DNA of 64,000 bases, from contig NZ_CP066167.1 in assembly GCF_016132545.1 (NCBI RefSeq), positions 1,453,001-1,517,000 of the forward strand, in the 5' to 3' direction. Of this stretch, positions 1-64,000 are shown piece by piece (the stretch's first letter is position 1; every line of letters begins with the position of its first letter). Position numbers and translations under genes: made by a program. The stretch comes from Spongiibacter nanhainus. Lineage in GTDB: Bacteria > Pseudomonadota > Gammaproteobacteria > Pseudomonadales > Spongiibacteraceae. The notes under the pieces are model-generated. The model was not told the origin of the DNA and did no database searches. It was given only the letters and a program-made list of their open reading frames with translations.

Positions 1-163
<163 letters not shown>

Positions 164-176
164 TTACTCGATATAA

Positions 177-196
177 TCAACAGTAGTGTCTATTAG
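177..196 (+). promoter_or_regulatory. Shared 20-bp motif, site A
   Basis: The sequence TCAACAGTAGTGTCTATTAG matches the consensus TCAACAnTGtTGTnCAnTAr seen at six intergenic places in this window. Its core CAACAGTAGTG (178-188) is a degenerate form of the 11-bp dyad CAAC-N3-GTTG. It sits just upstream of the nitronate monooxygenase start, where a bound protein could block transcription. Its role as an operator is inference. Confidence 0.45.
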
Positions 197-229
197 TGGT
201 CGCGGCTTTGCAATCCTTGGAGGGGCGTT

Positions 230-3200
230 TTACAGCTGCTTTAGCTCAACAAATTCAGGGGCGGCGCTGGATCGCGATGGGTTATCCAGTTCGCGAAGCA
301 AAGCCGTCAGTTGTGCCCGGTAGCGCTCTACCGAGGCCTCTTTCACAGGACCGTAGCCGCCGATTTCTGACGCGGCAGCGGCGATCTTGGTGGCGATGGC
401 GATATTGTCGGCCTCAAGCCGTGGCAGCAGTTCGCTGATTAGTGTGCGGTACTCCTCGATCAGTCGGCGCTCCATGCGGCGCTCGGGGAAGTAGCCAAAA
501 ATATCCAGCGCGGTGCCGCGCAATCCCTTAAAGCGGCGCAGCAGTTTGAATAGGCTCAGCATCCACGGCCCAAACTCCCGCTTTTTAGGGCGGCCGGTGG
601 CGCGATCTTTACCGGGGATGATCGGCGGCGCCAGGTTAAAGCTCAGCTTGTAGTCGCCATCAAACTGCTCCTGAATGCGCTGCAGAAAACGCGGATCGGT
701 GTACAGGCGGGCCACTTCGTATTCGTCCTTGTAGGCCATCAGCTTGGCCAGGGTCAGGGCCACCTGGCGGGCGAAGGCCTCGCCGCCGTCCAGGTGTGCC
801 GTCTTGGCGGCGACATCGTCGATAAAATCGCGGTAGAGCTTGGCGTAGGCGGCATCCTGATAGCGGGTCAGCAGACCTTCGCGGCTTTTCAGTACGTCGG
901 CCAGGGTGTCCAGCTTGGGCAGCTCTTCCCGGGGTTTTAGTGCGGCGGTCAGGGCGTTAAGGTCGTGGGCGGCGAGCCGGCCCAGGGCCAAAGTGCGCAG
1001 GTTGCCTTCCACAAAGGTGCCGTTAAGGCGGATTGCCTGCTGTACGGCTTCCAGGCTCAGCGGCAGCAGGCCGCGCTGAATAGCGTAGCCCAGCATCAGC
1101 ATGTTGGTGCCAATGCTGTCGCCGGTGAGATCGGTGGCCAGTTGACTGGCGTGCAGGTCAAAGGCCTGCCCCCCGGCCAGAGCCTCGATGATATTGGCCC
1201 GCAAGCGCGCTTCTCCCAAATCCAGGGTTTTATTGCTCTGGAAGTCGCCAGTGGGGGCCACGTCGTTATTAAGAATTGCCGCGGTTTCACCGGGTTTGAC
1301 GGTTTTCAACACGGCCGGGCTGGCGCCGACGATCATGTCGCAGGCCAGCACCAGATCGCTCATACCTTCACCCAGGCGGGAGCTGTAAATTTCTTTGGGG
1401 CTTCTGGCCAGGCGGATATGGCTGGTCACCGCGCCGCCTTTCTGGGCCATGCCGGTCATATCCAGTACCGTACAGCCCTTGTCGTCGATTTGCGCCGCCA
1501 TGCCCAGCAGGGCGCCGATGGTCAGTACGCCGGTGCCGCCGATTCCCGCCACCAGAATGTTGCAGCCGGCGTCGCCCATCTCGGCTTGGGTCGGTGCGGG
1601 CAGCGCGGCCACTAAGCTGTCCAGGCGGTCGGCGTCGCCGCCCACCCGCTTGGCGATCTTGCCGCCGGTGACGGTGACGAAGGAGGGGCAAAAGCCTTTG
1701 ACGCAGCTATAGTCTTTGTTGCACGTGCTTTGATCAATCTTGCGCTTGCGGCCCAACTCAGTCTCAAGGGGCAGGATGCTAATGCAGTTGGACTGCACCG
1801 AGCAGTCGCCGCAGCCTTCACACACCTCGGGATTGATAAACAGCCGCTTATTGGGATCTTCCATCAAGCCGCGCTTGCGGCGACGACGTTTTTCCGTGGC
1901 GCAGGTCTGTTCGTAGACAATGGCGGTCACGCCCTTCATCTCGCGGAGTTTGCGCTGCAGGCTGTCCATCTCGTCCCGGTGGTGAAGCTCGGCATTGGCC
2001 GGCAATTCCAGATGGCGGAATTGCTCGGGGTTGTCAGAGACCAGGTACACCGGCTTAACGCCCTCAGCCAGCAGCTGCTTGACCATATCCAGCGGGGTGT
2101 TTTGCTGTTCCACTGCCTGGCCGCCCGTCATCGCCACGGCGTCGTTGTAGAGCACTTTATAGGTAATATTGGTGTTGGCGGCGACAGCGGCGCGGATGCC
2201 CAAAATCCCCGAATGGGAATAGGTGCCGTCACCCATGTTCTGGAACATGTGGGGGGTATCCACAAATTGGGATACCGCCGTCCAGGGCGAGCCCTCATGG
2301 CCCATGGGCATAAACTGCATGGTGTCCCGGTCCATCACCACAGCAGCGAGGCCGTGGCAGCCGATGCCGCCCATGGCCTTGGAGCCCTCGGGCAGTTTGG
2401 TGCTGGTATTGTGGGGGCAGCCGGAACAGAAGTAGGCGGGGCGCACGGTGTTGCTACCCACGTTTTGGGCCTGTTCTTCTAGCTGAGAAAACTTTTCAAA
2501 ACGCGACTCGATTGCTTGGTCAGTTAAACCCAACTGGTCCAGCACGGTCTTTAGGGCGTGGCGCACTTTGCCGGCGCTGAGTTCGCCAATAGCCGGTAAC
2601 AGAGCCTTGCCGTGCAGGTCGCGCTTGCCGCTTAGGGCCGGACGTTGGTTATTATCCAGGTCGTAGAGGTGGCGGGCGATCTGGTCTTCCATCACCGGGC
2701 GCTTTTCTTCCACCACCAGCAGTGCCCGGCTACCTTTTGCAAAGTGACACAGACCCTGGGGGTCCATGGGCCAGATCAAACCGGGTTTGTAGAGCCGAAT
2801 GCCCAGCTCCTTGCAGCGTGCATCGCTCAAGCCCAGATCGGCAAAGGCCTGGCGCACATCCAGATAGGCCTTACCGGCGGTGACGATACCCAGCTCGCGT
2901 TTGTCGCCGTCCACCATCACCTTGTCGATGCCGTTGGCCCGGGCAAAAGCGGTGGCGGCAGGCAGGCGGTAGTTAACCAGCCACTCTTCTTCCACCAGTG
3001 GTGGCAGGTTGGGGCGCAGGTTAAGGCCCTCCGGGGGGATCACCACATCTTGGGGTGTCGTGTAGTCCCGGTACGGGTCGGGCAGCTCGACACAGCCGGA
3101 CAGGTCCAGGGTGTCGGTGATGGTTTTGAGACCCACATAACAGCCGCTGTAGCGGGACATCTCCAGACCAAACAGCCCAAACTCGATAATTTCGCCGATG

Positions 3201-3724
3201 GTGGCGGGGTAGAGGATGGGGACAAACGCCGCCATCAAGGTGTTTTCACTTTGGTGGGCGCTGTCGGAGGATTTACCGCCGTGGTCGTCGCCGGCAACGA
3301 TCAAAAAGCCGCCTTTGGCCGAGGCGCCTTCGTAGTTGCCCAGTTTCATCGACTCGCAGGCCCGGTCGACGCCAATGCCTTTGCCGTACCAGATGCCGAA
3401 GACGCCATCCAAATCGGATTTCCCGAACCAGTGTAGCTCCTGGGTGCCGCGAATCGAGCTGATCGCCAGCTCCTCGTTGAGGCCGGGACGGAACACAATG
3501 TTGTGCTCATCCAGCAGCTTTTGCGCCCCCATCAGGGCAGAGTCGTAGACGCCCAGTGGTGATCCCCGGTAACCGGAGATAAAACCGGCGGATTTGATGC
3601 CCATTGCCCGGTCCCGGCGAATTTGATCCAGGGGCAACCTCACCAGGGCCTGGTTGGCGTTCATAAACACCTGACCGGAGGCCTGGAGATATTTGTCGTC
3701 TAGGCTGACATCGGCTTTCGTCAT
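230..3724 (-). CDS. Indolepyruvate:ferredoxin oxidoreductase family protein, fused subunits
   Basis: This 1164-residue protein joins all subunits of a 2-oxoacid:ferredoxin oxidoreductase that decarboxylates an aryl- or branched-chain 2-oxoacid to the acyl-CoA, using thiamine diphosphate and Fe-S clusters. The N-terminal pyrimidine-binding domain covers about residues 15-230. The CSGCPHN motif near 433 and the GDG (498-500) to NDA (about 527) region form the ThDP site. Eight clustered cysteines near 635-646 and 668-679 look like a ferredoxin-type cluster domain. The gamma domain starts near 722 with GIGGTGV and carries the MAQKGG motif. The C-terminal 200 residues are the usual family extension. 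Length is normal for the fused proteobacterial form. The gene lies alone between the VOC gene upstream and the nitronate monooxygenase downstream. The exact 2-oxoacid is not determinable. Confidence 0.92.
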   Translation of the reverse strand: MTKADVSLDDKYLQASGQVFMNANQALVRLPLDQIRRDRAMGIKSAGFISGYRGSPLGVYDSALMGAQKLLDEHNIVFRPGLNEELAISSIRGTQELHWFGKSDLDGVFGIWYGKGIGVDRACESMKLGNYEGASAKGGFLIVAGDDHGGKSSDSAHQSENTLMAAFVPILYPATIGEIIEFGLFGLEMSRYSGCYVGLKTITDTLDLSGCVELPDPYRDYTTPQDVVIPPEGLNLRPNLPPLVEEEWLVNYRLPAATAFARANGIDKVMVDGDKRELGIVTAGKAYLDVRQAFADLGLSDARCKELGIRLYKPGLIWPMDPQGLCHFAKGSRALLVVEEKRPVMEDQIARHLYDLDNNQRPALSGKRDLHGKALLPAIGELSAGKVRHALKTVLDQLGLTDQAIESRFEKFSQLEEQAQNVGSNTVRPAYFCSGCPHNTSTKLPEGSKAMGGIGCHGLAAVVMDRDTMQFMPMGHEGSPWTAVSQFVDTPHMFQNMGDGTYSHSGILGIRAAVAANTNITYKVLYNDAVAMTGGQAVEQQNTPLDMVKQLLAEGVKPVYLVSDNPEQFRHLELPANAELHHRDEMDSLQRKLREMKGVTAIVYEQTCATEKRRRRKRGLMEDPNKRLFINPEVCEGCGDCSVQSNCISILPLETELGRKRKIDQSTCNKDYSCVKGFCPSFVTVTGGKIAKRVGGDADRLDSLVAALPAPTQAEMGDAGCNILVAGIGGTGVLTIGALLGMAAQIDDKGCTVLDMTGMAQKGGAVTSHIRLARSPKEIYSSRLGEGMSDLVLACDMIVGASPAVLKTVKPGETAAILNNDVAPTGDFQSNKTLDLGEARLRANIIEALAGGQAFDLHASQLATDLTGDSIGTNMLMLGYAIQRGLLPLSLEAVQQAIRLNGTFVEGNLRTLALGRLAAHDLNALTAALKPREELPKLDTLADVLKSREGLLTRYQDAAYAKLYRDFIDDVAAKTAHLDGGEAFARQVALTLAKLMAYKDEYEVARLYTDPRFLQRIQEQFDGDYKLSFNLAPPIIPGKDRATGRPKKREFGPWMLSLFKLLRRFKGLRGTALDIFGYFPERRMERRLIEEYRTLISELLPRLEADNIAIATKIAAAASEIGGYGPVKEASVERYRAQLTALLRELDNPSRSSAAPEFVELKQL

Positions 3725-3842
3725 GGGGTGCTACTTCGTTACGGCCTGTGGCAGGGCTACAGCCTGCCACTGGCAAAAAGTGGGGTGCTCCCGACAGCGG
3801 CGGTCATTGGCGCCGGGCCCGGGAGCGCTGTGGCCAAACTTA

Positions 3843-4328
3843 TCAGGCCTTTTTGCTAATGGGCGGCAATTGATCTAACGGGAAATCGCAGTTTTCGTCG
3901 ATGGTTTCCTGAATTTCGATCAAGTTACCCTCCGGATCGCGTCCGTAGCAGGTTTTTACGTGACCGACGTTAATCGGTTCCGGCTCGGGAAACGTCATGC
4001 CCACCTGCTTTAAGCGCTCAAACTCTTCCTCAATGCCCACCACATCCACGCAAAAGTGGGTGTAGCCCTTGTCGAACGGGTCCAGGCCCTTGGTGTTGTT
4101 GGGCTCGGGGGCGCTGTACTGGAACATTTCGATATAGCAGGTGCCGGCCTTAAGCATGGCGCCACGGGATGCGGAGCCCTTCACCGCCACGATACGGTCG
4201 ATAAAGTCGTCGTTTTCCCAGGCGAAGGGTTCGCCAACAACCTCAAAGCCAAAGGCTTCGTTGTAAAACTTGATCATCCGGTCCATATCGTGGACGTGGA
4301 TGGCGACGTGGTGAATGCCTCTGATCAT
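3843..4328 (-). CDS. VOC-superfamily (glyoxalase/dioxygenase fold) protein
   Basis: The 161-residue protein shows two beta-alpha-beta-beta-beta modules. The likely metal ligands are H7 in IHHVAIHV, a Glu in CYIEMFQY, the His in YTHFCVDV and a Glu in EGNLIEIQE, the usual one-per-module HEHE arrangement of glyoxalase I/methylmalonyl-CoA epimerase relatives. It is divergent from the amidohydrolase gene and follows no obvious operon partner; the large oxidoreductase is 118 bp downstream on the same strand. A role in isomerising or cleaving a catabolic intermediate is plausible but inferred only from the neighbourhood. Confidence 0.85.
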   Translation of the reverse strand: MIRGIHHVAIHVHDMDRMIKFYNEAFGFEVVGEPFAWENDDFIDRIVAVKGSASRGAMLKAGTCYIEMFQYSAPEPNNTKGLDPFDKGYTHFCVDVVGIEEEFERLKQVGMTFPEPEPINVGHVKTCYGRDPEGNLIEIQETIDENCDFPLDQLPPISKKA

Positions 4329-4636
4329 TATTGTCCCCCCTCGGGCAGCAAATTGGGCAAGGTCCGAGAAGTTTACTCAGAGTCGCATATAGCGGGTAAG
4401 AGCCCTGGCAGAGGTAGGCAAGTTGCTGTTCTGTCGTGGTCATTTTGGTGTTTACCGGCGCTGGGCATAATGCTGAGCTATAGAGCACCGCCGGCTTGAG
4501 GCCAAGCGCCCAGCTGCGGTAGCCGGCTGAAGTAAGCTGCCATAACCAGCGCAGCCACGTTGCAATGATAATGATACAGGCTGCCGGCACTGGGGAGAGC
4601 CCGGCGAGACGAGCCTGGTATGAGGAGAGAATGCCC
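4329..4636. other. Divergent intergenic region
   Basis: This 308-bp stretch separates the minus-strand VOC gene from the plus-strand amidohydrolase gene and must hold both promoters. I found no convincing dyad operator, terminator or small gene. The shared 20-bp motif is absent. A short AT-rich run at 4564-4576 was considered as a Fur box and rejected. Confidence 0.5.
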
Positions 4637-5884
4637 ATGAGCAAAACACTGATACGCGGCGCCCGCATCTGGGACGGTTCCGGCGCAGAGCCCACCAACG
4701 GCGATCTGCTGATCAATGGCGACCGCATCGAAGCGGTGGGCAGCGGTCTGTCTGCGGAGGGCTGCGAGGTGATCGATGCCCAGGGCATGTTCCTGATGCC
4801 GGGCATGACCGAGGGCCACGGCCATCTGTCTTTTGACAACGTCACCGCCACCGAAGATCTGATCAAACCCGGGGTTGAAGAGCATACCCTGCTGACAGCT
4901 CGGGTGGCTGAGCGTTTGCTGGACCAGGGCTTTACCAGCGTGTGGGGCGCCTCCGAGGCCAAGCTGCGCTTGGGCGTGGCGGTGCGCAACGAAATCGAGG
5001 CCGGCAACCTGAAAGGCCCCCGCATCCGCGCCGGCTCACTGGAAATCTCCGTCACTGGCGCCATGGGCGACGAGAGTCGTCTCCACGATCCCCGCCCCGG
5101 CGGTCCGTCGCATATTGTCGATGGCCCGGAAGAAATGCGTAAAGCCGTGCGCCTGGCCTGCCGCGAGGGCTGTGACAACATCAAGCTGGACGTGTCCGGC
5201 GATCCTTTCTATCCCGGCACACCGGCCAATACCACGCCGATGAGCTATGAAGAGGTCAAGATGGCGGTGGATACCGCCCATTCCTTTGGCAAACGGGTGA
5301 ACGCCCACGTGCGCTCTATAGCCGGTGCCAAAGTCTGCTTGAAGGCCGGCGTCGATGCGCTGTTCCACTGCGAATTCACCGACGAAGAAGCGCTGGATAT
5401 GTTTGAAGAGGCCAAAGACCGGGTTTACGTGGTACCCACTGTCAGCCTGTTCCACACCCTGTTGTATGAGGCCGAACCCTACATGAGTGCCGATGTTGCG
5501 CGGATGATGGGCATCGACCGCCTGCTGGAGGCCAGCCAGGAGACTCACACGGCACTGCGTAAGCGCGGCATCAAGCACGTTATCGGCGGCGACTTTGGCT
5601 TTGCCTGGAGCCCCAACGGCACCAACGCCCGGGACATCGAATTTTTCGTTAAATACTACGGCTACAGCCCCGCCGAGGCTTTGGTCTGCGCCACCGCCAA
5701 CGGCGGCGCCATGATGACCATGGGTACCGACGAAAAACTGGGACTGCTCAAAGAGGGCTACCTGGCCGATATGCTGCTGGTTAATGGCGACCCCCTCACC
5801 GACACCGCTGCGGTGGTGGATGCCAACAACCTGAAACTGATTATGAAGGGCGGGGTGGTGCACAAAAACACCACGGCTGCCTGA
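4637..5884 (+). CDS. Metal-dependent amidohydrolase (imidazolonepropionase-like)
   Basis: The 415-residue protein has a composite beta-sandwich plus TIM-barrel layout. Expected metal and catalytic residues are visible: HGH at 61-63, K183 (probably carboxylated), H224, H244 and D319 in GGDFGFAW. It probably hydrolyses a C-N or C-O bond in a cyclic substrate. I chose the ATG at 4637 over those at 4565 and 4631 because GAGGAG at 4622-4627 then has about 9 nt spacing. A Rieske oxygenase gene follows after 51 bp, so the pair are probably co-transcribed. It may open or trim a ring before or after hydroxylation; the substrate is unknown. Confidence 0.88.
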   Translation: MSKTLIRGARIWDGSGAEPTNGDLLINGDRIEAVGSGLSAEGCEVIDAQGMFLMPGMTEGHGHLSFDNVTATEDLIKPGVEEHTLLTARVAERLLDQGFTSVWGASEAKLRLGVAVRNEIEAGNLKGPRIRAGSLEISVTGAMGDESRLHDPRPGGPSHIVDGPEEMRKAVRLACREGCDNIKLDVSGDPFYPGTPANTTPMSYEEVKMAVDTAHSFGKRVNAHVRSIAGAKVCLKAGVDALFHCEFTDEEALDMFEEAKDRVYVVPTVSLFHTLLYEAEPYMSADVARMMGIDRLLEASQETHTALRKRGIKHVIGGDFGFAWSPNGTNARDIEFFVKYYGYSPAEALVCATANGGAMMTMGTDEKLGLLKEGYLADMLLVNGDPLTDTAAVVDANNLKLIMKGGVVHKNTTAA

Positions 5885-5935
5885 TTGGACTAACCTGACG
5901 CTGAAAAAGCCAAAGACCGAATCTGGAGAGCGACG

Positions 5936-7330
5936 ATGACTGCACAACCCAATGTTAAAAAAGGTGAAGCTCGCTGCCCCGACGCACCGAGCACCCAAGA
6001 AATTATCGCCAAAGATGCCTACCAGGCTCCGGCCTGGGTACGCTGCGAATCCTACGAATTCCTCGGTGATGAAGACATCTCCACCGACCGCTACTACGAC
6101 CCCGAGTTCGAGCGCAAAGAGTACGAAAACCTGTGGACCCGTACCTGGCAGTTTGCCTGCCGGGAAGAGCATATCCCCGAGGTGGGCGACTACTACGTCT
6201 ACGATATCGGTCGCAAATCCTTCCTGGTCACCCGGGTGGCAGAAAACGAAGTGCGGGCCTACTACAACGCCTGCTTGCATCGCGGCACCAAGCTGCGCGC
6301 CTCCGGCACCGACGGCTGCGCCAATGAGTTCAAGTGCCCCTTCCACGGCTGGACCTGGAACCTGGACGGCAGCCTGCAACTGGCCCAAAACGGCTGGGAC
6401 TTCCCCCACGTTAAGGCCGAAGAGTTTGAACTGCCCCAGGCTAAAGTGCAGGTCCTGGCAGGCTTTGTGTTTATCAATATGGACCACGACGCGCCGGCCC
6501 TGGAAGACTACCTGGGCGACGAGTTTATGTCTCACCTCAATGCCTGGAAGCTGGAAGACCGCTACATCCATTGCCACGTCAGCAAAGTGATTCCCGCCAA
6601 CTGGAAGCTCACTATGGAAGCCTTTATGGAGGCCTACCACGTGATCGAGACCCACCCCCAGGTGGCGCCTTCCAATGCTGACGCCAACTCCCAGTACGAC
6701 ACATTCGGCGAGCACGTCGACCGCTTTATTTCACCCTTAGGTGTGGTCAGCCCCCACCTGGCTGGCGAGTACAGCGAGCAGGATGTGTTCAACATGTTTA
6801 CCCTGGGTGACAGCGGGGCCCTGGGCGATGCCGAGCGCACACTCAGCGACGGCGAAACCGCCCGTGCCGCCATGGCCAAAATGTTCCGGGGCATGTTTGA
6901 AGAAGCCGCCAACGCCGATCTGAGCCACATCTCAGACTCCGAGCTGCTGGACTGCTTCTCTTACACCGTGTTCCCCAACTTGTTCCTGTTCGCCGGTATC
7001 TCCCTGCCGATGATCTACCGCTTCCGTCCGGTCCCCGGCGACCTGCGCAAGTGCTTGTATGAAGTCTTCTTCCTGCGTCCCGTCCCCAAAGACGGCGAGC
7101 GTCCCGATCCCGCCGAGTGCGTCCACCTGGAAGAGCACCAGTCCTTCACCGAAGCTGAAGGTATGGACGAAGGCTTTGGCGTGATCCTGGATCAAGACAC
7201 CGAAAACCTGCTGCTGCAACAACAGGGCGTGGAAGCCAGCGCCAAGCCCGGCATCACCCTTGGCAACTACCAGGAAATCCGCGTGCGTCATTTTGAGCAA
7301 GCCGTCGACAAATACGTGTCCGGCAAGTAA
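5936..7330 (+). CDS. Rieske-type aromatic-ring hydroxylating oxygenase, alpha subunit
   Basis: The 464-residue protein is a Rieske non-haem iron oxygenase catalytic subunit. The [2Fe-2S] ligands are C113, H115, C134 and H137 (C-x-H-x18-C-x2-H). The catalytic domain carries the mononuclear iron motif MEAYHVIETH with H235 and H240, and E232 in the place of the usual bridging acid; an Asp ligand would lie further downstream. No beta subunit or reductase gene is adjacent, so it is probably an alpha-only (homotrimer) enzyme fed by the Rieske ferredoxin encoded 95 bp downstream. It would hydroxylate or demethylate an aromatic or alicyclic substrate. A strong terminator follows immediately. Confidence 0.93.
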   Translation: MTAQPNVKKGEARCPDAPSTQEIIAKDAYQAPAWVRCESYEFLGDEDISTDRYYDPEFERKEYENLWTRTWQFACREEHIPEVGDYYVYDIGRKSFLVTRVAENEVRAYYNACLHRGTKLRASGTDGCANEFKCPFHGWTWNLDGSLQLAQNGWDFPHVKAEEFELPQAKVQVLAGFVFINMDHDAPALEDYLGDEFMSHLNAWKLEDRYIHCHVSKVIPANWKLTMEAFMEAYHVIETHPQVAPSNADANSQYDTFGEHVDRFISPLGVVSPHLAGEYSEQDVFNMFTLGDSGALGDAERTLSDGETARAAMAKMFRGMFEEAANADLSHISDSELLDCFSYTVFPNLFLFAGISLPMIYRFRPVPGDLRKCLYEVFFLRPVPKDGERPDPAECVHLEEHQSFTEAEGMDEGFGVILDQDTENLLLQQQGVEASAKPGITLGNYQEIRVRHFEQAVDKYVSGK

Positions 7331-7347
7331 GCGGTTATACTCCCCAG

Positions 7348-7372
7348 CGCCCGGTCGATACCGGGCGTTTTT
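7348..7372 (+). terminator. Rho-independent terminator after Rieske oxygenase
   Basis: An 8-bp perfect stem (CGCCCGGT / ACCGGGCG, 4-nt loop) is followed by five T. It separates the oxygenase from its probable ferredoxin, so the ferredoxin is either reached by read-through or has its own promoter. Confidence 0.85.
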
Positions 7373-7425
7373 GTGTCTGGAGCCGCCGGGTTGGTTTCAG
7401 TCAGCGTGCGTGAGAGGTCGAAGTT

Positions 7426-7737
7426 TTGTCAGAAGAATTTACCCGTTTTTGCAAGGTAGAAGAATTGCCCTCCGGCGGCAAAAAAGCCGCCAAAATTAAC
7501 GATACCTGGGTGCTTGTATGCAATGCCAAAGGCAAATTGCTGGCGGTGTCTAACTGGTGTTCCCACCAAAAAAAGCCGCTGGTTAATGGCCGGTTGCGCA
7601 ACTGCGCCATCACCTGCCCAGTGCACGGGGCCAAGTTTAATCTCGAGACCGGTGAGGCCTTGAACCTGCCGGCGACACAGCCGATTCCCACGTATGAGGT
7701 TAGAGTCGTTGACGACTGGGTGGAGGTTAAGGTTTGA
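7426..7737 (+). CDS. Rieske [2Fe-2S] ferredoxin
   Basis: A 103-residue soluble Rieske ferredoxin with ligands C45, H47, C64 and H67 (C-x-H-x16-C-x2-H). Such proteins hand electrons from a reductase to Rieske oxygenases, and the neighbour upstream is one. No ATG is available near the conserved N-terminus; the TTG at 7426 is preceded by GAGAGG with 8-nt spacing and is the best start. No ferredoxin reductase gene occurs in the window, so the reductase must be encoded elsewhere. Confidence 0.9.
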   Translation: MSEEFTRFCKVEELPSGGKKAAKINDTWVLVCNAKGKLLAVSNWCSHQKKPLVNGRLRNCAITCPVHGAKFNLETGEALNLPATQPIPTYEVRVVDDWVEVKV

Positions 7738-7828
7738 CGCTGACGCGTCGGTTGGTTTTTTTGGTGCTCTGTCGAGTTTGTATTGGCATACAGACAGCAC
7801 GGGTTTCACTCGGGCCGTCCTTGGCCCT

Positions 7829-8416
7829 CGCCCTGCGGGCACTCTGTCGAGAGTGTATTTGTTATTCCATAGCAAGGGTTTCGCCCTGCTGGGCGAGTTC
7901 CTTTTCTTTGTTTGGCCAAAGAAAAGGAACCAAAAGAAAGGCCACCCTATCGCTCGCCCTGCCGGTTCCCTGCGCTTCTCGCCATTCAATGAAAACGCTG
8001 CGGAACTCGCCTGACGGCTCAAACAGTCCTCGCTAAAAGCTCTTTCATTGAATGGCTGCGATGCTCGGCGAGCTCAAAGGGGAATAAACCCCGGTGCCAG
8101 TAGCAAGAAAAGAACACGATCTTTTTCGGCGTGGCACCCCTGGGCCCCTTCAGGACCGCTGAGCATCGCAGGGGCAAAACGGAATAAGCGCGAGGACTGT
8201 TTGAGCGAAGCGAGTTCCGCAGCGCCCGTTTTGGCCCGAGAAGCGCAAGGAACTGCTGGCGTCTTTTTGCCAGCAGCGGTACTGCAGGGTGTCTTTTCTC
8301 TTTGCTTACTTTCTCTTTGGACAAGCAAAGAGAAAGTCAGTCGCCCAGCAGGGCGAAAATCGTGCTAAGAATTAGCCAATATCCCCTCGACAGAGTACCC
8401 AGCCCCCGGCAGGGCA
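7829..8416. repeat. Large concentric imperfect palindrome (intergenic element)
   Basis: The whole stretch folds back on itself about a centre near 8115. Perfectly complementary arm segments are 7841-7851/8386-8396 (11 bp), 7879-7896/8341-8358 (18 bp), 7997-8010/8210-8223 (14 bp), 8017-8033/8190-8206 (17 bp), 8056-8066/8161-8171 (11 bp) and 8093-8099/8132-8138 (7 bp). Each arm also holds a local hairpin: 7897-7910/7917-7930 (14 bp) and 8308-8319/8326-8337 (12 bp). Several overlapping short ORFs cross it, but none resembles a protein. It looks like a dispersed non-coding repeat of the kind often seen between genes in gammaproteobacteria; copy number elsewhere cannot be seen from this window. 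Confidence 0.85.
7982..8055. repeat. Nested 13-bp inverted repeat inside the palindrome
   Basis: CCATTCAATGAAA at 7982-7994 is repeated in inverted orientation at 8043-8055. It lies off the main axis, so it would compete with the long-range pairing of the left arm, giving an alternative fold. Confidence 0.7.
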
Positions 8417-8574
8417 CCATCCCCCACAACGCCCCGTCGCGCGCCAAGCGACACCACATCCCCCCGCATCTATTGCCAAAAGAATCGCACCCCCGGTGGA
8501 GAGCCCATGCCACCGATCTCATACTATTCTAGACTGTAAAGTAGTAACGACTAAAAACACTAAAGGAACACACC

Positions 8575-9765
8575 ATGTCCGCCGATTCCAAAGAACTTTC
8601 CGCGCAAATTGACCTCAGCGACCTGGACCGCCTGGTCGGCAAGGAAGTGGTTTTTGCCGAGTTGTGGGACCCCTGCAACGCCACTGATATCCGCCGTTGG
8701 GCCATGGCGATGGATAACCCCAGCCCGATTCATTGGGATGAGGAGTTCGCTAATGCCTCCAAGTTTGGCGGCATTATCGCGCCGCAGTCTTTTGCGGTGG
8801 CGATGGATTACGGTCACGGCTGTCACCCGGCGGGGGTGGGCAAAATCCCCGGTTCCCACCTGATTTTTGGTGGCGAGGAGTGGTGGTATTTTGGCACGCC
8901 GATTCGCCCTGGCGACAAGCTGTTTCAGAAGCGCCGCTTTGACGGCTACGACCTCAAGGAAACCGCCTTTGCCGGTCCCACGGTCTTCCAGCGCGGCGAC
9001 ACCGAGCACCGCAATCAGCACGGCGCTCTGGTAGCCCGGGAGCGGGCAACGTCGATTCGATATCTGCGTGAAGAGGCCAACAAACGTGCAGTGCATGGCA
9101 AGGAGCGGGCAGAGCCGCGGCGCTGGACCAAGGACGAGCTGAAAGAAATTCACAAGCTGCGCCATGAGTGGCTGATGTCCAACCGCGAGGGCCACTCGCC
9201 AGCCTACGGCGATGTGCAGGTGGGTGACAAGCTGCCACGCCGGGTGATTGGCCCCCACTCGGTGGTGACTTTTGTGACCGAATACCGCGCCTTCCGCCAG
9301 AACGTCTGGGGCACCTGGCGTTGGAATGTACCCGAGGGCAAGTACGACCCGGCCATGGAAGACGCCGGTTTTGCCGAGGACATGACCTACGACCATGAGG
9401 CCAAAAAAGTCGACCCCCGCATGGGCGACGGCCTCTACTTCGGGCCTTCAAGTGGCCACGTTAATCTGGAAAAAGCCGACAAAATCGGTCTTGGCGGCAT
9501 GTATGGCTACGGCGCGTCGATGAATGCCTGGCATGTGGATTACGTCGCCTACTGGGCGGGCCACGACGGTTATATCTGGCACTCCAAGACTCAGTTCCGC
9601 AACCCGGCATTTGAAGGGGATATCACTTACATCGACGGCGAGGTAATCGAGAAGAACGATCGCTCCGCCTTTGGCTGCCCCATCGCCACGATTCAGGTCA
9701 CCATGACCACCCAGGAAGGCGAAGTGATTCTCAAAGGCACCGCAGACGTCGAGCTGCCTCACTAA
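8575..9765 (+). CDS. Double-hotdog MaoC/FAS1-like dehydratase
   Basis: The 396-residue protein consists of two hotdog modules. The first (about 25-185) has an FAS1-type dehydratase look, with MDNPSPIHWDEEFA where acyl-CoA hydratases bind substrate. The second (about 215-390) carries HVDYVAYWAGHDGYIWHSKT and a typical FRNPAFEGDITY strand. The family hydrates or dehydrates enoyl/hydroxyacyl-CoA esters, often bulky ring-containing ones in sterol-type pathways. An AAGGAA ribosome site precedes the ATG. The acyl-CoA synthetase gene follows after 30 bp and is probably in the same operon. Confidence 0.82.
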   Translation: MSADSKELSAQIDLSDLDRLVGKEVVFAELWDPCNATDIRRWAMAMDNPSPIHWDEEFANASKFGGIIAPQSFAVAMDYGHGCHPAGVGKIPGSHLIFGGEEWWYFGTPIRPGDKLFQKRRFDGYDLKETAFAGPTVFQRGDTEHRNQHGALVARERATSIRYLREEANKRAVHGKERAEPRRWTKDELKEIHKLRHEWLMSNREGHSPAYGDVQVGDKLPRRVIGPHSVVTFVTEYRAFRQNVWGTWRWNVPEGKYDPAMEDAGFAEDMTYDHEAKKVDPRMGDGLYFGPSSGHVNLEKADKIGLGGMYGYGASMNAWHVDYVAYWAGHDGYIWHSKTQFRNPAFEGDITYIDGEVIEKNDRSAFGCPIATIQVTMTTQEGEVILKGTADVELPH

Positions 9766-9795
9766 ACTGCTTTGATCAGGGGAGTAGGGACAGGT

Positions 9796-11508
9796 ATGGG
9801 AACGCCTTCCGCAAACGAGACTGGGCTGTCGCTCTACCAGGCCGTGCCGCTCAGCGAGGAACCCGGCCTTGGCGCGCTGTCACTGCCGGGCTATCTGCGC
9901 GATGTCTGCGACCGTTACGGCGATGCCGAAGCGGTGGTCATGCACAGCGGCGACGATGTGATCCGCTGGAGCTACCGGGATCTGTGGCAGCAGTCGCTGT
10001 CGGTGGCCCAGGCTTTGACCGCCCGAGGCGTAGGCAAGGGCAGCCGGGTTGGCATTTTGATGACCAACCGGCCCGAGTACCTGTCGTCGCTGTTTGGCAT
10101 TGCCATGACCGGCGCGACCTTTGTGGTGCTCAGTACCTTCTCCACCCCTAGTGAGTTGGAGCATGCCCTCAATACCTCTGGGGTGTCGGTGCTTCTCTAT
10201 GAGGACCGGGTGCTGAAAAAAGATTTTACCGCGCAATTGGCCGAATTGGCGCCCAGCTTGTTGGAAGGCGGCGAGTTCTACTCCTCCCAATTGCCCTATT
10301 TGCGCGAGCTGGTATGGCTGGAGGGCGTTACCGCTCTGGAGGCACCCACCGTGGCTGCCGACGCACTGAGCGCCGCGACCCATTGGAATGACTTTATCGC
10401 CGCCGGGGCCGCCGTGCCGGAAGCGGTGATAGAGGCGCGCATGACTACCGTTTATCCCAGCGATCCCGGTGGCCTGTTTTTCTCCTCGGGGACCACTTCT
10501 CTACCCAAGGCGATTCTACAAACCCAGCGCGCCTTTACCCTGCAGTTCTGGCGCTGGCCCCGGCTGTGGAATATTCAGGAGCCGGCTCGCTGCTGGACCG
10601 GCAACGGCTTTTTCTGGGCCGGGCCGCTGACCATTATCGTCGGCAGTGCACTGTCCTCGGGCGGCGCATTGATTTTGCAAGCGCTGTTTGATGAGCACGA
10701 GGCGCTGGAGCTGATTAAGCGCGAGAAGGTGACTTTGATGAACGGTCGGCCCCACCAATGGGCGCGGATGCAGGCCTCGCCGGGTTGGGACAGTGCCGAC
10801 TTCAGCACCGTGCGCTATGTTACAAAGGGCGAGATTATTTACTCTCACCCCACCTCAAACTCCGACTGGGAATTGCCCAACGCCTTTGGCACCACGGAGA
10901 CCATGAGCATTCTCAGCTCGTTTGTAGCAGGCGATCCCGCCAATGCCGACGCCGCCAATTTCGGCAAGCTGTTGCCGGGCAATACCCTCAAAGTGGTCGA
11001 TCCGGTCAGCGGTGAGATCGTGCCTATGGGTGAGCGCGGCGAGGTCTGCATCAAAGGCCCGACGCTGATGATGGGCTATGTGGGTAAAAACGCCGAAGAC
11101 ACCTTTGACGAGCAGGGCTTTTACCGCACCGGCGACGGTGGCTATATCGATGACCAAGGTCATTTGTTTTGGGAAGGGCGCCTTAACGACATTATTAAAA
11201 CGGGCGGTGCCAATGTCTCGCCCCAGGAAATCGACACCGCCATTGCCGCCTTCCCCGGCGTAAAACGCACTCAGACCGTGGGCTTGCCCCACGAGACCCT
11301 GTCCGAGGTGGTGGTGGCCTGCATTGTGCCGGTGGACGGCGCCGATATTGATGTCGACGAGTTAACGGCGTTCCTTAAATCCCGGCTGGCCAGTTTTAAA
11401 GTGCCGCGGCATATCTTGCTGTTTAGCGAGGAAGACTACCCTTTGACCGGCAACGAGAAGGTCAAAGCCGGCGAGTTGAAAACCCTGGCGGCTCAACGTC
11501 TGGCTTGA
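9796..11508 (+). CDS. Acyl-CoA synthetase (AMP-dependent ligase)
   Basis: A 570-residue ANL-superfamily ligase that would activate a carboxylic acid with ATP and CoA. The phosphate loop SSGTTSLPKA is at 230-239, the adenine-binding FGTTET at 364-369, followed by YRTGDGG, the hinge GRLNDIIKTGG and a C-terminal lysine in LTGNEK. I prefer ATG 9796 over the TTG at 9772, since GGAG/AGGGA lies just upstream. It sits between the dehydratase and an aldo/keto reductase. The acid substrate is not predictable from the sequence. Confidence 0.9.
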   Translation: MGTPSANETGLSLYQAVPLSEEPGLGALSLPGYLRDVCDRYGDAEAVVMHSGDDVIRWSYRDLWQQSLSVAQALTARGVGKGSRVGILMTNRPEYLSSLFGIAMTGATFVVLSTFSTPSELEHALNTSGVSVLLYEDRVLKKDFTAQLAELAPSLLEGGEFYSSQLPYLRELVWLEGVTALEAPTVAADALSAATHWNDFIAAGAAVPEAVIEARMTTVYPSDPGGLFFSSGTTSLPKAILQTQRAFTLQFWRWPRLWNIQEPARCWTGNGFFWAGPLTIIVGSALSSGGALILQALFDEHEALELIKREKVTLMNGRPHQWARMQASPGWDSADFSTVRYVTKGEIIYSHPTSNSDWELPNAFGTTETMSILSSFVAGDPANADAANFGKLLPGNTLKVVDPVSGEIVPMGERGEVCIKGPTLMMGYVGKNAEDTFDEQGFYRTGDGGYIDDQGHLFWEGRLNDIIKTGGANVSPQEIDTAIAAFPGVKRTQTVGLPHETLSEVVVACIVPVDGADIDVDELTAFLKSRLASFKVPRHILLFSEEDYPLTGNEKVKAGELKTLAAQRLA

Positions 11509-11572
11509 TGATTGTTCAGTCCCGCATTTATTAACTCGGCGGGCTTTTAGCCGAATTAGTGAGACGAAAATA

Positions 11573-12637
11573 ATGACAAACACCGTGGAGCAATATCGCC
11601 TGTTGGGGCGTTCGGGGCTGCGGGTCTCTCCGCTGTCTCTGGGCACCATGACCTTTGGCGTACCCGGCTGGGGCACCGAGCTGGACGAAGCCCGCGCAAT
11701 GGTGGATTGCTACCTGGAGTGGGGCGGCAACTTTATCGACACCGCCAACTTTTACGCCGCCGGTAAGGCCGAGCACATGCTGGGGGAAATCCTGGCCGGT
11801 CGCCGCGACCGGGTGGTGCTCTCCACCAAGTACAGTCTGATGATGGAGCCGGGCAATCCCAACGCCAGCGGTAACCAGCGCAAAAATCTAATGCAGTCGG
11901 TGGAGGCCAGCCTCAAGCGACTCAATACCGACTACATCGACCTGCTCTACCTTCACCTGTGGGACAACCGCACCCCGGTGGAAGAGGTGCTGCGGGGCTT
12001 TGACGATCTGGTGCGCCAGGGCAAGGTGCTGTACGTGGGTATCTCCGATACCCCGGCCTGGCAGGTATCGCGGATGCAAGCCATTGCCGATCTGCGTGGC
12101 TGGTCGCCACTGGTGGCGCTGCAAATACCCTACAACCTTACCGAGCGCACCGTGGAGCAGGAGTTTATGCCCATGGCCCGGGAGATGGGTTTGGGGGTGA
12201 TTCCCTGGTCACCGTTGGCTGGTGGCGTGCTGACTGGCAAATATCAGCGCAAGGACCTCGACGCAGAAAGTAAAGACATGAGCTCCCGCAAAGGCATCAA
12301 TCTGGCCACCGGGCGGCTCACCCACTCGGCATTGGATATTGCCGAGGTGGTGGCTCAGGTGGCGGAGGAACTGCAATGCAGCGCGGCACAGGTGGCACTG
12401 GCTTGGACTCTACAAGAGCAAGCCGTAGTGGCCCCCACCATCGGTGCCCGCAACCTGGAGCAGCTCAAGGGCAACTTGGGCGCCATGTCAGTGACCTTCA
12501 CTGAGGATCAGCTGGCCCGCCTGGATGAGATCAGCGCCATCGACCCCTGTTTCCCCCACACCATGATTGATACCGCCACCGGCAATATGATGCTGGGCAA
12601 TATCGATGTGGCACCACGCTGGCCGACCTCCCGCTAA
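11573..12637 (+). CDS. Aldo/keto reductase
   Basis: A 354-residue (alpha/beta)8 NADPH-dependent oxidoreductase. The catalytic tetrad is complete: D56 and Y61 in FIDTANFY, K86 in LSTKYS and H128 in LLYLHLWD. The Asn at 59 and the C-terminal sequence resemble the Tas/YajO/YghZ-type branch. The stop codon overlaps the start of the next gene by one base (TAATG), indicating translational coupling. The role in this cluster, reduction of a ketone or aldehyde intermediate, is inferred. Confidence 0.9.
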   Translation: MTNTVEQYRLLGRSGLRVSPLSLGTMTFGVPGWGTELDEARAMVDCYLEWGGNFIDTANFYAAGKAEHMLGEILAGRRDRVVLSTKYSLMMEPGNPNASGNQRKNLMQSVEASLKRLNTDYIDLLYLHLWDNRTPVEEVLRGFDDLVRQGKVLYVGISDTPAWQVSRMQAIADLRGWSPLVALQIPYNLTERTVEQEFMPMAREMGLGVIPWSPLAGGVLTGKYQRKDLDAESKDMSSRKGINLATGRLTHSALDIAEVVAQVAEELQCSAAQVALAWTLQEQAVVAPTIGARNLEQLKGNLGAMSVTFTEDQLARLDEISAIDPCFPHTMIDTATGNMMLGNIDVAPRWPTSR

Positions 12638-13947
12638 TGGCGCCCCAGTCTGACCACAACACACAGGCGCTCTGGGTTACCGGAGACGACTCCGGCCTGT
12701 CGATTCCCGCCACTCCCGAGGCACTGCTGAGCGATGCCCCGGCGTTTCTTACCACGGCCATGCACGCCCAAGGCACCATGGACCGGGACGATGCAGTGCT
12801 GGCAGTGCGGGAATCGCAGGTGGTGGCCGGGGGCAGTACCGGCAAAAAATTGCTGCTAGATTTGGACTACCGATATCCGCATCGCCACGCCGATAGCCAG
12901 TTGTTTGTAAAATTCTCCCGGGACTACGACGACCCCATTCGCGATCAGGCCAAAGGGCAGCTGGAGGCAGAGGTCAAACTGGGCTTGGTGTCCCAGCAGC
13001 CGGGTTTTCCCATTGCGGTGCCGCGCTGCTTTTTTGCCGACTATCAGCACAGCAGCGGCACCGGATTGTTGATTACCCAGTGTATTCCCTTCGGTCGCGA
13101 CGGCGTCGAACCTATCCACGAAAAATGCCTGGATTATCAGCTCGATGGTGCCGTTGAGCACTATCGCGCCATTCTGAAAAATCTCGGTACTCTGGCGGGG
13201 GGACTGAAGGTCGGTGCAAAGCGAGCCGGCCGGATTGCCGCGGTGTCCTCTTACTTTCCCTTCGATGGTGATGCCCAGGACAAGCAGCTCACTGTCCGCT
13301 ACAGCACCGAACAATTGCAGCGGCGGCTGGACAAACTCAGGGCTTTTATTGAGGACTACCCCGGACTGTGCCCCTGGTCGCTGGCTGGCGTGGAGGAGGT
13401 CGAGGTCTTGTCGGCGTCACTGCCCACCGTCCTGACCGAGCAAGAGCGCCTTCGGGATCAGCTCCACAATAACGATGACTACATGGCGCTGATGCACTGG
13501 AACGCCAATATCGACAATGCCTGGTTTTGGCGAGACGGTGACACCCTCCACTGTGGTCTGATGGACTGGGGCGGCGTGGGTCAGATGAATATCGGCCTGG
13601 CGCTGTGGGGCGCGCTGAGTGCCTGCGAACCAGAGGTGTGGCAACAACACCTGGACGATCTGCTGGATGGCTTTGTGACGGCCTTTGTTGAGGCGGGCGG
13701 GCCGGGCCTGTCCCGGGACACGCTTAAGCAGCATATGGCCATTGCCGCCACGCTGCTGGGCTTGTCCTGGCTGATGGATGCACCGGCGATGATCCATCGC
13801 GCCGTCCCGGTGTTGCCGAGGGATGCCGACCGTTGGTATCCCGCCATTGTGGAAAGCGAGACCGCCCGCAGTCAGTGGCTGATGCTGAGTAACTGCCTGT
13901 ACCTGTGGCGTACTCTCATAGAATCCCCCGCGCTGCGCCAACTGTAA
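12637..13947 (+). CDS. Phosphotransferase-fold (APH/ecdysteroid-kinase-like) protein with altered catalytic motif
   Basis: The 436-residue protein looks like an aminoglycoside-phosphotransferase/choline-kinase-fold enzyme. A likely ATP lysine is K92 in LFVKFSRD, with a helix-C-like Glu near 110-112, and GLLITQCI resembles the hinge. The normal catalytic loop is HGDxHxxN; here it is H287-W-N-A-N-I-D-N294, with Asn at position 289 where the base Asp is expected. The metal-binding Asp is kept at D310 in GLMDWGG. It may be inactive or use D293. It is coupled to the aldo/keto reductase gene. The fold assignment is moderately sure; the activity is not. Confidence 0.65.
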   Translation: MAPQSDHNTQALWVTGDDSGLSIPATPEALLSDAPAFLTTAMHAQGTMDRDDAVLAVRESQVVAGGSTGKKLLLDLDYRYPHRHADSQLFVKFSRDYDDPIRDQAKGQLEAEVKLGLVSQQPGFPIAVPRCFFADYQHSSGTGLLITQCIPFGRDGVEPIHEKCLDYQLDGAVEHYRAILKNLGTLAGGLKVGAKRAGRIAAVSSYFPFDGDAQDKQLTVRYSTEQLQRRLDKLRAFIEDYPGLCPWSLAGVEEVEVLSASLPTVLTEQERLRDQLHNNDDYMALMHWNANIDNAWFWRDGDTLHCGLMDWGGVGQMNIGLALWGALSACEPEVWQQHLDDLLDGFVTAFVEAGGPGLSRDTLKQHMAIAATLLGLSWLMDAPAMIHRAVPVLPRDADRWYPAIVESETARSQWLMLSNCLYLWRTLIESPALRQL

Positions 13948-14038
13948 AAAGTCTGCACCTTCTGTAGAGAGTTATGGCGGGCTTTTTCTCTATAGTGATA
14001 CATTGTGTTTCATATATCCGCTATATTAGGTGACCGAC

Positions 14039-15238
14039 ATGACCACTACCGTCGAAAATGGATGTCCGTTCCACGACAACGTTGATCGTCGCAAGTCCGC
14101 GAAAGTTGCAGAACAACACAACCATTGTGAGGAAGGGTCACACTGGGTTGATAAGGCGTCAGTCGCTCGCAAAATCCTGTGCAGCAAGCACGCCCGACAG
14201 GCCGGAGCCAGTGCAGAGATGCTGGAGTACAAAAATCCGGAACACGCGCCGGTGTTTTTCCTCGACGGCAAGGATCACTTCAATAAGCGCCGCAAAAGCC
14301 AGCGTTTTTTGTCGCCCAAAGCGGTCAACGATCAACATTACAAAGTGATGGAATCCGTCACCAAGCGACTGCTGGATGAGTTGCAGCAAAACGGTTCCGC
14401 TAAGTTAGAGGATATTAGCTTCCAGTTGGCCGTCGAAGTGGTAGGCGAAATTCTCGGTCTTACCGAGAGTAACCAGCAGGGCAAGGTGCGGCGCATCCAG
14501 TGGGTGCTACACAGCAGTATTAGCCAAGCCAAAAACAATATGCTGTCCCGGGCCTGGCTGAATGCAAAACGGGTATTCTTTACTGGGCTGTTCTTTTGGT
14601 TCGATGTTCGCCCAGCGATCAAAGCGCGGAAAAAATCCCCTAAAGACGACGCTATTTCCACCTATATTCAGGAAGACTACGGCAATACCGCGATTATTAT
14701 TGAATGCCTTACCTACGGCACCGCCGGTATGCTGACTACCCGGGAATTCATCATCATGTGCGCGTGGTACATGCTGGAATCTCCGGAACTGGCCAAAGAA
14801 TTCCTGGAAGGAGATAGCAAAAAGCAACTGGCTATCCTGATGGAAATCCTACGCCTGGAGCCCATTGCCGCCAAAGTGATGCGCCGTGTAAACGATGAAG
14901 TAGAAGGGGTTGAAGACCAGCCGCTGCCTCCGGGAGAGCGTTACGAGATCGATATCCGCAACGTCAATCTCGATGAGGAATTTGTCGGCGAGTGCCCCTT
15001 CGCCATCGATCCTGAGCGTGCCACCAAGCAGAAAGACACCGGCCGCTTCTACTCTTTCGGCGATGGCCCCCACGGCTGTCCCGGTTGGCAGGTGGCGCTC
15101 CATGAAACTCGCATCTTCCTGACCCACTTCCTGCAAGTGCCCGGCATCAAGCTGGATCGCGAGCCCGACATTACCTGGAATGACATGTTGAACGGCTACG
15201 AGCTTCGCAACGCGATGATTTCCTGCGATAAGGTTTAA
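14039..15238 (+). CDS. Cytochrome P450 with atypical I helix
   Basis: The 399-residue haem monooxygenase has the K-helix ExxR (E269-R272, EILR) and a haem loop FGDGPHGCPGW with the thiolate C347. In the I helix, where most P450s have (A/G)Gx(D/E)T, this one reads AGMLTT (229-234): the acid is replaced by Leu. AGGTGA at 14028-14033 supports ATG 14039 rather than the GTG at 14030. It has no membrane anchor. No ferredoxin or reductase gene is adjacent; the nearest 2Fe-2S ferredoxin gene is at 49901. A remnant of an AraC-type regulator lies downstream. The reaction is unknown, and the lost acid hints at a non-standard oxygen or peroxide use. Confidence 0.88.
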   Translation: MTTTVENGCPFHDNVDRRKSAKVAEQHNHCEEGSHWVDKASVARKILCSKHARQAGASAEMLEYKNPEHAPVFFLDGKDHFNKRRKSQRFLSPKAVNDQHYKVMESVTKRLLDELQQNGSAKLEDISFQLAVEVVGEILGLTESNQQGKVRRIQWVLHSSISQAKNNMLSRAWLNAKRVFFTGLFFWFDVRPAIKARKKSPKDDAISTYIQEDYGNTAIIIECLTYGTAGMLTTREFIIMCAWYMLESPELAKEFLEGDSKKQLAILMEILRLEPIAAKVMRRVNDEVEGVEDQPLPPGERYEIDIRNVNLDEEFVGECPFAIDPERATKQKDTGRFYSFGDGPHGCPGWQVALHETRIFLTHFLQVPGIKLDREPDITWNDMLNGYELRNAMISCDKV

Positions 15239-15256
15239 TTGGCCTTTAGGGATCTA

Positions 15257-15277
15257 AGGGCCTGTTCTTCAGGCCCT
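15257..15277. other. Perfect 8-bp hairpin downstream of P450
   Basis: AGGGCCTG and CAGGCCCT flank a 5-nt loop, 18 bp after the P450 stop. There is no T run on either side, so it is a weak terminator candidate only. Confidence 0.4.
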
Positions 15278-15362
15278 ACGCGACAGTTCGCTGTTAAGCC
15301 GCTAAGCCCGGTATTGAAAACCTTGAAATTGCACTATGGACTTCCCCCCAAGTCGTGGACAC

Positions 15363-15548
15363 CTAATCCACCCGATACTTCCCCGGCGACTGCCCGGTAT
15401 AGGCCGTAAACGCCCGCACAAAATTATTGGGCTCAGTATACGCCAGCATATACGCAATATGCTTAATCGGCAGGGTCGTGGTCTTAAGGTATTCCTGAGC
15501 GACCTGCATACGAATATGCATGGCAATCCTCTGAAAGCTGCGACCTTA
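15363..15548 (-). pseudogene. AraC-family regulator remnant (C-terminal HTH only)
   Basis: On the minus strand, the frame ending with the TAG at 15363-15365 encodes the end of an AraC/XylS DNA-binding domain. Recognisable pieces are AQEYLKTTTLPIKHIAYML, then AYTEPNNFVRAF, then TAYTGQSPGKYR, that is, the second helix-turn-helix and the family signature. Upstream, a stop codon interrupts the frame before residue 1 of the motif, and no effector domain or first HTH is found. At most 53 residues could be made from the ATG at 15519-15521. It therefore looks like the surviving tail of a deleted regulator gene, perhaps once controlling the neighbouring P450. Confidence 0.75.
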
Positions 15549-15568
15549 AGCTGTAAAAAGGTAACTGC

Positions 15569-16039
15569 CTAAACAGGCAGGGATTCGCAGCGCTCCTTCA
15601 AAGCCTGTGCATGGCGTTCAAAACCATCCCGCACACCCCGGATCGGCGCTACCCAGGATAACCAGCCGGTGAGGTTTTCCTCGGTAAAATACCGAGTGCT
15701 GGTGTCGGAAAGGGCGGTCAGGTATTGATAGCGCTGGCCCCGAACCAGGTTCCAGTCGTGTGCCAGGCCAGTAAAGCGATAGACGAGGGTGGCTCGCAGC
15801 TCACCGCCCTGGTCCTGGGGCGGTTCCAAACAGGTGATTTGCTCGATTTCTCTGCGCTTTAGACCGCTGGAAAACCGGACATGGAGCGTCAAGTCAGAGC
15901 CCAGTCTGGGTGGCGTGTCGGCGCACTCGATGTGGGTGACAAAGGGATTCCACTGCTGATAGCGATCGATATCCAGCATGACCTCCCATACCCGCTCAAT
16001 CGGTGCCTGAATAATGGTTTCCGCGCTTGCATAGGCCAT
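15569..16039 (-). CDS. SRPBCC (START/polyketide cyclase-like) ligand-binding protein
   Basis: A helix-grip fold protein of 156 residues. It starts with the typical strand ASAETIIQAPIERVWEVMLD followed by IDRYQQWNPFV, and ends with a long C-terminal helix (RDGFERHAQALKERCES). The family binds hydrophobic ligands or acts on polyketides; no catalytic residue is diagnostic. ATG 16039 is preferred over 16045 because AAAGGA is then correctly spaced. It is a single gene between the AraC remnant and the TonB receptor. Confidence 0.8.
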   Translation of the reverse strand: MAYASAETIIQAPIERVWEVMLDIDRYQQWNPFVTHIECADTPPRLGSDLTLHVRFSSGLKRREIEQITCLEPPQDQGGELRATLVYRFTGLAHDWNLVRGQRYQYLTALSDTSTRYFTEENLTGWLSWVAPIRGVRDGFERHAQALKERCESLPV

Positions 16040-16175
16040 TGTCATAGTCCTTTTCCTGCCCGCTCGGGTGAGCGGGTGGCTGATTTGCTATGTGCTAAAG
16101 CCTAGCGGAAATGCTCAGCTGTCGCCTCGTCCGTTTATTGGGACTCGCTGACTAGACGGATGACAGAAGGCAAAG

Positions 16176-16196
16176 GGTGAGGGTTGTCCCCTCACC
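16176..16196 (-). terminator. Hairpin downstream of TonB receptor gene
   Basis: An 8-bp perfect stem (GGTGAGGG / CCCTCACC, 5-nt loop) begins 13 bp beyond the receptor stop codon. The minus-strand continuation has only a short T run, so it would be a weak intrinsic terminator. Confidence 0.5.
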
Positions 16197-16208
16197 GAAC
16201 TTGCGTTG

Positions 16209-18695
16209 CTAGAAATGGTAGCGTAGGCGGGCGCCGTACATTTTCGGTGCACCCATCTGACGAGAGGAGAACCCTAGGGAGGAGTCAGTGCCGGAAATGT
16301 AGGTCGCGTACTCCTCGTCTGTAATATTGGTGACAAAGGCGCTGAGATCCAGTGGCAGGCCCGCTATGTCCATCCAACTGGCGTTGATATTAGTAATCCG
16401 GAATGACGGAAGGATATCAAAGGGGGTTGTTCCGCTCGCGGACATTCTCTGCTCGCCAACATAGGCATGGGTTGCACCCAGGGAGAGGCGGCCGGCATTG
16501 AGCGGTAAATCGAATATGTAATTCACATTGGCGGTGTAGGAGACGTCAGCGGCAAAGGGGAGAGTATCGCCTTCTACTGCACTGGGAGCGAAGGTGCTGC
16601 CGGCAACCGGGCCACCCGCTGCTTCAACGGCGGCTTGGTTGTTTTCAGCTTCCAGCAGCTCGGTGAGCAAGCGAGAGTAAGACAGGCTCAGACTGAGGCC
16701 TTCGGTCAACTGGAAGAAAGCGTCGAACTCCGCACCTCTTATTTCCGCTTTACCCGCATTGAAGATGGCAGTGGTGGGCCCCTTCGCTGTGGACACATAA
16801 CCGCCCTGCAATTGCATATCGGTCAGTTCGTTGTGGAAAAGTGCAAAATTGAAGCGGCCTGGAATAATCCACTCAAATGACGTTTTGGCGCCGATCTCGT
16901 AGGTATCCACGGTTTCTTCATCGTGGGTTTGAATACCCGCGTCCGCTGCCATATTGACACTGCCCTGGCGATAGCCGCGAACATACTTAGCGTACACCAT
17001 GGACGTTTCTGTTGGCCGATATTGCAGCTCGATCAAGCCAGTGGGAGCTTCGCTGCTTTGGCTGGCTTGCTCGTCACTTACAATCGGATCCTGGCGGATT
17101 GTGCCAATGAAATTATGTTGGGCGAACAGGACTTCCCCTTCGGTGTCGTCCCAGGTGTAGCGAAGGCCGGTGGTCAGTGCCCAGGTTTGATTGAAGTGAT
17201 ACGTACCCTGAGAGTATATCGCCTTGTTTTCGTACTCGGTTTTATTGCGGATGTTGCTGACGCCGCCGATTTGACCGCCGGTGGGGTCAAAACAGTTGTA
17301 TTGCTCCGGGTCACCGGTTTCGATGGTGGCGATCTCGCAGGAGATCAAAATGGCTGAGTCGTTACCACTAAAGCCATTGGGTTTGCTGTCTTCGTAGTAA
17401 ACGCCCGCTTGCCAGTCCAGTTTATCTTCAAAGGCCATGCCTTGTATTTGAAGTTCTGCGACTCGGCCTTGCTGATCGGTAACTGGCCGGTTCGGGTTAG
17501 TCAGAGAGACGCCTGGTGAGAACTCCCGGTTTGGATCGGCAACGGAAATATCAAAACCAAAGGGCAGTACCGCCGCTTGGGTTTCAGTGAACTGTGTGCC
17601 GAAAACGTCAGAGCTGTTTTCTGTGTACAACTCAGTGATCGCCATAATCGCGTTCAGGGTATAGTTCTCACTGAAATTCCAGGAAAACTTGTTGATGATG
17701 CGAAGGTCTTCTATGGCGGTGATGGGTTTAGAGACTGTGCTGACCACATCGTAGAAGCCGTCGTTGCCGTTGGCGGCCTGATCAGCCAACTGCTGTTGGC
17801 AGCCTAAGCCAGTAAAAGCAACCAATGGGTTTTCCAGCGGCGTGTCATCGGTGCAGTCAAACAATCTGGAGGTGTTGCCGAAGGTCTCAGAGTCGGCGTA
17901 GTTGACCACCAAGTAGTTTTGCATGGTGTCGTTGATGTCCCACAGGGCGCTGGCGCGGACGGCGGTGTAATCAACATTGTTCAGCTCACTGGTGCCTATG
18001 CGGGTCACGTTGTTCAGGTAGCCATCTTTTTCTTTGTGATCCACACCGAAACGGAGCTTAAAGCTATCGCTAAGCGGTACGTTCAGAACGGTTTGGTATT
18101 GGTTGAGGCCAAAATCGCCACCGCTATATTCCAGGTAGCCGCCAAAGGTATCTTCTGGTTTATTGGGCACCATCAGAACCGCACCCCCCGTGGTATTGCG
18201 TCCGAACAGTGTGCCCTGCGGGCCTTTAAGTACCTGAATATTCGACAGGTCGAATAGTGTGCCGGGGCCGGCACCGTCTCCGGAGGTTTGTACGTTCTGA
18301 CCCCGAGGGGCAGTCACTTCTGCAAAGTAAACACCCACCGAGGCGGTGGTACGCAGCTCTTTGGTGAAGCCACGTATGGCGAAAGAGGCGTTTTCCGAAC
18401 CGAAGCGGTTATTGGTGCTCAGGCCGGGTGTGTAGGTCGCGATGTCCGCCGAGTTGCTCATATTGGCATTGGCGATTTGGTCCTGGCTAAGTACCGTCAT
18501 TGAAATTGCAACGTCTTGCAGGTTCTGTGCCTTGCGCTGCGCGGTGACGATAATCTCTTCTAATACCGGTGCGTTGTTATTCTCGGTTTCAGCGCCCTGG
18601 CCATTCTGACTCAGGACAGGCAAAGAGTAGGTCAGAAGTCCTGCACTTAAAGCCAAAGTGCCGGCGCGCGCGGCGGACAGGTAGTGGGGGAACAT
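16209..18695 (-). CDS. TonB-dependent outer-membrane receptor
   Basis: An 828-residue receptor for energy-dependent import across the outer membrane. Residues 1-30 are a signal peptide ending near YSLPVLSQ. A TonB-box-like segment EEIIVTAQRK follows near 45, then a plug domain with the signature VLKGPQGTLFGRNTTGGAV, then a 22-strand barrel ending in an aromatic residue (ARLRYHF). ATG 18695 is chosen over the longer frame start because it has AAAGAGG upstream and opens the signal peptide. The closest relatives by motif are receptors of the sphingomonad/marine type often found with hydrophobic-compound catabolism, not classic siderophore receptors. The motif site at 18856 lies upstream. Confidence 0.92.
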   Translation of the reverse strand: MFPHYLSAARAGTLALSAGLLTYSLPVLSQNGQGAETENNNAPVLEEIIVTAQRKAQNLQDVAISMTVLSQDQIANANMSNSADIATYTPGLSTNNRFGSENASFAIRGFTKELRTTASVGVYFAEVTAPRGQNVQTSGDGAGPGTLFDLSNIQVLKGPQGTLFGRNTTGGAVLMVPNKPEDTFGGYLEYSGGDFGLNQYQTVLNVPLSDSFKLRFGVDHKEKDGYLNNVTRIGTSELNNVDYTAVRASALWDINDTMQNYLVVNYADSETFGNTSRLFDCTDDTPLENPLVAFTGLGCQQQLADQAANGNDGFYDVVSTVSKPITAIEDLRIINKFSWNFSENYTLNAIMAITELYTENSSDVFGTQFTETQAAVLPFGFDISVADPNREFSPGVSLTNPNRPVTDQQGRVAELQIQGMAFEDKLDWQAGVYYEDSKPNGFSGNDSAILISCEIATIETGDPEQYNCFDPTGGQIGGVSNIRNKTEYENKAIYSQGTYHFNQTWALTTGLRYTWDDTEGEVLFAQHNFIGTIRQDPIVSDEQASQSSEAPTGLIELQYRPTETSMVYAKYVRGYRQGSVNMAADAGIQTHDEETVDTYEIGAKTSFEWIIPGRFNFALFHNELTDMQLQGGYVSTAKGPTTAIFNAGKAEIRGAEFDAFFQLTEGLSLSLSYSRLLTELLEAENNQAAVEAAGGPVAGSTFAPSAVEGDTLPFAADVSYTANVNYIFDLPLNAGRLSLGATHAYVGEQRMSASGTTPFDILPSFRITNINASWMDIAGLPLDLSAFVTNITDEEYATYISGTDSSLGFSSRQMGAPKMYGARLRYHF

Positions 18696-18855
18696 AACAG
18701 CCTCTTTCTTGGAGTGATTATTTTTTATATACGCGGGGTTGCGGACTCCGCTTACAGTCAATCTTTACCACTTACGTTGTTTTGAACTACAAAGGTTCAT
18801 ACGTGCGTGTGGTTTTATTGTAGGGGTGAAGCTTGCCATACAATTGAGTTACAAA

Positions 18856-18875
18856 TCAACATAGTTGTTTACTAA
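18856..18875 (+). promoter_or_regulatory. Shared 20-bp motif, site E
   Basis: TCAACATAGTTGTTTACTAA matches the window-wide consensus; the core CAACATAGTTG (18857-18867) is a perfect CAAC-N3-GTTG dyad. It lies 160 bp upstream of the TonB receptor start. Confidence 0.5.
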
Positions 18876-19005
18876 CGATTTTTATATGTTAGGCAGGATG
18901 GAGAGCGCGCCCTAAATTTGGAAACTCAAAAGGGATTAACAGAGACAGAGTAATAAGCGTAAAAACTGCAGGAGAAGGAGGCTGTGCGGGGAGTCGCGGG
19001 GGAAG

Positions 19006-19028
19006 CCAGCGCAGTTGGACTGCGCTGG
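19006..19028 (-). terminator. Hairpin downstream of PQQ dehydrogenase gene
   Basis: A perfect 9-bp stem (CCAGCGCAG / CTGCGCTGG) with a 5-nt loop lies 16 bp beyond the stop codon. No T tract follows on the minus strand, so termination would be weak or Rho-assisted. Confidence 0.5.
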
Positions 19029-19044
19029 TCGGTCGAATAATGAC

Positions 19045-21045
19045 TTAGTTTGGAAGTTTAAAGGCCATCACCGCATCGCCGGGCTCTGCGCCATACATGG
19101 TGTGGCCGCCAGCAGTGACGAAGATGTACTGCTCGCCGTCGATGTCGTAGGTGACTGGCACAGAGTTGGCGGCGAAGGGCAGCTCGGCGCTCCACACCAC
19201 CTCACCAGTTTGCAGGTCAAATGCGCGGAACATCTTGTCCAGTGAATAGCCGATAAAGACCAGCCCGCCGGCTGTGGCGAGTGGCCCGCCGGCGCCTGGG
19301 GTGCCCAGCTCCATGGAGAAGGGGGCGCCCATCATTGCACCCACGTCACCCAGTGGTACATCCCACAAAATCTTCTTGTTGACGATATCTACTGCGGTCA
19401 GGCCAGCCCAGGGTGGTTCGGAACAGGGCGCGCCCAGCGGCGACAGCAGGGGTTTAACGTTGGGTACATAGGGCGAGCCTTTAACGTCGAAGGTCATGGA
19501 GCCGCCGGTTTCGATAGACTGCACTTCCACCAGTTCGGCTTGATCCCTAGGCGTTAGTGTGACCACGGTGGGAACCCGGTTGGAGGGAACCACCATGATG
19601 TTGCTGTCGGGGTCGAAGGCGCCGCCGCCCCAGTTGGGGCCGCCGCCCACAGAGGGTGAGAAGATAGTGCCCTGTTCACTGACAGGGGTGTAAATAGGCC
19701 CGTAACGGTATTTTTCCGCCTCGCGCTTACACAGCCACTTGTCGATAAAGGTGAAGCCCCACACATCCTCGGGGGAGAAGCTTTGTGGTACCAGTGCCGG
19801 CATCCCTACCGGGAAGGGCTGAGTGGGTGACAACTCTTCGCCCGCCACGGCGCCAGCCTGGGGAACAGCGCGCTCTTCGATGGGCACCAGGGGTTCGCCG
19901 GTCGCGCGATCAAAGACAAAGATCAGTCCCATCTTGGTGTTTTGCACCAGCGCGGGCACCATGGCGCCGTCCTTGGGGTAGTCCAGCAGCATTGGCTGGG
20001 CGGGGACGTCGTAGTCAAACACGTTGTGGTGCACCAGCTGCTGGTGCCAGGCCACTTCGCCAGTTGCGCCTTTCAAGGCTACCACGGAGGTGGTGTAGTG
20101 GTTGTCGCCAGCGCGATCGCCGCCGTAGAAGTCGCTGGTGGAACTGGTTGTTGGCAGATAGACCAGATCCAAGTCCTGGTCAGCGGCCATGGTGCTCCAC
20201 ACGTTGCCGCCGCCAAAGCCTTCGCCGCTGCCTTTTTCCCAGGATGCAGACGCCGGATCGCTGGGGTCTCTGGGCACTGGGTCAAAGCTCCAGCGGAATT
20301 CGCCGGTGCGGGCGTCATAGGCCATTACCCGGCCGCTGGGAGCGTCGACCCGCTGGTTATCGGCTACCGCAGAGCCCACCACGACCACATCGTTGACTAC
20401 GGTGGGGTTAGAGGTGGCGATCACTTCGCCGGGCCAGATTTGCGGCATGCTGGTGGGCATCTGTACCTCACCGTTGTCGCCGAAGGAGGGGCAGGCCTTG
20501 CCAGTTTTGGCGTCGATGGCCAGCAGACGGTAGTCGGCGGTGCCCAGGAATATGCGGGAATTGCAGAGAACCTCGCCTTGCGCATCGTTGTCTACCCAAG
20601 CCGATATGCCGCGACATTTACGCATGCCCACTTCCGGGTCTTTGGGGTCAAAACGCCAGCGCTCGGTCCCGGTTTTAGGGTCCAGGGCAATGAGCTTGCG
20701 GGTGGTGGTACACACCACCAGGTTGCCCTCGATCAGACTGGGCTGATCCTCAAAGGCGATCAGGTTACCGGTGGTGTCGCCCTGGGGCAGGTCGCCGGTG
20801 TTGTAGGTCCAGGCTTGCTGCAATTGTGCCACGTTACTGCGGCTTATCTGCTTGAGAGGTGAGAACTTGGTGCCCAGCTGGTGTTGGTCTACGACTTCCC
20901 GGTTCACCTGTGCGGCGGCGGGGGTAGCGGTAACTTCGATATGATCGTTGGCGTGGCTGCTTGCTGCGCCGGTGGCAAGGAGAGCCAGGCTGAAAGCTGC
21001 AGCTAGGGGCCTGCGGAGCGTGGTAATGGGTCGAGTTAATCGCAT
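19045..21045 (-). CDS. PQQ-dependent (quinoprotein) dehydrogenase, periplasmic
   Basis: A 666-residue eight-bladed propeller quinoprotein that would oxidise an alcohol or polyol in the periplasm. The N-terminus is a signal peptide (arginines, then a hydrophobic stretch, ending ASSHA). Repeated propeller-type segments are visible, for example LIALDPKTGTERWRF, VMAYDARTGEFRWSF and FRAFDLQTGEVVWSAE. There is no CxxCH haem motif and no membrane domain, so electrons must pass to a separate carrier. ATG 21045 is chosen because it opens the signal peptide; ATG 21072 is the alternative. No pqq biosynthesis gene is in the window. It lies between the TonB receptor and a beta-oxidation operon, and a motif site is upstream. 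Confidence 0.88.
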   Translation of the reverse strand: MRLTRPITTLRRPLAAAFSLALLATGAASSHANDHIEVTATPAAAQVNREVVDQHQLGTKFSPLKQISRSNVAQLQQAWTYNTGDLPQGDTTGNLIAFEDQPSLIEGNLVVCTTTRKLIALDPKTGTERWRFDPKDPEVGMRKCRGISAWVDNDAQGEVLCNSRIFLGTADYRLLAIDAKTGKACPSFGDNGEVQMPTSMPQIWPGEVIATSNPTVVNDVVVVGSAVADNQRVDAPSGRVMAYDARTGEFRWSFDPVPRDPSDPASASWEKGSGEGFGGGNVWSTMAADQDLDLVYLPTTSSTSDFYGGDRAGDNHYTTSVVALKGATGEVAWHQQLVHHNVFDYDVPAQPMLLDYPKDGAMVPALVQNTKMGLIFVFDRATGEPLVPIEERAVPQAGAVAGEELSPTQPFPVGMPALVPQSFSPEDVWGFTFIDKWLCKREAEKYRYGPIYTPVSEQGTIFSPSVGGGPNWGGGAFDPDSNIMVVPSNRVPTVVTLTPRDQAELVEVQSIETGGSMTFDVKGSPYVPNVKPLLSPLGAPCSEPPWAGLTAVDIVNKKILWDVPLGDVGAMMGAPFSMELGTPGAGGPLATAGGLVFIGYSLDKMFRAFDLQTGEVVWSAELPFAANSVPVTYDIDGEQYIFVTAGGHTMYGAEPGDAVMAFKLPN

Positions 21046-21189
21046 AGCTTCTGATTTCTTAGTTATAGTCATCGTTATCGGAAGTCTCGCGACCCTGGTG
21101 TGAAGGGCCAGCGGCCAATCACCATTCACCAATCAAATGGCTCAGAGGGAGCGAGGGCTAGTTAATGCACACAGTGTTTCATATTTTAA

Positions 21190-21209
21190 TCAACACTGTT
21201 GTTGTTGGC
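21190..21209 (+). promoter_or_regulatory. Shared 20-bp motif, site C
   Basis: TCAACACTGTTGTTGTTGGC contains CAACACTGTTG (21191-21201), a perfect 11-bp dyad and the best palindrome of the six sites, though its right flank departs from the consensus. It lies 144 bp upstream of the PQQ dehydrogenase start. Confidence 0.5.
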
Positions 21210-21305
21210 CAATGCAATGGCAACAAAAAGTCAAAAATTAACCATTCGGTAACGGTCACTCGGAGCTGTTACGTGGGAAGGCTCCGCTCAATGGCAAAAA
21301 CCGCG

Positions 21306-21755
21306 CTATTTACGCTTGGCCAGCACGCTCCAAACCCCCTCTGCGCTGGCAATGATCTTATCGCCGGTTTTGATCAGGCCGCGAACAAACAAGACTTGGG
21401 AGGTCTGGCGAATCAACTCGGATTGGCAATAGATAAACTCGCCGACACGGGCCACTGAGACAAACTGGGTTTGCAGTGAGGTGGTTACGCAGCGGAAGCG
21501 TTCCTCGCCCATGGCGTCGGCGACCGCGGCGCCCAGGCCAACATCGGCAAAGGTCATGATCAACCCGCCGTGACTGGTGCCGATATGGTTATTGCAGTGT
21601 TTTTCTTCCAGCAGGATGCCCAAGGTGGTCTTGCCGTCTTGCTTGATTCGCCAGAAGGGTCCCGCCTGTGCGGTAAAGCCGCCGGCGGTGATTTTTTCCC
21701 AGCCCTGTTCGATAAGCTCGGCTTCGCTGTAATTGCTATTGCTAAGATTCAACAT
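21306..21755 (-). CDS. PaaI/YbgC-type hotdog thioesterase
   Basis: A 149-residue hotdog-fold acyl-CoA thioesterase. The active-site region HIGTSHGGLIMTFADVGLG has the HGG turn followed by the acid of the hotdog helix. It would release CoA from dead-end or product acyl-CoAs. It starts two bases after the stop of the acyl-CoA dehydrogenase gene upstream and is the last gene of the five-gene minus-strand operon. Confidence 0.85.
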   Translation of the reverse strand: MLNLSNSNYSEAELIEQGWEKITAGGFTAQAGPFWRIKQDGKTTLGILLEEKHCNNHIGTSHGGLIMTFADVGLGAAVADAMGEERFRCVTTSLQTQFVSVARVGEFIYCQSELIRQTSQVLFVRGLIKTGDKIIASAEGVWSVLAKRK

Positions 21756-21757
21756 TC

Positions 21758-22699
21758 TCAGGCCACATCATAACTTTGGTGCTGAAATGTAAAGTGGCCC
21801 GCGGCCAGGGCTTGGGCGCTGCGACCTCCCAACTCGGAGATCAACGCTTTCATGCGATAGGTCCACAGGTGCAGGTCCATCTCCAGAGTCATACCCATGG
21901 CGCCACTCATTTGGTGCATATCGTAGGCGATGCGGCTGGCGCTCTCCTGGCCATGCAGCGCGGCCAAAGCGGCGTCACCGGCATCGCCAGACCAGGCAGC
22001 TTTCAAGGCTAGCCAGCGTACGCCGCCGGCCAGCACGGTGCACTCGGCAAGGCGGTGGCGCAGAGCCTGGAAGGTGCCGATGGGGCGACCGAACTGCTTG
22101 CGTACGCTGACGTGTTCAACGGTGGCGTCGATGGCGGCCTTCATCAGCCCGGCCATTTCCGCGGCGTTGGCGATACGCAACCAGGTTTTGATCAATTCGC
22201 CGTGCTCACTGGACAGCGGCGTCACCGGAACCTCGCTGCTCAGTTTAGCCATCGGGTAGGCAAACAGGGAGTCGGGCAGGGCGGTGGTTTGCCCGGCTTC
22301 GGGGTGGGCGATGCCGAGCTGGTCACCGTCAATCACAATGACGGTTTTGGCGCTGGCCACAAAGCGTCCGGGGCGGCCGTTTTCCACCACCGCGAAGGGG
22401 CGTGGTAGCTCGGTGCCATTGTCCAAGCTGGCCAGGGCCACTGGCAGCAGCATCGACAGGGCAATTTCGGCGGTGTAGGGCAATTGCGCCAGCCGCTCTA
22501 CCGCCAGGGCGGCGGTTATCGGGCCCATATCCTCCATGCTGGCAAGCTCAAAAAAACCACTGGCGGCCAGCTGTTCCTCCAGCTCCTCGCTGACCAGGGC
22601 AAAGCCGTGAAAATCTACTGGCGAACTGGAGAAAGGAGCGGCGAGTTTTTCCAGCTCGCTGGTGACGGCGAGTTGATCGTCGTTAAGGGTGAAATCCAT
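21758..22699 (-). CDS. Acyl-CoA dehydrogenase-like subunit (short, partner subunit)
   Basis: The 313-residue protein has the ACAD C-terminal helical domain, with SVRKQFGRPIGTFQALRHRL, but a shortened N-terminal and middle region. Short ACADs encoded next to a full-length one usually form mixed heterotetramers in which each subunit supplies half of the FAD and active site, as known for ChsE-type enzymes in sterol side-chain degradation. Its start overlaps the stop of the full-length ACAD gene by one base (TGATG), supporting a stoichiometric complex. Confidence 0.85.
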   Translation of the reverse strand: MDFTLNDDQLAVTSELEKLAAPFSSSPVDFHGFALVSEELEEQLAASGFFELASMEDMGPITAALAVERLAQLPYTAEIALSMLLPVALASLDNGTELPRPFAVVENGRPGRFVASAKTVIVIDGDQLGIAHPEAGQTTALPDSLFAYPMAKLSSEVPVTPLSSEHGELIKTWLRIANAAEMAGLMKAAIDATVEHVSVRKQFGRPIGTFQALRHRLAECTVLAGGVRWLALKAAWSGDAGDAALAALHGQESASRIAYDMHQMSGAMGMTLEMDLHLWTYRMKALISELGGRSAQALAAGHFTFQHQSYDVA

Positions 22700-23835
22700 C
22701 AGCGCGGCTCCCGGGGTAGTTCGAGGTATTGGGTAGCGATTAGGTTGAGCTGTATCTCGGCAGCACCGGAGGCGACCCCGGCAACGATGCCCCGTTGGTG
22801 GTGGGCCAGCAACATGGGATGCTCGCCGCTGATTGCCTCGGGTACATGTTCCACCACAAACTCTGCCACCTGGCGTTCGCAGTTCACCGTGGCGAAGCGG
22901 CCGACGCTGGCTTCGGGGCCGGGGATTTTGCCCCGGGCGCGTTGGTCGATAATGCTGTAGCTATAGAGTTTGGCGGCTTCGCAGGCAGCGTGGGCCTTGG
23001 CAGCTTGCTCCATGGCGCCAGAGCTCAAACGATCGGCTTGTTTGAGTATATCTACGGCTTTGCGAAGGGTATCGGAGGCCAGGGCAAAGCGGGGAATACC
23101 CACTCGCTCTAACGACAGTGCTTTGCCGACAATTTCCCAGGCCTGACCCTCTTCGCCTAAGCGGGCGGATTCCGGCACCACCACATCGTCAAAGAACACT
23201 TCGTGGATGTCTCCCTCGCCGATGATGCTGGGGATATCCCGGACGGTGATGCCCGGGGTGTCCATGGGGATCAGGAAAATGGAAATGCCGTTTTTGCCGG
23301 TGCCGGTCCGCGCCAGGCAAAAGCAGGTGTCGGCGTCGCCGGCATAGGAGGTCCAGATTTTCTGGCCATTGATTTTGTAACTGTCGCCGTCTTTGTCGGC
23401 GCGGGTGCGCAGCGAGGCTAGATCGGAGCCGGACTCGGGCTCGGAGAAGCCCTGGCACCACAGGGTTTCACCCCGGGCCATGGGCGGAATGTACTGCTGT
23501 TGTTGCTGCTCTGAGCCAAATAGCATCAGGGTGGGACCGATCCAGTTCACGTTCATGTACTGCCCGCCACGGGGTTCCCCGGCGATCCACATTTCCTCGG
23601 CGAGGATAAAGGCGATCCACGGGTCGGCGTCGCAGCCGCCCCAGGCTTCCGGCCAGTGGGGCACCAGCAGTCCCTCTTTGGCCAGTGCACCGCAGAAGGT
23701 CTTGGCAAAAGCCGATTGCTCCTTGGAGGCGGGGCCGTGGGCAATGTGCTCCCAGTCAGCCGGGAGGTGTGTTTTTAGAAAGTCCTGAACGCGGGCGCGA
23801 AAGGCCAGCTGTTCGTCGGTCCAGGCGAAGTCCAT
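22699..23835 (-). CDS. Acyl-CoA dehydrogenase, large subunit
   Basis: A 378-residue FAD flavoprotein that introduces an alpha-beta double bond into an acyl-CoA. The signature WCQGFSEPESGSDLASLRT and the FAD/substrate segment GQKIWTSYAGDADTC are intact. The C-terminal AAEIQLNLIA segment replaces the YEG motif that carries the base in medium-chain ACADs, as is usual in this branch. The gene overlaps its partner subunit by one base. A bulky or branched acyl-CoA is a likely substrate, by analogy with heteromeric ACADs. Confidence 0.9.
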   Translation of the reverse strand: MDFAWTDEQLAFRARVQDFLKTHLPADWEHIAHGPASKEQSAFAKTFCGALAKEGLLVPHWPEAWGGCDADPWIAFILAEEMWIAGEPRGGQYMNVNWIGPTLMLFGSEQQQQQYIPPMARGETLWCQGFSEPESGSDLASLRTRADKDGDSYKINGQKIWTSYAGDADTCFCLARTGTGKNGISIFLIPMDTPGITVRDIPSIIGEGDIHEVFFDDVVVPESARLGEEGQAWEIVGKALSLERVGIPRFALASDTLRKAVDILKQADRLSSGAMEQAAKAHAACEAAKLYSYSIIDQRARGKIPGPEASVGRFATVNCERQVAEFVVEHVPEAISGEHPMLLAHHQRGIVAGVASGAAEIQLNLIATQYLELPREPR

Positions 23836-23891
23836 AGCGTTATTACCTGTTGCAAAACCTGTTGCAGAGCGGGTCCCGGAGGAAAGCTCGG

Positions 23892-24704
23892 TTAGTCTTT
23901 TTTGCCCTGGGAGCCAATGCTTTTCACGTAGCGCTCGATGCCGGCCAGATATTCCGGGTTGAGCATCAGTGCGCTGTTGGCCATACGCTCGACATGGCGG
24001 GCCTGGTCGCGGCCCACTTCGCTACACAGCTCAATGGCTATTTTGGCGGTGCCCATCTGCTCGGCGTTTTGCTTGGCGATGTGACGGCAGAAGTTCATGG
24101 CGTCTTCGTCAAAATTCTCGTCGGGGTAAACTTCGTGAACCAGCCCCATGGTCAGTGCGCGGTCGGCATCGGCGGGCAGGTTGGCCATGATCAGGTAGCG
24201 AGCCCAGTGGGGGCCGACAATGCGGGTCAGACGGCTGACGCCATTGGAGGCCGGTAGCACACCGAATTTGCCTTCTGGAAACGCATAACTGGCGCTCTTG
24301 GCCGCGAGGCGGAAGTCACAGGACAGTGACATCTCTAGACCGCCGCCAACGCAGGTGCCCTGGTGGGCGACGACGATGGGCTTTTCAATATGCTCCATCT
24401 CGTCGTAGATGCGGTGCATGCCATGTAAGCCCAAACGATGCTTTTCGCGGATTGCGACACCGGTGGTGGCGGGTTTTTCTGGCTCGCCGGAGCGGTCGCG
24501 GAGGTCTGCACCGGAGCAGAAGTAGCGGCCGGTGGCGCGGATCAGCATCACCTTCAGTTCCGGGGTGTCCCGAAAACGCAGCAGGGCTTCCTCAAACAAC
24601 TGCATGGTTTGCCCGGTGAGGGCATTGAGCTTGTCGGGTCGGTTTAGAGTCGCAATTAAAATACCGTCTTCTTCGCTGACCAATAAGTGCGGCGCGTCGC
24701 TCAT
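23892..24704 (-). CDS. Enoyl-CoA hydratase/isomerase (crotonase family)
   Basis: A 270-residue crotonase. The first oxyanion-hole segment is YFCSGADLRD and the second is GTCVGGGLEMSLSCDFRLA. The expected second catalytic Glu (FPEGKFGVLPASNG) is a Glu, but followed by the ASNG variant rather than PGAGGT. The C-terminus ends with basic residues. It would hydrate the enoyl-CoA made by the ACAD encoded 56 bp downstream or the fused ACAD encoded 36 bp upstream. Confidence 0.88.
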   Translation of the reverse strand: MSDAPHLLVSEEDGILIATLNRPDKLNALTGQTMQLFEEALLRFRDTPELKVMLIRATGRYFCSGADLRDRSGEPEKPATTGVAIREKHRLGLHGMHRIYDEMEHIEKPIVVAHQGTCVGGGLEMSLSCDFRLAAKSASYAFPEGKFGVLPASNGVSRLTRIVGPHWARYLIMANLPADADRALTMGLVHEVYPDENFDEDAMNFCRHIAKQNAEQMGTAKIAIELCSEVGRDQARHVERMANSALMLNPEYLAGIERYVKSIGSQGKKD

Positions 24705-24740
24705 GGTGTTTTCCTTTTAGTTTTATTAATGTCCTTCATC

Positions 24741-26945
24741 CTACCCGCGAGTGCGGGGCAGGCCCAGCGCCCGTTCGGCGATCATGCTGCGATGAACCTC
24801 ACTGGTGCCGCCGTAGATGGTGGTGCCGTGAGCGTGGCGATAGGCCAGGTTCAATTCGCCTGCCGGGCCCTCACGCTTGGACAAGGAGTGGGGCGCTGTC
24901 AGATCCAATAGATCCCGGGCGTCGGATTGGAATTTCTCCGACGAGAACATTTTGGTCATGGGACCGTAAGCTTTGCTCTCCAGACCGTTGACTCCGGTCC
25001 ACAGTGCGCGGTTACCCAGCACTTCACCGATGTAGGCGTGCAGCTTGGAACGCGCCAGTCGTTTTTGCGCATCGACATGCTCGATCAGCGCTTTGCCGCC
25101 CACTGACACTTCTCGGCACAGGGCTTCGGCGGCCTCGGTCATGGCGAACTGGCTCTTCATAAAGCCGCCGCCGTGTTCCAATTCCAGTGCCGCAGCCATG
25201 ACTTTAACGCCGCCGTCGACGGGGCCCAAGCGATACTTATCCGGCACCTGTACGTTGTCATAGAAGGTGGCGTTGGTGCGCTCGTCCTGGAAGGTGTGCA
25301 CTGGTTGAATCTCGATACCTTCGGCGTCCAAAGGCACCACAAACATGGTCAGGCCCTTGTGCTTAGCCACATCGGGGTTGGTGCGAGTCAGCATCAGCAC
25401 GTACTGGGCGATATTGGCACCGCTGGTCCACATTTTGGCGCCGTCGATCCGCCAGGAGCCGTCTTCTTGCTGGGTGGCTTTGGTTTTACAGGCAAATACG
25501 TCTGAGCCACAACCGGGCTCTGAGTAGCCCAGGCTGCAGATGGCGTCGCCACTGATAATTTTGCTGAGGACTTCGTCTTTCAGCTCGTCATTGCCGCACT
25601 TCTGAATCATGGTGCCCACCAGCATCGAGGTGCTGACCGGGTGGCTGGTCCAGCCGTGTTTTTCCCACACACGGCTCAGGGCGACAGCGGCGTAGGGTTC
25701 GGCGTCGCGACCACCGTACTCTTTTGACCAAGCCGGGAACAGAAAGCGGTTTTCAGCGAGGATTTTATGTACACCCCGGTCGAAACCGTCGAAGGAGTAG
25801 TGAGCTTTGGCGCGCAGTTCCGGAGTCAGAGTGGCGTTAAACAGATCATCTAACTCCTTGGCCATGGCGCGAGCGTCGTCGCCCAGATCGAAGTCAATGG
25901 CGATCTCACCCACCTCGGGCAGAGCGGCACTTTCATTGGCGTAGAGGCGACGGCCGGCTTCTTCAAGGAAGCGGGTGGGGTCACCCACTACCAGCGGCCA
26001 GGCTTTGGCGCGCAGGGTGTAGAGATGGATGTCGTATTCTGTGGCCAGGCCATAGCCACCAAAGGTGTGCAGGGCCTGAGTCACGGCGCGACCGGCGGTG
26101 TCGGCATTCCACCACAGTGACATAGACACTTCTGCGCCGGCATCGGCTTCGCCGTGGGCAATATCGTGAATGGCCTTCCAGTTAAAATATTTACCGCCGT
26201 CAATGTCGACGATCAAATCCGCCAGGGGGTGGGAAATACCCTGATAGGCGCCGATGGCTTGGCCAAAGGCTTCGCGCTCGCAGGCATAGGTGGCGGCCTT
26301 TTGCACCGCCTCTCTAGCGAGGCCGGACAGGCCCGCTGCCATCATCAATTTCCACTCTTCCAGGCCCTGGGCAAAGGTGGTCAGGGCGTCGTTGCCGCTG
26401 CCAAGCACACTTTGCTCCGCGGCACCCAAGTCAATCTCGGCAATGGGGGTGGAGGCAAGGTTGGCTTCGCCTTGGCCGGATACCTGGCAAAGCACTATAT
26501 CGTTGCCGCGGCGGGCGATGACCGCGCTGGCCACGGCGCCGCCGGCAATCCACTGAACCTTTTGGTCATTGATGTCGTGGTAGGCAATGCTGACCACGTC
26601 GCTGCCGGCAATGGCCTGCTCCAACAGGTCGCCCTGGCTATCGCCGGCCAGTTTGGCCAGCAGTCGTGTGGCGACCAATGTCTCAGCAATGGGGCCAGAG
26701 GCGAGGGTGCGACCGGCTTCTTCCATCAATACGGCGGCGTCCAGAACCCCCAAGCCCAGGCCACCCAGCTCTTCGGGTACCCGCAGGGAGAAAGCGCCCA
26801 GCTCGGCAAGACCCTGCCAAAAGGCTTGATCGAAGCCACCTTGCTCGGCGGCGGCACGTACCCGCTCTGGGCTGCTTTGCTCGTCCATAAAACGGGCAAA
26901 ACTGTCAGCAATCATGCGCTGGTCTTCGGTCAACTCGAAATTCAT
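24741..26945 (-). CDS. Fused double acyl-CoA dehydrogenase
   Basis: At 734 residues this is about twice the normal ACAD length. Residues 1-335 form one ACAD-like module (MNFELTEDQRMIADSFARFM at the start, and ACEREAFGQAIGAYQGISHP in the C-terminal helix domain). Residues 355-734 form a second, with full motifs SLGYSEPGCGSDVFACKT and DGAKMWTSGANIAQYV, ending in YGGTSEVHRSMIAERALGLP. The first module lacks the SEPxxGSD motif. The fusion therefore mimics the alpha-beta heteromer encoded three genes downstream. It is the first gene of the five-gene operon and is divergent from the aldehyde dehydrogenase gene. Confidence 0.9.
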   Translation of the reverse strand: MNFELTEDQRMIADSFARFMDEQSSPERVRAAAEQGGFDQAFWQGLAELGAFSLRVPEELGGLGLGVLDAAVLMEEAGRTLASGPIAETLVATRLLAKLAGDSQGDLLEQAIAGSDVVSIAYHDINDQKVQWIAGGAVASAVIARRGNDIVLCQVSGQGEANLASTPIAEIDLGAAEQSVLGSGNDALTTFAQGLEEWKLMMAAGLSGLAREAVQKAATYACEREAFGQAIGAYQGISHPLADLIVDIDGGKYFNWKAIHDIAHGEADAGAEVSMSLWWNADTAGRAVTQALHTFGGYGLATEYDIHLYTLRAKAWPLVVGDPTRFLEEAGRRLYANESAALPEVGEIAIDFDLGDDARAMAKELDDLFNATLTPELRAKAHYSFDGFDRGVHKILAENRFLFPAWSKEYGGRDAEPYAAVALSRVWEKHGWTSHPVSTSMLVGTMIQKCGNDELKDEVLSKIISGDAICSLGYSEPGCGSDVFACKTKATQQEDGSWRIDGAKMWTSGANIAQYVLMLTRTNPDVAKHKGLTMFVVPLDAEGIEIQPVHTFQDERTNATFYDNVQVPDKYRLGPVDGGVKVMAAALELEHGGGFMKSQFAMTEAAEALCREVSVGGKALIEHVDAQKRLARSKLHAYIGEVLGNRALWTGVNGLESKAYGPMTKMFSSEKFQSDARDLLDLTAPHSLSKREGPAGELNLAYRHAHGTTIYGGTSEVHRSMIAERALGLPRTRG

Positions 26946-27247
26946 GGGCGTCGTAGCTCCGTGTGCATTTTATAGGTACCGCATTAGTGGGTGAGCTCGC
27001 TCGATGGGGCTCTGTCGGTTTACGGTACGCGTTATTGATATTAGTAGATGCGCGTTTGGGAATTGCGCTGTTATCGTAGTGTAAAAGACTAGCAGTCGCG
27101 CATTATGTGGTCAACACTGGTGTACAATAGTGATCTGTGACAGAATGCGCGTTAGCTATCGCGGTGGCCCACAATTGCCCGTTTGGCGACTGGGTATTGG
27201 CAGCACACAGCAGCGCTGTTGTATTGAGAAGTTATGAGGACAGAATG
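26946..27247. other. Divergent control region, fused ACAD / aldehyde dehydrogenase
   Basis: This 302-bp stretch separates two oppositely oriented catabolic operons. It contains the shared motif at 27111-27130. A frame open from 27137 would extend the aldehyde dehydrogenase by 37 residues, but that extension has no family counterpart and no ribosome site. Confidence 0.6.
27111..27130 (+). promoter_or_regulatory. Shared 20-bp motif, site D
   Basis: TCAACACTGGTGTACAATAG matches the consensus at nearly every position; the core dyad CAACACTGGTG is at 27112-27122. It lies 165 bp upstream of the fused ACAD and 117 bp upstream of the aldehyde dehydrogenase, so one site could control both operons. 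Confidence 0.5.
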
Positions 27248-28744
27248 ATGAGTTTGATTGGTCACTTTATTGCCGGGGAGGTCGTTACCGACGCACCGCG
27301 CACTTTGCCTGTATACAACCCTGCGACAGGTGAGTCCAACAAGACCGTAGCGGTGGCTGACAGCGCAACCGTAGAGCGTGCAATCGAAGTGGCCCAGGCA
27401 GCGTTTCCGGCCTGGCGCAATACACCGCCGATGAAGCGGGCCCGGGTGATGTATCGCTTTAAAGAACTGTTGGAGGCCAATGCCGATAAGATTGTCGCGA
27501 TGATTACCGACGAGCACGGCAAGGTGCTGGACGACGCCCGGGGCGAGTTGATGCGGGGCATTGAGGTAGTGGAATATGCCTGCGGCGCGCCTGAGCTCCT
27601 GAAAGGCGAGCACAGCAAAAATGCCGGCCCTGCCATTGATGCCTGGAGTGAGTTCCAGCCACTGGGTGTGGTGGCCGGTATCACCCCGTTTAACTTCCCT
27701 GCCATGGTGCCTTTGTGGATGTATCCCATGGCGCTGGTGTGCGGCAACACATTTATCCTTAAACCTTCTGAGCGCGACCCCTCGGCGCCGCTGTTTATTG
27801 CCCAACTGTTGAAAGAGGCAGGCCTGCCGGACGGCGTATTCAATGTGGTCAATGGCGACAAAGAAGCGGTGGATACCTTGCTGTCCGATCCACGCATCGA
27901 GGCCGTGTCCTTTGTGGGTTCTACCCCCGTCGCTGAGTCTGTGTATCGCACCGCCTGTAACCACGGCAAGCGCTGCCAGGCCCTGGGTGGCGCCAAAAAC
28001 CACGCCATTGTGATGCCGGATGCCGATGCCGACGATGCAGCCGATGCGTTGATGGGGGCCGCCTACGGTTCTGCCGGTGAGCGCTGCATGGCCATCTCGG
28101 TGGTCGTCGCGGTGGGCGAGGACACAGCCGATACCATTGTGGAAAAACTGAAGAGTCGTATCGCTGGCTTGAAAGTCGGGCCTGGAACCGATGCCTCTCA
28201 CGATATGGGGCCGCTGATTACCCAGGCTCATCAGCAGCGGGTTGCGTCTTACATCGATCGCTGTGAGAGCGAAGGGGCCGAGCTGGTCTGCGATGGTCGC
28301 CAATACAGCGTGCCCGGCCACGAAGGGGGCTACTTCCTGGGGGCCAGTCTGTTTGATCGGGTCAAGCCGGGGATGTCGATCTACGAGGACGAAATCTTTG
28401 GGCCAGCGCTTTGCGTGGTGCGGGTGGATAGCCTGCAGGAAGGCATGAAGCTGATCGACGATCACGAATACGGCAACGGCACTTGTATCTTTACCCGGGA
28501 TGGTGAAGCCGCGCGCTTCTTTACCGACAACATCAAGGTTGGCATGGTGGGGGTCAATGTGCCGCTGCCGGTGCCGGTGGCGTCCCAGAGCTTTGGCGGT
28601 TGGAAGCGCTCACTGTTTGGCGACTTATCGATCTATGGGCCGGATGCAGTGCGGTTCTATACCCGTCGCAAGACTATTACCCAGCGCTGGCCTTCCAGTG
28701 GTCTGCGGGAGGGGGCAGCGTTTTCCTTCCCCTCCAGCAAATAA
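27248..28744 (+). CDS. mmsA: CoA-acylating methylmalonate-semialdehyde dehydrogenase
   Basis: A 498-residue ALDH of the CoA-dependent MMSDH branch, converting (methyl)malonate semialdehyde to propionyl- or acetyl-CoA. The catalytic C280 lies in GSAGERCMAIS. The glycine-rich segment GGAKNH (247-252) has Asn instead of the general-base Glu of hydrolytic ALDHs, diagnostic of this branch. I chose ATG 27248, with GAGGA seven bases upstream; ATG 27245 is equally possible. It is followed by a terminator, so it is a single-gene unit. Such enzymes channel valine, propionate or beta-alanine-type breakdown products to CoA esters. Confidence 0.9.
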   Translation: MSLIGHFIAGEVVTDAPRTLPVYNPATGESNKTVAVADSATVERAIEVAQAAFPAWRNTPPMKRARVMYRFKELLEANADKIVAMITDEHGKVLDDARGELMRGIEVVEYACGAPELLKGEHSKNAGPAIDAWSEFQPLGVVAGITPFNFPAMVPLWMYPMALVCGNTFILKPSERDPSAPLFIAQLLKEAGLPDGVFNVVNGDKEAVDTLLSDPRIEAVSFVGSTPVAESVYRTACNHGKRCQALGGAKNHAIVMPDADADDAADALMGAAYGSAGERCMAISVVVAVGEDTADTIVEKLKSRIAGLKVGPGTDASHDMGPLITQAHQQRVASYIDRCESEGAELVCDGRQYSVPGHEGGYFLGASLFDRVKPGMSIYEDEIFGPALCVVRVDSLQEGMKLIDDHEYGNGTCIFTRDGEAARFFTDNIKVGMVGVNVPLPVPVASQSFGGWKRSLFGDLSIYGPDAVRFYTRRKTITQRWPSSGLREGAAFSFPSSK

Positions 28745-28768
28745 CAGCATCGACATTATAAAAATCGC

Positions 28769-28793
28769 GGGCTCCTTAGCGGGGCCCTTTTCT
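28769..28793 (+). terminator. Intrinsic terminator after mmsA-like gene
   Basis: GGGCTCC and GGGGCCC form a 7-bp stem with one T-G pair and a 5-nt loop, followed by TTTTCT. Confidence 0.7.
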
Positions 28794-28855
28794 ACATTGG
28801 ATGCACCGTCATCCACCAATACGGCAATTACCCATAAAGTAATGTGAGGTAGAGG

Positions 28856-29536
28856 ATGGATCTGGAAAATAAAATTATTGTAGTGACTGGCGCGCTGGGT
28901 TCTCTCGGACGGGGCGTATGCAGTGCGGCTGTAGCAGCGGGCGCCACTGTGCTGGCGGTAGATTGTGTGGACGGCGAGCCGGTGGCGGGTGCCAAGGCGG
29001 TGCCGGCATTGGACCTGGGGGATGCCAAGGCCACCCAGGCCCGCTTTGCCGAGCTGGCCAAAGAATACGGCCGTATCGACGGTCTGGTAAATATCGCCGG
29101 CGGCTTTGCCTGGGAAACGCTGGCCGAGGGCAGCATCGATACTTGGGACCAGCAGTATCAAATCAATTTGCGCACCGCGGTGAGTGCCAGCCAGGCGGCG
29201 CTGCCGCATTTCCCCGCTGGCGGCGGCCGTATCGTCAATATCAGTGCCGCCGGCGCCATGAAAGCGGCAGCCGGTTTGGGGGCCTACGCGGCGGCCAAGT
29301 CTGGTGTGGCCAAGCTCACGGAAGCGCTCTCTGAAGAGCTGAAAGAAAAGAACATCACCGTGAACGCGGTGCTCCCCAGCGTGATCGACACCAAGCCCAA
29401 CCGCGAGGCCATGGCCGATGCCGACTTCTCCACCTGGGTGACACCAGAGGCCCTGGGCAAGGTGATTTTGTTCCTGCTGAGCTCCGCCAGCGAGCCGATT
29501 ACCGGTGCATTGATTCCGGTGACCGGTAGGGTGTAA
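28856..29536 (+). CDS. Short-chain dehydrogenase/reductase
   Basis: A 226-residue classical SDR. The cofactor loop TGALGSLGRG is at 11-20, the N-x-A-G-like VNIAGG near 78-83, the catalytic Ser region NISAAG near 128-133 and YAAAK at 144-148. An Asp after the second strand (AVDCVDG) suggests NAD rather than NADP. It would oxidise or reduce a hydroxyl/keto group on a pathway intermediate. It starts the long plus-strand series of catabolic genes after a terminator. Confidence 0.88.
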   Translation: MDLENKIIVVTGALGSLGRGVCSAAVAAGATVLAVDCVDGEPVAGAKAVPALDLGDAKATQARFAELAKEYGRIDGLVNIAGGFAWETLAEGSIDTWDQQYQINLRTAVSASQAALPHFPAGGGRIVNISAAGAMKAAAGLGAYAAAKSGVAKLTEALSEELKEKNITVNAVLPSVIDTKPNREAMADADFSTWVTPEALGKVILFLLSSASEPITGALIPVTGRV

Positions 29537-29592
29537 GCCCCGGGCTTGTGGACGTGTAAGGCAGTAAAATAACGCGACACGTCAATGCCTTG

Positions 29593-29641
29593 CCGAATTC
29601 ACTCAGCGTCGCTGACAGCGTGATAAGCTGTGTGAATTCGG
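29593..29641. repeat. 10-bp inverted repeat with nested palindrome upstream of CoA transferase
   Basis: CCGAATTCAC (29593-29602) and GTGAATTCGG (29632-29641) are perfect inverted copies. The loop begins with TCAGCG-T-CGCTGA, itself a perfect palindrome. It lies 20 bp before the chosen start of the CoA transferase gene, where it could act as an operator or an RNA hairpin masking translation. Confidence 0.6.
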
Positions 29642-29661
29642 GCAACTTTTCTTACCTTTCT

Positions 29662-31029
29662 ATGGCGTCGCTGTCTCCCTATCGCTCCGGGCTCCAGGAA
29701 ATAACCGCGCAGGATTACGGTCATGCGCTGTTGTCCTCTATGGGGGTTGGCGAGCCCCTGCTGGCGGCGCTACCTGCCGATAATCGTTCTGCCAGTGCAT
29801 TGTGGGCGGACTCCGGCGCCATGGCCTTGACCGGCTTGCCGGACGGCGCGCCCCTGCATTCGCCAGCGCCTTTGGCTGCCTGTGCCCAGGGTGCCTGGCT
29901 GGCGCTATCGACTTTATGTCCTGAACACTTTGCCTCCGACTTTGCCGCCTACCGGCTGTTGGGGGAGCGTGCGGCACTATTTGGTTATAAACGCCAGGGA
30001 GATCGTTCCCCGGGGGGCAGTTGTCGCTTGTTGTCCTGCGCCGACGCGATACTGGCCATCAACCTCGCCCGGGACGATGACTTTGAGCTGTTGCCGGCCT
30101 GGTTGCAGACCGATGTCCACGATTGGGAGGGGCTGGCGGCGGAATTGCCGGACTACCCGGCGGCGCTGTTACTGGAGCGCGCCCGCCTGCTGGGCTTGGC
30201 GGTGGCGGTGAGTTCGGCCCCTGCTTGTGACGGTCCGGGGCACAGTGCCGATCCCGCCTCGTGGTTTAGACAAACACCTTATGGTGCAAGGCGTCGCCCG
30301 ACGTCCGCCGATGAACAGCCGTTGGTGGTGGATCTCAGCAGTCTGTGGGCCGGGCCTTTATGTGGTCAGTTATTGGCGCAATCCGGTGCCCGGGTGATTA
30401 AGGTAGAAGGCCTGACTCGAGCCGATGGTGCTCGCACCGGGTCGCCAGCATTTTTTGATCTGATGAACAGTGGCAAAGAGTGTGTCGCCTTGGATCTGAC
30501 CAGTGAGAAAGGACAGCGGCAGTTATACCGACTGTTGGAGCTCGCCGATATCGTGATTGAATCCACTCGACCCAGAGCCCTGGAACAGATGCAGATCAAT
30601 GCCGAGCCGATGCTGGCCCAGCGTCCCGGCAAGGTGTGGTTGAGTATCACCGGCTACGGTCGCTGTGCTCCCAATCGGGACTGGATTGCCTACGGCGACG
30701 ACGCCGGGGTGGCGGCGGGCTTATCCCAGCTGATGGAACAGGTTTACGGCCAGCCCTTGATCTGTGGTGATGCCATCGCCGACCCCCTGACGGGTCTTCA
30801 CAGCGCCGTGTTAGCGCGACATGCCTGGCATCAAGGCGGTGGCGTGTTGCTGGATGTGGCGCTACGGGATGTGGTGAACTTTGGCGCCGGATTCAGCGCT
30901 GATCCCCGCTTGTGCCAGCCTGACCTCAAGTCGTACCCGGTATCCCCGCCGGTGGCCCGGCGGGCCCCGCTTCGCGCTGGTGAGCTCGGACGGGACACGC
31001 AAGCAGTCTGTCGGGAGTTTGGCCTGTGA
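29662..31029 (+). CDS. Family III (CaiB/BaiF-like) CoA transferase with unusual domain order
   Basis: The 455-residue protein carries the CaiB/BaiF N-domain in its second half: VDLSSLWAGPLCGQLLAQSG, then GARVIKVE, MNSGKECVALDL and WLSITGYGR. Its first half (about 20-210) resembles the family's usual C-terminal part, for example SCADAILAINLARDDDFELL and LERARLLGLAVA. The order therefore looks swapped relative to the standard ~400-residue enzyme. ATG 29662 lacks a clear ribosome site; TTG 29590 and GTG 29620/29632 are alternatives. Its stop overlaps the GTG start of the next gene. It probably moves CoA between a pathway acid and a CoA donor. Confidence 0.75.
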   Translation: MASLSPYRSGLQEITAQDYGHALLSSMGVGEPLLAALPADNRSASALWADSGAMALTGLPDGAPLHSPAPLAACAQGAWLALSTLCPEHFASDFAAYRLLGERAALFGYKRQGDRSPGGSCRLLSCADAILAINLARDDDFELLPAWLQTDVHDWEGLAAELPDYPAALLLERARLLGLAVAVSSAPACDGPGHSADPASWFRQTPYGARRRPTSADEQPLVVDLSSLWAGPLCGQLLAQSGARVIKVEGLTRADGARTGSPAFFDLMNSGKECVALDLTSEKGQRQLYRLLELADIVIESTRPRALEQMQINAEPMLAQRPGKVWLSITGYGRCAPNRDWIAYGDDAGVAAGLSQLMEQVYGQPLICGDAIADPLTGLHSAVLARHAWHQGGGVLLDVALRDVVNFGAGFSADPRLCQPDLKSYPVSPPVARRAPLRAGELGRDTQAVCREFGL

Positions 31030-32465
31030 CCTCGCCCGATTCCACCACTTATTTGGTAAGCAATGGCCAGGATGTTGACGGCAATGCCCTGTCGGTGCGA
31101 CTGGATCGCGGGGGCATAGTAGCTGCGGCAGCATCCCTGCATCCGCAGCCCGGCGAGCCCGAGCTGGATGCCAGGGGTGGCGTAATCCTGCCAGGGCTTC
31201 GGGATCATCACCTGCATTTGTTTGCCGCCGCCTCGGCGCGGCGTTCACTGCACTGCGGCCCACCCCAGGTGAACAATGCAGCGGATCTGCGTGAGGCCTT
31301 AGGGCAGCACTGTGCAGTCAACCGGGATTGGGTTCGTGGTGTGGGATTCCACGATAGTGTCTGCCCAGATCTGAATCGGCATTGGTTGGATGCGGTATGC
31401 GCCGACGTACCGGTAAGAGTGCAGCACCGCAGCGGCATGATGTGGGTGCTGAACTCGGCGGCCATCGAGGCGCTAAGTATTGATGCTGGCGATGCCTTGC
31501 CGCTGGGTGCCGAGCGGGATGGGAGCGGGGCACTGACCGGTCGTTTTTACGACTGTGACGACTGGCTGGGGCAACGCATCCCCCGCAGTGCATTGAGTTT
31601 GACAAGCTTATCCCGGGATTTGGCTCGGTTAGGCATTAGCGCTGTCACAGAAACCGGCGTCAATAACGGTCTAAGTCAGTGGCAATCTTTGCGGGATGCC
31701 GTTGTGTCTGGTCAGTTCAAGCAGCGCCTGCTGGTCATGGGTAATGAAAGCCTCAACGGGGTGGAAGATGCTATTCCGGGCCGAATTGAAGTCGGTCCTT
31801 TAAAACTCTACCTGCGGGAGGCGGCCTTGCCGGATATGGCTGAGTTTACCCGGCGTATCGCCGAGGCTCACCGTTACCAGCGGTGCATTGCCGTGCACTG
31901 CGTTACCCGGGTGGAACTGCACTTTGCCTTGGCGGCGCTAGAGGAGGCCGGTGCACTACCCGGAGATCGCATAGAGCATGCCTCGGTAACTGACGACTAT
32001 GCCATGGACAAGCTCGCTACCCTGGGTGTGACTGCAGTCACTCAGCCGCACTTTATTGCCGAGCGTGGCGATCAGTATTTACGAGACGTCGATGCCGACG
32101 ATATCCCGCTGCTGTATCGCGGGGCGGGATTTCTCGACAGGGGGGTGGCTTTAGCTGCCGGCAGCGATGCCCCCTATGGTGATATCGACCCCTGGGCGGG
32201 CATGGCTGCAGCCATTAATCGTCGCAGCCGGAGCGGCCAGGTCTTGCAAGCCGGTGAGGCCATAGACCCCGAACAAGCGGCATCGCTTTATAGCGGGCTG
32301 TTACGGAAACCCGGGGGTGGGCTGACGGTTCAGTCGGGGATGGAAGCGGATTTGTGTGTGCTGGATGCACCGTGGCAACAATGTCGGCAGGACTTGCGAC
32401 GGGATCATGTCGTGGCCACCTTCAGCAGTGGCCAACTGATTTACCATCGCGATAATCAACAATAA
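31026..32465 (+). CDS. Amidohydrolase family 3 (YtcJ-like) metal-dependent hydrolase
   Basis: A 479-residue amidohydrolase. The strand-1 motif GLRDHHLHLF gives the HxH ligands, VKLYL-like GPLKLYLREA gives the lysine region, IAVHCVTRVEL and DRIEHASV give the two His, and GSDAPYGDIDPW gives the Asp. It would hydrolyse an amide, ester or N-formyl bond. The GTG start at 31026 overlaps the TGA of the CoA transferase, so the two are translationally coupled. Substrate unknown. Confidence 0.85.
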   Translation: MTSPDSTTYLVSNGQDVDGNALSVRLDRGGIVAAAASLHPQPGEPELDARGGVILPGLRDHHLHLFAAASARRSLHCGPPQVNNAADLREALGQHCAVNRDWVRGVGFHDSVCPDLNRHWLDAVCADVPVRVQHRSGMMWVLNSAAIEALSIDAGDALPLGAERDGSGALTGRFYDCDDWLGQRIPRSALSLTSLSRDLARLGISAVTETGVNNGLSQWQSLRDAVVSGQFKQRLLVMGNESLNGVEDAIPGRIEVGPLKLYLREAALPDMAEFTRRIAEAHRYQRCIAVHCVTRVELHFALAALEEAGALPGDRIEHASVTDDYAMDKLATLGVTAVTQPHFIAERGDQYLRDVDADDIPLLYRGAGFLDRGVALAAGSDAPYGDIDPWAGMAAAINRRSRSGQVLQAGEAIDPEQAASLYSGLLRKPGGGLTVQSGMEADLCVLDAPWQQCRQDLRRDHVVATFSSGQLIYHRDNQQ

Positions 32466-32509
32466 CACCGCCGATAAAAGGTGGCTTGAGGACCATTAGA
32501 GAGAACCCC

Positions 32510-33394
32510 ATGGCCAGTATAGTCATACCCACAGAGCAGGCCGGTGATGACCTGCACTGGTTGCGCCAGCAAAGTGTTCCGGTCATTGCCTTTGGTGAGG
32601 GCAGTGCCGCTGCGGCTGATGTGCTGGTTCCAGACCGGAAATCCGCCGAGGCGATTGCCGAGCGCGCAGCAAAATGGCCACAAGCCGCCCAGGTACTGGT
32701 GCAAGTGTTGCGGGCCAGCGAAACGCTGGCGGTGGAGTCAGCCCTGGATGTGGAGTCCCTGGCTTACGCTACTTTGCAGGGCGGTGGCGAGTTTGCCGCC
32801 TGGCGCCAAAGCCAGCCCGCCGAAGAGATACCCCAAGACGAAAACGATGAACCGGTCTTGCTCAATCGCGAGGGCAATACTCTACAAGCGCAGCTCAATC
32901 GACCGGCGCTGCGCAATTCCATGACGGTGGCTATGCGGGAAGGCTGGATGACAGCCCTGTCGGTATTGGAGGCGGACGACAGCATTACTGAATTGCAGTT
33001 TTCGGGACGCGGTAGCTGCTTCAGTGTCGGCGGCGAACTGCGTGAGTTTGGCAGCGCACCGGATGTAGCCACAGCCCATTGGGTACGATCTGTTCACAGC
33101 CCTGCGCGAAAAGTCCATGCCTTGCGGGAGCGGATTTGCTTTTATGTTCATGGTGCCTGCCTTGGGTCTGGGGTGGAATTGCCAGCCTTTGCCAGTCGCG
33201 TCGTGGCGCACCCCAAGAGTTTTTTTCAGCTTCCCGAGTTGCAGCTGGGGCTGGTGCCTGGGGCGGGGGGAACGGTGAGCATACCCCGTCGCATCGGGCG
33301 CCAGCGCACGGCGTGGATGGTGCTCAGCGGACGACGCATCAACGCCCGAACGGCCCTGGAGTGGGGCTTGGTCGACGCCTTGTCCGAGACGTGA
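32510..33394 (+). CDS. Crotonase-family protein with N-terminal extension and short C-terminus
   Basis: The 294-residue protein has a crotonase core only from about residue 105. Both oxyanion segments (GSCFSVGGELREF and VHGACLGSGVELPAF) and two acidic residues at catalytic positions (GVELP and FQLPELQLGLVPGAGGT) are present. It ends at GLVDALSET, so the C-terminal helical trimerisation region of typical hydratases is missing. The first 105 residues match no family I recognise. ATG 32510 is preferred to the TTG at 32486. Activity as hydratase, isomerase or hydrolase is open. Confidence 0.75.
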   Translation: MASIVIPTEQAGDDLHWLRQQSVPVIAFGEGSAAAADVLVPDRKSAEAIAERAAKWPQAAQVLVQVLRASETLAVESALDVESLAYATLQGGGEFAAWRQSQPAEEIPQDENDEPVLLNREGNTLQAQLNRPALRNSMTVAMREGWMTALSVLEADDSITELQFSGRGSCFSVGGELREFGSAPDVATAHWVRSVHSPARKVHALRERICFYVHGACLGSGVELPAFASRVVAHPKSFFQLPELQLGLVPGAGGTVSIPRRIGRQRTAWMVLSGRRINARTALEWGLVDALSET

Positions 33395-33444
33395 GTCGGG
33401 CAGCGCGCAATCACATTTACTACAACAATAAGGGGGATAATACG

Positions 33445-33942
33445 GTGGATGCTGTCACTATCTTGCTGGATATTGAGGCAATCAAAAATCTCAAGGCCCG
33501 CTACTGCCGGCTGCTGGATACCAAAGATTGGACGGACTGGAGATCCCTCTTTACTGACGATTTTCTCAGCGATACCTCGGAGTCCGGTGGCAAAGTGATT
33601 GAAGGGGGCGATGAGTTTGTCGCCTTTGTGCAAAAGATGTTGGGCAAGTCATCTAGGGTGACAGTCCATCAGGTTCACGCGCCGGAAATTACCATAACCT
33701 CAGAGACCACCGCTGAGGGTGTATGGGCCCTGGAGGATGTTGTGCGTTTGGCGCCCGGCTTTAATATGCGGGGCTTTGGTCACTACAAGGAAACCTACAC
33801 AAAAATCGATGGCCAGTGGAAATTCCAAACTTCGACCCTGACCCGGCTGCGGATGGATATTTTTAATCTGTTGTTCTCGATCTACATGCCGCCCTGGCTT
33901 CAGCGTCTCGGGTCAAAAAGTGGATCAAAGCGTGGATCATAA
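33445..33942 (+). CDS. SnoaL/NTF2-fold protein
   Basis: A 165-residue NTF2-like cone protein, starting at a GTG with AGGGGG eight bases upstream. The opening helix IEAIKNLKARYCRLLDTKDW and the following WRSLFTDDF are typical of the SnoaL-like (bile-acid dehydratase, scytalone dehydratase) group. The Tyr in the first helix and the Asp in TDDF sit where dehydratase catalytic residues occur. It may dehydrate or isomerise a cyclic intermediate. It lies 11 bp before the epimerase gene. Confidence 0.8.
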   Translation: MDAVTILLDIEAIKNLKARYCRLLDTKDWTDWRSLFTDDFLSDTSESGGKVIEGGDEFVAFVQKMLGKSSRVTVHQVHAPEITITSETTAEGVWALEDVVRLAPGFNMRGFGHYKETYTKIDGQWKFQTSTLTRLRMDIFNLLFSIYMPPWLQRLGSKSGSKRGS

Positions 33943-33953
33943 AAGGCATCGTG

Positions 33954-35069
33954 ATGAGTGAAGCAATATTAGTTACGGGTGCGATGGGGCAGGTAGGCAA
34001 ACGCTGCGTCGAAATCCTGCTGGCCCGGGGGGGGGCGGTGGTGGCAACGGACGTCAGTACGCCCGCTAATGCCAAGGCCGCGAGCCAACTCCAGCAGTTG
34101 CATACCTCCGACAAGCTACAGGTAGCGTTTGTAGACCTCACCGATCGGGAGGGAGTGCTAGATCTCGTTCGGCGCTATCAACCGGGCGCCATTATTCATT
34201 TGGCCGCCATCGTGTCGCCGGTCTGTTATGCCATGCCGGAGCTGGCCCATCGGGTCAATGTCGATGGGACCCGCAACCTGGTGGCAGCAGCAACGGCGTT
34301 AAAGGATGCACCGCTATTTATTTTTGCCTCCAGTTCCGCCGTCTATGGATCATGTAACCCTAATACACAGGCGGTGATTAATTCCGAGACGCCCACCAAG
34401 CCCATCGAGTGTTATGGCATGGACAAAGTTCTCGGTGAGCAAAGTGTGGTGGAATCGGGTCTGCCCTATGGTATTTTGCGTTTAGCGGGCGTTTTGTCGC
34501 CGGACGGTTTTGGCAAAATGAGCGATGAATACCGAGCCTTGGTCAGAGCCACACCTGGCGATAATCGAGTTCACGGCATCGATGCCCGGGACGTGGCATT
34601 GGCCTTTGCCAATGCCACGCAGTTGCCCCAGCCGCATCGCAATAGAGTGTTCTTGGTGGCCGGTGACGACAGCTATTGCAAAACTCAACGGGAGATCGAA
34701 GACGATGTGATGGCCGCCTTGGGAGTAGGCCGCCTGGGTCCAGAGGCCAGTCTGCCCGGTGACCCCGATGACGATCTTGGCTGGAGTTTTACCAACTGGT
34801 TCGATATTGGCGATGCCCAAGACGTTTTGCAGTTTCAGCAGCATCGCTGGGACGACACATTGGCGTGGTTAAAGTCTTCACTCAACCCCGTGGTCCGGAT
34901 TGCGGTGCGGGGATTGGCACCGTTGATACGCCAAGGCATGATGGCCTCGATTCGCCGGCAGCGTAAAAAAGAACAACGAGGACCTTATGCCGCACCCTGG
35001 TCCCTAATCGGCCAGCTTTATGGTGACGGCGTGCTGGTACCAGAACAACTACCAGAGCGACAGGAGTAA
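33954..35069 (+). CDS. NAD-dependent epimerase/dehydratase (extended SDR)
   Basis: A 371-residue extended SDR. The Rossmann loop TGAMGQVG is at 8-15, the catalytic Ser in ASSSAVYGS near 126-132, and Y154 and K158 in CYGMDK. Besides sugar epimerases, this group contains 3-beta-hydroxysteroid dehydrogenase-type enzymes, which would fit the context better; this is inference. A run of nine G at 34027-34035 falls in codons 25-28 and keeps the frame open. The 60 C-terminal residues are basic and lack family similarity that I can recognise. Confidence 0.82.
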   Translation: MSEAILVTGAMGQVGKRCVEILLARGGAVVATDVSTPANAKAASQLQQLHTSDKLQVAFVDLTDREGVLDLVRRYQPGAIIHLAAIVSPVCYAMPELAHRVNVDGTRNLVAAATALKDAPLFIFASSSAVYGSCNPNTQAVINSETPTKPIECYGMDKVLGEQSVVESGLPYGILRLAGVLSPDGFGKMSDEYRALVRATPGDNRVHGIDARDVALAFANATQLPQPHRNRVFLVAGDDSYCKTQREIEDDVMAALGVGRLGPEASLPGDPDDDLGWSFTNWFDIGDAQDVLQFQQHRWDDTLAWLKSSLNPVVRIAVRGLAPLIRQGMMASIRRQRKKEQRGPYAAPWSLIGQLYGDGVLVPEQLPERQE

Positions 35070-35077
35070 CTATTGCT

Positions 35078-35368
35078 ATGCCCGCCTATTTAATTGTGTT
35101 GCAACAATCTGCCACGGAAGATGCCGAGTCCCTGGCCGAATACCAGCAACTCACCCGGGAAATGAATAACCCCACGCCGGTCGATCCCAAAGTGGTCTAC
35201 GGCGCGATTGAGGGGCTGGAGGGTGTAGCTCCCGAGGCGGTAGTGGTGCTGGAGTTCGCCTCCAAGGATGAAGCTCGGGCCTGGTACAACAATGAAGACT
35301 ACCAGCGTGCTTTGCCGATGCGCTTGAAAGCGGCTAAATACCAAGCCTTTATCGTTGAGGGCTTATAG
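35078..35368 (+). CDS. DUF1330 family protein
   Basis: A 96-residue ferredoxin-like (dimeric alpha/beta barrel) protein. The features AYLIVLQQ at the start, VVVLEFASKDEARAWYNNEDY, and YQRALPMRLKAA are typical of DUF1330. No function is established for the family. It begins 8 bp after the epimerase gene, and its last six bases overlap the convergent Gfo/Idh gene. Confidence 0.85.
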   Translation: MPAYLIVLQQSATEDAESLAEYQQLTREMNNPTPVDPKVVYGAIEGLEGVAPEAVVVLEFASKDEARAWYNNEDYQRALPMRLKAAKYQAFIVEGL

Positions 35369-36298
35369 CGCTGCCCGCATCGTCTCCAAAACTCGTGCGC
35401 AGCGTAAGCCATCTTCAAAGTTAGGCGCGATCTGACGCTTCGCCTTTATTGATTTTTCCACTTCTTGTAGCCAGGCCTGAAGCGAGGCCTGCAAGGTGTT
35501 AACTCCGGCGGGGAAGGGCGTGTTGTGTTGGCTGCCGTCCGCTTTGGTGAGGTTCAGTGACTCCCCCTGGCGTATGGCAATACTGCCCTCGCTGCCCATC
35601 AATAAGACTTGTCCCGGTTGGTCGACAGCGGCGGCAAAGCTGCTGTCCAGTAGTGCCGTGGTGCCGTTTGACAGTGTAAACAAGGCACTGATGGCGTCTT
35701 CGGCGCTGGCCTGTGTCGGGTTACCGTCTCTGTCTTTCCGCAGTGGAAAGTCAATTCTCGGTTGGCTGTAGACATCGTCGATGTAGCCAAACAACCAGTG
35801 CAGCTGATCGACAAAGTGACTGGCGTAGGCGCCGATCCAACCCCCTCCCAACTGCCTTTCAAATAGCCAGCCGTGTGGCACTTGGCGCCCGCGGGATAAA
35901 TGCATCGAGGAGCTCAGGTGCAACGGTTCACCGATAGCGCCATCGTCCAGCAGTTTCTTGAGTTGTTGCCACAAGGGGTCGTAACGAAATTCAAAGTTAA
36001 GGAAGTGCAGCGCGCTGCTTTGATTGACCATCGCCACCATACTTTCGGCATCGGCAGTATTACAGCCAAAGGGCTTGTCGCACAGCACGTTGCAGTTGTG
36101 CTCCAGGGCTTTGGCGACCAGGTCTTTGTGCATAAACGGCGGCGCGTGGATGGAGACGAGGTCGCAGGTTGTGGCCAGTGCCGTGTTTAGACCAGCCTGG
36201 TCTCTTGGCGAGACGATGTCCACCTCCCAGCCAAGTGCCTGAAACGCCGGTGCCATGGCGTATTGACCGAATCCCGTGCCGATAATAATGACCCGCAT
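35363..36298 (-). CDS. Gfo/Idh/MocA-family oxidoreductase
   Basis: A 311-residue NAD(P)-dependent dehydrogenase. The N-terminal Rossmann loop IIGTGFGQYAMAP and the CDKPFGCN segment (family CxKP motif with the conserved Lys) are clear, followed by the beta-sheet domain with GGGWIGAYASHFVDQL. These enzymes usually act on sugars, inositols or similar polyols. It is the only minus-strand gene between 27.2 and 45.8 kb, is divergent from the luciferase-like gene and overlaps the DUF1330 gene end by six bases. ATG 36298 opens directly into the Rossmann strand and has GAGGAG upstream. Confidence 0.88.
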   Translation of the reverse strand: MRVIIIGTGFGQYAMAPAFQALGWEVDIVSPRDQAGLNTALATTCDLVSIHAPPFMHKDLVAKALEHNCNVLCDKPFGCNTADAESMVAMVNQSSALHFLNFEFRYDPLWQQLKKLLDDGAIGEPLHLSSSMHLSRGRQVPHGWLFERQLGGGWIGAYASHFVDQLHWLFGYIDDVYSQPRIDFPLRKDRDGNPTQASAEDAISALFTLSNGTTALLDSSFAAAVDQPGQVLLMGSEGSIAIRQGESLNLTKADGSQHNTPFPAGVNTLQASLQAWLQEVEKSIKAKRQIAPNFEDGLRCARVLETMRAAL

Positions 36299-36428
36299 TG
36301 TCTGCTCTTGCTCCTCATTGTGATTGTTATTGAATTTACAAGTAGTCATCAGTGGTGATTAAATACCCGTATAGATGATGATAACAAATAACACAGTCTA
36401 TGGCGGTACACGCCAAAGCGGAGAGCAT

Positions 36429-37562
36429 ATGAAGGTCCAACCCGCCGCGTTTCTGCGGACCACTTTACCTCTGGATTTCAGTCAGTTAGAGAACTTTGAT
36501 AGCGGTCGCTATCACTCGATTTGGCTCCCCGATCACATGGTCAGCTTCTGGCCCGACTCGATCTGGACGCCGGAATTTACCGAGCTGGCCACAGTATCGC
36601 CGTCGCCACACCGGCATCTGGATGGCATGGCGGTAGCGGCTGCGGCTGCAGTGCAAACCCGCAACGTGCCCATTGCCACCAGCGTGGTGGATACCGTGCG
36701 CCGTCACCCGTCCCTGCTGGCTCAGTCGGCACTGACCTTGGATTACCTGTCCAAGGGGCGTTTTATCCTCGGCATTGGCAGCGGTGAGACCGAGAACACG
36801 GTGCCCTACGGCTTTGACTTTAATAAACCGGTAGGGCGTTTTGAAGAAGCTTTGAAAGTCATTCGCCTGCTGTGGGAGAGCGAGGGGCCAGTGGATTTTG
36901 AGGGCAAATTCTACCGCTTGGAGCACGCCCGCCTGGATACCGAGCCCTATGAAGGCAAGTTTCCGTCTATTTGGATTGGCGCCAGTGGACCGCGGATGCT
37001 GAAAATCACCGGTCGTTATGCCGATGGCTGGTGGCCTGCCGGCGCCTGGTCGCCGGAGGAGTACGCCGACAAATTGGCGGTGATTCGCCAGGAAGCAGAA
37101 CGGGTAGGGCGCGACCCGATGGCCATTGTCCCGGCCTTTATCATGACCTGCCTGATTGGCGATGACGATGAGTTGGCCGAGATACTCAAGGCGCCCCTGG
37201 TCAAAGCGTGGATACTGCAGATCTCTGCCCCGGCGCTTAAAAGTTTTGGCTTTGATCACCCCATGGGGGAGGATTGGCGCGGCTATCAGGACATCAACCC
37301 CGGTGTACTGACCCGGGAGCGCATTCTCGATATGTGCGAGAAGGTCGACCCCGAATCGATACTGGCGGTGATTCCACATGGCTCACCGAAACAGGTCGCC
37401 CGACAAATCAAGGGGTTTGTGGATGCCGGTCTGCGGGTACCTAAAATCCTCGATTACGGTGGTATGGCTGGTTTGAAGTATGGCGCCGCGTCCCCGGGCA
37501 AAGTGCGGGAGACCGAGGACGAGTTGCTGAAGTTGTGCGGCCAAAGCGGAGGTGAATCGTGA
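36429..37562 (+). CDS. Luciferase-like (LLM class) flavin-dependent oxidoreductase
   Basis: The 377-residue TIM barrel shows LLM-family features: HSIWLPDHMVSFWP, ATSVVDTVRRHPSLLAQSAL, RFILGIGSGE and WIGASGPRMLKITGRYADGW. Such enzymes use reduced FMN or F420. F420 enzymes of the mycobacterial MSMEG/FGD type look similar, but F420 is uncommon in gammaproteobacteria, so the cofactor is uncertain. GGAGAG at 36420-36425 supports ATG 36429. Its end overlaps the GTG of the sulfotransferase gene, the first of two such four-base overlaps. Confidence 0.85.
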   Translation: MKVQPAAFLRTTLPLDFSQLENFDSGRYHSIWLPDHMVSFWPDSIWTPEFTELATVSPSPHRHLDGMAVAAAAAVQTRNVPIATSVVDTVRRHPSLLAQSALTLDYLSKGRFILGIGSGETENTVPYGFDFNKPVGRFEEALKVIRLLWESEGPVDFEGKFYRLEHARLDTEPYEGKFPSIWIGASGPRMLKITGRYADGWWPAGAWSPEEYADKLAVIRQEAERVGRDPMAIVPAFIMTCLIGDDDELAEILKAPLVKAWILQISAPALKSFGFDHPMGEDWRGYQDINPGVLTRERILDMCEKVDPESILAVIPHGSPKQVARQIKGFVDAGLRVPKILDYGGMAGLKYGAASPGKVRETEDELLKLCGQSGGES

Positions 37563-38722
37563 ATGATATTCTCAAAGCACAGACCCTGCTCGCTGAAGCT
37601 GAAGCCGATACCGGGCTAAATGATTACGGCGATCCCAGTTTTGCGTCCCGCTTTGCCATTGCGATGGAGCAGCTGCATAAACTTAACCTGGATGAGTCCG
37701 GCCAGCGCGCCGCCGCGGACGTCAGTTTGGGCTTGTTAAAGTCCCGGCTGCAGTTCTTCGACGATCATAAGCGCTACCCAGGTTTGGCCGACGAGGTGAT
37801 TGAGCGCCCGATCTTTGCGACGGGGGAGCCCCGGTCCGGCACCACACTGCTGCATGCACTGTTGTCGGTGGACCCGGACTCCCGCTCGCTGCGTTTCTGG
37901 GAAGTAATGTATCCCTCACCGCCACCGGGGCTGGCTACTGAGGATGATCCTCGCCGGACTCGTGCCGACGAGGACTGGCGGGAGATCAACACCATGGCGC
38001 CCGACTGGCTGAAGATTCACCCCTACAACGATATGTTAGGAGACGGCCTGCCGGAGTGTGAGCGGACCTGGGCGATGGACTTTCGGGTGATGACCCCCAC
38101 CGCCTGGTGGCGAGCCCCCATCGGGATGTTTGTGGGCGGTATGCCCACCGATCCCGCCGCCCAGTACCGCATCCACAAGATGATGTTGCAGCACTGCCAG
38201 CACGGTCGACCCAAAAAACGCTGGGCGCTCAAGGGCTTTCACGGTCCGCGCTTGCAGGCCTTCTTTGACACCTATCCCGACGCCCGTTTGATTTGGACGC
38301 ATCGGGATCCGGTGCAGGTCACTGCCTCTCGTATCGGTATGGCGGCGGCGCTGACCAAGGCCTTTGCCCGGGGTGTGGTGGATGTTAAAGAGCAGGCGGC
38401 GATTCACCTGGCAGCGACCCGGGCCGGTATTGAAGACACCATGAACAATCCTCTGGTGGACGACCCGCGCATCCACCACGTTCGCTACACCGACTTTATT
38501 GCCGACCCGGTGGGCACGGTGGGTAAGTTCTACGATTTTTGTGGCATTGAATTCACCGCCCAGGCGGAACAGGCAATGCGGGATTACTTGGCTAACAATC
38601 GCGGCGACCGCTATGGAAAGTTCCGCTACTCAGCCGATGATATCGGCGTAGATATCCAGCAACTAAATCGTGAGTTCGCCCCCTACCGAGAGCGCTTTGG
38701 ACTCGAGGCGGAGTTGAAGTGA
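37559..38722 (+). CDS. PAPS-dependent sulfotransferase family protein
   Basis: A 387-residue sulfotransferase-fold protein. The 5'-phosphosulfate loop is GEPRSGTTLL (89-98), and a 3'-phosphate segment is IWTHRDPVQVTASR near 255. The family transfers sulfate from PAPS to hydroxyl groups of small molecules. It starts at a GTG overlapping the previous stop and overlaps the next start by four bases, so it is tightly coupled. A sulfotransferase inside a catabolic operon is unusual; it may sulfate a steroid- or terpenoid-like alcohol, or a related reaction may be used. Confidence 0.85.
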   Translation: MNDILKAQTLLAEAEADTGLNDYGDPSFASRFAIAMEQLHKLNLDESGQRAAADVSLGLLKSRLQFFDDHKRYPGLADEVIERPIFATGEPRSGTTLLHALLSVDPDSRSLRFWEVMYPSPPPGLATEDDPRRTRADEDWREINTMAPDWLKIHPYNDMLGDGLPECERTWAMDFRVMTPTAWWRAPIGMFVGGMPTDPAAQYRIHKMMLQHCQHGRPKKRWALKGFHGPRLQAFFDTYPDARLIWTHRDPVQVTASRIGMAAALTKAFARGVVDVKEQAAIHLAATRAGIEDTMNNPLVDDPRIHHVRYTDFIADPVGTVGKFYDFCGIEFTAQAEQAMRDYLANNRGDRYGKFRYSADDIGVDIQQLNREFAPYRERFGLEAELK

Positions 38723-39561
38723 CACAGAAATTGGCCAAGGCAATGCACCCCAGAGTGGCGGTCAATGGCATTTGCCTGATGACCCAGTCACTGGCCCAGC
38801 AGGCCGAGAGTTGGCAGCGGCTTGGCGCCCAGCGGGTGAGTTTTGTGGGCTTACAGATCGAGAAAGAGGGCTTGGACAGCGCCCGGAATGCCTTGGCCAG
38901 TGGTGACTACCAGGTGGAAACCGTGGTGCATACCTACATGGTTGGGCAGCACCTCAATCCCGATCCAGGGAGCTGGCAGGGCCCGCGGGATCGTCTGCTG
39001 GCGCAGATTGATGCCACCAGTGAGTTGGGTGCCCGATCTATCTATATGACCACCGGCGGCCGGGGTGACATGAGTTGGGAACAGGCGGCGGATGTGTTTG
39101 CCGAGGCCATTGCCCCCTGCGTTGATCGGGCAAAGGCGGTGGGTTTGCCGCTGCTGGTGGAAAACGCGCCGCCCGCTTATGCCGATATCCATATTGCTCA
39201 CACCCTGCGCGATACCATAACACTGGCCGAGCGCGCCGGTATCGGCGTGTGCATGGACATCTTCAGTTGTTGGACCGAAGCCGGGCTGCGTGGCTTGATT
39301 GAAAAAGCGGCGCCGCGTCTGCATTTGGTACAGGTCAGCGACTACGTTTACGGCGATCGAGCGCTGCCGGCCCGGGCAGTACCCGGCGACGGCGACATAC
39401 CCCTTAAGGATATTCTTCGCTGGCTGATTGATGCCGGTTACCGCAACGGCTTTGATCTGGAATTACTGGGCCCGCGCATCGATAACGAGGGGGCTGAAGC
39501 GGCGGTAGCCCGGGCCGGAGCCTGGGTCGGTGAACAACTGATACACATCGGGAGCGACTAA
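38719..39561 (+). CDS. Sugar phosphate isomerase/epimerase-like TIM-barrel protein
   Basis: A 280-residue AP-endonuclease-2-fold protein. Expected metal-site residues include a Glu in LLVENAPP, a Asp/His pair region in GVCMDIFSCW, HLVQVSDYVYG and the final Glu in GFDLELLGPR. The family isomerises or epimerises polar substrates with a divalent metal. The GTG start overlaps the sulfotransferase stop; DUF1214 follows two bases after its own stop. Substrate unknown. Confidence 0.8.
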   Translation: MTQKLAKAMHPRVAVNGICLMTQSLAQQAESWQRLGAQRVSFVGLQIEKEGLDSARNALASGDYQVETVVHTYMVGQHLNPDPGSWQGPRDRLLAQIDATSELGARSIYMTTGGRGDMSWEQAADVFAEAIAPCVDRAKAVGLPLLVENAPPAYADIHIAHTLRDTITLAERAGIGVCMDIFSCWTEAGLRGLIEKAAPRLHLVQVSDYVYGDRALPARAVPGDGDIPLKDILRWLIDAGYRNGFDLELLGPRIDNEGAEAAVARAGAWVGEQLIHIGSD

Positions 39562-39563
39562 AT

Positions 39564-40796
39564 ATGGCCTTTGGTGAGAGTGAGGTCGACGCCCAACTGC
39601 AGTCCGCCTGGCAGCAGTTTTGCCGGCAGCTTGAGGCCGCCGGTGAGCGGGTGTTCAAAGACAATAATCCTGCCACTGAGATTCATCGGGCTGACGCGTT
39701 TCGCTTCCTGACCCAGAACCTCGGTCAGGCCTTTGATCTTGCCCTGGAGACCCGTGACAGCCGCTACCCCATGATTCACCCCTTTTGCACGCCCACCCGC
39801 AAATTGGGAGGCGATGCAGCGGACTTTACCTACCATCAAGCCTGGATCGATGGGCAATCCTGTTATCGGGTCAGCGGCGAGCGGGGCAGTGCGCGCTTTA
39901 TCAACTTTACCGTGCAGGGGGAGCGCCCCGACAAGCAACCCGGTACGGATATTCCCAGTCTTCACGACCCCTTTGGGGATATCCCCGAGGCCAATCTGTT
40001 TGGCCACCAAATGCAGATTGACGATGACGGTCGCTTTGAGCTCTATATCGGCGGTCCGGAGCGGGACGGCAACTGGCTGCCCACCACCGCTAAGACCCGC
40101 AAGTTGTTTATCCGTCAGGGCTTTGATGATTGGAGTGAATCGCCGGCTTTGCTGACTATCGAACGGCTCGATATGACCGAGCCTCGACCTGTGATGACTG
40201 CGGATTCGCTGACCGACGCGATGGCCTGGGCCGGTATCTTTGTTGAGGCGGTCATGACCGACTGGCCGGATCACCCCTATCAGTACAGCCCCTTTGTGGA
40301 CCCGGTGGGAGTCAATCGCTTTCCCCCCGACCCGGCGGCGGCAGCGGGCCAGGACGACCAAAAACGCGGCCGGGCGGTGGCCAATCTGTGCTGGCAATTA
40401 GCGGAGGATGAGGCGCTAATCATTGAGTTCGCGCCGCCGGACAGTTTCTGGATGGTGTCGGCGATGGGTGTGTTCTTTAACAGCCTCGATTACCTGTATC
40501 GGCCGGTCAGTTACACGCCGGCACGGACCGCCCTCGATGATGATGGCAAAGTGCGGATTGTCGTCTGTCAGCATGACCCCGGTTTCCACAATTGGCTGGA
40601 TACCCAGGGCTTTGAGCGGGGCAATATCTGTTACCGGAATCTGCTCAGTACCGCCACGGCGGAATTTGCCACCCAGGTAGTGTCTTTAGCGGATTTGTCC
40701 GAGGTGCTACCCCTGTCCCAGCGGGTTAGTGCCGAAGAGCGGCAACAGCAGATGCAGCAGCGTTTCGACAGCATTCGCCGGCGGTATCGCATTTAG
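39564..40796 (+). CDS. DUF1214 domain-containing protein
   Basis: A 410-residue soluble protein without a signal peptide. The C-terminal part has DUF1214-like segments such as FWMVSAMGVFFNSLDYL, KVRIVVCQHDPGFHNWLDTQ and NICYRNLL. The N-terminal part has DFTYHQAWIDGQSCYRVSG and RFINFTVQG. The family has no established enzyme activity but recurs in sterol- and terpenoid-degrading bacteria. Its start lies two bases after the TIM-barrel gene, so these genes (36429-40796) are clearly one operon. Confidence 0.75.
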   Translation: MAFGESEVDAQLQSAWQQFCRQLEAAGERVFKDNNPATEIHRADAFRFLTQNLGQAFDLALETRDSRYPMIHPFCTPTRKLGGDAADFTYHQAWIDGQSCYRVSGERGSARFINFTVQGERPDKQPGTDIPSLHDPFGDIPEANLFGHQMQIDDDGRFELYIGGPERDGNWLPTTAKTRKLFIRQGFDDWSESPALLTIERLDMTEPRPVMTADSLTDAMAWAGIFVEAVMTDWPDHPYQYSPFVDPVGVNRFPPDPAAAAGQDDQKRGRAVANLCWQLAEDEALIIEFAPPDSFWMVSAMGVFFNSLDYLYRPVSYTPARTALDDDGKVRIVVCQHDPGFHNWLDTQGFERGNICYRNLLSTATAEFATQVVSLADLSEVLPLSQRVSAEERQQQMQQRFDSIRRRYRI

Positions 40797-40880
40797 CTGC
40801 CATCTTTGAATCTGTGTGACGGCGCTTGATACTTGATGCGGCCTATTTTGTGACATGGACAGACGACAGCATCACTTCTA

Positions 40881-40900
40881 TAATTGCACAACGCTGTTGA
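40881..40900 (-). promoter_or_regulatory. Shared 20-bp motif, site G (inverted)
   Basis: Read on the minus strand, TCAACAGCGTTGTGCAATTA matches the consensus; the core on the plus strand is CAACGCTGTTG (40889-40899), a CAAC-N3-GTTG dyad. It lies 118 bp upstream of the enoyl-CoA hydratase gene. Confidence 0.5.
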
Positions 40901-41018
40901 ATAGATGATGGCCGCGGCCCGGCCCGCCGTCGGGACAATAAAACGCGGATGCCGCATCGATGATGCTTTGGCAATAACGCGAAAAAGACTCTAAAAACAT
41001 CTAAAAGGTGCTGCACCT

Positions 41019-41819
41019 ATGTCGGCTCTGCCTGAATACGACACCCTGTTGCTGTCCCGCCAGGGACGCTTGCTAACCATTACCCTCAATCGTCCGGAGT
41101 TGATGAACGCGGTAAATTTGCGCCTCCATGAGGAATTGGCAGAAGTGTTTGTCTTTGCCGCTGCCGACTCCGACTCCGACGTGGTTTTGCTCACTGGTGC
41201 CGGCAAAGCCTTTTCGGCTGGTGGAGATATCAACCATATCTCCACCAATGCCAATAACCCTGATCTCTTTGATGAGGAAGTTCGCCTGGCCAAACGCATT
41301 GTGTTTGCCATGTTGGATTTAGATAAACCGTTAGTGTGCAAGATGAACGGTCACGCGGTGGGCCTGGGTGCCACCGTAGCCTTGTATTGCGATGTGATCT
41401 TTGCCTCAGAGCGGGCGAAAATTGGCGACCCTCACGTGAATGTTGGCCTGGTGGCCGGTGATGGTGGCGCGGCGATTTGGCCCCAACGCATCGGCTTATG
41501 TCGCGCCAAGGAATTGCTGTTGACCGGCGACTTACTCACTGCCAGCGAAGCAAAAGACATGGGCCTGATCAATCACTGTGTTGCAGCCGATGAATTGGAC
41601 GATGCGGTGGCCGCATTTTGTGATCGACTCTTGGCTGGGGCGCAGGGTGCCATTCGCGCCACCAAGGTGCTGCTGAACCTGGAGCTGAAACGCATTGTCA
41701 CCGCCACCATCGACGCCGGTTTGGCCTACGAGGCTCGCAGTGTGCGCAGCGATGATCATCGCGAGGCCGTGGCCGCCATGATCGAGAAACGCAAGCCGGT
41801 TTTTGGTGAGAAAAAATAG
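41019..41819 (+). CDS. Enoyl-CoA hydratase/isomerase
   Basis: A 266-residue crotonase with complete signatures: KAFSAGGDINHI, KMNGHAVGLGATVALYCDVI, and the GDPHVNVGLVAGDGGAAIWP region, where Asp replaces one usual Glu (isomerase- or hydrolase-like branches often do this). It begins a new transcription unit after a 222-bp gap that contains motif site G. It probably serves the ACAD pair encoded 0.7 kb downstream. Confidence 0.88.
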   Translation: MSALPEYDTLLLSRQGRLLTITLNRPELMNAVNLRLHEELAEVFVFAAADSDSDVVLLTGAGKAFSAGGDINHISTNANNPDLFDEEVRLAKRIVFAMLDLDKPLVCKMNGHAVGLGATVALYCDVIFASERAKIGDPHVNVGLVAGDGGAAIWPQRIGLCRAKELLLTGDLLTASEAKDMGLINHCVAADELDDAVAAFCDRLLAGAQGAIRATKVLLNLELKRIVTATIDAGLAYEARSVRSDDHREAVAAMIEKRKPVFGEKK

Positions 41820-41906
41820 CAGTGACCGGGAGCCAATACCAGGCGGCTAAAAGTCGCTGAAGAAGAGCAGGCGAGTTCAAGCGAGTTAAAGAGGGCAGGG
41901 GGCAGT

Positions 41907-42275
41907 ATGGCGCGCTACAGCATGCTGGTACTCAGTCGACCGGTAGCCGGTCAGGACGAGGCCTACAACGACTGGTATCAGAATACGCATTTGCAACAGA
42001 TTGTCTCACTGCCCGGCTTTGTCTCGGCTCAGCGCTTTAAATTGCGGGTCAATATGCGGGGTGAGAACGCCTATCCCTACGCCGCGATCTACGAGATTGA
42101 TACCGACGATGTCGACGCCGCCTTTGCCGCCCTGGAAAAGGCCTCCAGCGACGGCAGTTTGATCATGGCGCCGGCCTTCGACACCGAGACCGTTTACGCC
42201 TCAATTTACGAACCCTTGGGGGAGCCGGTCTGCGAATCCTCTGCAGAATCGGAGCAGGGCGACGACGGGGGGTAA
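41907..42275 (+). CDS. Small dimeric alpha/beta-barrel protein (DUF4286/EthD-like)
   Basis: A 122-residue protein starting RYSMLVLSRPVAGQDEAYND followed by WYQNTHLQQIVSLPGF, a pattern shared by EthD- and DUF4286-like ferredoxin-fold proteins. The last 20 residues are acidic and probably disordered. Related proteins bind hydrophobic intermediates or help oxygenases; no activity can be assigned. It may belong to the transcript of the hydratase gene 87 bp upstream. Confidence 0.65.
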   Translation: MARYSMLVLSRPVAGQDEAYNDWYQNTHLQQIVSLPGFVSAQRFKLRVNMRGENAYPYAAIYEIDTDDVDAAFAALEKASSDGSLIMAPAFDTETVYASIYEPLGEPVCESSAESEQGDDGG

Positions 42276-42368
42276 AGGATGGTGGTTGGGCAAAGAGGTT
42301 GGCCTGAGTGCATGGTCCCGCCTGGCTGTAGCCTTTTTGGGGTGGCCACGGTAACATGCTCCATATAA

Positions 42369-42388
42369 TCAACAGTGTCGTACAGTAA
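42369..42388 (+). promoter_or_regulatory. Shared 20-bp motif, site B
   Basis: TCAACAGTGTCGTACAGTAA matches the consensus, with core CAACAGTGTCG at 42370-42380; the preceding bases TATAA are the same as at site A. It lies 115 bp upstream of the ACAD gene at 42504. Confidence 0.5.
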
Positions 42389-42503
42389 TGGTCTCGGAGG
42401 AATGGCACGTGTAGAGGTGATCACAGAGAGCTTCGGCACGACAGAGACACATTAGACAGTGACATAACAGACAGTGACACAATAAACCGGATCGAAAAAT
42501 CGG

Positions 42504-43694
42504 ATGAGCGAGACACAGTTAGAACAATTCCGTCAGGAAGTGCGCGGCTGGCTGGGTGACAATATCCCCCAGGGCTGGCGCGCCGCGATGACCAATGCCG
42601 AACAGCCGGCCTTTGTGGAGTTGCAGCAGGCCTGGTTTAAAAAGCTGGTGGAGCAGGGCTACGCCACACCCCATTGGCCGGAAGGTTGGCACGGCGGTGG
42701 GCGCTCACTGGCTGAGCAAAAGGTCATCTTTGAAGAGGTGGCCAGGGCCGACGCACCCCGGCTGATCCTGTATTTTGTTGCCCTGTATCATGCGGCCTGT
42801 ACCCTGTTTGAGTGTGGCTCTCAGGCGCAAAAGGACAAATACCTGCCCGGTATCCTCAATGGAGAAATCTGGTGCCAGGGCTTCTCAGAACCCAATGCGG
42901 GTTCCGATTTGGCCTCGCTGAAGACCCGTGCCGAGCGCCGTGGCGATAAGTACATTATTAACGGTCAGAAAACCTGGTCCACCATGGCCCAGTACGCTGA
43001 CCGCTGCTTGTTGTTGGCCCGTACCGACGGTTCCGGTCCGCCTCAGGCAGGCCTGACTTATTTGCTGCTTGATATGAAGGCCAAGGGCGTGTCGGTGCGC
43101 CCTATCGATCAGATCACCGGTGACGATGAGTTTGCCGAGATCTTCTTCGACGATGTAGAAGTCTCAGTGGAGGACCGGGTCGGCGAAGAGGGTAATGGCT
43201 GGGCGGTGGCTCAGGCGACCCTGGCCTCCGAACGCGGTCTGACCCTGGTGGAGCTGACTCAGCGTATGCGCGGTGGGCTGTCGATGTTGGTGGAAACCTT
43301 AAAGTCTCAGGGGCGCCTGGATGACCCCCACATGCGCCAACAACTGGGACAGGTGATTCCCCAGGTGAATGCGGCCTGTGCCGTGGCCGACCGCTACCTG
43401 CAGAAGCGTATTAGCGATCAGGAGCAGGTCGGTGATGCTTCCATCGTCAAACTTTACTACGCCCAGGTGCTCAGAGAACTGGTGCGCCTTGGCGTGCAGA
43501 GCGAAGGTTTGGCAGGCCAGTATCACGGTGGCTTTATGCGGGGTGCGACCCAGGAAACCGGCAATTGGGCCCTGGATTTTATGAACTCCTACAACTGGTC
43601 TATCGCCGGCGGCAGCAACGAAGTTCAGCGCAACATCATCGCCGAGCGGATGCTGGGTATGCCCCGTGAACCCAAGCAGTGGCAGCTGTCTTGA
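42504..43694 (+). CDS. Acyl-CoA dehydrogenase, large subunit
   Basis: A 396-residue FAD enzyme with the signature WCQGFSEPNAGSDLASLKTR, substrate/FAD strand INGQKTWSTMAQYADRCLLL and the C-terminal NWSIAGGSNEVQRNIIAERM, where Gly replaces the medium-chain catalytic Glu. The helix region LASERGLTLVELTQRMRGG may supply the base instead, as in isovaleryl-CoA-type enzymes. It is followed 21 bp later by a short ACAD gene, again suggesting an alpha-beta heterotetramer. Confidence 0.9.
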   Translation: MSETQLEQFRQEVRGWLGDNIPQGWRAAMTNAEQPAFVELQQAWFKKLVEQGYATPHWPEGWHGGGRSLAEQKVIFEEVARADAPRLILYFVALYHAACTLFECGSQAQKDKYLPGILNGEIWCQGFSEPNAGSDLASLKTRAERRGDKYIINGQKTWSTMAQYADRCLLLARTDGSGPPQAGLTYLLLDMKAKGVSVRPIDQITGDDEFAEIFFDDVEVSVEDRVGEEGNGWAVAQATLASERGLTLVELTQRMRGGLSMLVETLKSQGRLDDPHMRQQLGQVIPQVNAACAVADRYLQKRISDQEQVGDASIVKLYYAQVLRELVRLGVQSEGLAGQYHGGFMRGATQETGNWALDFMNSYNWSIAGGSNEVQRNIIAERMLGMPREPKQWQLS

Positions 43695-43715
43695 GCCCGG
43701 GAGTGAGGAACTAAC

Positions 43716-44729
43716 ATGAGTGTGGAATTTCAAGAACTCAGAGACGCTGTCCGCCAGGTGGTAGACGGCCTGGACAAACTGGGCGCCGAGCAGGACTACT
43801 GGCATCAATGCCTGGAGTTGGGCTGGTTGATGGTGGCGGCGCCGGAGGAGCTCGGCGGTCTGGGTATGGGCTGCGAGGCGGCGGTGGCTGTACAGCTGGA
43901 ATTGGGCCGGGGCTTAAGTGGCGCGCCCTATCTCCCGGCAGTGATGGCTGTCAGCGCCATCTGTGATTCCGGCCTCGATGACAAAAGCGAGCGCCTGGAA
44001 AAAATCTTTACTGGCGAGGCCATTACCGCCGCGCTGGTGGACGGTGGCCTCAGTGCCAGCGCTCAGACCTTAAGCGGTACCCTGAACGCGGTGTTAAGCG
44101 CCGACAGTGCGACGCAATTACTGTTTTGGACAGACGACCAGTCGCTGGTGGCGATCGCCGATCTGTCTCATTCGGCGATCAGCGCCCAGGGCCGGGATAC
44201 CTGGGATACCACCCGCCGTCTGTTTGATGTTGAACTGCAGTCGTTGCCGGTCGCCGATGTCACTGTGCTGGCCGAAGGTCGCAGTGCTCAAACGATGATT
44301 AAACAGCTGCGTATGCAGCGCGACCTGGGGCTGGCAGCCGATGCTGTGGGCGCGTCAACCGCTCTGCTGGAGATGACGGTTGAACACCTCAATACCCGCA
44401 TTCAGTTCCGCCGTCCGCTGGCGATGTTCCAGGCCCTCAAGCATCGCTGCGCCGATATGAAGACGCTTTGTGAGGCCTCGGAGGCACTGTTGATCTCGGT
44501 GCTGGATACCGACAGCGATGCCGATGTCATGGCGGCCAAGCAAATGGCGACCAGCCACTACGCCACCGTGGCGGAAGAAGCCCTGCAGCTGCACGGCGGC
44601 ATCGGTATGGCGGTGGAGCACCCTTGTCACTTGTACCTTAAGCGGGCAATGTTGAACCCGCACTTGGGCACCAGCTCCGCGGCCTGTGCCGAAAGCGCGG
44701 TACAGGCTCTGTTGGATAGCGTGGCCTGA
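43716..44729 (+). CDS. Acyl-CoA dehydrogenase-like partner subunit
   Basis: A 337-residue ACAD-like protein that keeps the C-terminal helical domain (LNTRIQFRRPLAMFQALKHR and LQLHGGIGMAVEHPCHLYLK) but lacks the SEPxxGSD substrate motif. It is the likely beta subunit to the ACAD encoded immediately upstream. This is the second full-length plus short ACAD pair in the window. AcuI follows 99 bp later. Confidence 0.87.
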   Translation: MSVEFQELRDAVRQVVDGLDKLGAEQDYWHQCLELGWLMVAAPEELGGLGMGCEAAVAVQLELGRGLSGAPYLPAVMAVSAICDSGLDDKSERLEKIFTGEAITAALVDGGLSASAQTLSGTLNAVLSADSATQLLFWTDDQSLVAIADLSHSAISAQGRDTWDTTRRLFDVELQSLPVADVTVLAEGRSAQTMIKQLRMQRDLGLAADAVGASTALLEMTVEHLNTRIQFRRPLAMFQALKHRCADMKTLCEASEALLISVLDTDSDADVMAAKQMATSHYATVAEEALQLHGGIGMAVEHPCHLYLKRAMLNPHLGTSSAACAESAVQALLDSVA

Positions 44730-44828
44730 ATGTAAGGCCACACGAGCACAGTAAAATGCGGCAGTTTCAACCAGAAAATGCCACCTACAAAACGTAACCC
44801 GTTCCAAGCAACCAGAGAGATAAAGCCT

Positions 44829-45812
44829 ATGTTTTCTGCAATTCTGATTAACAAAGACGACAACGGCCAGACGGTCGAAGTTAGCCAGATTGACGAGGCG
44901 CAACTGCCCGAGGGCAACGTCAGCATCGACGTGGAATACTCCACCATGAACTACAAGGATGGCCTGGCGATTACCGGCAGCTCTCCTGTAGTGCGCAAGT
45001 TTCCCATGGTGCCGGGTATCGACCTGGCTGGTGTGGTGACTGAAAGCAGCCACGCCGACTATAAAGCTGGCGATAAAGTGGTGCTCAACGGCTGGGGTGT
45101 CGGTGAAGGTCACTGGGGTGGCCTGTCCCAAAAAGCGCGCCTCAACGGAGATTGGCTGGTGCCGCTGCCCAGCGCCTTTACCACCCGTCAGGCGATGGCC
45201 ATCGGGACTGCCGGTTACACCGCTGCGCTGTGTGTAGATGCACTGGTCAATCACGGTGTGACCCCGGATCAGGGCGAGATTCTGGTTACCGGTGCTACCG
45301 GTGGTGTTGGCAGTGTGGCCGTATCTTTGCTGGCCAAGGCGGGCTTTACCGTTATTGCTCTGACCGGTAAAACCAGTGATGCGGAATACCTCAAGCAACT
45401 GGGCGCCAGCGATGTCATGGATCGCGCAGAAATGTCCGAGAAAGGTCGCCCCCTGCAGAAAGAGCGCTGGGCCGGTGTGGTGGACACAGCCGGTAGCCAT
45501 ATCCTGGCGAATGCCTGCGCTTCTACCAAGTACGGCGGTGCCGTCGCAGCCTGTGGTCTGGCCCAGGGTGCCGATCTGCCCAGCACGGTAATGCCCTTTA
45601 TCCTGCGCGGCGTAGCCCTGCTGGGTGTCGACAGTGTGATGGCCCCCAAAGCGCCTCGCATGGCCGCCTGGGAGCGTTTGGCTAAGGATCTGGACGCCAG
45701 CCACCTGGATTTGATCGCCAAGGACATCAGCCTGGCAGAGGCGATTGATGTTGCTGACCAGTTGATGAAAGGCACGCTGCGCGGTCGCGTAGTGGTAGAC
45801 GTCAACAAGTAA
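44829..45812 (+). CDS. acuI: Acrylyl-CoA reductase (AcuI/YhdH, MDR family)
   Basis: A 328-residue medium-chain reductase without structural zinc cysteines. Features are [26 protein letters not shown], the cofactor loop [20 protein letters not shown] and [14 protein letters not shown]. AcuI reduces acryloyl-CoA to propionyl-CoA with NADPH, a detoxifying step in 3-hydroxypropionate and DMSP metabolism. ATG 44829 aligns with the family start; the longer frame from 44778 is unlikely. It closes the catabolic run and is followed by the strongest terminator in the window. Confidence 0.9.
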
Positions 45813-45830
45813 GTAGGGAAACCCCCAACG

Positions 45831-45863
45831 AAAATGGGGTGGCTTTAGCCACCCCATTTTTTT
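45831..45863. terminator. Bidirectional terminator between acuI and a convergent secreted-protein gene
   Basis: A 14-bp stem (AAAATGGGGTGGCT paired with AGCCACCCCATTTT) with a 2-nt loop is followed by T residues on the plus strand and preceded by A residues for the minus strand, so it serves both convergent genes. Confidence 0.93.
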
Positions 45864-45882
45864 GTCACAATGTTTTTGCCGC

Positions 45883-46332
45883 CTATTTCTTGGCGGACGC
45901 TTGCGCGCTAATCATTTTCCCGCCGTCGCACTCCAGGGTTCCACTCAGGCTGATATCGTAGGACTTGGTGGAAGAATCCCGCAGGTCGGCTTTTTCACTA
46001 CCATCCGGTTTTAAGCGACAGGTGGTGCCGTCCGCGAGGGTTAGATCAAATTCCTTCAATGACGGAGCTTGACCAGGTAGGCTCATCACCTTCACTGATA
46101 GGGCTGCGGTACCCATCGACCTCATGTCCTCCGACATGCTGGCGCCCCGCACCATCGATACCATTGAGGTGCCGCCGGGAACCACAATGCCTCCCTTGAC
46201 CGATCCATTCAGATCACCGCTGTAAGTCGCTTGCCAGCCCGTGGCGCTAATTGCCATAGGGGCAAAGCTCACTACGGCCATTGCCAATGCCGAGGCGCGG
46301 GCATGGCCCAGAAAGTTACGATTCTGAATCAT
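45883..46332 (-). CDS. Secreted protein of unknown function
   Basis: A 149-residue protein with a signal peptide (MIQNRNFLGHARASALAMAV, cleaved near MAISA). The mature part is beta-rich and contains a Cys pair (TTCRLKPDG and GTLECDGGK) that may form a disulfide. It matches no family that I recognise; a periplasmic small beta-barrel or lipocalin-like role cannot be excluded. It is convergent with acuI and shares its terminator. Confidence 0.6.
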   Translation of the reverse strand: MIQNRNFLGHARASALAMAVVSFAPMAISATGWQATYSGDLNGSVKGGIVVPGGTSMVSMVRGASMSEDMRSMGTAALSVKVMSLPGQAPSLKEFDLTLADGTTCRLKPDGSEKADLRDSSTKSYDISLSGTLECDGGKMISAQASAKK

Positions 46333-46538
46333 GGGTTAAAGTCTCCATACGTTCTTGGTTGGGATAGCCACAATGAATGATTTTTGTGGGTCGTCACTGT
46401 GGTTCAAGCACAGGCTTCACCGGCCACGTTCCTGTGTTACCGGTCCGCCGGCGATAGGGCTGTGTGCGTTTATTATGCAACAGAACTTCGGTGGACCCGA
46501 CAGTTATTTGCAGGCTGAGTTTAAATCTTCAGCGTCGA

Positions 46539-47078
46539 TTATTTATTGTCGTCATCCCGGTAGGCAGAGAACTCGTCATCCATGCGCATAAACATATAAA
46601 TACCCATTTGATTCTCTTCCTTTGAGAAGTGATCGGTGATTCGCCGAATAACCTTGCAGGCGCTGGCGATCATTTCATCGCAATGCTGTCGCCCGGCGTC
46701 GGTCATTTCTATCAGTTTTTCCCGACCCGAATTGGGGTCTTCGCTGAGGGTGATATAGCCCAGCGGCTCACGTGATAGCGCGCGCAAGGCCTTGGAGACA
46801 CTGCTACTGGTAATGTCGTACCAGTTGGTCATCAGCCGTACCACATCCTTGCGGTGGATGGCGGTTTTTTCGGTACGCTGTAGTTCTGAACGGAGTATCC
46901 ACATGATTACCGTTTGGTGGCGATCCAATCGCCCGCATTCCATGAGTCCCGCCTCGATTTTCATCCCGATGGAAAAGTGAATCGGATAGAAATAATCGAG
47001 GAACATTGCCGGCGCATTGTCCTGTGTGGCGGGCACATCCGTGGGTTTTTTCCAGCTGTTCTTCAATCCTTGCTCCAA
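46539..47078 (-). CDS. MarR-family transcriptional regulator
   Basis: A 179-residue winged-helix regulator with long N- and C-terminal helices for dimerisation. The HTH region reads RKDVVRLMTNWYDITSSSVS and continues with KALRALSRE, and the wing GYITLSEDPNSGREKLIEMT is typical. MarR proteins repress divergent degradation or efflux genes and release DNA upon ligand binding. It is divergent from the aldehyde dehydrogenase/P450 operon, and a dyad fitting a MarR site overlaps the promoter of that operon. Confidence 0.85.
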   Translation of the reverse strand: MEQGLKNSWKKPTDVPATQDNAPAMFLDYFYPIHFSIGMKIEAGLMECGRLDRHQTVIMWILRSELQRTEKTAIHRKDVVRLMTNWYDITSSSVSKALRALSREPLGYITLSEDPNSGREKLIEMTDAGRQHCDEMIASACKVIRRITDHFSKEENQMGIYMFMRMDDEFSAYRDDDNK

Positions 47079-47176
47079 GTTACTGATGTCAAACGCTCAA
47101 AAGTTATGGGCCTGGGATTGATCTGTCAAGAATTAGTTTTTATGTGACAAAGTAATCAAAAATAAATAGTTTCCTG

Positions 47177-47206
47177 TTGACACTATTATTGTCTCGACAC
47201 TAACAT
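47177..47206 (+). promoter_or_regulatory. Sigma70-like promoter overlapped by a MarR-type dyad
   Basis: A -35 TTGACA (47177-47182) and a -10 TAACAT (47201-47206) are spaced by 18 bp, 36 bp before the GTG start of the aldehyde dehydrogenase. GACACTA-T-TATTGTC (47179-47193) is a near-perfect dyad covering the -35 and spacer. GACACTA is repeated directly at 47196-47202. Repression by the divergent MarR protein is the obvious inference. Confidence 0.6.
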
Positions 47207-47241
47207 ACTCGGCAAATAACAAAGCAACAGCGGAGCGAGTC

Positions 47242-48624
47242 GTGGAATCCAATTCCCTGAGCACACAGTTTCAGGCCTTAAGTCGGGCTGCGGGAGACGA
47301 GGTCTATCCGTCGTTAGCCGTCCGCCGTGACCGCCTGACGCGACTGGAAGCCATGCTCCGGGACAAGGAAGGACTGTTGTGTGACGCAATGAACCAGGAC
47401 TACGGCCACCGTTCCAAGCGCCAAAGCGCCTTTGCCGATATCACCACCACGCTGAAATCTATCAACCACGCTCGCCGTCATTTGCGTTTCTGGATGGCTA
47501 AAACCCCCCGTCAAGTTGATATGAGTTTGCGGCTCACCGGCGCGCGCAGTTATAGCGAATATGTCCCCAAGGGGGTTGTGGGGGTAATTAGCCCCTGGAA
47601 TTTCCCGGTCAATCTGACTTTTTCCCCGGTGGTGTCTGCCTTTGCTGCCGGCAACCGGGTGTTTATCAAACCCTCGGAAGTCACCCCAGCCACGGCAGAG
47701 CTTATTCAGGCCGCCTGTAGTGAGTACTTTCAGCCCGACGAGGTGGCAGTGGCCTGCGGAGGTGTCGAGGTCGCGAAGCAGTTTGTCGAGCTGCCTTTCG
47801 ATCATTTGATTTACACCGGCGGCGAGGTGATTGCCAAGTCCATTATGGCGGCAGCGGCGAATAATCTAGTGCCGCTAACTCTGGAGTTAGGGGGAAAATC
47901 CCCAGTGATGATCGCCGATGATGCCGATCTGTCCCAAGCTGCAAAAAAAGTCGCGTTCGGCAAAATATTTAACGCGGGCCAAATCTGCATTGCACCTGAC
48001 TATGTGATGCTGAATCCCGCCCAGCTAGAGCCCTTTGTGTCGGCCCTTGAAGCGGCCTTACAACACATGGCCTCCGCTCACGACAGCGACGGCGTCGACG
48101 TGGTCAACGATAGACACCGTCAGCGGATTGATTTTCTGGTTGACGAGGCCCGTCAGGCCGGCGCCGATGTTCGCACAGTGCAATGCGGGGCATATCGGGC
48201 CGATATTGTGATCAACCCCGATGCCGATATGGCAATTTGTTCGCAAGAGATTTTTGGGCCAGTGGTAGTGGTACGTACCTGTAATTCGGTGACTGAACAA
48301 CTGGCTGAAGTTGCCGCCCGTCCGCATCCCCTGGTCGCCTACTATTTTGGCCGCAGCAGTGCGGGCTTTGAGCATGTTGCTCGGCAAATCCGCTGCGGCG
48401 CCCTGGTTAAAAACGACATTATTTTTCAGTACGCCAATGACGATTTCCCCTTTGGGGGCGTCGGCGCCAGCGGTATGGGTAAGTACCGCGGTATCGATGG
48501 GTTTCAGGAGTTTTCCAACCTCCGTCCGGTATTTAAATCCGGTGCGATTGATACCTCGTCGTTGGTCACACCCCCTTATCCCCGTTTGTTCGAGGCGGTG
48601 AATAACATAATGAGGAAACTATGA
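47242..48624 (+). CDS. Aldehyde dehydrogenase (coniferyl-aldehyde-dehydrogenase-like)
   Basis: A 460-residue hydrolytic ALDH with catalytic C249 in NAGQICIAPD and general base E215 in LELGGKSP. The C-terminus is a long hydrophobic tail (PPYPRLFEAVNNIMRKL) of the kind in the coniferyl/fatty-aldehyde branch. A GTG start with GGAGCGAG upstream is used. Its stop overlaps the ATG of the P450 gene, indicating coupling. It would oxidise the aldehyde made from a P450 alcohol product to an acid. Confidence 0.9.
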   Translation: MESNSLSTQFQALSRAAGDEVYPSLAVRRDRLTRLEAMLRDKEGLLCDAMNQDYGHRSKRQSAFADITTTLKSINHARRHLRFWMAKTPRQVDMSLRLTGARSYSEYVPKGVVGVISPWNFPVNLTFSPVVSAFAAGNRVFIKPSEVTPATAELIQAACSEYFQPDEVAVACGGVEVAKQFVELPFDHLIYTGGEVIAKSIMAAAANNLVPLTLELGGKSPVMIADDADLSQAAKKVAFGKIFNAGQICIAPDYVMLNPAQLEPFVSALEAALQHMASAHDSDGVDVVNDRHRQRIDFLVDEARQAGADVRTVQCGAYRADIVINPDADMAICSQEIFGPVVVVRTCNSVTEQLAEVAARPHPLVAYYFGRSSAGFEHVARQIRCGALVKNDIIFQYANDDFPFGGVGASGMGKYRGIDGFQEFSNLRPVFKSGAIDTSSLVTPPYPRLFEAVNNIMRKL

Positions 48625-49892
48625 GCCAAGTAACGGTAAATTCTGGCGCCTCCAATGTGGACGCTGTATTGGATGCAATGCTCTCACCCGAGACCATTCA
48701 AAATCCTTACCCCAGTTATAAAGTCTTGCGGGATAATCCGCCGGTCTACGGCTTGCTGGACTATCCCCCCGGCACAGTCCCCGGTGTGGATCAACCTTTC
48801 CCGGCCTGGGTGTTCACACGTTACGACGACGTAGATTTTATTTTGCGCAATCCACAGTTGTTTTCGTCGGAAGATCCGATGCAGGCCAACTCCTCGGCGC
48901 CCAGCCTGATGCTGGTCAACCACGACCAGCCGCGTCATACCGCGCTGCGCAATCTGGCTAAAATTGCCTTCACCCCCCGCCGTATTCACGACAATATCGT
49001 TGATCGGCTGCGGGCCGATGTGACAACCATCATCGCCGAGAATCTGGGCAAGCAGACTGACTTTATGGAGTCGGTAGCCGGTGTGATCCCCGCTATGGTG
49101 ATGACCTATCTGATGGGGCTACCCAAGCAGGACTACAAAAAGCTGGTGCGCTGGGCGAACGCCTTTATGGTGTCGTCAGATTTCACCCCCGAAGAGCGCC
49201 TGGAGTGCAACAAAGAACTGTTTGAGTACTTTGTCGCCAAGGTCGGGGAGCGTTATGCCGCGATTGAGGCGGGTGAAGAAGTCGAAGATAACCTGATGAC
49301 GGCATTTATCAATGCCGAGAGCGATGGCGATACCCTCACTAAGGATGAGGTCACGCTGTTTTGTATCACCCTGGTGGTCGCAGGCGCGGAAACTACCACC
49401 TATTTCCTCGGTAACCTGATCGGTGTGCTATTAGAGGACAAGACCTGGTTTGACAAGCTCAAGCAGGACAGAAAGCTAATCCGCCCCTTTATGGAAGAGT
49501 GCCTGCGTCGGGATGGTCCACCGCAACGCTTGTTCCGTGTGGTACTAGAAGACTGTGAAGTTGGCGGCCGACAGCTGAAGAAAGGTGAGTGGCTGGCCTT
49601 CTTTATGGCGGCGGGTAACCACGATGAGAGTGCTTTCCCCAATCCCGAGCAGTTCATTATCAACCGTGACAACATCAACCGCCACCTTACCTTTGGCCGG
49701 GGCATCCACCACTGCTTAGGCGCGCCATTGGCCAGGGTAGAAGGGGAGACAATGTTGAACGGCATCCTCGATACCTGCAGCACGGTAGAAGGTGAATTAT
49801 CCAATACCCGGCGTCAGTCAGGTGGCCTATTGGCCTACGGGTTTAGCACTTTGCCGGTAGTTCTGAAGCCATCTGAGGCGGGCGAGGGTTGA
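48621..49892 (+). CDS. Cytochrome P450 (bacterial soluble class)
   Basis: A 423-residue P450 with complete motifs: I-helix AGAETT (254-259) with the acid present, ExxR (E293-R296) and haem loop FGRGIHHCLGAPLA with the thiolate C365. It has no membrane anchor and would take electrons from the ferredoxin encoded next to it. The gene overlaps the ALDH gene by four bases; the ferredoxin follows 8 bp after its stop. The substrate is likely a hydrophobic compound delivered through the TonB receptor encoded 1.2 kb downstream. Confidence 0.93.
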   Translation: MSQVTVNSGASNVDAVLDAMLSPETIQNPYPSYKVLRDNPPVYGLLDYPPGTVPGVDQPFPAWVFTRYDDVDFILRNPQLFSSEDPMQANSSAPSLMLVNHDQPRHTALRNLAKIAFTPRRIHDNIVDRLRADVTTIIAENLGKQTDFMESVAGVIPAMVMTYLMGLPKQDYKKLVRWANAFMVSSDFTPEERLECNKELFEYFVAKVGERYAAIEAGEEVEDNLMTAFINAESDGDTLTKDEVTLFCITLVVAGAETTTYFLGNLIGVLLEDKTWFDKLKQDRKLIRPFMEECLRRDGPPQRLFRVVLEDCEVGGRQLKKGEWLAFFMAAGNHDESAFPNPEQFIINRDNINRHLTFGRGIHHCLGAPLARVEGETMLNGILDTCSTVEGELSNTRRQSGGLLAYGFSTLPVVLKPSEAGEG

Positions 49893-49900
49893 TTGCGGAT

Positions 49901-50239
49901 ATGTCAGCCTTAAGCAAACAAAATGCATCGATTGCTGTGGAGCTCACAGACCGCGAAGGTGCGACCAGCCAGTATCAGGTTGGCAGCCTCCGGGAGTTGT
50001 TCGACGAGCTCTGCGGGGAGCTGAAAATTGACGGCCTGTGTGGTGGCTGCTGCTCCTGTGCCACCTGTCATGTGCTTGTGGATGGTGACGATCAACACAA
50101 GCTCTATCCCATGGAAGATGACGAGCGAGAAGTGCTGGAGGGGCTGTTGTATTCACAGTCTTCCAGCCGGCTGCTGTGTCAATGCCGTGAGCGGGAGGAG
50201 GGCAGAAGCCTGTCGATAACGCTGGCCCCTGAAGAATAG
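49901..50239 (+). CDS. Adrenodoxin-type [2Fe-2S] ferredoxin
   Basis: A 112-residue ferredoxin with cluster ligands C47-x5-C53-x2-C56 and C93 in LLCQC. The loop CGGCCSCATC holds two extra cysteines (C50, C51) besides the three ligands, which is unusual. It is the natural redox partner of the P450 gene immediately upstream. TTG 49889 could extend it by four residues. No ferredoxin reductase is nearby. Confidence 0.9.
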   Translation: MSALSKQNASIAVELTDREGATSQYQVGSLRELFDELCGELKIDGLCGGCCSCATCHVLVDGDDQHKLYPMEDDEREVLEGLLYSQSSSRLLCQCREREEGRSLSITLAPEE

Positions 50240-50310
50240 TTAGCCGACTCGTTTTCGAGCCCGGTAAGAATAAATAGCAACATAATGATAGCGAGAATAA
50301 GGAGTTCATG

Positions 50311-50709
50311 ATGGATAGCTTGGCGGTAACACAAGAAGTCTTCCAACGCTTCGGTAATCACGATGTCGACGGCATCTGCGAATTACTGGACAGCGACGCC
50401 ACCATCGATTTTTACGGCCCCAGTGTCATACCTTACGCCGGTCACTACCGTGGTGCCTCGGAGTGCCGGCGCTTTTTTGAGACTGTGCTGAGTTCGGTAA
50501 ATATCCATGTATTCCAACCCGATAAATTTATCACCGAGGGAAATTGGGTCGCTGTGTTGGGGCATTTACACCTCACCACCAAGCGCGATGGTCGAGAAAT
50601 TACCTCCGACTTTGCCCATATTATCGAGTGTCGGGACGGTAAGTGGCTGCACTTTAGAGACTTTATGAACACAGTGGTCGCTCAAGAGGCCTTCACCTCC
50701 AATGACTAA
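50311..50709 (+). CDS. SnoaL/NTF2-like protein
   Basis: A 132-residue NTF2-fold protein (helix start VTQEVFQRFGNHDVDGICEL, then LDSDATIDFYGP and later FRDFMNTVVAQEA). AAGGAG at 50299-50304 favours ATG 50311 over ATG 50308. The fold is used by hydrolases, dehydratases and isomerases. Its end overlaps the next gene by eight bases. Confidence 0.8.
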   Translation: MDSLAVTQEVFQRFGNHDVDGICELLDSDATIDFYGPSVIPYAGHYRGASECRRFFETVLSSVNIHVFQPDKFITEGNWVAVLGHLHLTTKRDGREITSDFAHIIECRDGKWLHFRDFMNTVVAQEAFTSND

Positions 50710-51067
50710 TCACCGTTCTGTCTACTATATCGACCTGGTGTTGTTTCTGGTTCTGGCAACACCGGGACTGAATCATTACCTGTTGGAGTTTGTGTTGTCC
50801 TTCAGCGCGAGCGACTGGTCAGCGGCGTCGCTTTCTCTGGCTACACCACTACTCGGATTGGCGGGTGTATTGGGGCTCGGCCTGGCTTGGATACGCCTTG
50901 CCAGTACCGATAGTCGCTTGATTGTACAAACCAGTCTGCTGGTAAAGCTGGCGGCTGCTGCCTGGTTGGGATGGCTGGCGTTATCGGGTGTGTCGGTTAT
51001 TTTCGCGGTATTTGCCGCAGCGGATTTATTTGCTGCGAGCTTGCTGATACTGGCTTTGGTTCGGTAG
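50702..51067 (+). CDS. Small four-helix membrane protein
   Basis: A 121-residue inner-membrane protein with about four transmembrane segments (near 10-30, 43-63, 78-98 and 100-119). Very few polar residues occur. It matches no family that I recognise. It is translationally coupled to the SnoaL-like gene and precedes the TonB receptor by 83 bp, suggesting a role in handling a hydrophobic substrate, but this is inference. Confidence 0.65.
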   Translation: MTNHRSVYYIDLVLFLVLATPGLNHYLLEFVLSFSASDWSAASLSLATPLLGLAGVLGLGLAWIRLASTDSRLIVQTSLLVKLAAAAWLGWLALSGVSVIFAVFAAADLFAASLLILALVR

Positions 51068-51150
51068 GCAGCTGACGTTATACAAACAACAAAAAAGCAG
51101 TATTTAAAACTAAAAACTTGATCTGATAAAAATAAACGTGGTGTGGGACT

Positions 51151-53520
51151 ATGTTGAAAATTCAGAAAATATCTTCACTTATTGCTGTATTTACGGCACC
51201 GACTTTGATCTCGCTGGGCAGTCATGCTCAAGAGAGCGGCGGTGGTGCGTCCAGTAGCAACCGCTTGCTCGAGGAGGTGATGGTCACGGCGCAAAAACGG
51301 GAGGAGAACTCCCAGGACGTGCCGATTATGATCAGTGCCTTTGGCGGTGAGAAGCTCGACGCTCTCGGTGTTGAAGCTACCGCCGACCTGCAAAAAATTA
51401 CCCCGGGGCTGACCTTTACCTATACATATGGGTATACCGTTATCTATATGCGGGGTATCGGTACCGATGCTTTCTTGCCCAATGCCGATCCCAGTATCGC
51501 CACCTATATCGATGGTATCAATATCGGCCCGAGTCAGGGTAAGCAGGATACGCTTGGCCCTATCGAGCGGGTTGAGGTACTCAAGGGGCCGCAGGGGACT
51601 CTGTTTGGTCGCAACGCCACTGGTGGTGCGATTAGCATCATTACAGAGGATCCGCCCGAAGAGTTTGTCGGCTCTCTAAAAACGGAGTTTGGCAATTACA
51701 ACTCTGAGCTCTATCAGTTGTATCTGGGTACGCCGATCACCGACAGGCTTGGGGCTACGGTAGCGTTGTTTAAAAGCCACCAAGATCTCTACGGTCGCAA
51801 TGAAGTCCTTGGCGAACGCGGCCCGATGCGCTCAGATTTTGCCGAGGGCGCGCGGCTCAAAGTGCGCTGGGATCCCTTGGATAACCTGAGTGCCACGTTT
51901 ATCGCTCAGTATAACAACCAGTTCACCAGTAACTCCCTGTCTCAGGAAAATACTCGCCCGGCACCCTTGCTGGCCGGTGGTGTAGAGCCCGATGAGCCCG
52001 ATCGCGTATGGCACAATAACAAGCTGGGCGGGAACTCGACGCTGAATACTCTTTACGGTGCGATCATCGAATGGCAGCCCGGTCCGGTAGATGTGAAATT
52101 TATCTATTCGGAAAACGACGCCGACGTGGATGAAGCTCACTACGACCTTGATTCGACAGAACAATCCCAAGCCTATTTCTACAGTGCGGACCAGTTTAAC
52201 TACCAAAAAACCTACGAGTTGCAGGTGCTCTCAAATGAGGATACCTGGTTGGCTGACCATATTGAGTGGGTAGCAGGTCTTTACCGACTGGAAGGCGAGG
52301 GTGGCTTCGGTAGTCTGTATTTGACTGTTAACCCGGCAGGGCTGGTTGCCAATATCATTGGCTTACCTGATCTCCTGTCGCCAATATTAGGGCCAATAAT
52401 CAACAGCACGCCGGACGTCGTACTGGGTAATGGCGGTATTCTCACCACAGAGTCTGATTCGGCTTTCGCCCAGGCAACTTGGTTTGCCACGGATCGAATC
52501 AATGTTACTGCGGGTATTCGCTACCAGGAAGAAACTCGGGGCATTACCAATAGCTATCTGGATGTGGTTAGTCCTTTGGCGGGTAACCCACCGAATGAGT
52601 ATTTCAAGTCGGGCGACCAGTCCTACAATATTCGTATATCGGACTTTACAGCGCCGGATCTCGAAGAGAATACCGTCTCTCCGCGTATCGCCTTGCAGTA
52701 TTTCGCGACAGATACCATTCAGATATTTGCCTCGGCACAGCGTGGCTACAAGAGTCCTACATACAATATCGTAAACTTCTTTACCAACCCCAATCCCGTG
52801 CGGCGTGAGGAAGCGACTGCTTTTGAATTGGGCTTTAAGTCAGACTTGTTGGACGGCAACCTAAGGCTCAACGGTGCCATATTCAAGACGGAAATTGAGG
52901 GGCTGTTGACCGCAATCGTAGCGATCCCCTCCGGTGGTATCGTTAGTTTCCGAAATGCCGGTGAGGCTGAAATTGAAGGCGCTGAGGTAGACTTCCAATG
53001 GCAACCGATGCCGGACTGGAACTCTGGGCTAGTGATCACCGGTGGTGCTACCTACCTGGACGCTTACTATACCGACTACCCCGATGGCGCAGGTTTTGAC
53101 GATGACACCGGTTTGTATTTTGGTGCCGACAGTCTGTTGGGTGACACCTCCCGCGATTTCAGTGGCAATCGGATTGTCCGCACGCCGCGTTTTACTTCAA
53201 GTGTTTCGGTGAACCAATACATTCCCGCCGGCGACTTGGGTAATTTCGAAATTGGGGTGGACTACTACTTTAACAGTGGCTACAACACCACACCGCAAAA
53301 CTCGCCGTTTTACGAGCAGGATCAATACGAGCTGTGGGATGCACGCCTGTCCTACTTCTATGATCCGCTTGGCCTGCAGCTGACAGCTTTTGTTAAGAAC
53401 GCCAAAGATAAGGACTACTATCAGAGTATTCTGCAGCAGGACTTTGGTCGCACCGTCACCCTGGCGCCGCCAAGACTCTATGGTCTGCGTCTGAAGTGGG
53501 ACTTCGACACGCTGTTCTGA
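51151..53520 (+). CDS. TonB-dependent outer-membrane receptor
   Basis: A 789-residue receptor with signal peptide (cleaved near GSHAQ), TonB-box-like LLEEVMVTAQKR, plug motif VLKGPQGTLFGRNATGGAIS and C-terminal LRLKWDFDTLF. An extracellular-loop insertion near 420-450 is rich in Leu, Pro, Ile and Gly (for example LPDLLSPILGPIINS). That composition resembles the secreted protein encoded 45 bp downstream. The receptor probably imports the substrate of the P450 module. Confidence 0.92.
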   Translation: MLKIQKISSLIAVFTAPTLISLGSHAQESGGGASSSNRLLEEVMVTAQKREENSQDVPIMISAFGGEKLDALGVEATADLQKITPGLTFTYTYGYTVIYMRGIGTDAFLPNADPSIATYIDGINIGPSQGKQDTLGPIERVEVLKGPQGTLFGRNATGGAISIITEDPPEEFVGSLKTEFGNYNSELYQLYLGTPITDRLGATVALFKSHQDLYGRNEVLGERGPMRSDFAEGARLKVRWDPLDNLSATFIAQYNNQFTSNSLSQENTRPAPLLAGGVEPDEPDRVWHNNKLGGNSTLNTLYGAIIEWQPGPVDVKFIYSENDADVDEAHYDLDSTEQSQAYFYSADQFNYQKTYELQVLSNEDTWLADHIEWVAGLYRLEGEGGFGSLYLTVNPAGLVANIIGLPDLLSPILGPIINSTPDVVLGNGGILTTESDSAFAQATWFATDRINVTAGIRYQEETRGITNSYLDVVSPLAGNPPNEYFKSGDQSYNIRISDFTAPDLEENTVSPRIALQYFATDTIQIFASAQRGYKSPTYNIVNFFTNPNPVRREEATAFELGFKSDLLDGNLRLNGAIFKTEIEGLLTAIVAIPSGGIVSFRNAGEAEIEGAEVDFQWQPMPDWNSGLVITGGATYLDAYYTDYPDGAGFDDDTGLYFGADSLLGDTSRDFSGNRIVRTPRFTSSVSVNQYIPAGDLGNFEIGVDYYFNSGYNTTPQNSPFYEQDQYELWDARLSYFYDPLGLQLTAFVKNAKDKDYYQSILQQDFGRTVTLAPPRLYGLRLKWDFDTLF

Positions 53521-53565
53521 TAGCAGCGTGCTGGAAAAATAACAACTTAACTAAAGAGGTTCTCA

Positions 53566-54054
53566 ATGTTTAAAAATCTAAAATATGCTATTGCAGTAAG
53601 TTGTCTGGTCCTGTCGTCTATCAGCGCTAAGGCAGAGCCGAGTCTTCCTCAGCTGCCTATATTAGGTGGTATTTTGGGCAGTTCTCCTGAGGGGATTACA
53701 ACGGTACTTGGAGAATTGCAGGGAGGGCTCACTGCTGGCCTGGGTAGCTTGTCAGGTGGCGTGGATGCCGGAGATGGTGGCCTGGACGCGCTTTTGCCCA
53801 CCGGACTGTTGGGCTTGCCTTTGTTGCTTCCCAGTGCGGGTGAGCTGCTATTCTCAAATAACGGTGGTCCCCTCGGTGTGGTGACTGGGCTAGGTGGCCC
53901 GTTGATAGGCCAGTTGATCCCGGTTTTTGATGTACTGACTCAAAACCCCGGTCAATTGTTTGACTACGTCATGAATGGAGGGACCCTGGTATCCACCGAG
54001 CTGGTTATCCTGCCCGCCATACCACTGGTTACTGCGCCCTTGGCCCTGGAGTAA
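53566..54054 (+). CDS. Secreted Gly/Leu-rich protein of unknown function
   Basis: A 162-residue protein with a clear signal peptide (MFKNLKYAIAVSCLVLSS, cleaved at AKA-E). The mature part is strongly hydrophobic and rich in Gly, Leu and Pro, with repeated short patches such as ILGGILGSSPEG, GGLTAGLGSLSGG and GLLGLPLLLP. It has no cysteine in the mature part and no known domain that I can identify. An AAAGAGG site precedes the ATG. Its position directly after the receptor suggests an outer-membrane-associated helper in hydrophobic substrate capture; this is speculation. Confidence 0.65.
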   Translation: MFKNLKYAIAVSCLVLSSISAKAEPSLPQLPILGGILGSSPEGITTVLGELQGGLTAGLGSLSGGVDAGDGGLDALLPTGLLGLPLLLPSAGELLFSNNGGPLGVVTGLGGPLIGQLIPVFDVLTQNPGQLFDYVMNGGTLVSTELVILPAIPLVTAPLALE

Positions 54055-54073
54055 CCTGGGACCTGTACCCAAC

Positions 54074-54089
54074 ACAGTGTTGACACTGT
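54074..54089. promoter_or_regulatory. 7-bp dyad upstream of malic enzyme
   Basis: ACAGTGT-TG-ACACTGT is an inverted repeat with a two-base centre. It overlaps CAACACAGTGTTG (54070-54082), itself a palindrome related to, but one base pair per half longer than, the shared motif core. It lies 122 bp before the chosen malic enzyme start and 19 bp after the secreted-protein stop. Operator or terminator role is open. Confidence 0.4.
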
Positions 54090-54211
54090 CACCCTGCCCA
54101 AGGGGGTAGTTTTGCCACTTGGGCTGGAGCTGGGTGGGCTAAGGCTCTAGAATGACGGCTCTTCCGGGCATTGCCCCGGCCATCGTTAGCGCCGTAACCC
54201 AGACTCAAATT

Positions 54212-55924
54212 ATGAACAGTCTAAAGCCACTGTATATTTCTTATGCAGGACCCTCCCTGTTGGAAACGCCTTTGCTCAACAAAGGCTCAGCCTTCACCGA
54301 GGCTGAACGCCGAAGTTTTAACCTCATGGGCTTGCTGCCCCCCCGCTATGAGAGCATCGACGAGCAGGTGGAGCGGGCCTACATGCAGTACTCCAGCTTC
54401 GATGAGCCGATTAACAAGCACATCTACCTGCGGGTAATCCAGGACAACAACGAGACTCTGTTCTACCGCCTGTTGACCGACAATCTGGAGGAGATGCTAC
54501 CCATCATCTATACCCCTACAGTGGGTGAGGCTTGCGAGCATTTCTCCGACATCTACCGCAGCGCCCGGGGGATTTTTGTCTCCTATGAAGAGCGGGAGTA
54601 CATGGAGGATATTCTGCGCAATGTGACCAAGGACAAGGTCAAAGTGCTGGTGGTCACCGATGGTGAGCGAGTACTGGGCTTGGGGGATCAGGGTATAGGC
54701 GGTATGGGAATTCCCATCGGCAAACTGTCACTGTACACGGCCTGTGGCGGTATCAGCCCGGCTTACACCCTGCCCGTGGTACTGGATGTGGGTACCAATA
54801 ATAAGAAGCTACTGGACGACCCCATGTATATGGGGATGCGTCACCCTCGGGTTGAAAAAGATGAGTATGACGCCTTTGTCGACCGCTTCATCGAGGCCGC
54901 CTCCGAGCGTTGGCCCGGCGTGTTGATTCAGTTTGAAGATTTTGCCCAGCCCAATGCCATGCCGATACTGCAGCGCCACAAGGATCGGGTCTGCTGTTTC
55001 AACGATGATATTCAGGGCACCGCGGCGGTAACACTCGGTACACTATTGGCCGCCTGCAAGCTGGCGGGCTCTGAGCTGAGAGACCAGCGCATTGCGTTTG
55101 TGGGCGCCGGCTCGGCGGGCTGTGGTATTGCCGAGCAAATAATCCGCGCGATGGTGGAGCAGGGCCTGAGCGACGAGCAGGCACGGCGTCAGGTCTTTAT
55201 GGTGGATCGCTTCGGGCTGCTCACAGAAGGCATGGACAATCTGGTGGATTTTCAGGCGCCACTGGTGCAGCCCCAGGCCGCTATAGCAGACTGGGTTGCT
55301 TCAGGGTCTGATTATCCCTCGTTGTTAGATGTGGTGGACAACGCCAAGCCAACGGTACTGATCGGTGTGTCTGGCCAGGGCGGCTTGTTTACCGAAGACG
55401 TTATCCGGCATATGCACGCCAATTGTGATCAGGCCATTATCCTGCCCTTGAGTAACCCCAGCCGCCACGCTGAGGCCACCCCGGAACAGGTCATAGAATG
55501 GACCCAGGGTGAGGCAATCGTCGCCACTGGCAGCCCCTTTGCTCCAGTGGCTTACCAGGGCCGCACCTACGAGATTTCCCAATGCAATAATGCCTATATC
55601 TTTCCAGGAATAGGTTTGGGAGTGGTGGCCAGCAAGGCCAGCCGAGTCAGTGACGAGATGCTGATGGCCGCCGCTGTGACCCTGGCCGACAGCGCTGCGG
55701 AGGCGGAATCCCAGCGCAGCGTGCGCCGGGTGAATGCCATTTTGCCACCCCTGGATGAGCTGGCGGAACTCAGCAAGAAAATCGCTTTTACCGTGGCTCG
55801 CACTGCTCAGCAACAGGGCCTGGCGATAGAGACCGACGACGATACCCTAAGGGATCGCATAGAGCGGCATTTCTGGACTCCTACCTATCGCGAGTATCGG
55901 CGCATCGCCGCGCGCGCCAGATAG
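54212..55924 (+). CDS. maeA: NAD-dependent malic enzyme
   Basis: A 570-residue malate dehydrogenase (oxaloacetate-decarboxylating), forming pyruvate, CO2 and NADH. Family motifs are complete: [20 protein letters not shown] at the start, [24 protein letters not shown], the metal region FEDFAQPNA, the Lys/Asp-bearing [15 protein letters not shown] and the cofactor loop [15 protein letters not shown]. Length equals the E. coli SfcA type. ATG 54212 fits that alignment; ATG 54152 would add 20 residues unlike the family. It is a stand-alone gene. Confidence 0.93.
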
Positions 55925-55939
55925 TGAGGTGGACCGCAT

Positions 55940-56019
55940 GTAGGTTGGGTTGCCAAACCCAACTCTCGGATCCATTTATAACCGACAAGCGTTGGGTTTC
56001 ATTCTTCAACCCAACCTAC
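55940..56019. repeat. 80-bp palindromic repeat with nested hairpins
   Basis: GTAGGTTGGGTTG (55940-55952) and CAACCCAACCTAC (56007-56019) are perfect inverted ends. Inside, AAACCCAAC (55955-55963) and GTTGGGTTT (55991-55999) are a second inverted pair, so each end can also form its own hairpin. Similar GTTGGGTT repeats are common dispersed elements in proteobacterial genomes. Here it fills the gap between malic enzyme and a convergent gene, where it may also stop transcription. Confidence 0.8.
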
Positions 56020-56031
56020 GGGGCCGAAGGC

Positions 56032-56349
56032 TTATTTGCGACCGAATACGCTGCCGATCAATTTCTCGATATCGCCGGCAATCTTGGCCGGAGCCCGGCT
56101 CGCCAATCCACCGTTGGCGGCATCCACCAAGGCTTCGGTCAAACCCTCTCTCACTTTGCCGCTGATACTGGGCAATACGCCTTCTATCCCCTCCGTAACA
56201 CCATCTCGCACACGGTCCTGTGCCTCGGGGAGTATTTTGTCCTCAAGGTATTCCCTGACTTTGGGTGCCAGCACAAAATAACTTAACAGCATTAGCAGCA
56301 CCGCGGTAAACAGACTTGAGAGTAGGGCGGTTAAGAGGATTGTAGTCAT
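56032..56349 (-). CDS. Small inner-membrane-anchored protein of unknown function
   Basis: A 105-residue protein with one N-terminal transmembrane helix (about 4-27) and a charged, mostly helical cytoplasmic or periplasmic tail (KVREYLEDKILPEAQDRVRD, then a Gly/Ala-rich stretch). AAAGGAA upstream supports ATG 56349. It resembles uncharacterised one-helix proteins and no function is assigned. It is divergent from the CPBP protease gene. Confidence 0.7.
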   Translation of the reverse strand: MTTILLTALLSSLFTAVLLMLLSYFVLAPKVREYLEDKILPEAQDRVRDGVTEGIEGVLPSISGKVREGLTEALVDAANGGLASRAPAKIAGDIEKLIGSVFGRK

Positions 56350-56487
56350 GGCGATTCCTTTCCCGGTGAAGAATAATCGGTGATAGCCCCAAGAAGCATA
56401 GCTCAAAATCCAGACGGCTTCTGTGAGTCAGGGCGAACCATAGGGTAAACTTTGTGGGCGCCCACCAATCTTTGCCAGAGGACAGCC

Positions 56488-57324
56488 ATGCTTGGCTATA
56501 TAGATCCCCGTCGTATTTTCCAAGTACTGGACAGTATTGACGACGAACCAAATAGCTACTCTTTGGATCGCAGGGCGGCGTCACGCCGGGTATTTACGGT
56601 CCTCGCTTGCGTAGCCTGTTGCCTGTTTCTAATCCACTACCTGAAATATTCCTCCACCATGCTGGCCTTTTTAGGGGATATCAGTGAGGCCCAGGGCAAA
56701 TACCGAACCTACTGGTGGTTCCAGCTTCGGGCGACGGGCTTTGGCGATCTGATCATCTACGCCTGGTGGACCTTCTGGCACGTAGTGGGCTATGTGCTGA
56801 TTCCGTGGTTGGTAATCCGCCGTTTTATGAAGGCGCGGATGGTCGAATTTGGCTGGCGCTGGGCGCAGACCACTGAGCACTGGCGGGGCTATCTGCTGCT
56901 GTTGTCGCCGATTCTGATATTTATCTTTTTGGCCAGCCTCAATGCCGACTTCCTCAATCACTATCCATTTTATAAACAGGCGGGGCGCAGCTGGTTCGAT
57001 CTGATCAGTTGGGAGTTGCTGTATCTGACTCAGTTTGTCTGTTTAGAATTTTTCTTTCGTGGCTTCTTTTTGCAGGCATTGCGTCCGGCGGTGGGGGCAA
57101 ACGCGGTGTGGATCATGTGTGTGCCGTATTTGATGATCCACTTTCCCAAATTGTGGCCGGAGGCCCTGGGCGCCATTCCCTTTGGCTTATTTCTGGGGAT
57201 TTTAGCACTGCGATCCAATTCGATTTGGGGTGGGTTTTTGGTTCACGCCGGGGTGGCAGTGGGGATGGACTTGGCGTCACTGTTTCAGCAGGGACGGATT
57301 CCCAGCCAATGGTGGCCGGGTTAG
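56488..57324 (+). CDS. CPBP (CAAX/Abi)-family intramembrane metalloprotease-like protein
   Basis: A 278-residue membrane protein with about seven hydrophobic segments. The CPBP pattern is present but in a weak form: VCLEFFFRGFFLQ stands for EExxxR, MIHFPKLW for FxxxH and GGFLVHAGVA for the last His motif. The first Glu pair is LE instead of EE. The family cleaves or binds prenylated or signal-type peptides. AGAGGA before ATG 56488 decides the start. Its 3' end overlaps the convergent DUF1461 gene by 48 bp. Confidence 0.75.
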   Translation: MLGYIDPRRIFQVLDSIDDEPNSYSLDRRAASRRVFTVLACVACCLFLIHYLKYSSTMLAFLGDISEAQGKYRTYWWFQLRATGFGDLIIYAWWTFWHVVGYVLIPWLVIRRFMKARMVEFGWRWAQTTEHWRGYLLLLSPILIFIFLASLNADFLNHYPFYKQAGRSWFDLISWELLYLTQFVCLEFFFRGFFLQALRPAVGANAVWIMCVPYLMIHFPKLWPEALGAIPFGLFLGILALRSNSIWGGFLVHAGVAVGMDLASLFQQGRIPSQWWPG

Positions 57325-58170
57325 CAACAGTCGTCTTGCGGCGATGTAGAGACCGCAAAACAGCGGTACGGCCATCGCGATCCATGCCAGGGCGATATAC
57401 ATAAACAGGTCTGGCGCCTTCATCATGGTGGACATTAACGAGTCCTGATAATAGAAAAACCAGGGGTGGTCCTCCGGAAAAATCCAGATATGAAGTTGAT
57501 AAAAGACCTTTTCGAAGCCCAGTAGGGCTAAGGTCACTCCGGCAATAAGGGCGATAATGCCGTAACCGATGGCGACTCTGCCTAATGAGGCCAGCGCCCG
57601 TGGCCGATAAACCAGCCCTGCAGTCAGCAATAGCCACGCTGCGCTCCCTATCGCTCCGGCGCTGTGCCAGCTATCAATCAAGTTGGCGACATCTTGCAGG
57701 TGGACAATCTCGTCGTAGCGGAGCAGGGGAATGGGGACATCGTGGCGAGGCGTGGTGTAGACAATATCCTCCAGTCCAGTGCCGCTATGGCTCACCCCGT
57801 CGACGATCTGCGCAAACAGTCTGAGACGTTGCTCACGGCTGGTATCTTCAAAGCCGTCCCGGTAACGGTTCTCGGGACCGAACTCACTAATGTTGTCGTC
57901 GATACCAATGGCGTCGTACCAAAAGCCGTAACCGAAATCGACACTCAATAGCAGCAACCAACTTAGCATCAGGGCTGTAAGCAGTGTGGTCACCGAATAC
58001 ACAGTTGACAGAAGATTGGGGCGTTGGCGGGTCACAAGTTGGTCCGTCTGCTCTGGTGTCTGATGCTGGACCCCGCCGTCTATGCGGGGTGGGCCTAGGG
58101 CTTTTCGATGCGTCGGAATGCGCTTTGTTTGATCTGGATCAGCGCGCAAGCGGTCAATTGGCGAGAACAT
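57277..58170 (-). CDS. DUF1461-like integral membrane protein
   Basis: The protein has about 297 residues from ATG 58170, with about five transmembrane segments. The C-terminal part carries LHIWIFPEDHPWFFYYQDSL and SLMSTMMKAPDLF, typical of the DUF1461 (TIGR01906-type) membrane family. Its first 45 residues are rich in Arg and Pro and may not be coding, so a GTG nearer the first helix is an alternative start. Function unknown. The gene is divergent from the 39-residue membrane protein gene. Confidence 0.7.
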   Translation of the reverse strand: MFSPIDRLRADPDQTKRIPTHRKALGPPRIDGGVQHQTPEQTDQLVTRQRPNLLSTVYSVTTLLTALMLSWLLLLSVDFGYGFWYDAIGIDDNISEFGPENRYRDGFEDTSREQRLRLFAQIVDGVSHSGTGLEDIVYTTPRHDVPIPLLRYDEIVHLQDVANLIDSWHSAGAIGSAAWLLLTAGLVYRPRALASLGRVAIGYGIIALIAGVTLALLGFEKVFYQLHIWIFPEDHPWFFYYQDSLMSTMMKAPDLFMYIALAWIAMAVPLFCGLYIAARRLLLTRPPLAGNPSLLKQ

Positions 58171-58235
58171 TCTCCTTGCGGCGCGGTGTCGGCAATTGAT
58201 CCAGTCGCATTCCAACACAATTGAGGAGTATAGCG

Positions 58236-58355
58236 ATGTCACACGAAATCAGCGATGTTGAAGCTATGAAACGTTTGCGCCTGGCCATCGGTGCTATGGT
58301 ACTTGGTGCTGTGTGTTTGATTGGAGTTGTGGGGATTGTCACTACGGCCTTCTAG
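58236..58355 (+). CDS. 39-residue single-helix membrane protein
   Basis: The short frame starts with ATG at 58236, with a perfect GAGGAG seven bases upstream, and ends with TAG at 58353-58355. The product begins MSHEISDVEAMKRLRLAIGA and continues with an uninterrupted hydrophobic helix (residues about 15-37) ending TTAF. The good ribosome site, charge pattern (acidic N-terminus, three basic residues, then a helix) and position in a divergent gap support a real gene. Function unknown. Confidence 0.7.
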   Translation: MSHEISDVEAMKRLRLAIGAMVLGAVCLIGVVGIVTTAF

Positions 58356-58442
58356 ACTGAAAGGCTAGGAAATCTCTTACATAGACACCGCCCGTTTGCC
58401 ACGCTAATACGCTAGCGCCCCCAAATTATCACGACATCGACC

Positions 58443-58472
58443 TTGTGAATGGACAGTTCCTTGGCTTATAGT
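58443..58472 (+). promoter_or_regulatory. Candidate sigma70 promoter of an orphan transcript
   Basis: TTGTGA (58443-58448) and TATAGT (58467-58472) are spaced by 18 bp. It precedes a region with no convincing gene and with a strong terminator about 165 bp further on. Confidence 0.4.
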
Positions 58473-58477
58473 TAATG

Positions 58478-58675
58478 GGTTGTTCCATTTACCGGGTTGT
58501 CACCACTGTGAACCACGTTTTTACCGCCATGCTAGTCGTCGCCAAGCGCATTGCCTGTGTGCGCTGGGCACGTGCTTATGCGGCGGAAAAATGGACGACA
58601 ACGAGCAGTTAGCTGAGATACAAAAACACCATTTTTCAAAAGGCCGCAGAGTTCAGATCCGCGGCCTTTTTTGTT
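58478..58675 (+). ncRNA. Candidate small RNA or short leader ending at a strong terminator
   Basis: The 366-bp gap between the 39-residue membrane protein gene and the DMT transporter gene contains a possible promoter (58443-58472) and a strong terminator (58637-58672) with about 165-195 nt between. ORFs here (a frame from 58480 and a 34-codon GTG frame from 58510) have low-complexity or odd sequences and no good ribosome site. The layout is that of an independent small RNA. It does not resemble 6S, SRP, tmRNA or RNase P RNA. Confidence 0.35.
58637..58672 (+). terminator. Strong intrinsic terminator
   Basis: AAAAGGCCGC pairs with GCGGCCTTTT across a loop of about 13 nt, part of which can pair further; the run ends in six T. 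It lies 50 bp before the DMT transporter gene start and ends an upstream transcript. Confidence 0.88.
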
Positions 58676-58721
58676 GGGCCGGTTCTGTCTCAAGCCATAA
58701 ACGAGATAAAGGAATCGGGCC

Positions 58722-59645
58722 ATGTTCCCGCGATTAAACTATTTGCTGGTTATTCTGATCTGGGCGACGACGCCGCTGGCGATCAAACTCGGCGGTGACT
58801 CTCTGGCGCCCATGGCGGGGCTGACACTGCGAATGGCCCTGGCCTTTGCCGTGGGCAGTTTAATCTGCACAGTCTTCGGCCTGGCGGGGCTCAATATCCG
58901 CAGTCACTGGCGCCTTTACCTGGCGGCATCGATTAGCCTGTTCCCCAATATGGTCTTGGTTTATCAGGCCGCTGAATACATTCCCTCGGGGCTGATGGCG
59001 CTGATGTTTGGCCTTAACCCCCTGGTTACCGCCGTGCTGGCAAAGCCCATTCTGGGAGAGAATCTGCTTCGGCCCCGCAAGGTGTTGGCGATTGTTTTGG
59101 CGGTCATGGGCTTGCTCTGCATCCTGGCCGACGACGTGGCGCTGCCGCCGGATGCCGCTCTGGGCATTGGCCTGATGTTGACCTCTAACCTGTTGTTCTC
59201 GGGCAGTGCGCTGTGGGTAAAACGCCTGAACGCACAGTTGACGGTGGAACCCCTGGAGCAAGCATTGGGTGCCATGGCCTTTTCGCTGCCGGGCCTAGTG
59301 CTAACCTGGGTTTTTGTGGTGGGGGTAGAGCCCTTGGTGATTAGCCCGACCTCACTGGCGTCACTGTTGTACTTGGCGCTGGTGGCCTCTTTGGTGGGCT
59401 TTGTCGCCTATTACTTTATCCTCAAGACCATGTCGGTAGAAGTGGTCTCACTGATCCCCTTTGTGTCGCCGATATTGGCGATTGTTATCGGGGTGTTGGT
59501 GGCAGATGAGTCGCTCTCGGCAAATATTCTGGTTGGCGCGGGGCTGATACTTTCATCGCTGTTACTGCATCAGGGCAAGCTGCGCTTGTCGAGGAACACA
59601 GCCAGCCGCGCTGATGAGTCGGTCCGCCAAGGTGGAAAAGCCTGA
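58722..59645 (+). CDS. EamA-domain DMT-superfamily transporter
   Basis: A 307-residue inner-membrane permease with ten predicted helices in two EamA repeats. Typical segments are LLVILIWATTPLAIKLGGDS at the start, AAEYIPSGLMALMFGLNPLV in repeat one and LKTMSVEVVSLIPFVSPILA in repeat two. It exports or imports small metabolites; specificity cannot be deduced. It is a single gene, closed by a terminator. Confidence 0.9.
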   Translation: MFPRLNYLLVILIWATTPLAIKLGGDSLAPMAGLTLRMALAFAVGSLICTVFGLAGLNIRSHWRLYLAASISLFPNMVLVYQAAEYIPSGLMALMFGLNPLVTAVLAKPILGENLLRPRKVLAIVLAVMGLLCILADDVALPPDAALGIGLMLTSNLLFSGSALWVKRLNAQLTVEPLEQALGAMAFSLPGLVLTWVFVVGVEPLVISPTSLASLLYLALVASLVGFVAYYFILKTMSVEVVSLIPFVSPILAIVIGVLVADESLSANILVGAGLILSSLLLHQGKLRLSRNTASRADESVRQGGKA

Positions 59646-59667
59646 GCCATGCCACGAACGGTGTTGT

Positions 59668-59700
59668 AAGCAGCGCAAACATGCGCTGCTTTATTATTTT
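59668..59700 (+). terminator. Intrinsic terminator after DMT transporter gene
   Basis: A 10-bp perfect stem (AAGCAGCGCA / TGCGCTGCTT, 4-nt loop) is followed by the T-rich run TATTATTTT. Confidence 0.88.
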
Positions 59701-59803
59701 CTGCTTCCAGTTGGCCAGGTCGTGAGATTTTTCGGTGCTGTCTTTGAACTCTCGGTGGTGACATTACTCTAAGCCCGGAATACCCTTAGGCCGTCGATAT
59801 TGT

Positions 59804-59847
59804 GGCCCTTGAGAATTCGACCCGATTCAAATGGGCCCTTGCGAATT
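59804..59847 (+). repeat. Direct repeat in the minC upstream region
   Basis: GGCCCTTGAGAATT (59804-59817) and GGCCCTTGCGAATT (59834-59847) differ by one base and are 30 bp apart (about three helical turns). The second copy contains the putative -35 of the minC promoter, so the pair could be a two-site protein-binding region. Confidence 0.55.
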
Positions 59848-59867
59848 GTCCGTCAAAGGGCTATAAA
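59840..59867 (+). promoter_or_regulatory. Candidate minCDE promoter
   Basis: TTGCGA (59840-59845) and TATAAA (59862-59867), 16 bp apart, lie 38 bp before the minC start. Confidence 0.55.
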
Positions 59868-59905
59868 CTCGCGCCTTTTCGCCATCGCTGTTTTTAATAG
59901 GGCAT

Positions 59906-60661
59906 ATGACTTCAAGCCAGACCTCTGAAATGTCTCCCAGTTTTCGTCTAAAAGGCGGTCTCTATCCGCTGACGCAACTGGAAATTAACCACTACTGCAG
60001 CGAGCGCTTTCAGCGCGACCTCGAAGCCAAAGTCGCCGAGGCACCGGCATTTTTTCGTCAAACACCAGTCGTGCTGAATTTTGAACAATTTGACGGGGAG
60101 CTGGACGGCTTGCCCCTCAAGGAGCTCAAGCAACTCTGTTTGGATGTCGGGCTGCTGCCGATTGCGGTGCGGGGTAATGATCGCGGCCTGTCGGCCCGGG
60201 CACTGGTGGCGGGGATGCCCACACTCAGTGGCGGGCGAGTCAAACAAGAGCGCTCGCCGGAACCTGCGGAGAGTGCAAACGCCGATGCCCCAGCGGCTGG
60301 TGATGCTGCGAGTCCTCCTGCGGATGCCGAATCGGGGCTGGGCAATCGGCTTATTACCAACCCAGTTCGCTCCGGTCAGCAGGTCTACGCTCAGGGAGAT
60401 CTGGTGGTGGTGGCGCCGGTTTCCGCCGGCGCCGAGATTTTGGCCGACGGCAATATTCATGTTTACGGGCCGCTGCGAGGGAGAGCATTGGCCGGCGTGA
60501 AGGGTGATCGAGATGCGAGAATCTTTTGCCACAGCCTGGAGGCGGAGCTGGTGTCCATCGCCGGCGACTTCAAATTGGACGAGGATCTGCGCGGTACGCT
60601 GTGGAAACGGGCGGTGCATATCCGGCTCAACGACCAAGCACTCGATATCAGTGCATTGTAA
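59906..60661 (+). CDS. minC: Septum site-determining protein MinC
   Basis: A 251-residue inhibitor of FtsZ assembly. The N-terminal domain (about 10-110) and C-terminal beta-helix domain (about 150-251) are joined by a Pro/Ala/Glu-rich linker. The C-domain has the signature QVYAQGDLVVVAPVSAGAEI and ADGNIHVYGPLRGRALAG. It acts at the cell poles with MinD. It heads the minCDE operon and is preceded by a promoter-like sequence. Confidence 0.95.
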   Translation: MTSSQTSEMSPSFRLKGGLYPLTQLEINHYCSERFQRDLEAKVAEAPAFFRQTPVVLNFEQFDGELDGLPLKELKQLCLDVGLLPIAVRGNDRGLSARALVAGMPTLSGGRVKQERSPEPAESANADAPAAGDAASPPADAESGLGNRLITNPVRSGQQVYAQGDLVVVAPVSAGAEILADGNIHVYGPLRGRALAGVKGDRDARIFCHSLEAELVSIAGDFKLDEDLRGTLWKRAVHIRLNDQALDISAL

Positions 60662-60710
60662 TTTCTCACGGTCGCCGCAACGGTGGCCCTCAGTTAAAGG
60701 GATGTAGACC

Positions 60711-61526
60711 TTGGCTAAAATAATTGTTGTGACTTCCGGTAAAGGCGGTGTTGGTAAAACCACCAGCAGTGCCGCGATCAGCAGTGGGCTGGCATTGGCC
60801 GGCCATAAAACTGTGGTAATCGACTTTGATATCGGTCTGCGCAACCTGGATATCGTAATGAACTGCGAGCGCCGGGTGGTGTACGACTTTGTCAATGTGA
60901 TCAACGGTGAGGCCAATCTTCGCCAAGCCCTGATCAAGGACAAGCGTGTCGAGGACCTGTATATCCTCCCCGCGTCCCAGACCCGGGACAAAGATGCGCT
61001 GACCAAAGAGGGCGTCGAGCGCATTCTCAAAGAGCTGGCTGAGGACGGCTTTGAGTACATTATCTGTGACTCACCCGCCGGCATTGAGCACGGCGCCTTT
61101 ATGGCTATGTACTTTGCTGATCTGGCAATTGTGGTGGCCAACCCGGAAGTGTCATCGGTGCGGGATTCAGATCGGGTGCTGGGGATTCTGCAAAGCAAAT
61201 CCCTTAAAGCGGAGAACGGCGAGCGGGTCGATGAACTGCTGCTGTTGACCCGCTATAACCCAGAGCGGGTGGAAAGGGGTGAAATGCTGTCGGTGGATGA
61301 CGTCAAAGACATACTGGCTGTCGAGCTGTTGGGTGTGATCCCCGAATCTCAGTCAGTACTCAAATCCTCCAACCAAGGTGTGCCGGTGATCCACGATACC
61401 GAGAGCCAGGCTGGCCAGGCCTACGCGGACGCGGTGGCGCGGCTGTTGGGCGATGAGCGTCCGCTGCGATTCCTCAGTGTGGAACAGAAGGGCGTATTTA
61501 AGCGGCTGTTCGGGAGGAGCGCATGA
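60711..61526 (+). CDS. minD: Septum site-determining protein MinD (ATPase)
   Basis: A 271-residue ParA/MinD ATPase. The deviant Walker [14 protein letters not shown] (about 8-20), the [10 protein letters not shown] switch and the [10 protein letters not shown] Walker B are intact. The C-terminus [17 protein letters not shown] is the amphipathic membrane-targeting helix. It uses a TTG start, as in other gammaproteobacterial minD genes; AAAGGGA lies upstream. MinE overlaps its stop by four bases. Confidence 0.96.
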
Positions 61527-61774
61527 GTATTCTGAATTTCTTCAAAAGCAAGAAACCTGACAGCGCCGCCATTGCCAAAGAGCGCCTGCAGATTATCGTT
61601 GCCCACGAGCGCTCCCAGCGCAACGAACCGGATTACCTGCCGCGCCTCCAGCAGGAGCTGTTAGAGGTGATCCGAAAGTATGTGGAAGTGGACCAGGACC
61701 AAGTGGACGTAGCGCTGGATGACAGCGGCAATTGCTCGGTGCTGGAGCTGAACATCACCCTGCCGGGACGCTAA
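61523..61774 (+). CDS. minE: Cell division topological specificity factor MinE
   Basis: An 83-residue protein with the membrane-binding start [20 protein letters not shown], the MinD-binding segment [13 protein letters not shown] and a C-terminal dimerisation part ending ELNITLP. The ATG overlaps the minD TGA. It drives MinCD pole-to-pole oscillation, placing the division site mid-cell. Confidence 0.95.
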
Positions 61775-61907
61775 CAAGCTGTTGATTTCCTATCCACGTT
61801 GCCACTGCGGCGTTGAAAACGGAAATCGGGCTCTATGTCAGGGAAAGACGGCGTGACGGCTGTCGACGTTGCGCCGGCTTTTCCGCCAGCACCTCTACCG
61901 CTAGTAG

Positions 61908-62870
61908 CTAATCCGCCAGTACTGCCGCAATAGCGGCGACATTTACGATATCCTCGGCGGAGCAGCCCCGGGACAAATCCATCCACGGCTTGTTCATACC
62001 CTGTAATACCGGGCCAATTGCCTTGGCGCCGCCAATGCGCTGGGTGATCTTGTAGGCGATGTTGCCGGCGTCCAGGTCGGGAAAGATATAGACATTGGCC
62101 TGTCCGGCGACTGCTGAGCCGGGCGCCTTTTTATCGCCAATTGCCGGCAAAAAGGCGGCGTCAAACTGTATCTCGCCGTCGATGGCCAAATCCGGGGCGG
62201 CCTCTTTGGCCAGCTCAAACGCGCGGCGGACTTTGTCGACTCGGGGGTGGCTTGCTGAGCCCCGAGTGGAGAAGGACAGCAGCGCAACTTTGGCAACCTC
62301 GCCAGTTAATGCTCGGTGGCTGCGGGCGGTGGTCACCGCGATATCGGCCAGTGACTCGCTGTCCGGGTCGGGATTTACCGCGCAGTCGCCATAGCTCAGT
62401 ACCCGGCCATCCTGTAACTCCATCATAAAAAAGCTGGACACCTGGCGGGCGCCGGGGGCCAGCCCCAGGCCTTGAATCCCTGCTCGTAGCACATCGGCGG
62501 TGGTGGCTGTGGAGCCGGCGACGCCGCCATCGGCAAAGCCCAGTTTGATCAGCACCGCAGCCAGCAACACAGGATTCTCCAGTTGCTCCCTGGCCAGAGT
62601 CTCCGTCATGCCTTTGCTGGCCCGCGCTTCAGTGAAGGCCGCGACGGCCTTGTCTCGCCAGCTATTGGCATCGTCCCGCCGGTTAAAAATCTCGACGCCC
62701 GCAGGCGGCTCTGCACCGGGTGGCAGGTCCATTAGTACCGGGCTGACCAGCTGCTGCTCCGCCAAGTCAGCGGCGGCGCGCAGCACCCGCTCGTCATAGT
62801 GTTCGGGGAGTAATATGCGCTTTGGTCGTGCCTTTGCCTGTTGGCGGAGTGTATCGATGATGCCTGTCAT
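61908..62870 (-). CDS. pta: Phosphate acetyltransferase (PTA domain only)
   Basis: A 320-residue stand-alone PTA enzyme interconverting acetyl-CoA and acetyl phosphate. Typical parts are PKRILLPEHYDERVLRAA at the start, LLAAVLIKLGFADGGVAGST, LSFSTRGSASHPRVDKVRRA and the C-terminal DLDAGNIAYKITQRIGGA with GPVLQGMNKPWMDLSRG. It lacks the N-terminal regulatory DRTGG extension of the long E. coli form. No ackA gene is adjacent. It is convergent with minE. Confidence 0.94.
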   Translation of the reverse strand: MTGIIDTLRQQAKARPKRILLPEHYDERVLRAAADLAEQQLVSPVLMDLPPGAEPPAGVEIFNRRDDANSWRDKAVAAFTEARASKGMTETLAREQLENPVLLAAVLIKLGFADGGVAGSTATTADVLRAGIQGLGLAPGARQVSSFFMMELQDGRVLSYGDCAVNPDPDSESLADIAVTTARSHRALTGEVAKVALLSFSTRGSASHPRVDKVRRAFELAKEAAPDLAIDGEIQFDAAFLPAIGDKKAPGSAVAGQANVYIFPDLDAGNIAYKITQRIGGAKAIGPVLQGMNKPWMDLSRGCSAEDIVNVAAIAAVLAD

Positions 62871-63179
62871 GAAGTGCTCTGCGTTTCCGAGTTTGTTTTA
62901 TGGGGGGGGCCAAGGGCTGACATTGTAGCTAAAACTGCTGCTTGTCGCTGTTGTGGCGAGGCTGGCGCGCTTTGACAGAGTTATCGGGCTTTATCCGGCT
63001 GCGACGATGTGGTAATTTAAAGGGTACAAATGTGTCTAAATGAGTGCGCGCCGTGACTTTTACCCGACCTCCATCGCGAGGAAGGGCGGCAATCAATGCA
63101 AAGTTAGCAATGCAAAGTTAGGCGTTTTTGTCTCGATTCCGACTATAAAAGTAATAGCTACATAGCAAGAGAGAATACT
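62871..63179. other. Divergent control region, pta / BVMO
   Basis: This 309-bp gap separates pta from the monooxygenase gene. It contains a run of eight G (62902-62909), the 14-bp tandem repeat (63094-63121) and AT-rich sequence at 63140-63170. No gene is visible. Confidence 0.6.
63094..63121. promoter_or_regulatory. Perfect 14-bp tandem direct repeat
   Basis: CAATGCAAAGTTAG occurs twice head-to-tail without a gap (63094-63107 and 63108-63121). It lies 59 bp before the BVMO start codon, where AraC-type activators that bind direct repeats commonly sit. No AraC gene is in the visible part of the neighbourhood. Confidence 0.5.
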
Positions 63180-64000
63180 GTGGACAAGCAAACGAACAAT
63201 GCTGATCAGCAAGCAAGTAGCGAGGCCGGACTAGGCGAGAACTCGACAGATCTATTGATCATCGGCGCCGGGTTTTCCGGTCTGGCTATGGCTGCTCTGG
63301 CAAAGGACGCGGGTTTTAGCATCCGCATGCTGGAGAAGGGGAGCGATGTCGGTGGCGTGTGGCGGGAGAACACCTACCCCGGCGCGGCCTGTGATGTGCC
63401 TTGGTATCTGTATTCGTTCTCGTTTTTCCGCGAGTCGATATTCTCCCGGCCCTATCCCCAGCAGCCGGAAATACTGCAGTACCAGCAGGATTTAGCGCGA
63501 CATTACGATCTGTACTCACACACTGAATTTGGCGTAGAGGTAGAGCGGGCCCAGTGGCACGAAGACGAGCGCTATTGGGAAGTGGTGACCAAGGCCGGTG
63601 AGCGCTACGTTGCCAAGTCACTGGTCTCGGCAGTTGGGGTCTTGAGTCGGCCCGCCTGGCCGAATATTCCCGGCATGGAAACGTTCTCGGGTGAGATGTT
63701 TCACTCTGCGCAGTGGCGCCATGATGTTCTACTGGCGGGGAAACGTATCGGTGTTGTAGGCACCGGTGCCAGTGCCGTGCAGTTCGTCCCGGAGGTCGCC
63801 AAAGAGGCCGGAGAACTGACTGTTTTTCAGCGCAGCCCCCAGTATATTCTGCCCAGGTTGGACTCGCCTCATAGCGGCCTAAAGCGGAAGCTATTTAAGC
63901 GTTATCCCGCTTTGGTGGAGGTCTATCGCCAAGCCTGGTGGCGCTACGGCGAGTGGCTCACCAATACCTTCAAGGGCAAGAACTTGGTGTCTACCGTGAT
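63180..64000 (+). CDS. Baeyer-Villiger/flavin-containing monooxygenase (N-terminal part)
   Basis: The 273 visible codons encode an FAD/NADPH monooxygenase, cut by the window edge. The FAD loop GAGFSG is at 29-34. The BVMO fingerprint FxGxxxHxxxW is present exactly as FSGEMFHSAQW (169-179), followed by the NADPH loop GVVGTGASAV (191-200). A GTG start at 63180 follows AGAGAG. BVMOs insert oxygen next to a ketone, giving an ester or lactone; it fits the degradation of cyclic ketones such as terpenoids or steroids. The substrate is unknown. Confidence 0.93.
   Translation, partial: MDKQTNNADQQASSEAGLGENSTDLLIIGAGFSGLAMAALAKDAGFSIRMLEKGSDVGGVWRENTYPGAACDVPWYLYSFSFFRESIFSRPYPQQPEILQYQQDLARHYDLYSHTEFGVEVERAQWHEDERYWEVVTKAGERYVAKSLVSAVGVLSRPAWPNIPGMETFSGEMFHSAQWRHDVLLAGKRIGVVGTGASAVQFVPEVAKEAGELTVFQRSPQYILPRLDSPHSGLKRKLFKRYPALVEVYRQAWWRYGEWLTNTFKGKNLVSTV

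Follow-up and report, generated by a model that had tools for sequence, protein, structure and literature searches.

The window, the 64,000-nucleotide stretch of Spongiibacter nanhainus DNA analysed here, contains a large palindromic element. It lies in the gap between two genes of the + strand, one with a Rieske domain (7426-7737) and one that is FAS1_DH/MaoC-like (8575-9765). The concentric palindrome that an earlier note had placed at 7829-8416 is real: its arm pairs share centres at 8109-8119 and each arm carries hairpins of its own (7897-7930; 7981-7999/8038-8056; 8305-8340). The arms are matched at 78% (7837-7904/8333-8400), 94% (7965-7981/8237-8253), 100% (7996-8010/8210-8224 and 8017-8033/8190-8206) and 78% (8056-8082/8145-8171). 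Perfect 10-mer pairs with one centre cover 83 nt of the left arm, as against at most 13 in 200 dinucleotide shuffles, and the RNA minimum free energy of 7800-8450 is -351.3 kcal/mol (z = -24.8 versus 20 dinucleotide shuffles). The ends, on the other hand, had to be moved: they are better set at 7763 and 8399, where a terminal-repeat scan found terminal inverted repeats (GGTGCTCTGTCGAG / CTCGACAGAGTACC). Within these limits the element consists of two inverted units of ~200 bp. In each of them a long stem carries a core of ~30 nt (GAGGACTGTTTGAG-[tip]-CGAGTTCCGCA), and a CTTT-rich hairpin (K) follows 3' of the core. The features are as follows, with the basis of each in brackets.

7763-8399, no strand: whole element, from terminal inverted repeat to terminal inverted repeat, 637 bp (terminal-repeat scan; copies)
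7763-7776, +: left terminal inverted repeat GGTGCTCTGTCGAG, a second copy of which begins at 7838 (terminal-repeat scan)
7838-7896, +: outer module, left side, complementary to 8341-8399 (arm pairing, copies)
7897-7930, no strand: left K hairpin, GTTCCTTTTCTTTG with loop CAAAGAAAAGGAAC (local hairpin; K-like hairpin 3' of the core in other phyla)
7981-8056, -: left unit, stem 7981-7999/8038-8056 bearing the core (arm/hairpin scan, core alignment)
7999-8031, -: left core, tip variant CC-GTCA-GG (core alignment)
8083-8144, no strand: centre between both inverted units (arm pairing)
8172-8238, +: right unit, stem 8172-8182/8227-8238 bearing the core (sequence, DNA fold)
8192-8221, +: right core GAGGACTGTTTGAGCGAAGCGAGTTCCGCA, tip C-GAA-G (core alignment)
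8305-8340, no strand: right K hairpin (local hairpin; K-like hairpin 3' of the core in other phyla)
8341-8399, -: outer module, right side (arm pairing, copies)
8386-8399, -: right terminal inverted repeat (terminal-repeat scan)

Reading frames of ~100 codons are open across the element, and the element itself gives rise to spurious ORFs (core frames include RGLFERSEFR and EDCLSEASSA). Three such ORFs from the window and two like them from other loci had no Pfam or NCBIfam match at E up to 1. A conserved peptide as the product of the element was rejected, because these ORFs match no family and because three real genes, described below, read the core in three different frames. Rfam likewise has no family that reaches gathering score in the window, and in six other core-bearing loci two tRNAs, away from the core, were all that reached it; with E up to 10, sixteen matches appeared (microRNAs, a snoRNA, a viral 5' UTR, sRNA P6), all far under gathering.

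Copies in the genus and a core found across phyla

The palindrome is not solitary. The host genome, a single contig of 4.08 Mb, has six copies in all: the one in the window and five more, which are 86-93% identical to it and lie in both orientations. Others are found in relatives. Both terminal repeats are present in five of the six host copies, whose lengths are 637, 561, 633, 628 and 554 bp; ends resembling GGYNCYCTGTCG bound the window copy, L046, L048, L049 and L050, while L047 has the left end only. No target-site duplication was seen by eye in five host copies, the outermost ends of L046 and L050 being uncertain. The five other copies are flanked by ten ORFs, none of which is a transposase: two have no Pfam match, and eight belong to families of metabolic or housekeeping enzymes.

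A match was found in 24 of 57 related genomes: all 18 of the genus (host included), all three others of the family and three among the 36 that represent the rest of the order. In relatives, matches to query 58-273 (the left half) and to query 327-540 (the right half) are also found separately, which resolves the giant palindrome into two inverted units. A fuzzy pattern detected 53 cores in 46 sources (the window, five host stretches and 40 stretches from 14 other genomes of the genus, family and class), with none in some of them; by eye, most of the stems pair and many differ. At the L277 locus, genome G008 has kept K and lost the core half, and neither this locus nor that of the window yielded an empty site with exact DNA ends. 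L277:393-504 is a different dispersed repeat, ~110 bp long, with many matches in the genus at 74-81% identity.

The core reaches much further. Its 23-mer GACTGTTTGAGCGAAGCGAGTTC is matched exactly in at least 120 stretches of public genomes (genome_contigs), whereas the chance expectation is ~0.007 by arithmetic. By record title, the matches listed span eight phyla. The 120 listed comprise 40 from Bacillota (nearly all Lachnospiraceae), 29 from Pseudomonadota, 21 from Patescibacteria, 16 from Bacteroidota and 10 from Nitrospirota, with one each from Nitrospinota, Desulfuromonadales, Gastranaerophilales and one other bacterium; some of these names were assigned to their phylum by common taxonomic usage. 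Several listed stretches come from one genome and most are metagenome-assembled genomes (MAGs), so some cross-phylum records may be mis-binned; those without a MAG label include Zooshikella ganghwensis, Marinobacter sp. BW6, Iodobacter, Pseudobutyrivibrio sp. YE44 and Spongiibacter marinus. Our searches of open-licence PMC papers turned up elements of a related kind but no name for this core and no account of it.

In 20 core-bearing genomes the core (at most 3 mismatches) occurs 1-19 times per genome, and its reversed control never. Among 96 unique instances, GAG precedes the search pattern in 90-92 and CGCA follows it in 87-93, beyond which the information drops to almost zero. These 96 instances, and the 112 used below, were picked by an exact or near-exact core pattern and many share a genome; invariance inside the pattern is thus by construction, and the independent evidence for the core is the flanking GAG and CGCA, the stems, the tip variants and the count of exact matches. 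The exact core is rare and patchy, being present at up to 2 mismatches in 4 of 274 genomes of the class (host included) and in 2 of 379 genomes of the phylum of the core-bearing Parcubacteria genome (that genome included). A looser pattern matched 23 of the 274 class genomes, but outside the host and G187 it gave 26 matches versus 18 for the reversed control, so that these may be mostly chance.

A K hairpin of at least nine pairs stands 3' of the core in 31 of the 96 instances and 5' in one; for random windows the figure is 14 of 595. Among the 28 hairpins whose positions were listed, the distance from the pattern is 62-77 nt in 22 and 117-135 nt in six. None of the 24 labelled Lachnospiraceae instances has it. 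With the whole element as query, ten records of the plasmid collection matched the K part alone, and the four of these examined (Burkholderia twice, Aeromonas, Pasteurella) contain K without the exact core. In the two Burkholderia records this hairpin lies in a spacer, at L255:1501-1549 and L257:1501-1549, the former flanked by annotated aceF and lpdA. The Pasteurella multocida record (L256:1498-1915) has the same K-arm-centre-arm-K layout with other inner sequence, between dapF and a DUF484 gene. In two plasmids of Bacteroidota (L320, L323), a core variant is followed by a K-like hairpin.

Stems, tips and genomic placement

Stems unrelated in sequence between taxa nevertheless pair: 82 of 94 reach a complementarity score of at least 16, versus 3 of 94 with swapped partners. 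Across 112 sequences the covariation score is 0.377, against 0.136 ± 0.010 for shuffled and at most 0.152 for slid alignments, and 79.4% of cells are paired versus 63.9 ± 0.9% after shuffling. Two of five covariation measures do not rise above shuffles, namely pairs changed on both sides (reached by 113 of 500) and further pair types (49 of 500). One core pair is C-G instead of G-C in L291, L292 and L295. The arm covariation that the earlier note had named as decisive, together with further copies, is therefore present.

Tips, which lie between TGAG and CGAG, are of variable length. In a fuzzy scan 191 distinct ones were collected, most of them probably chance matches; 35 of the 191 form hairpins by a simple rule, versus 4 among 165 matches of the reversed control. 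GNA or GNNA loops close 20 of these 35: 14 are GNA triloops, with all four bases represented, and six are GNNA tetraloops (GTCA, GACA, GATA twice, GTTA, GAAA); GCTA occurs in G187. The dominance of GAA by count is partly due to its presence in the search pattern. The other 15 have loops such as AAA, CAA, TACA, CTTG, CGTG or TTTTT, and genome G061 has longer tips with ACA, TACT and TTCA-like loops beside longer-still tips ending in GC-GNA-GC. RNA tetraloops follow the rule GNRA, which five of the six distinct GNNA loops (GTCA, GACA, GATA, GTTA, GCTA) break and GAAA alone keeps. The tip hairpins thus favour the DNA mini-hairpin rule, GNA/GNNA, over the RNA rule. According to PMC4686876, extra-stable DNA mini-hairpins are GNA or GNNA loops on at least two G-C pairs, for example d(GCGAAGC). 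The tips share these loops and pairs; the mini-hairpins are described there as an aptamer tool, whereas here they would be part of a genomic repeat.

Folding energies are less telling at this scale. Whether the right core is folded as DNA or as RNA, the minimum-energy structure pairs GTTT with AAGC and lacks the C-GAA-G tip. Judging from the sequences, we prefer the C-GAA-G tip, because the common TGTCTGAG and GNA variants would disrupt the minimum-energy fold. DNA folding did not exceed shuffles for the isolated 53-nt core (z +0.48) or the L062 unit (z -0.64). Presumably the core could also form sheared tandem G-A pairs.

The element prefers gene ends. The 110 deduplicated instances divide into 34 in tandem gaps, 23 in convergent gaps, 5 in divergent gaps, 21 inside ORF proxies and 27 at locus edges; the 62 between ORF-based gene proxies are thus split 34/23/5, versus 405/91/93 for background gaps. 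Within tandem gaps the core runs against transcription in 20 cases and with it in 14 (p = 0.39). As to the replication strand, no clear bias was seen in a hand count on one chromosome with a guessed origin, where 8 of 14 cores point one way.

In 12 of 124 instances the core lies inside frames that extend at least 60 codons to each side, several of them spurious. Three are real genes of Patescibacteria, in which the core is in-frame in three different frames: the serine hydroxymethyltransferase gene glyA (L062; SHMT, E 1e-145), recJ (L162; TIGR00644 above cut-off) and a PIF1-like helicase gene (L166; E 1.8e-35). Units within genes are read in both orientations. Absence of the insert from a relative was compared for glyA, where the unit is ~84 nt: relative G348 has 9 residues between LR and NG as against 37, a difference of 28 codons. 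Another glyA (L250, genome G347) has a 30-bp perfect palindrome without the core at the site where G060 carries the core hairpin.

A probable mobile palindrome and the ways it could move

A shared transposase beside the core was discarded. When ORFs of 100 aa or longer from the 120 listed exact-23-mer loci were compared with one another by BLASTP, the 25 largest clusters were seen to be housekeeping, regulator and transport genes plus ORFs made by the repeat, and none of them was recognised as a recombinase. Phage or plasmid cargo was rejected too. The exact 23-mer has no match in viral_contigs, the whole element none in phages, and a 34-base core query none in plasmids or phages by megablast. 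By blastn that query found partial cores in 9 plasmid records; it also matched 82 phage records, one with a coverage of at least 80%, the 20 shown having E 1-4; in E. coli 5 of 5,426 genomes had a match, of 18 bases only. In four of six plasmid records examined (Butyrivibrio, Parabacteroides, Variovorax, Aureibacter) the core stands on a stem by fold, that of Butyrivibrio pNP243 being very long (-108.2 kcal/mol for 204 nt). At L319:401-422, in a Butyrivibrio fibrisolvens plasmid, a core variant sits on a very long, near-perfect stem.

We consider it rather probable that this is a dispersed, non-coding mobile palindrome of two inverted units, read as folded single-stranded DNA by a factor acting in trans. 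We infer that DNA is the active form and that an enzyme supplied in trans moves the element. The core would fold as a DNA hairpin capped by an extra-stable mini-hairpin of the GNA/GNNA type, and a putative recombinase or replication factor, encoded outside the element, would recognise it. Its spread, inside a genome or from one genome to another, would most likely take place in the single-stranded state that arises in replication, repair or DNA uptake. Since only the core and the ability to pair would be retained, the stems would drift by compensatory change.

The rival we take most seriously, though it is unlikely and weaker than the reading as folded single-stranded DNA, is that the element acts as RNA, being transcribed at the ends of genes to serve as an mRNA stabiliser, a terminator or a small RNA. 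The very stable RNA fold and the preference for gene ends speak for it; the orientation of cores in tandem gaps, the tips that break the GNRA rule, the lack of an Rfam family at gathering in the window and at the core of six other loci, and the reading of gene-internal units in both orientations speak against it. Less probable still is mobilisation as a conventional MITE, with a DDE transposase acting on the terminal inverted repeats: ends like GGYNCYCTGTCG do bound five host copies, but no target-site duplication was seen, single units without a partner exist in the genus, and the cross-phylum core would be left unexplained. We know of no parent IS with the ends of the element. Even when a superfamily of REPs or MITEs is spread over several phyla, any one family usually stays, in its sequence, within related species. 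The idea of a functionless, one-off inverted duplication has the palindromic shape in its favour and nothing further; six copies, the relatives, the cross-phylum core and the covariation leave it practically no probability, and copies and covariation likewise dispose of chance.

A REP/BIME-type element moved by a RAYT (Y1 transposase), a match for which the earlier note had proposed looking, is very improbable. Mostly intergenic palindromes in inverted pairs recall BIMEs, and the Y1 transposase domain PF01797 is present in 8 of 21 core-bearing genomes, one of which (G057) has 13 cores. However, it is absent from the complete host genome, for which RAYT mobilisation is rejected; altogether 13 of the 21 lack it, including two of Nitrospirota (14 and 19 cores) and the Parcubacteria genome (9 cores). 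Nor is a GTAG tag conserved at the core stem in the 96 instances, the adjoining bases being CGAG and CGCAG. According to PMC3733652 and PMC8266576, REPs with RAYTs of the GTAG superfamily are likewise dispersed intergenic palindromes, often in inverted pairs, and are recognised as folded single-stranded DNA. They differ from the present element in their tag, in their RAYT, in having no single core across phyla and in length: 20-50 nt there, from 84 bp to over 600 bp here (554-637 bp in host copies with both terminal repeats). The CGTC-tagged REPs described in PMC3733652 also occur in several phyla, have intragenic copies and lack a dedicated transposase; their stem is 8-9 bp with a loop of 4-5 nt and mostly a CCA tail, whereas here a ~30-nt core stands on a stem that is often far longer.

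Other likenesses are by description. The Rickettsia palindromic elements are also in-frame palindromes in genes of unrelated function; PMC3767692 and PMC10969869 report them from Rickettsia and Wolbachia, whereas the core spans phyla. Cozzuto et al. 2008 (PMC2267715) describe stem-loop families, one of which, Ppu-1 of P. putida (617 bp, 39 copies), is alike in size, intergenic place and folding.

Taken together, the results suggest that this family of mobile palindromic DNA is new. More tentatively, the folded single-stranded DNA could be a pan-bacterial, gene-less element whose ~30-nt hairpin is read by a conserved chromosomal enzyme, putatively common to Pseudomonadota, Bacillota, Bacteroidota, Nitrospirota and Patescibacteria: a bacterial counterpart of SINEs, defined by DNA shape and not by terminal sequences. 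That the stems preserve nothing but their pairing, while the ~30-nt core they carry persists from phylum to phylum, points to a widespread factor able to read the fold. Finding such a factor would explain how repeats with no genes of their own pass from one distant bacterium to another and enter essential genes, and it would provide a natural role for DNA mini-hairpins of the GNA/GNNA type.
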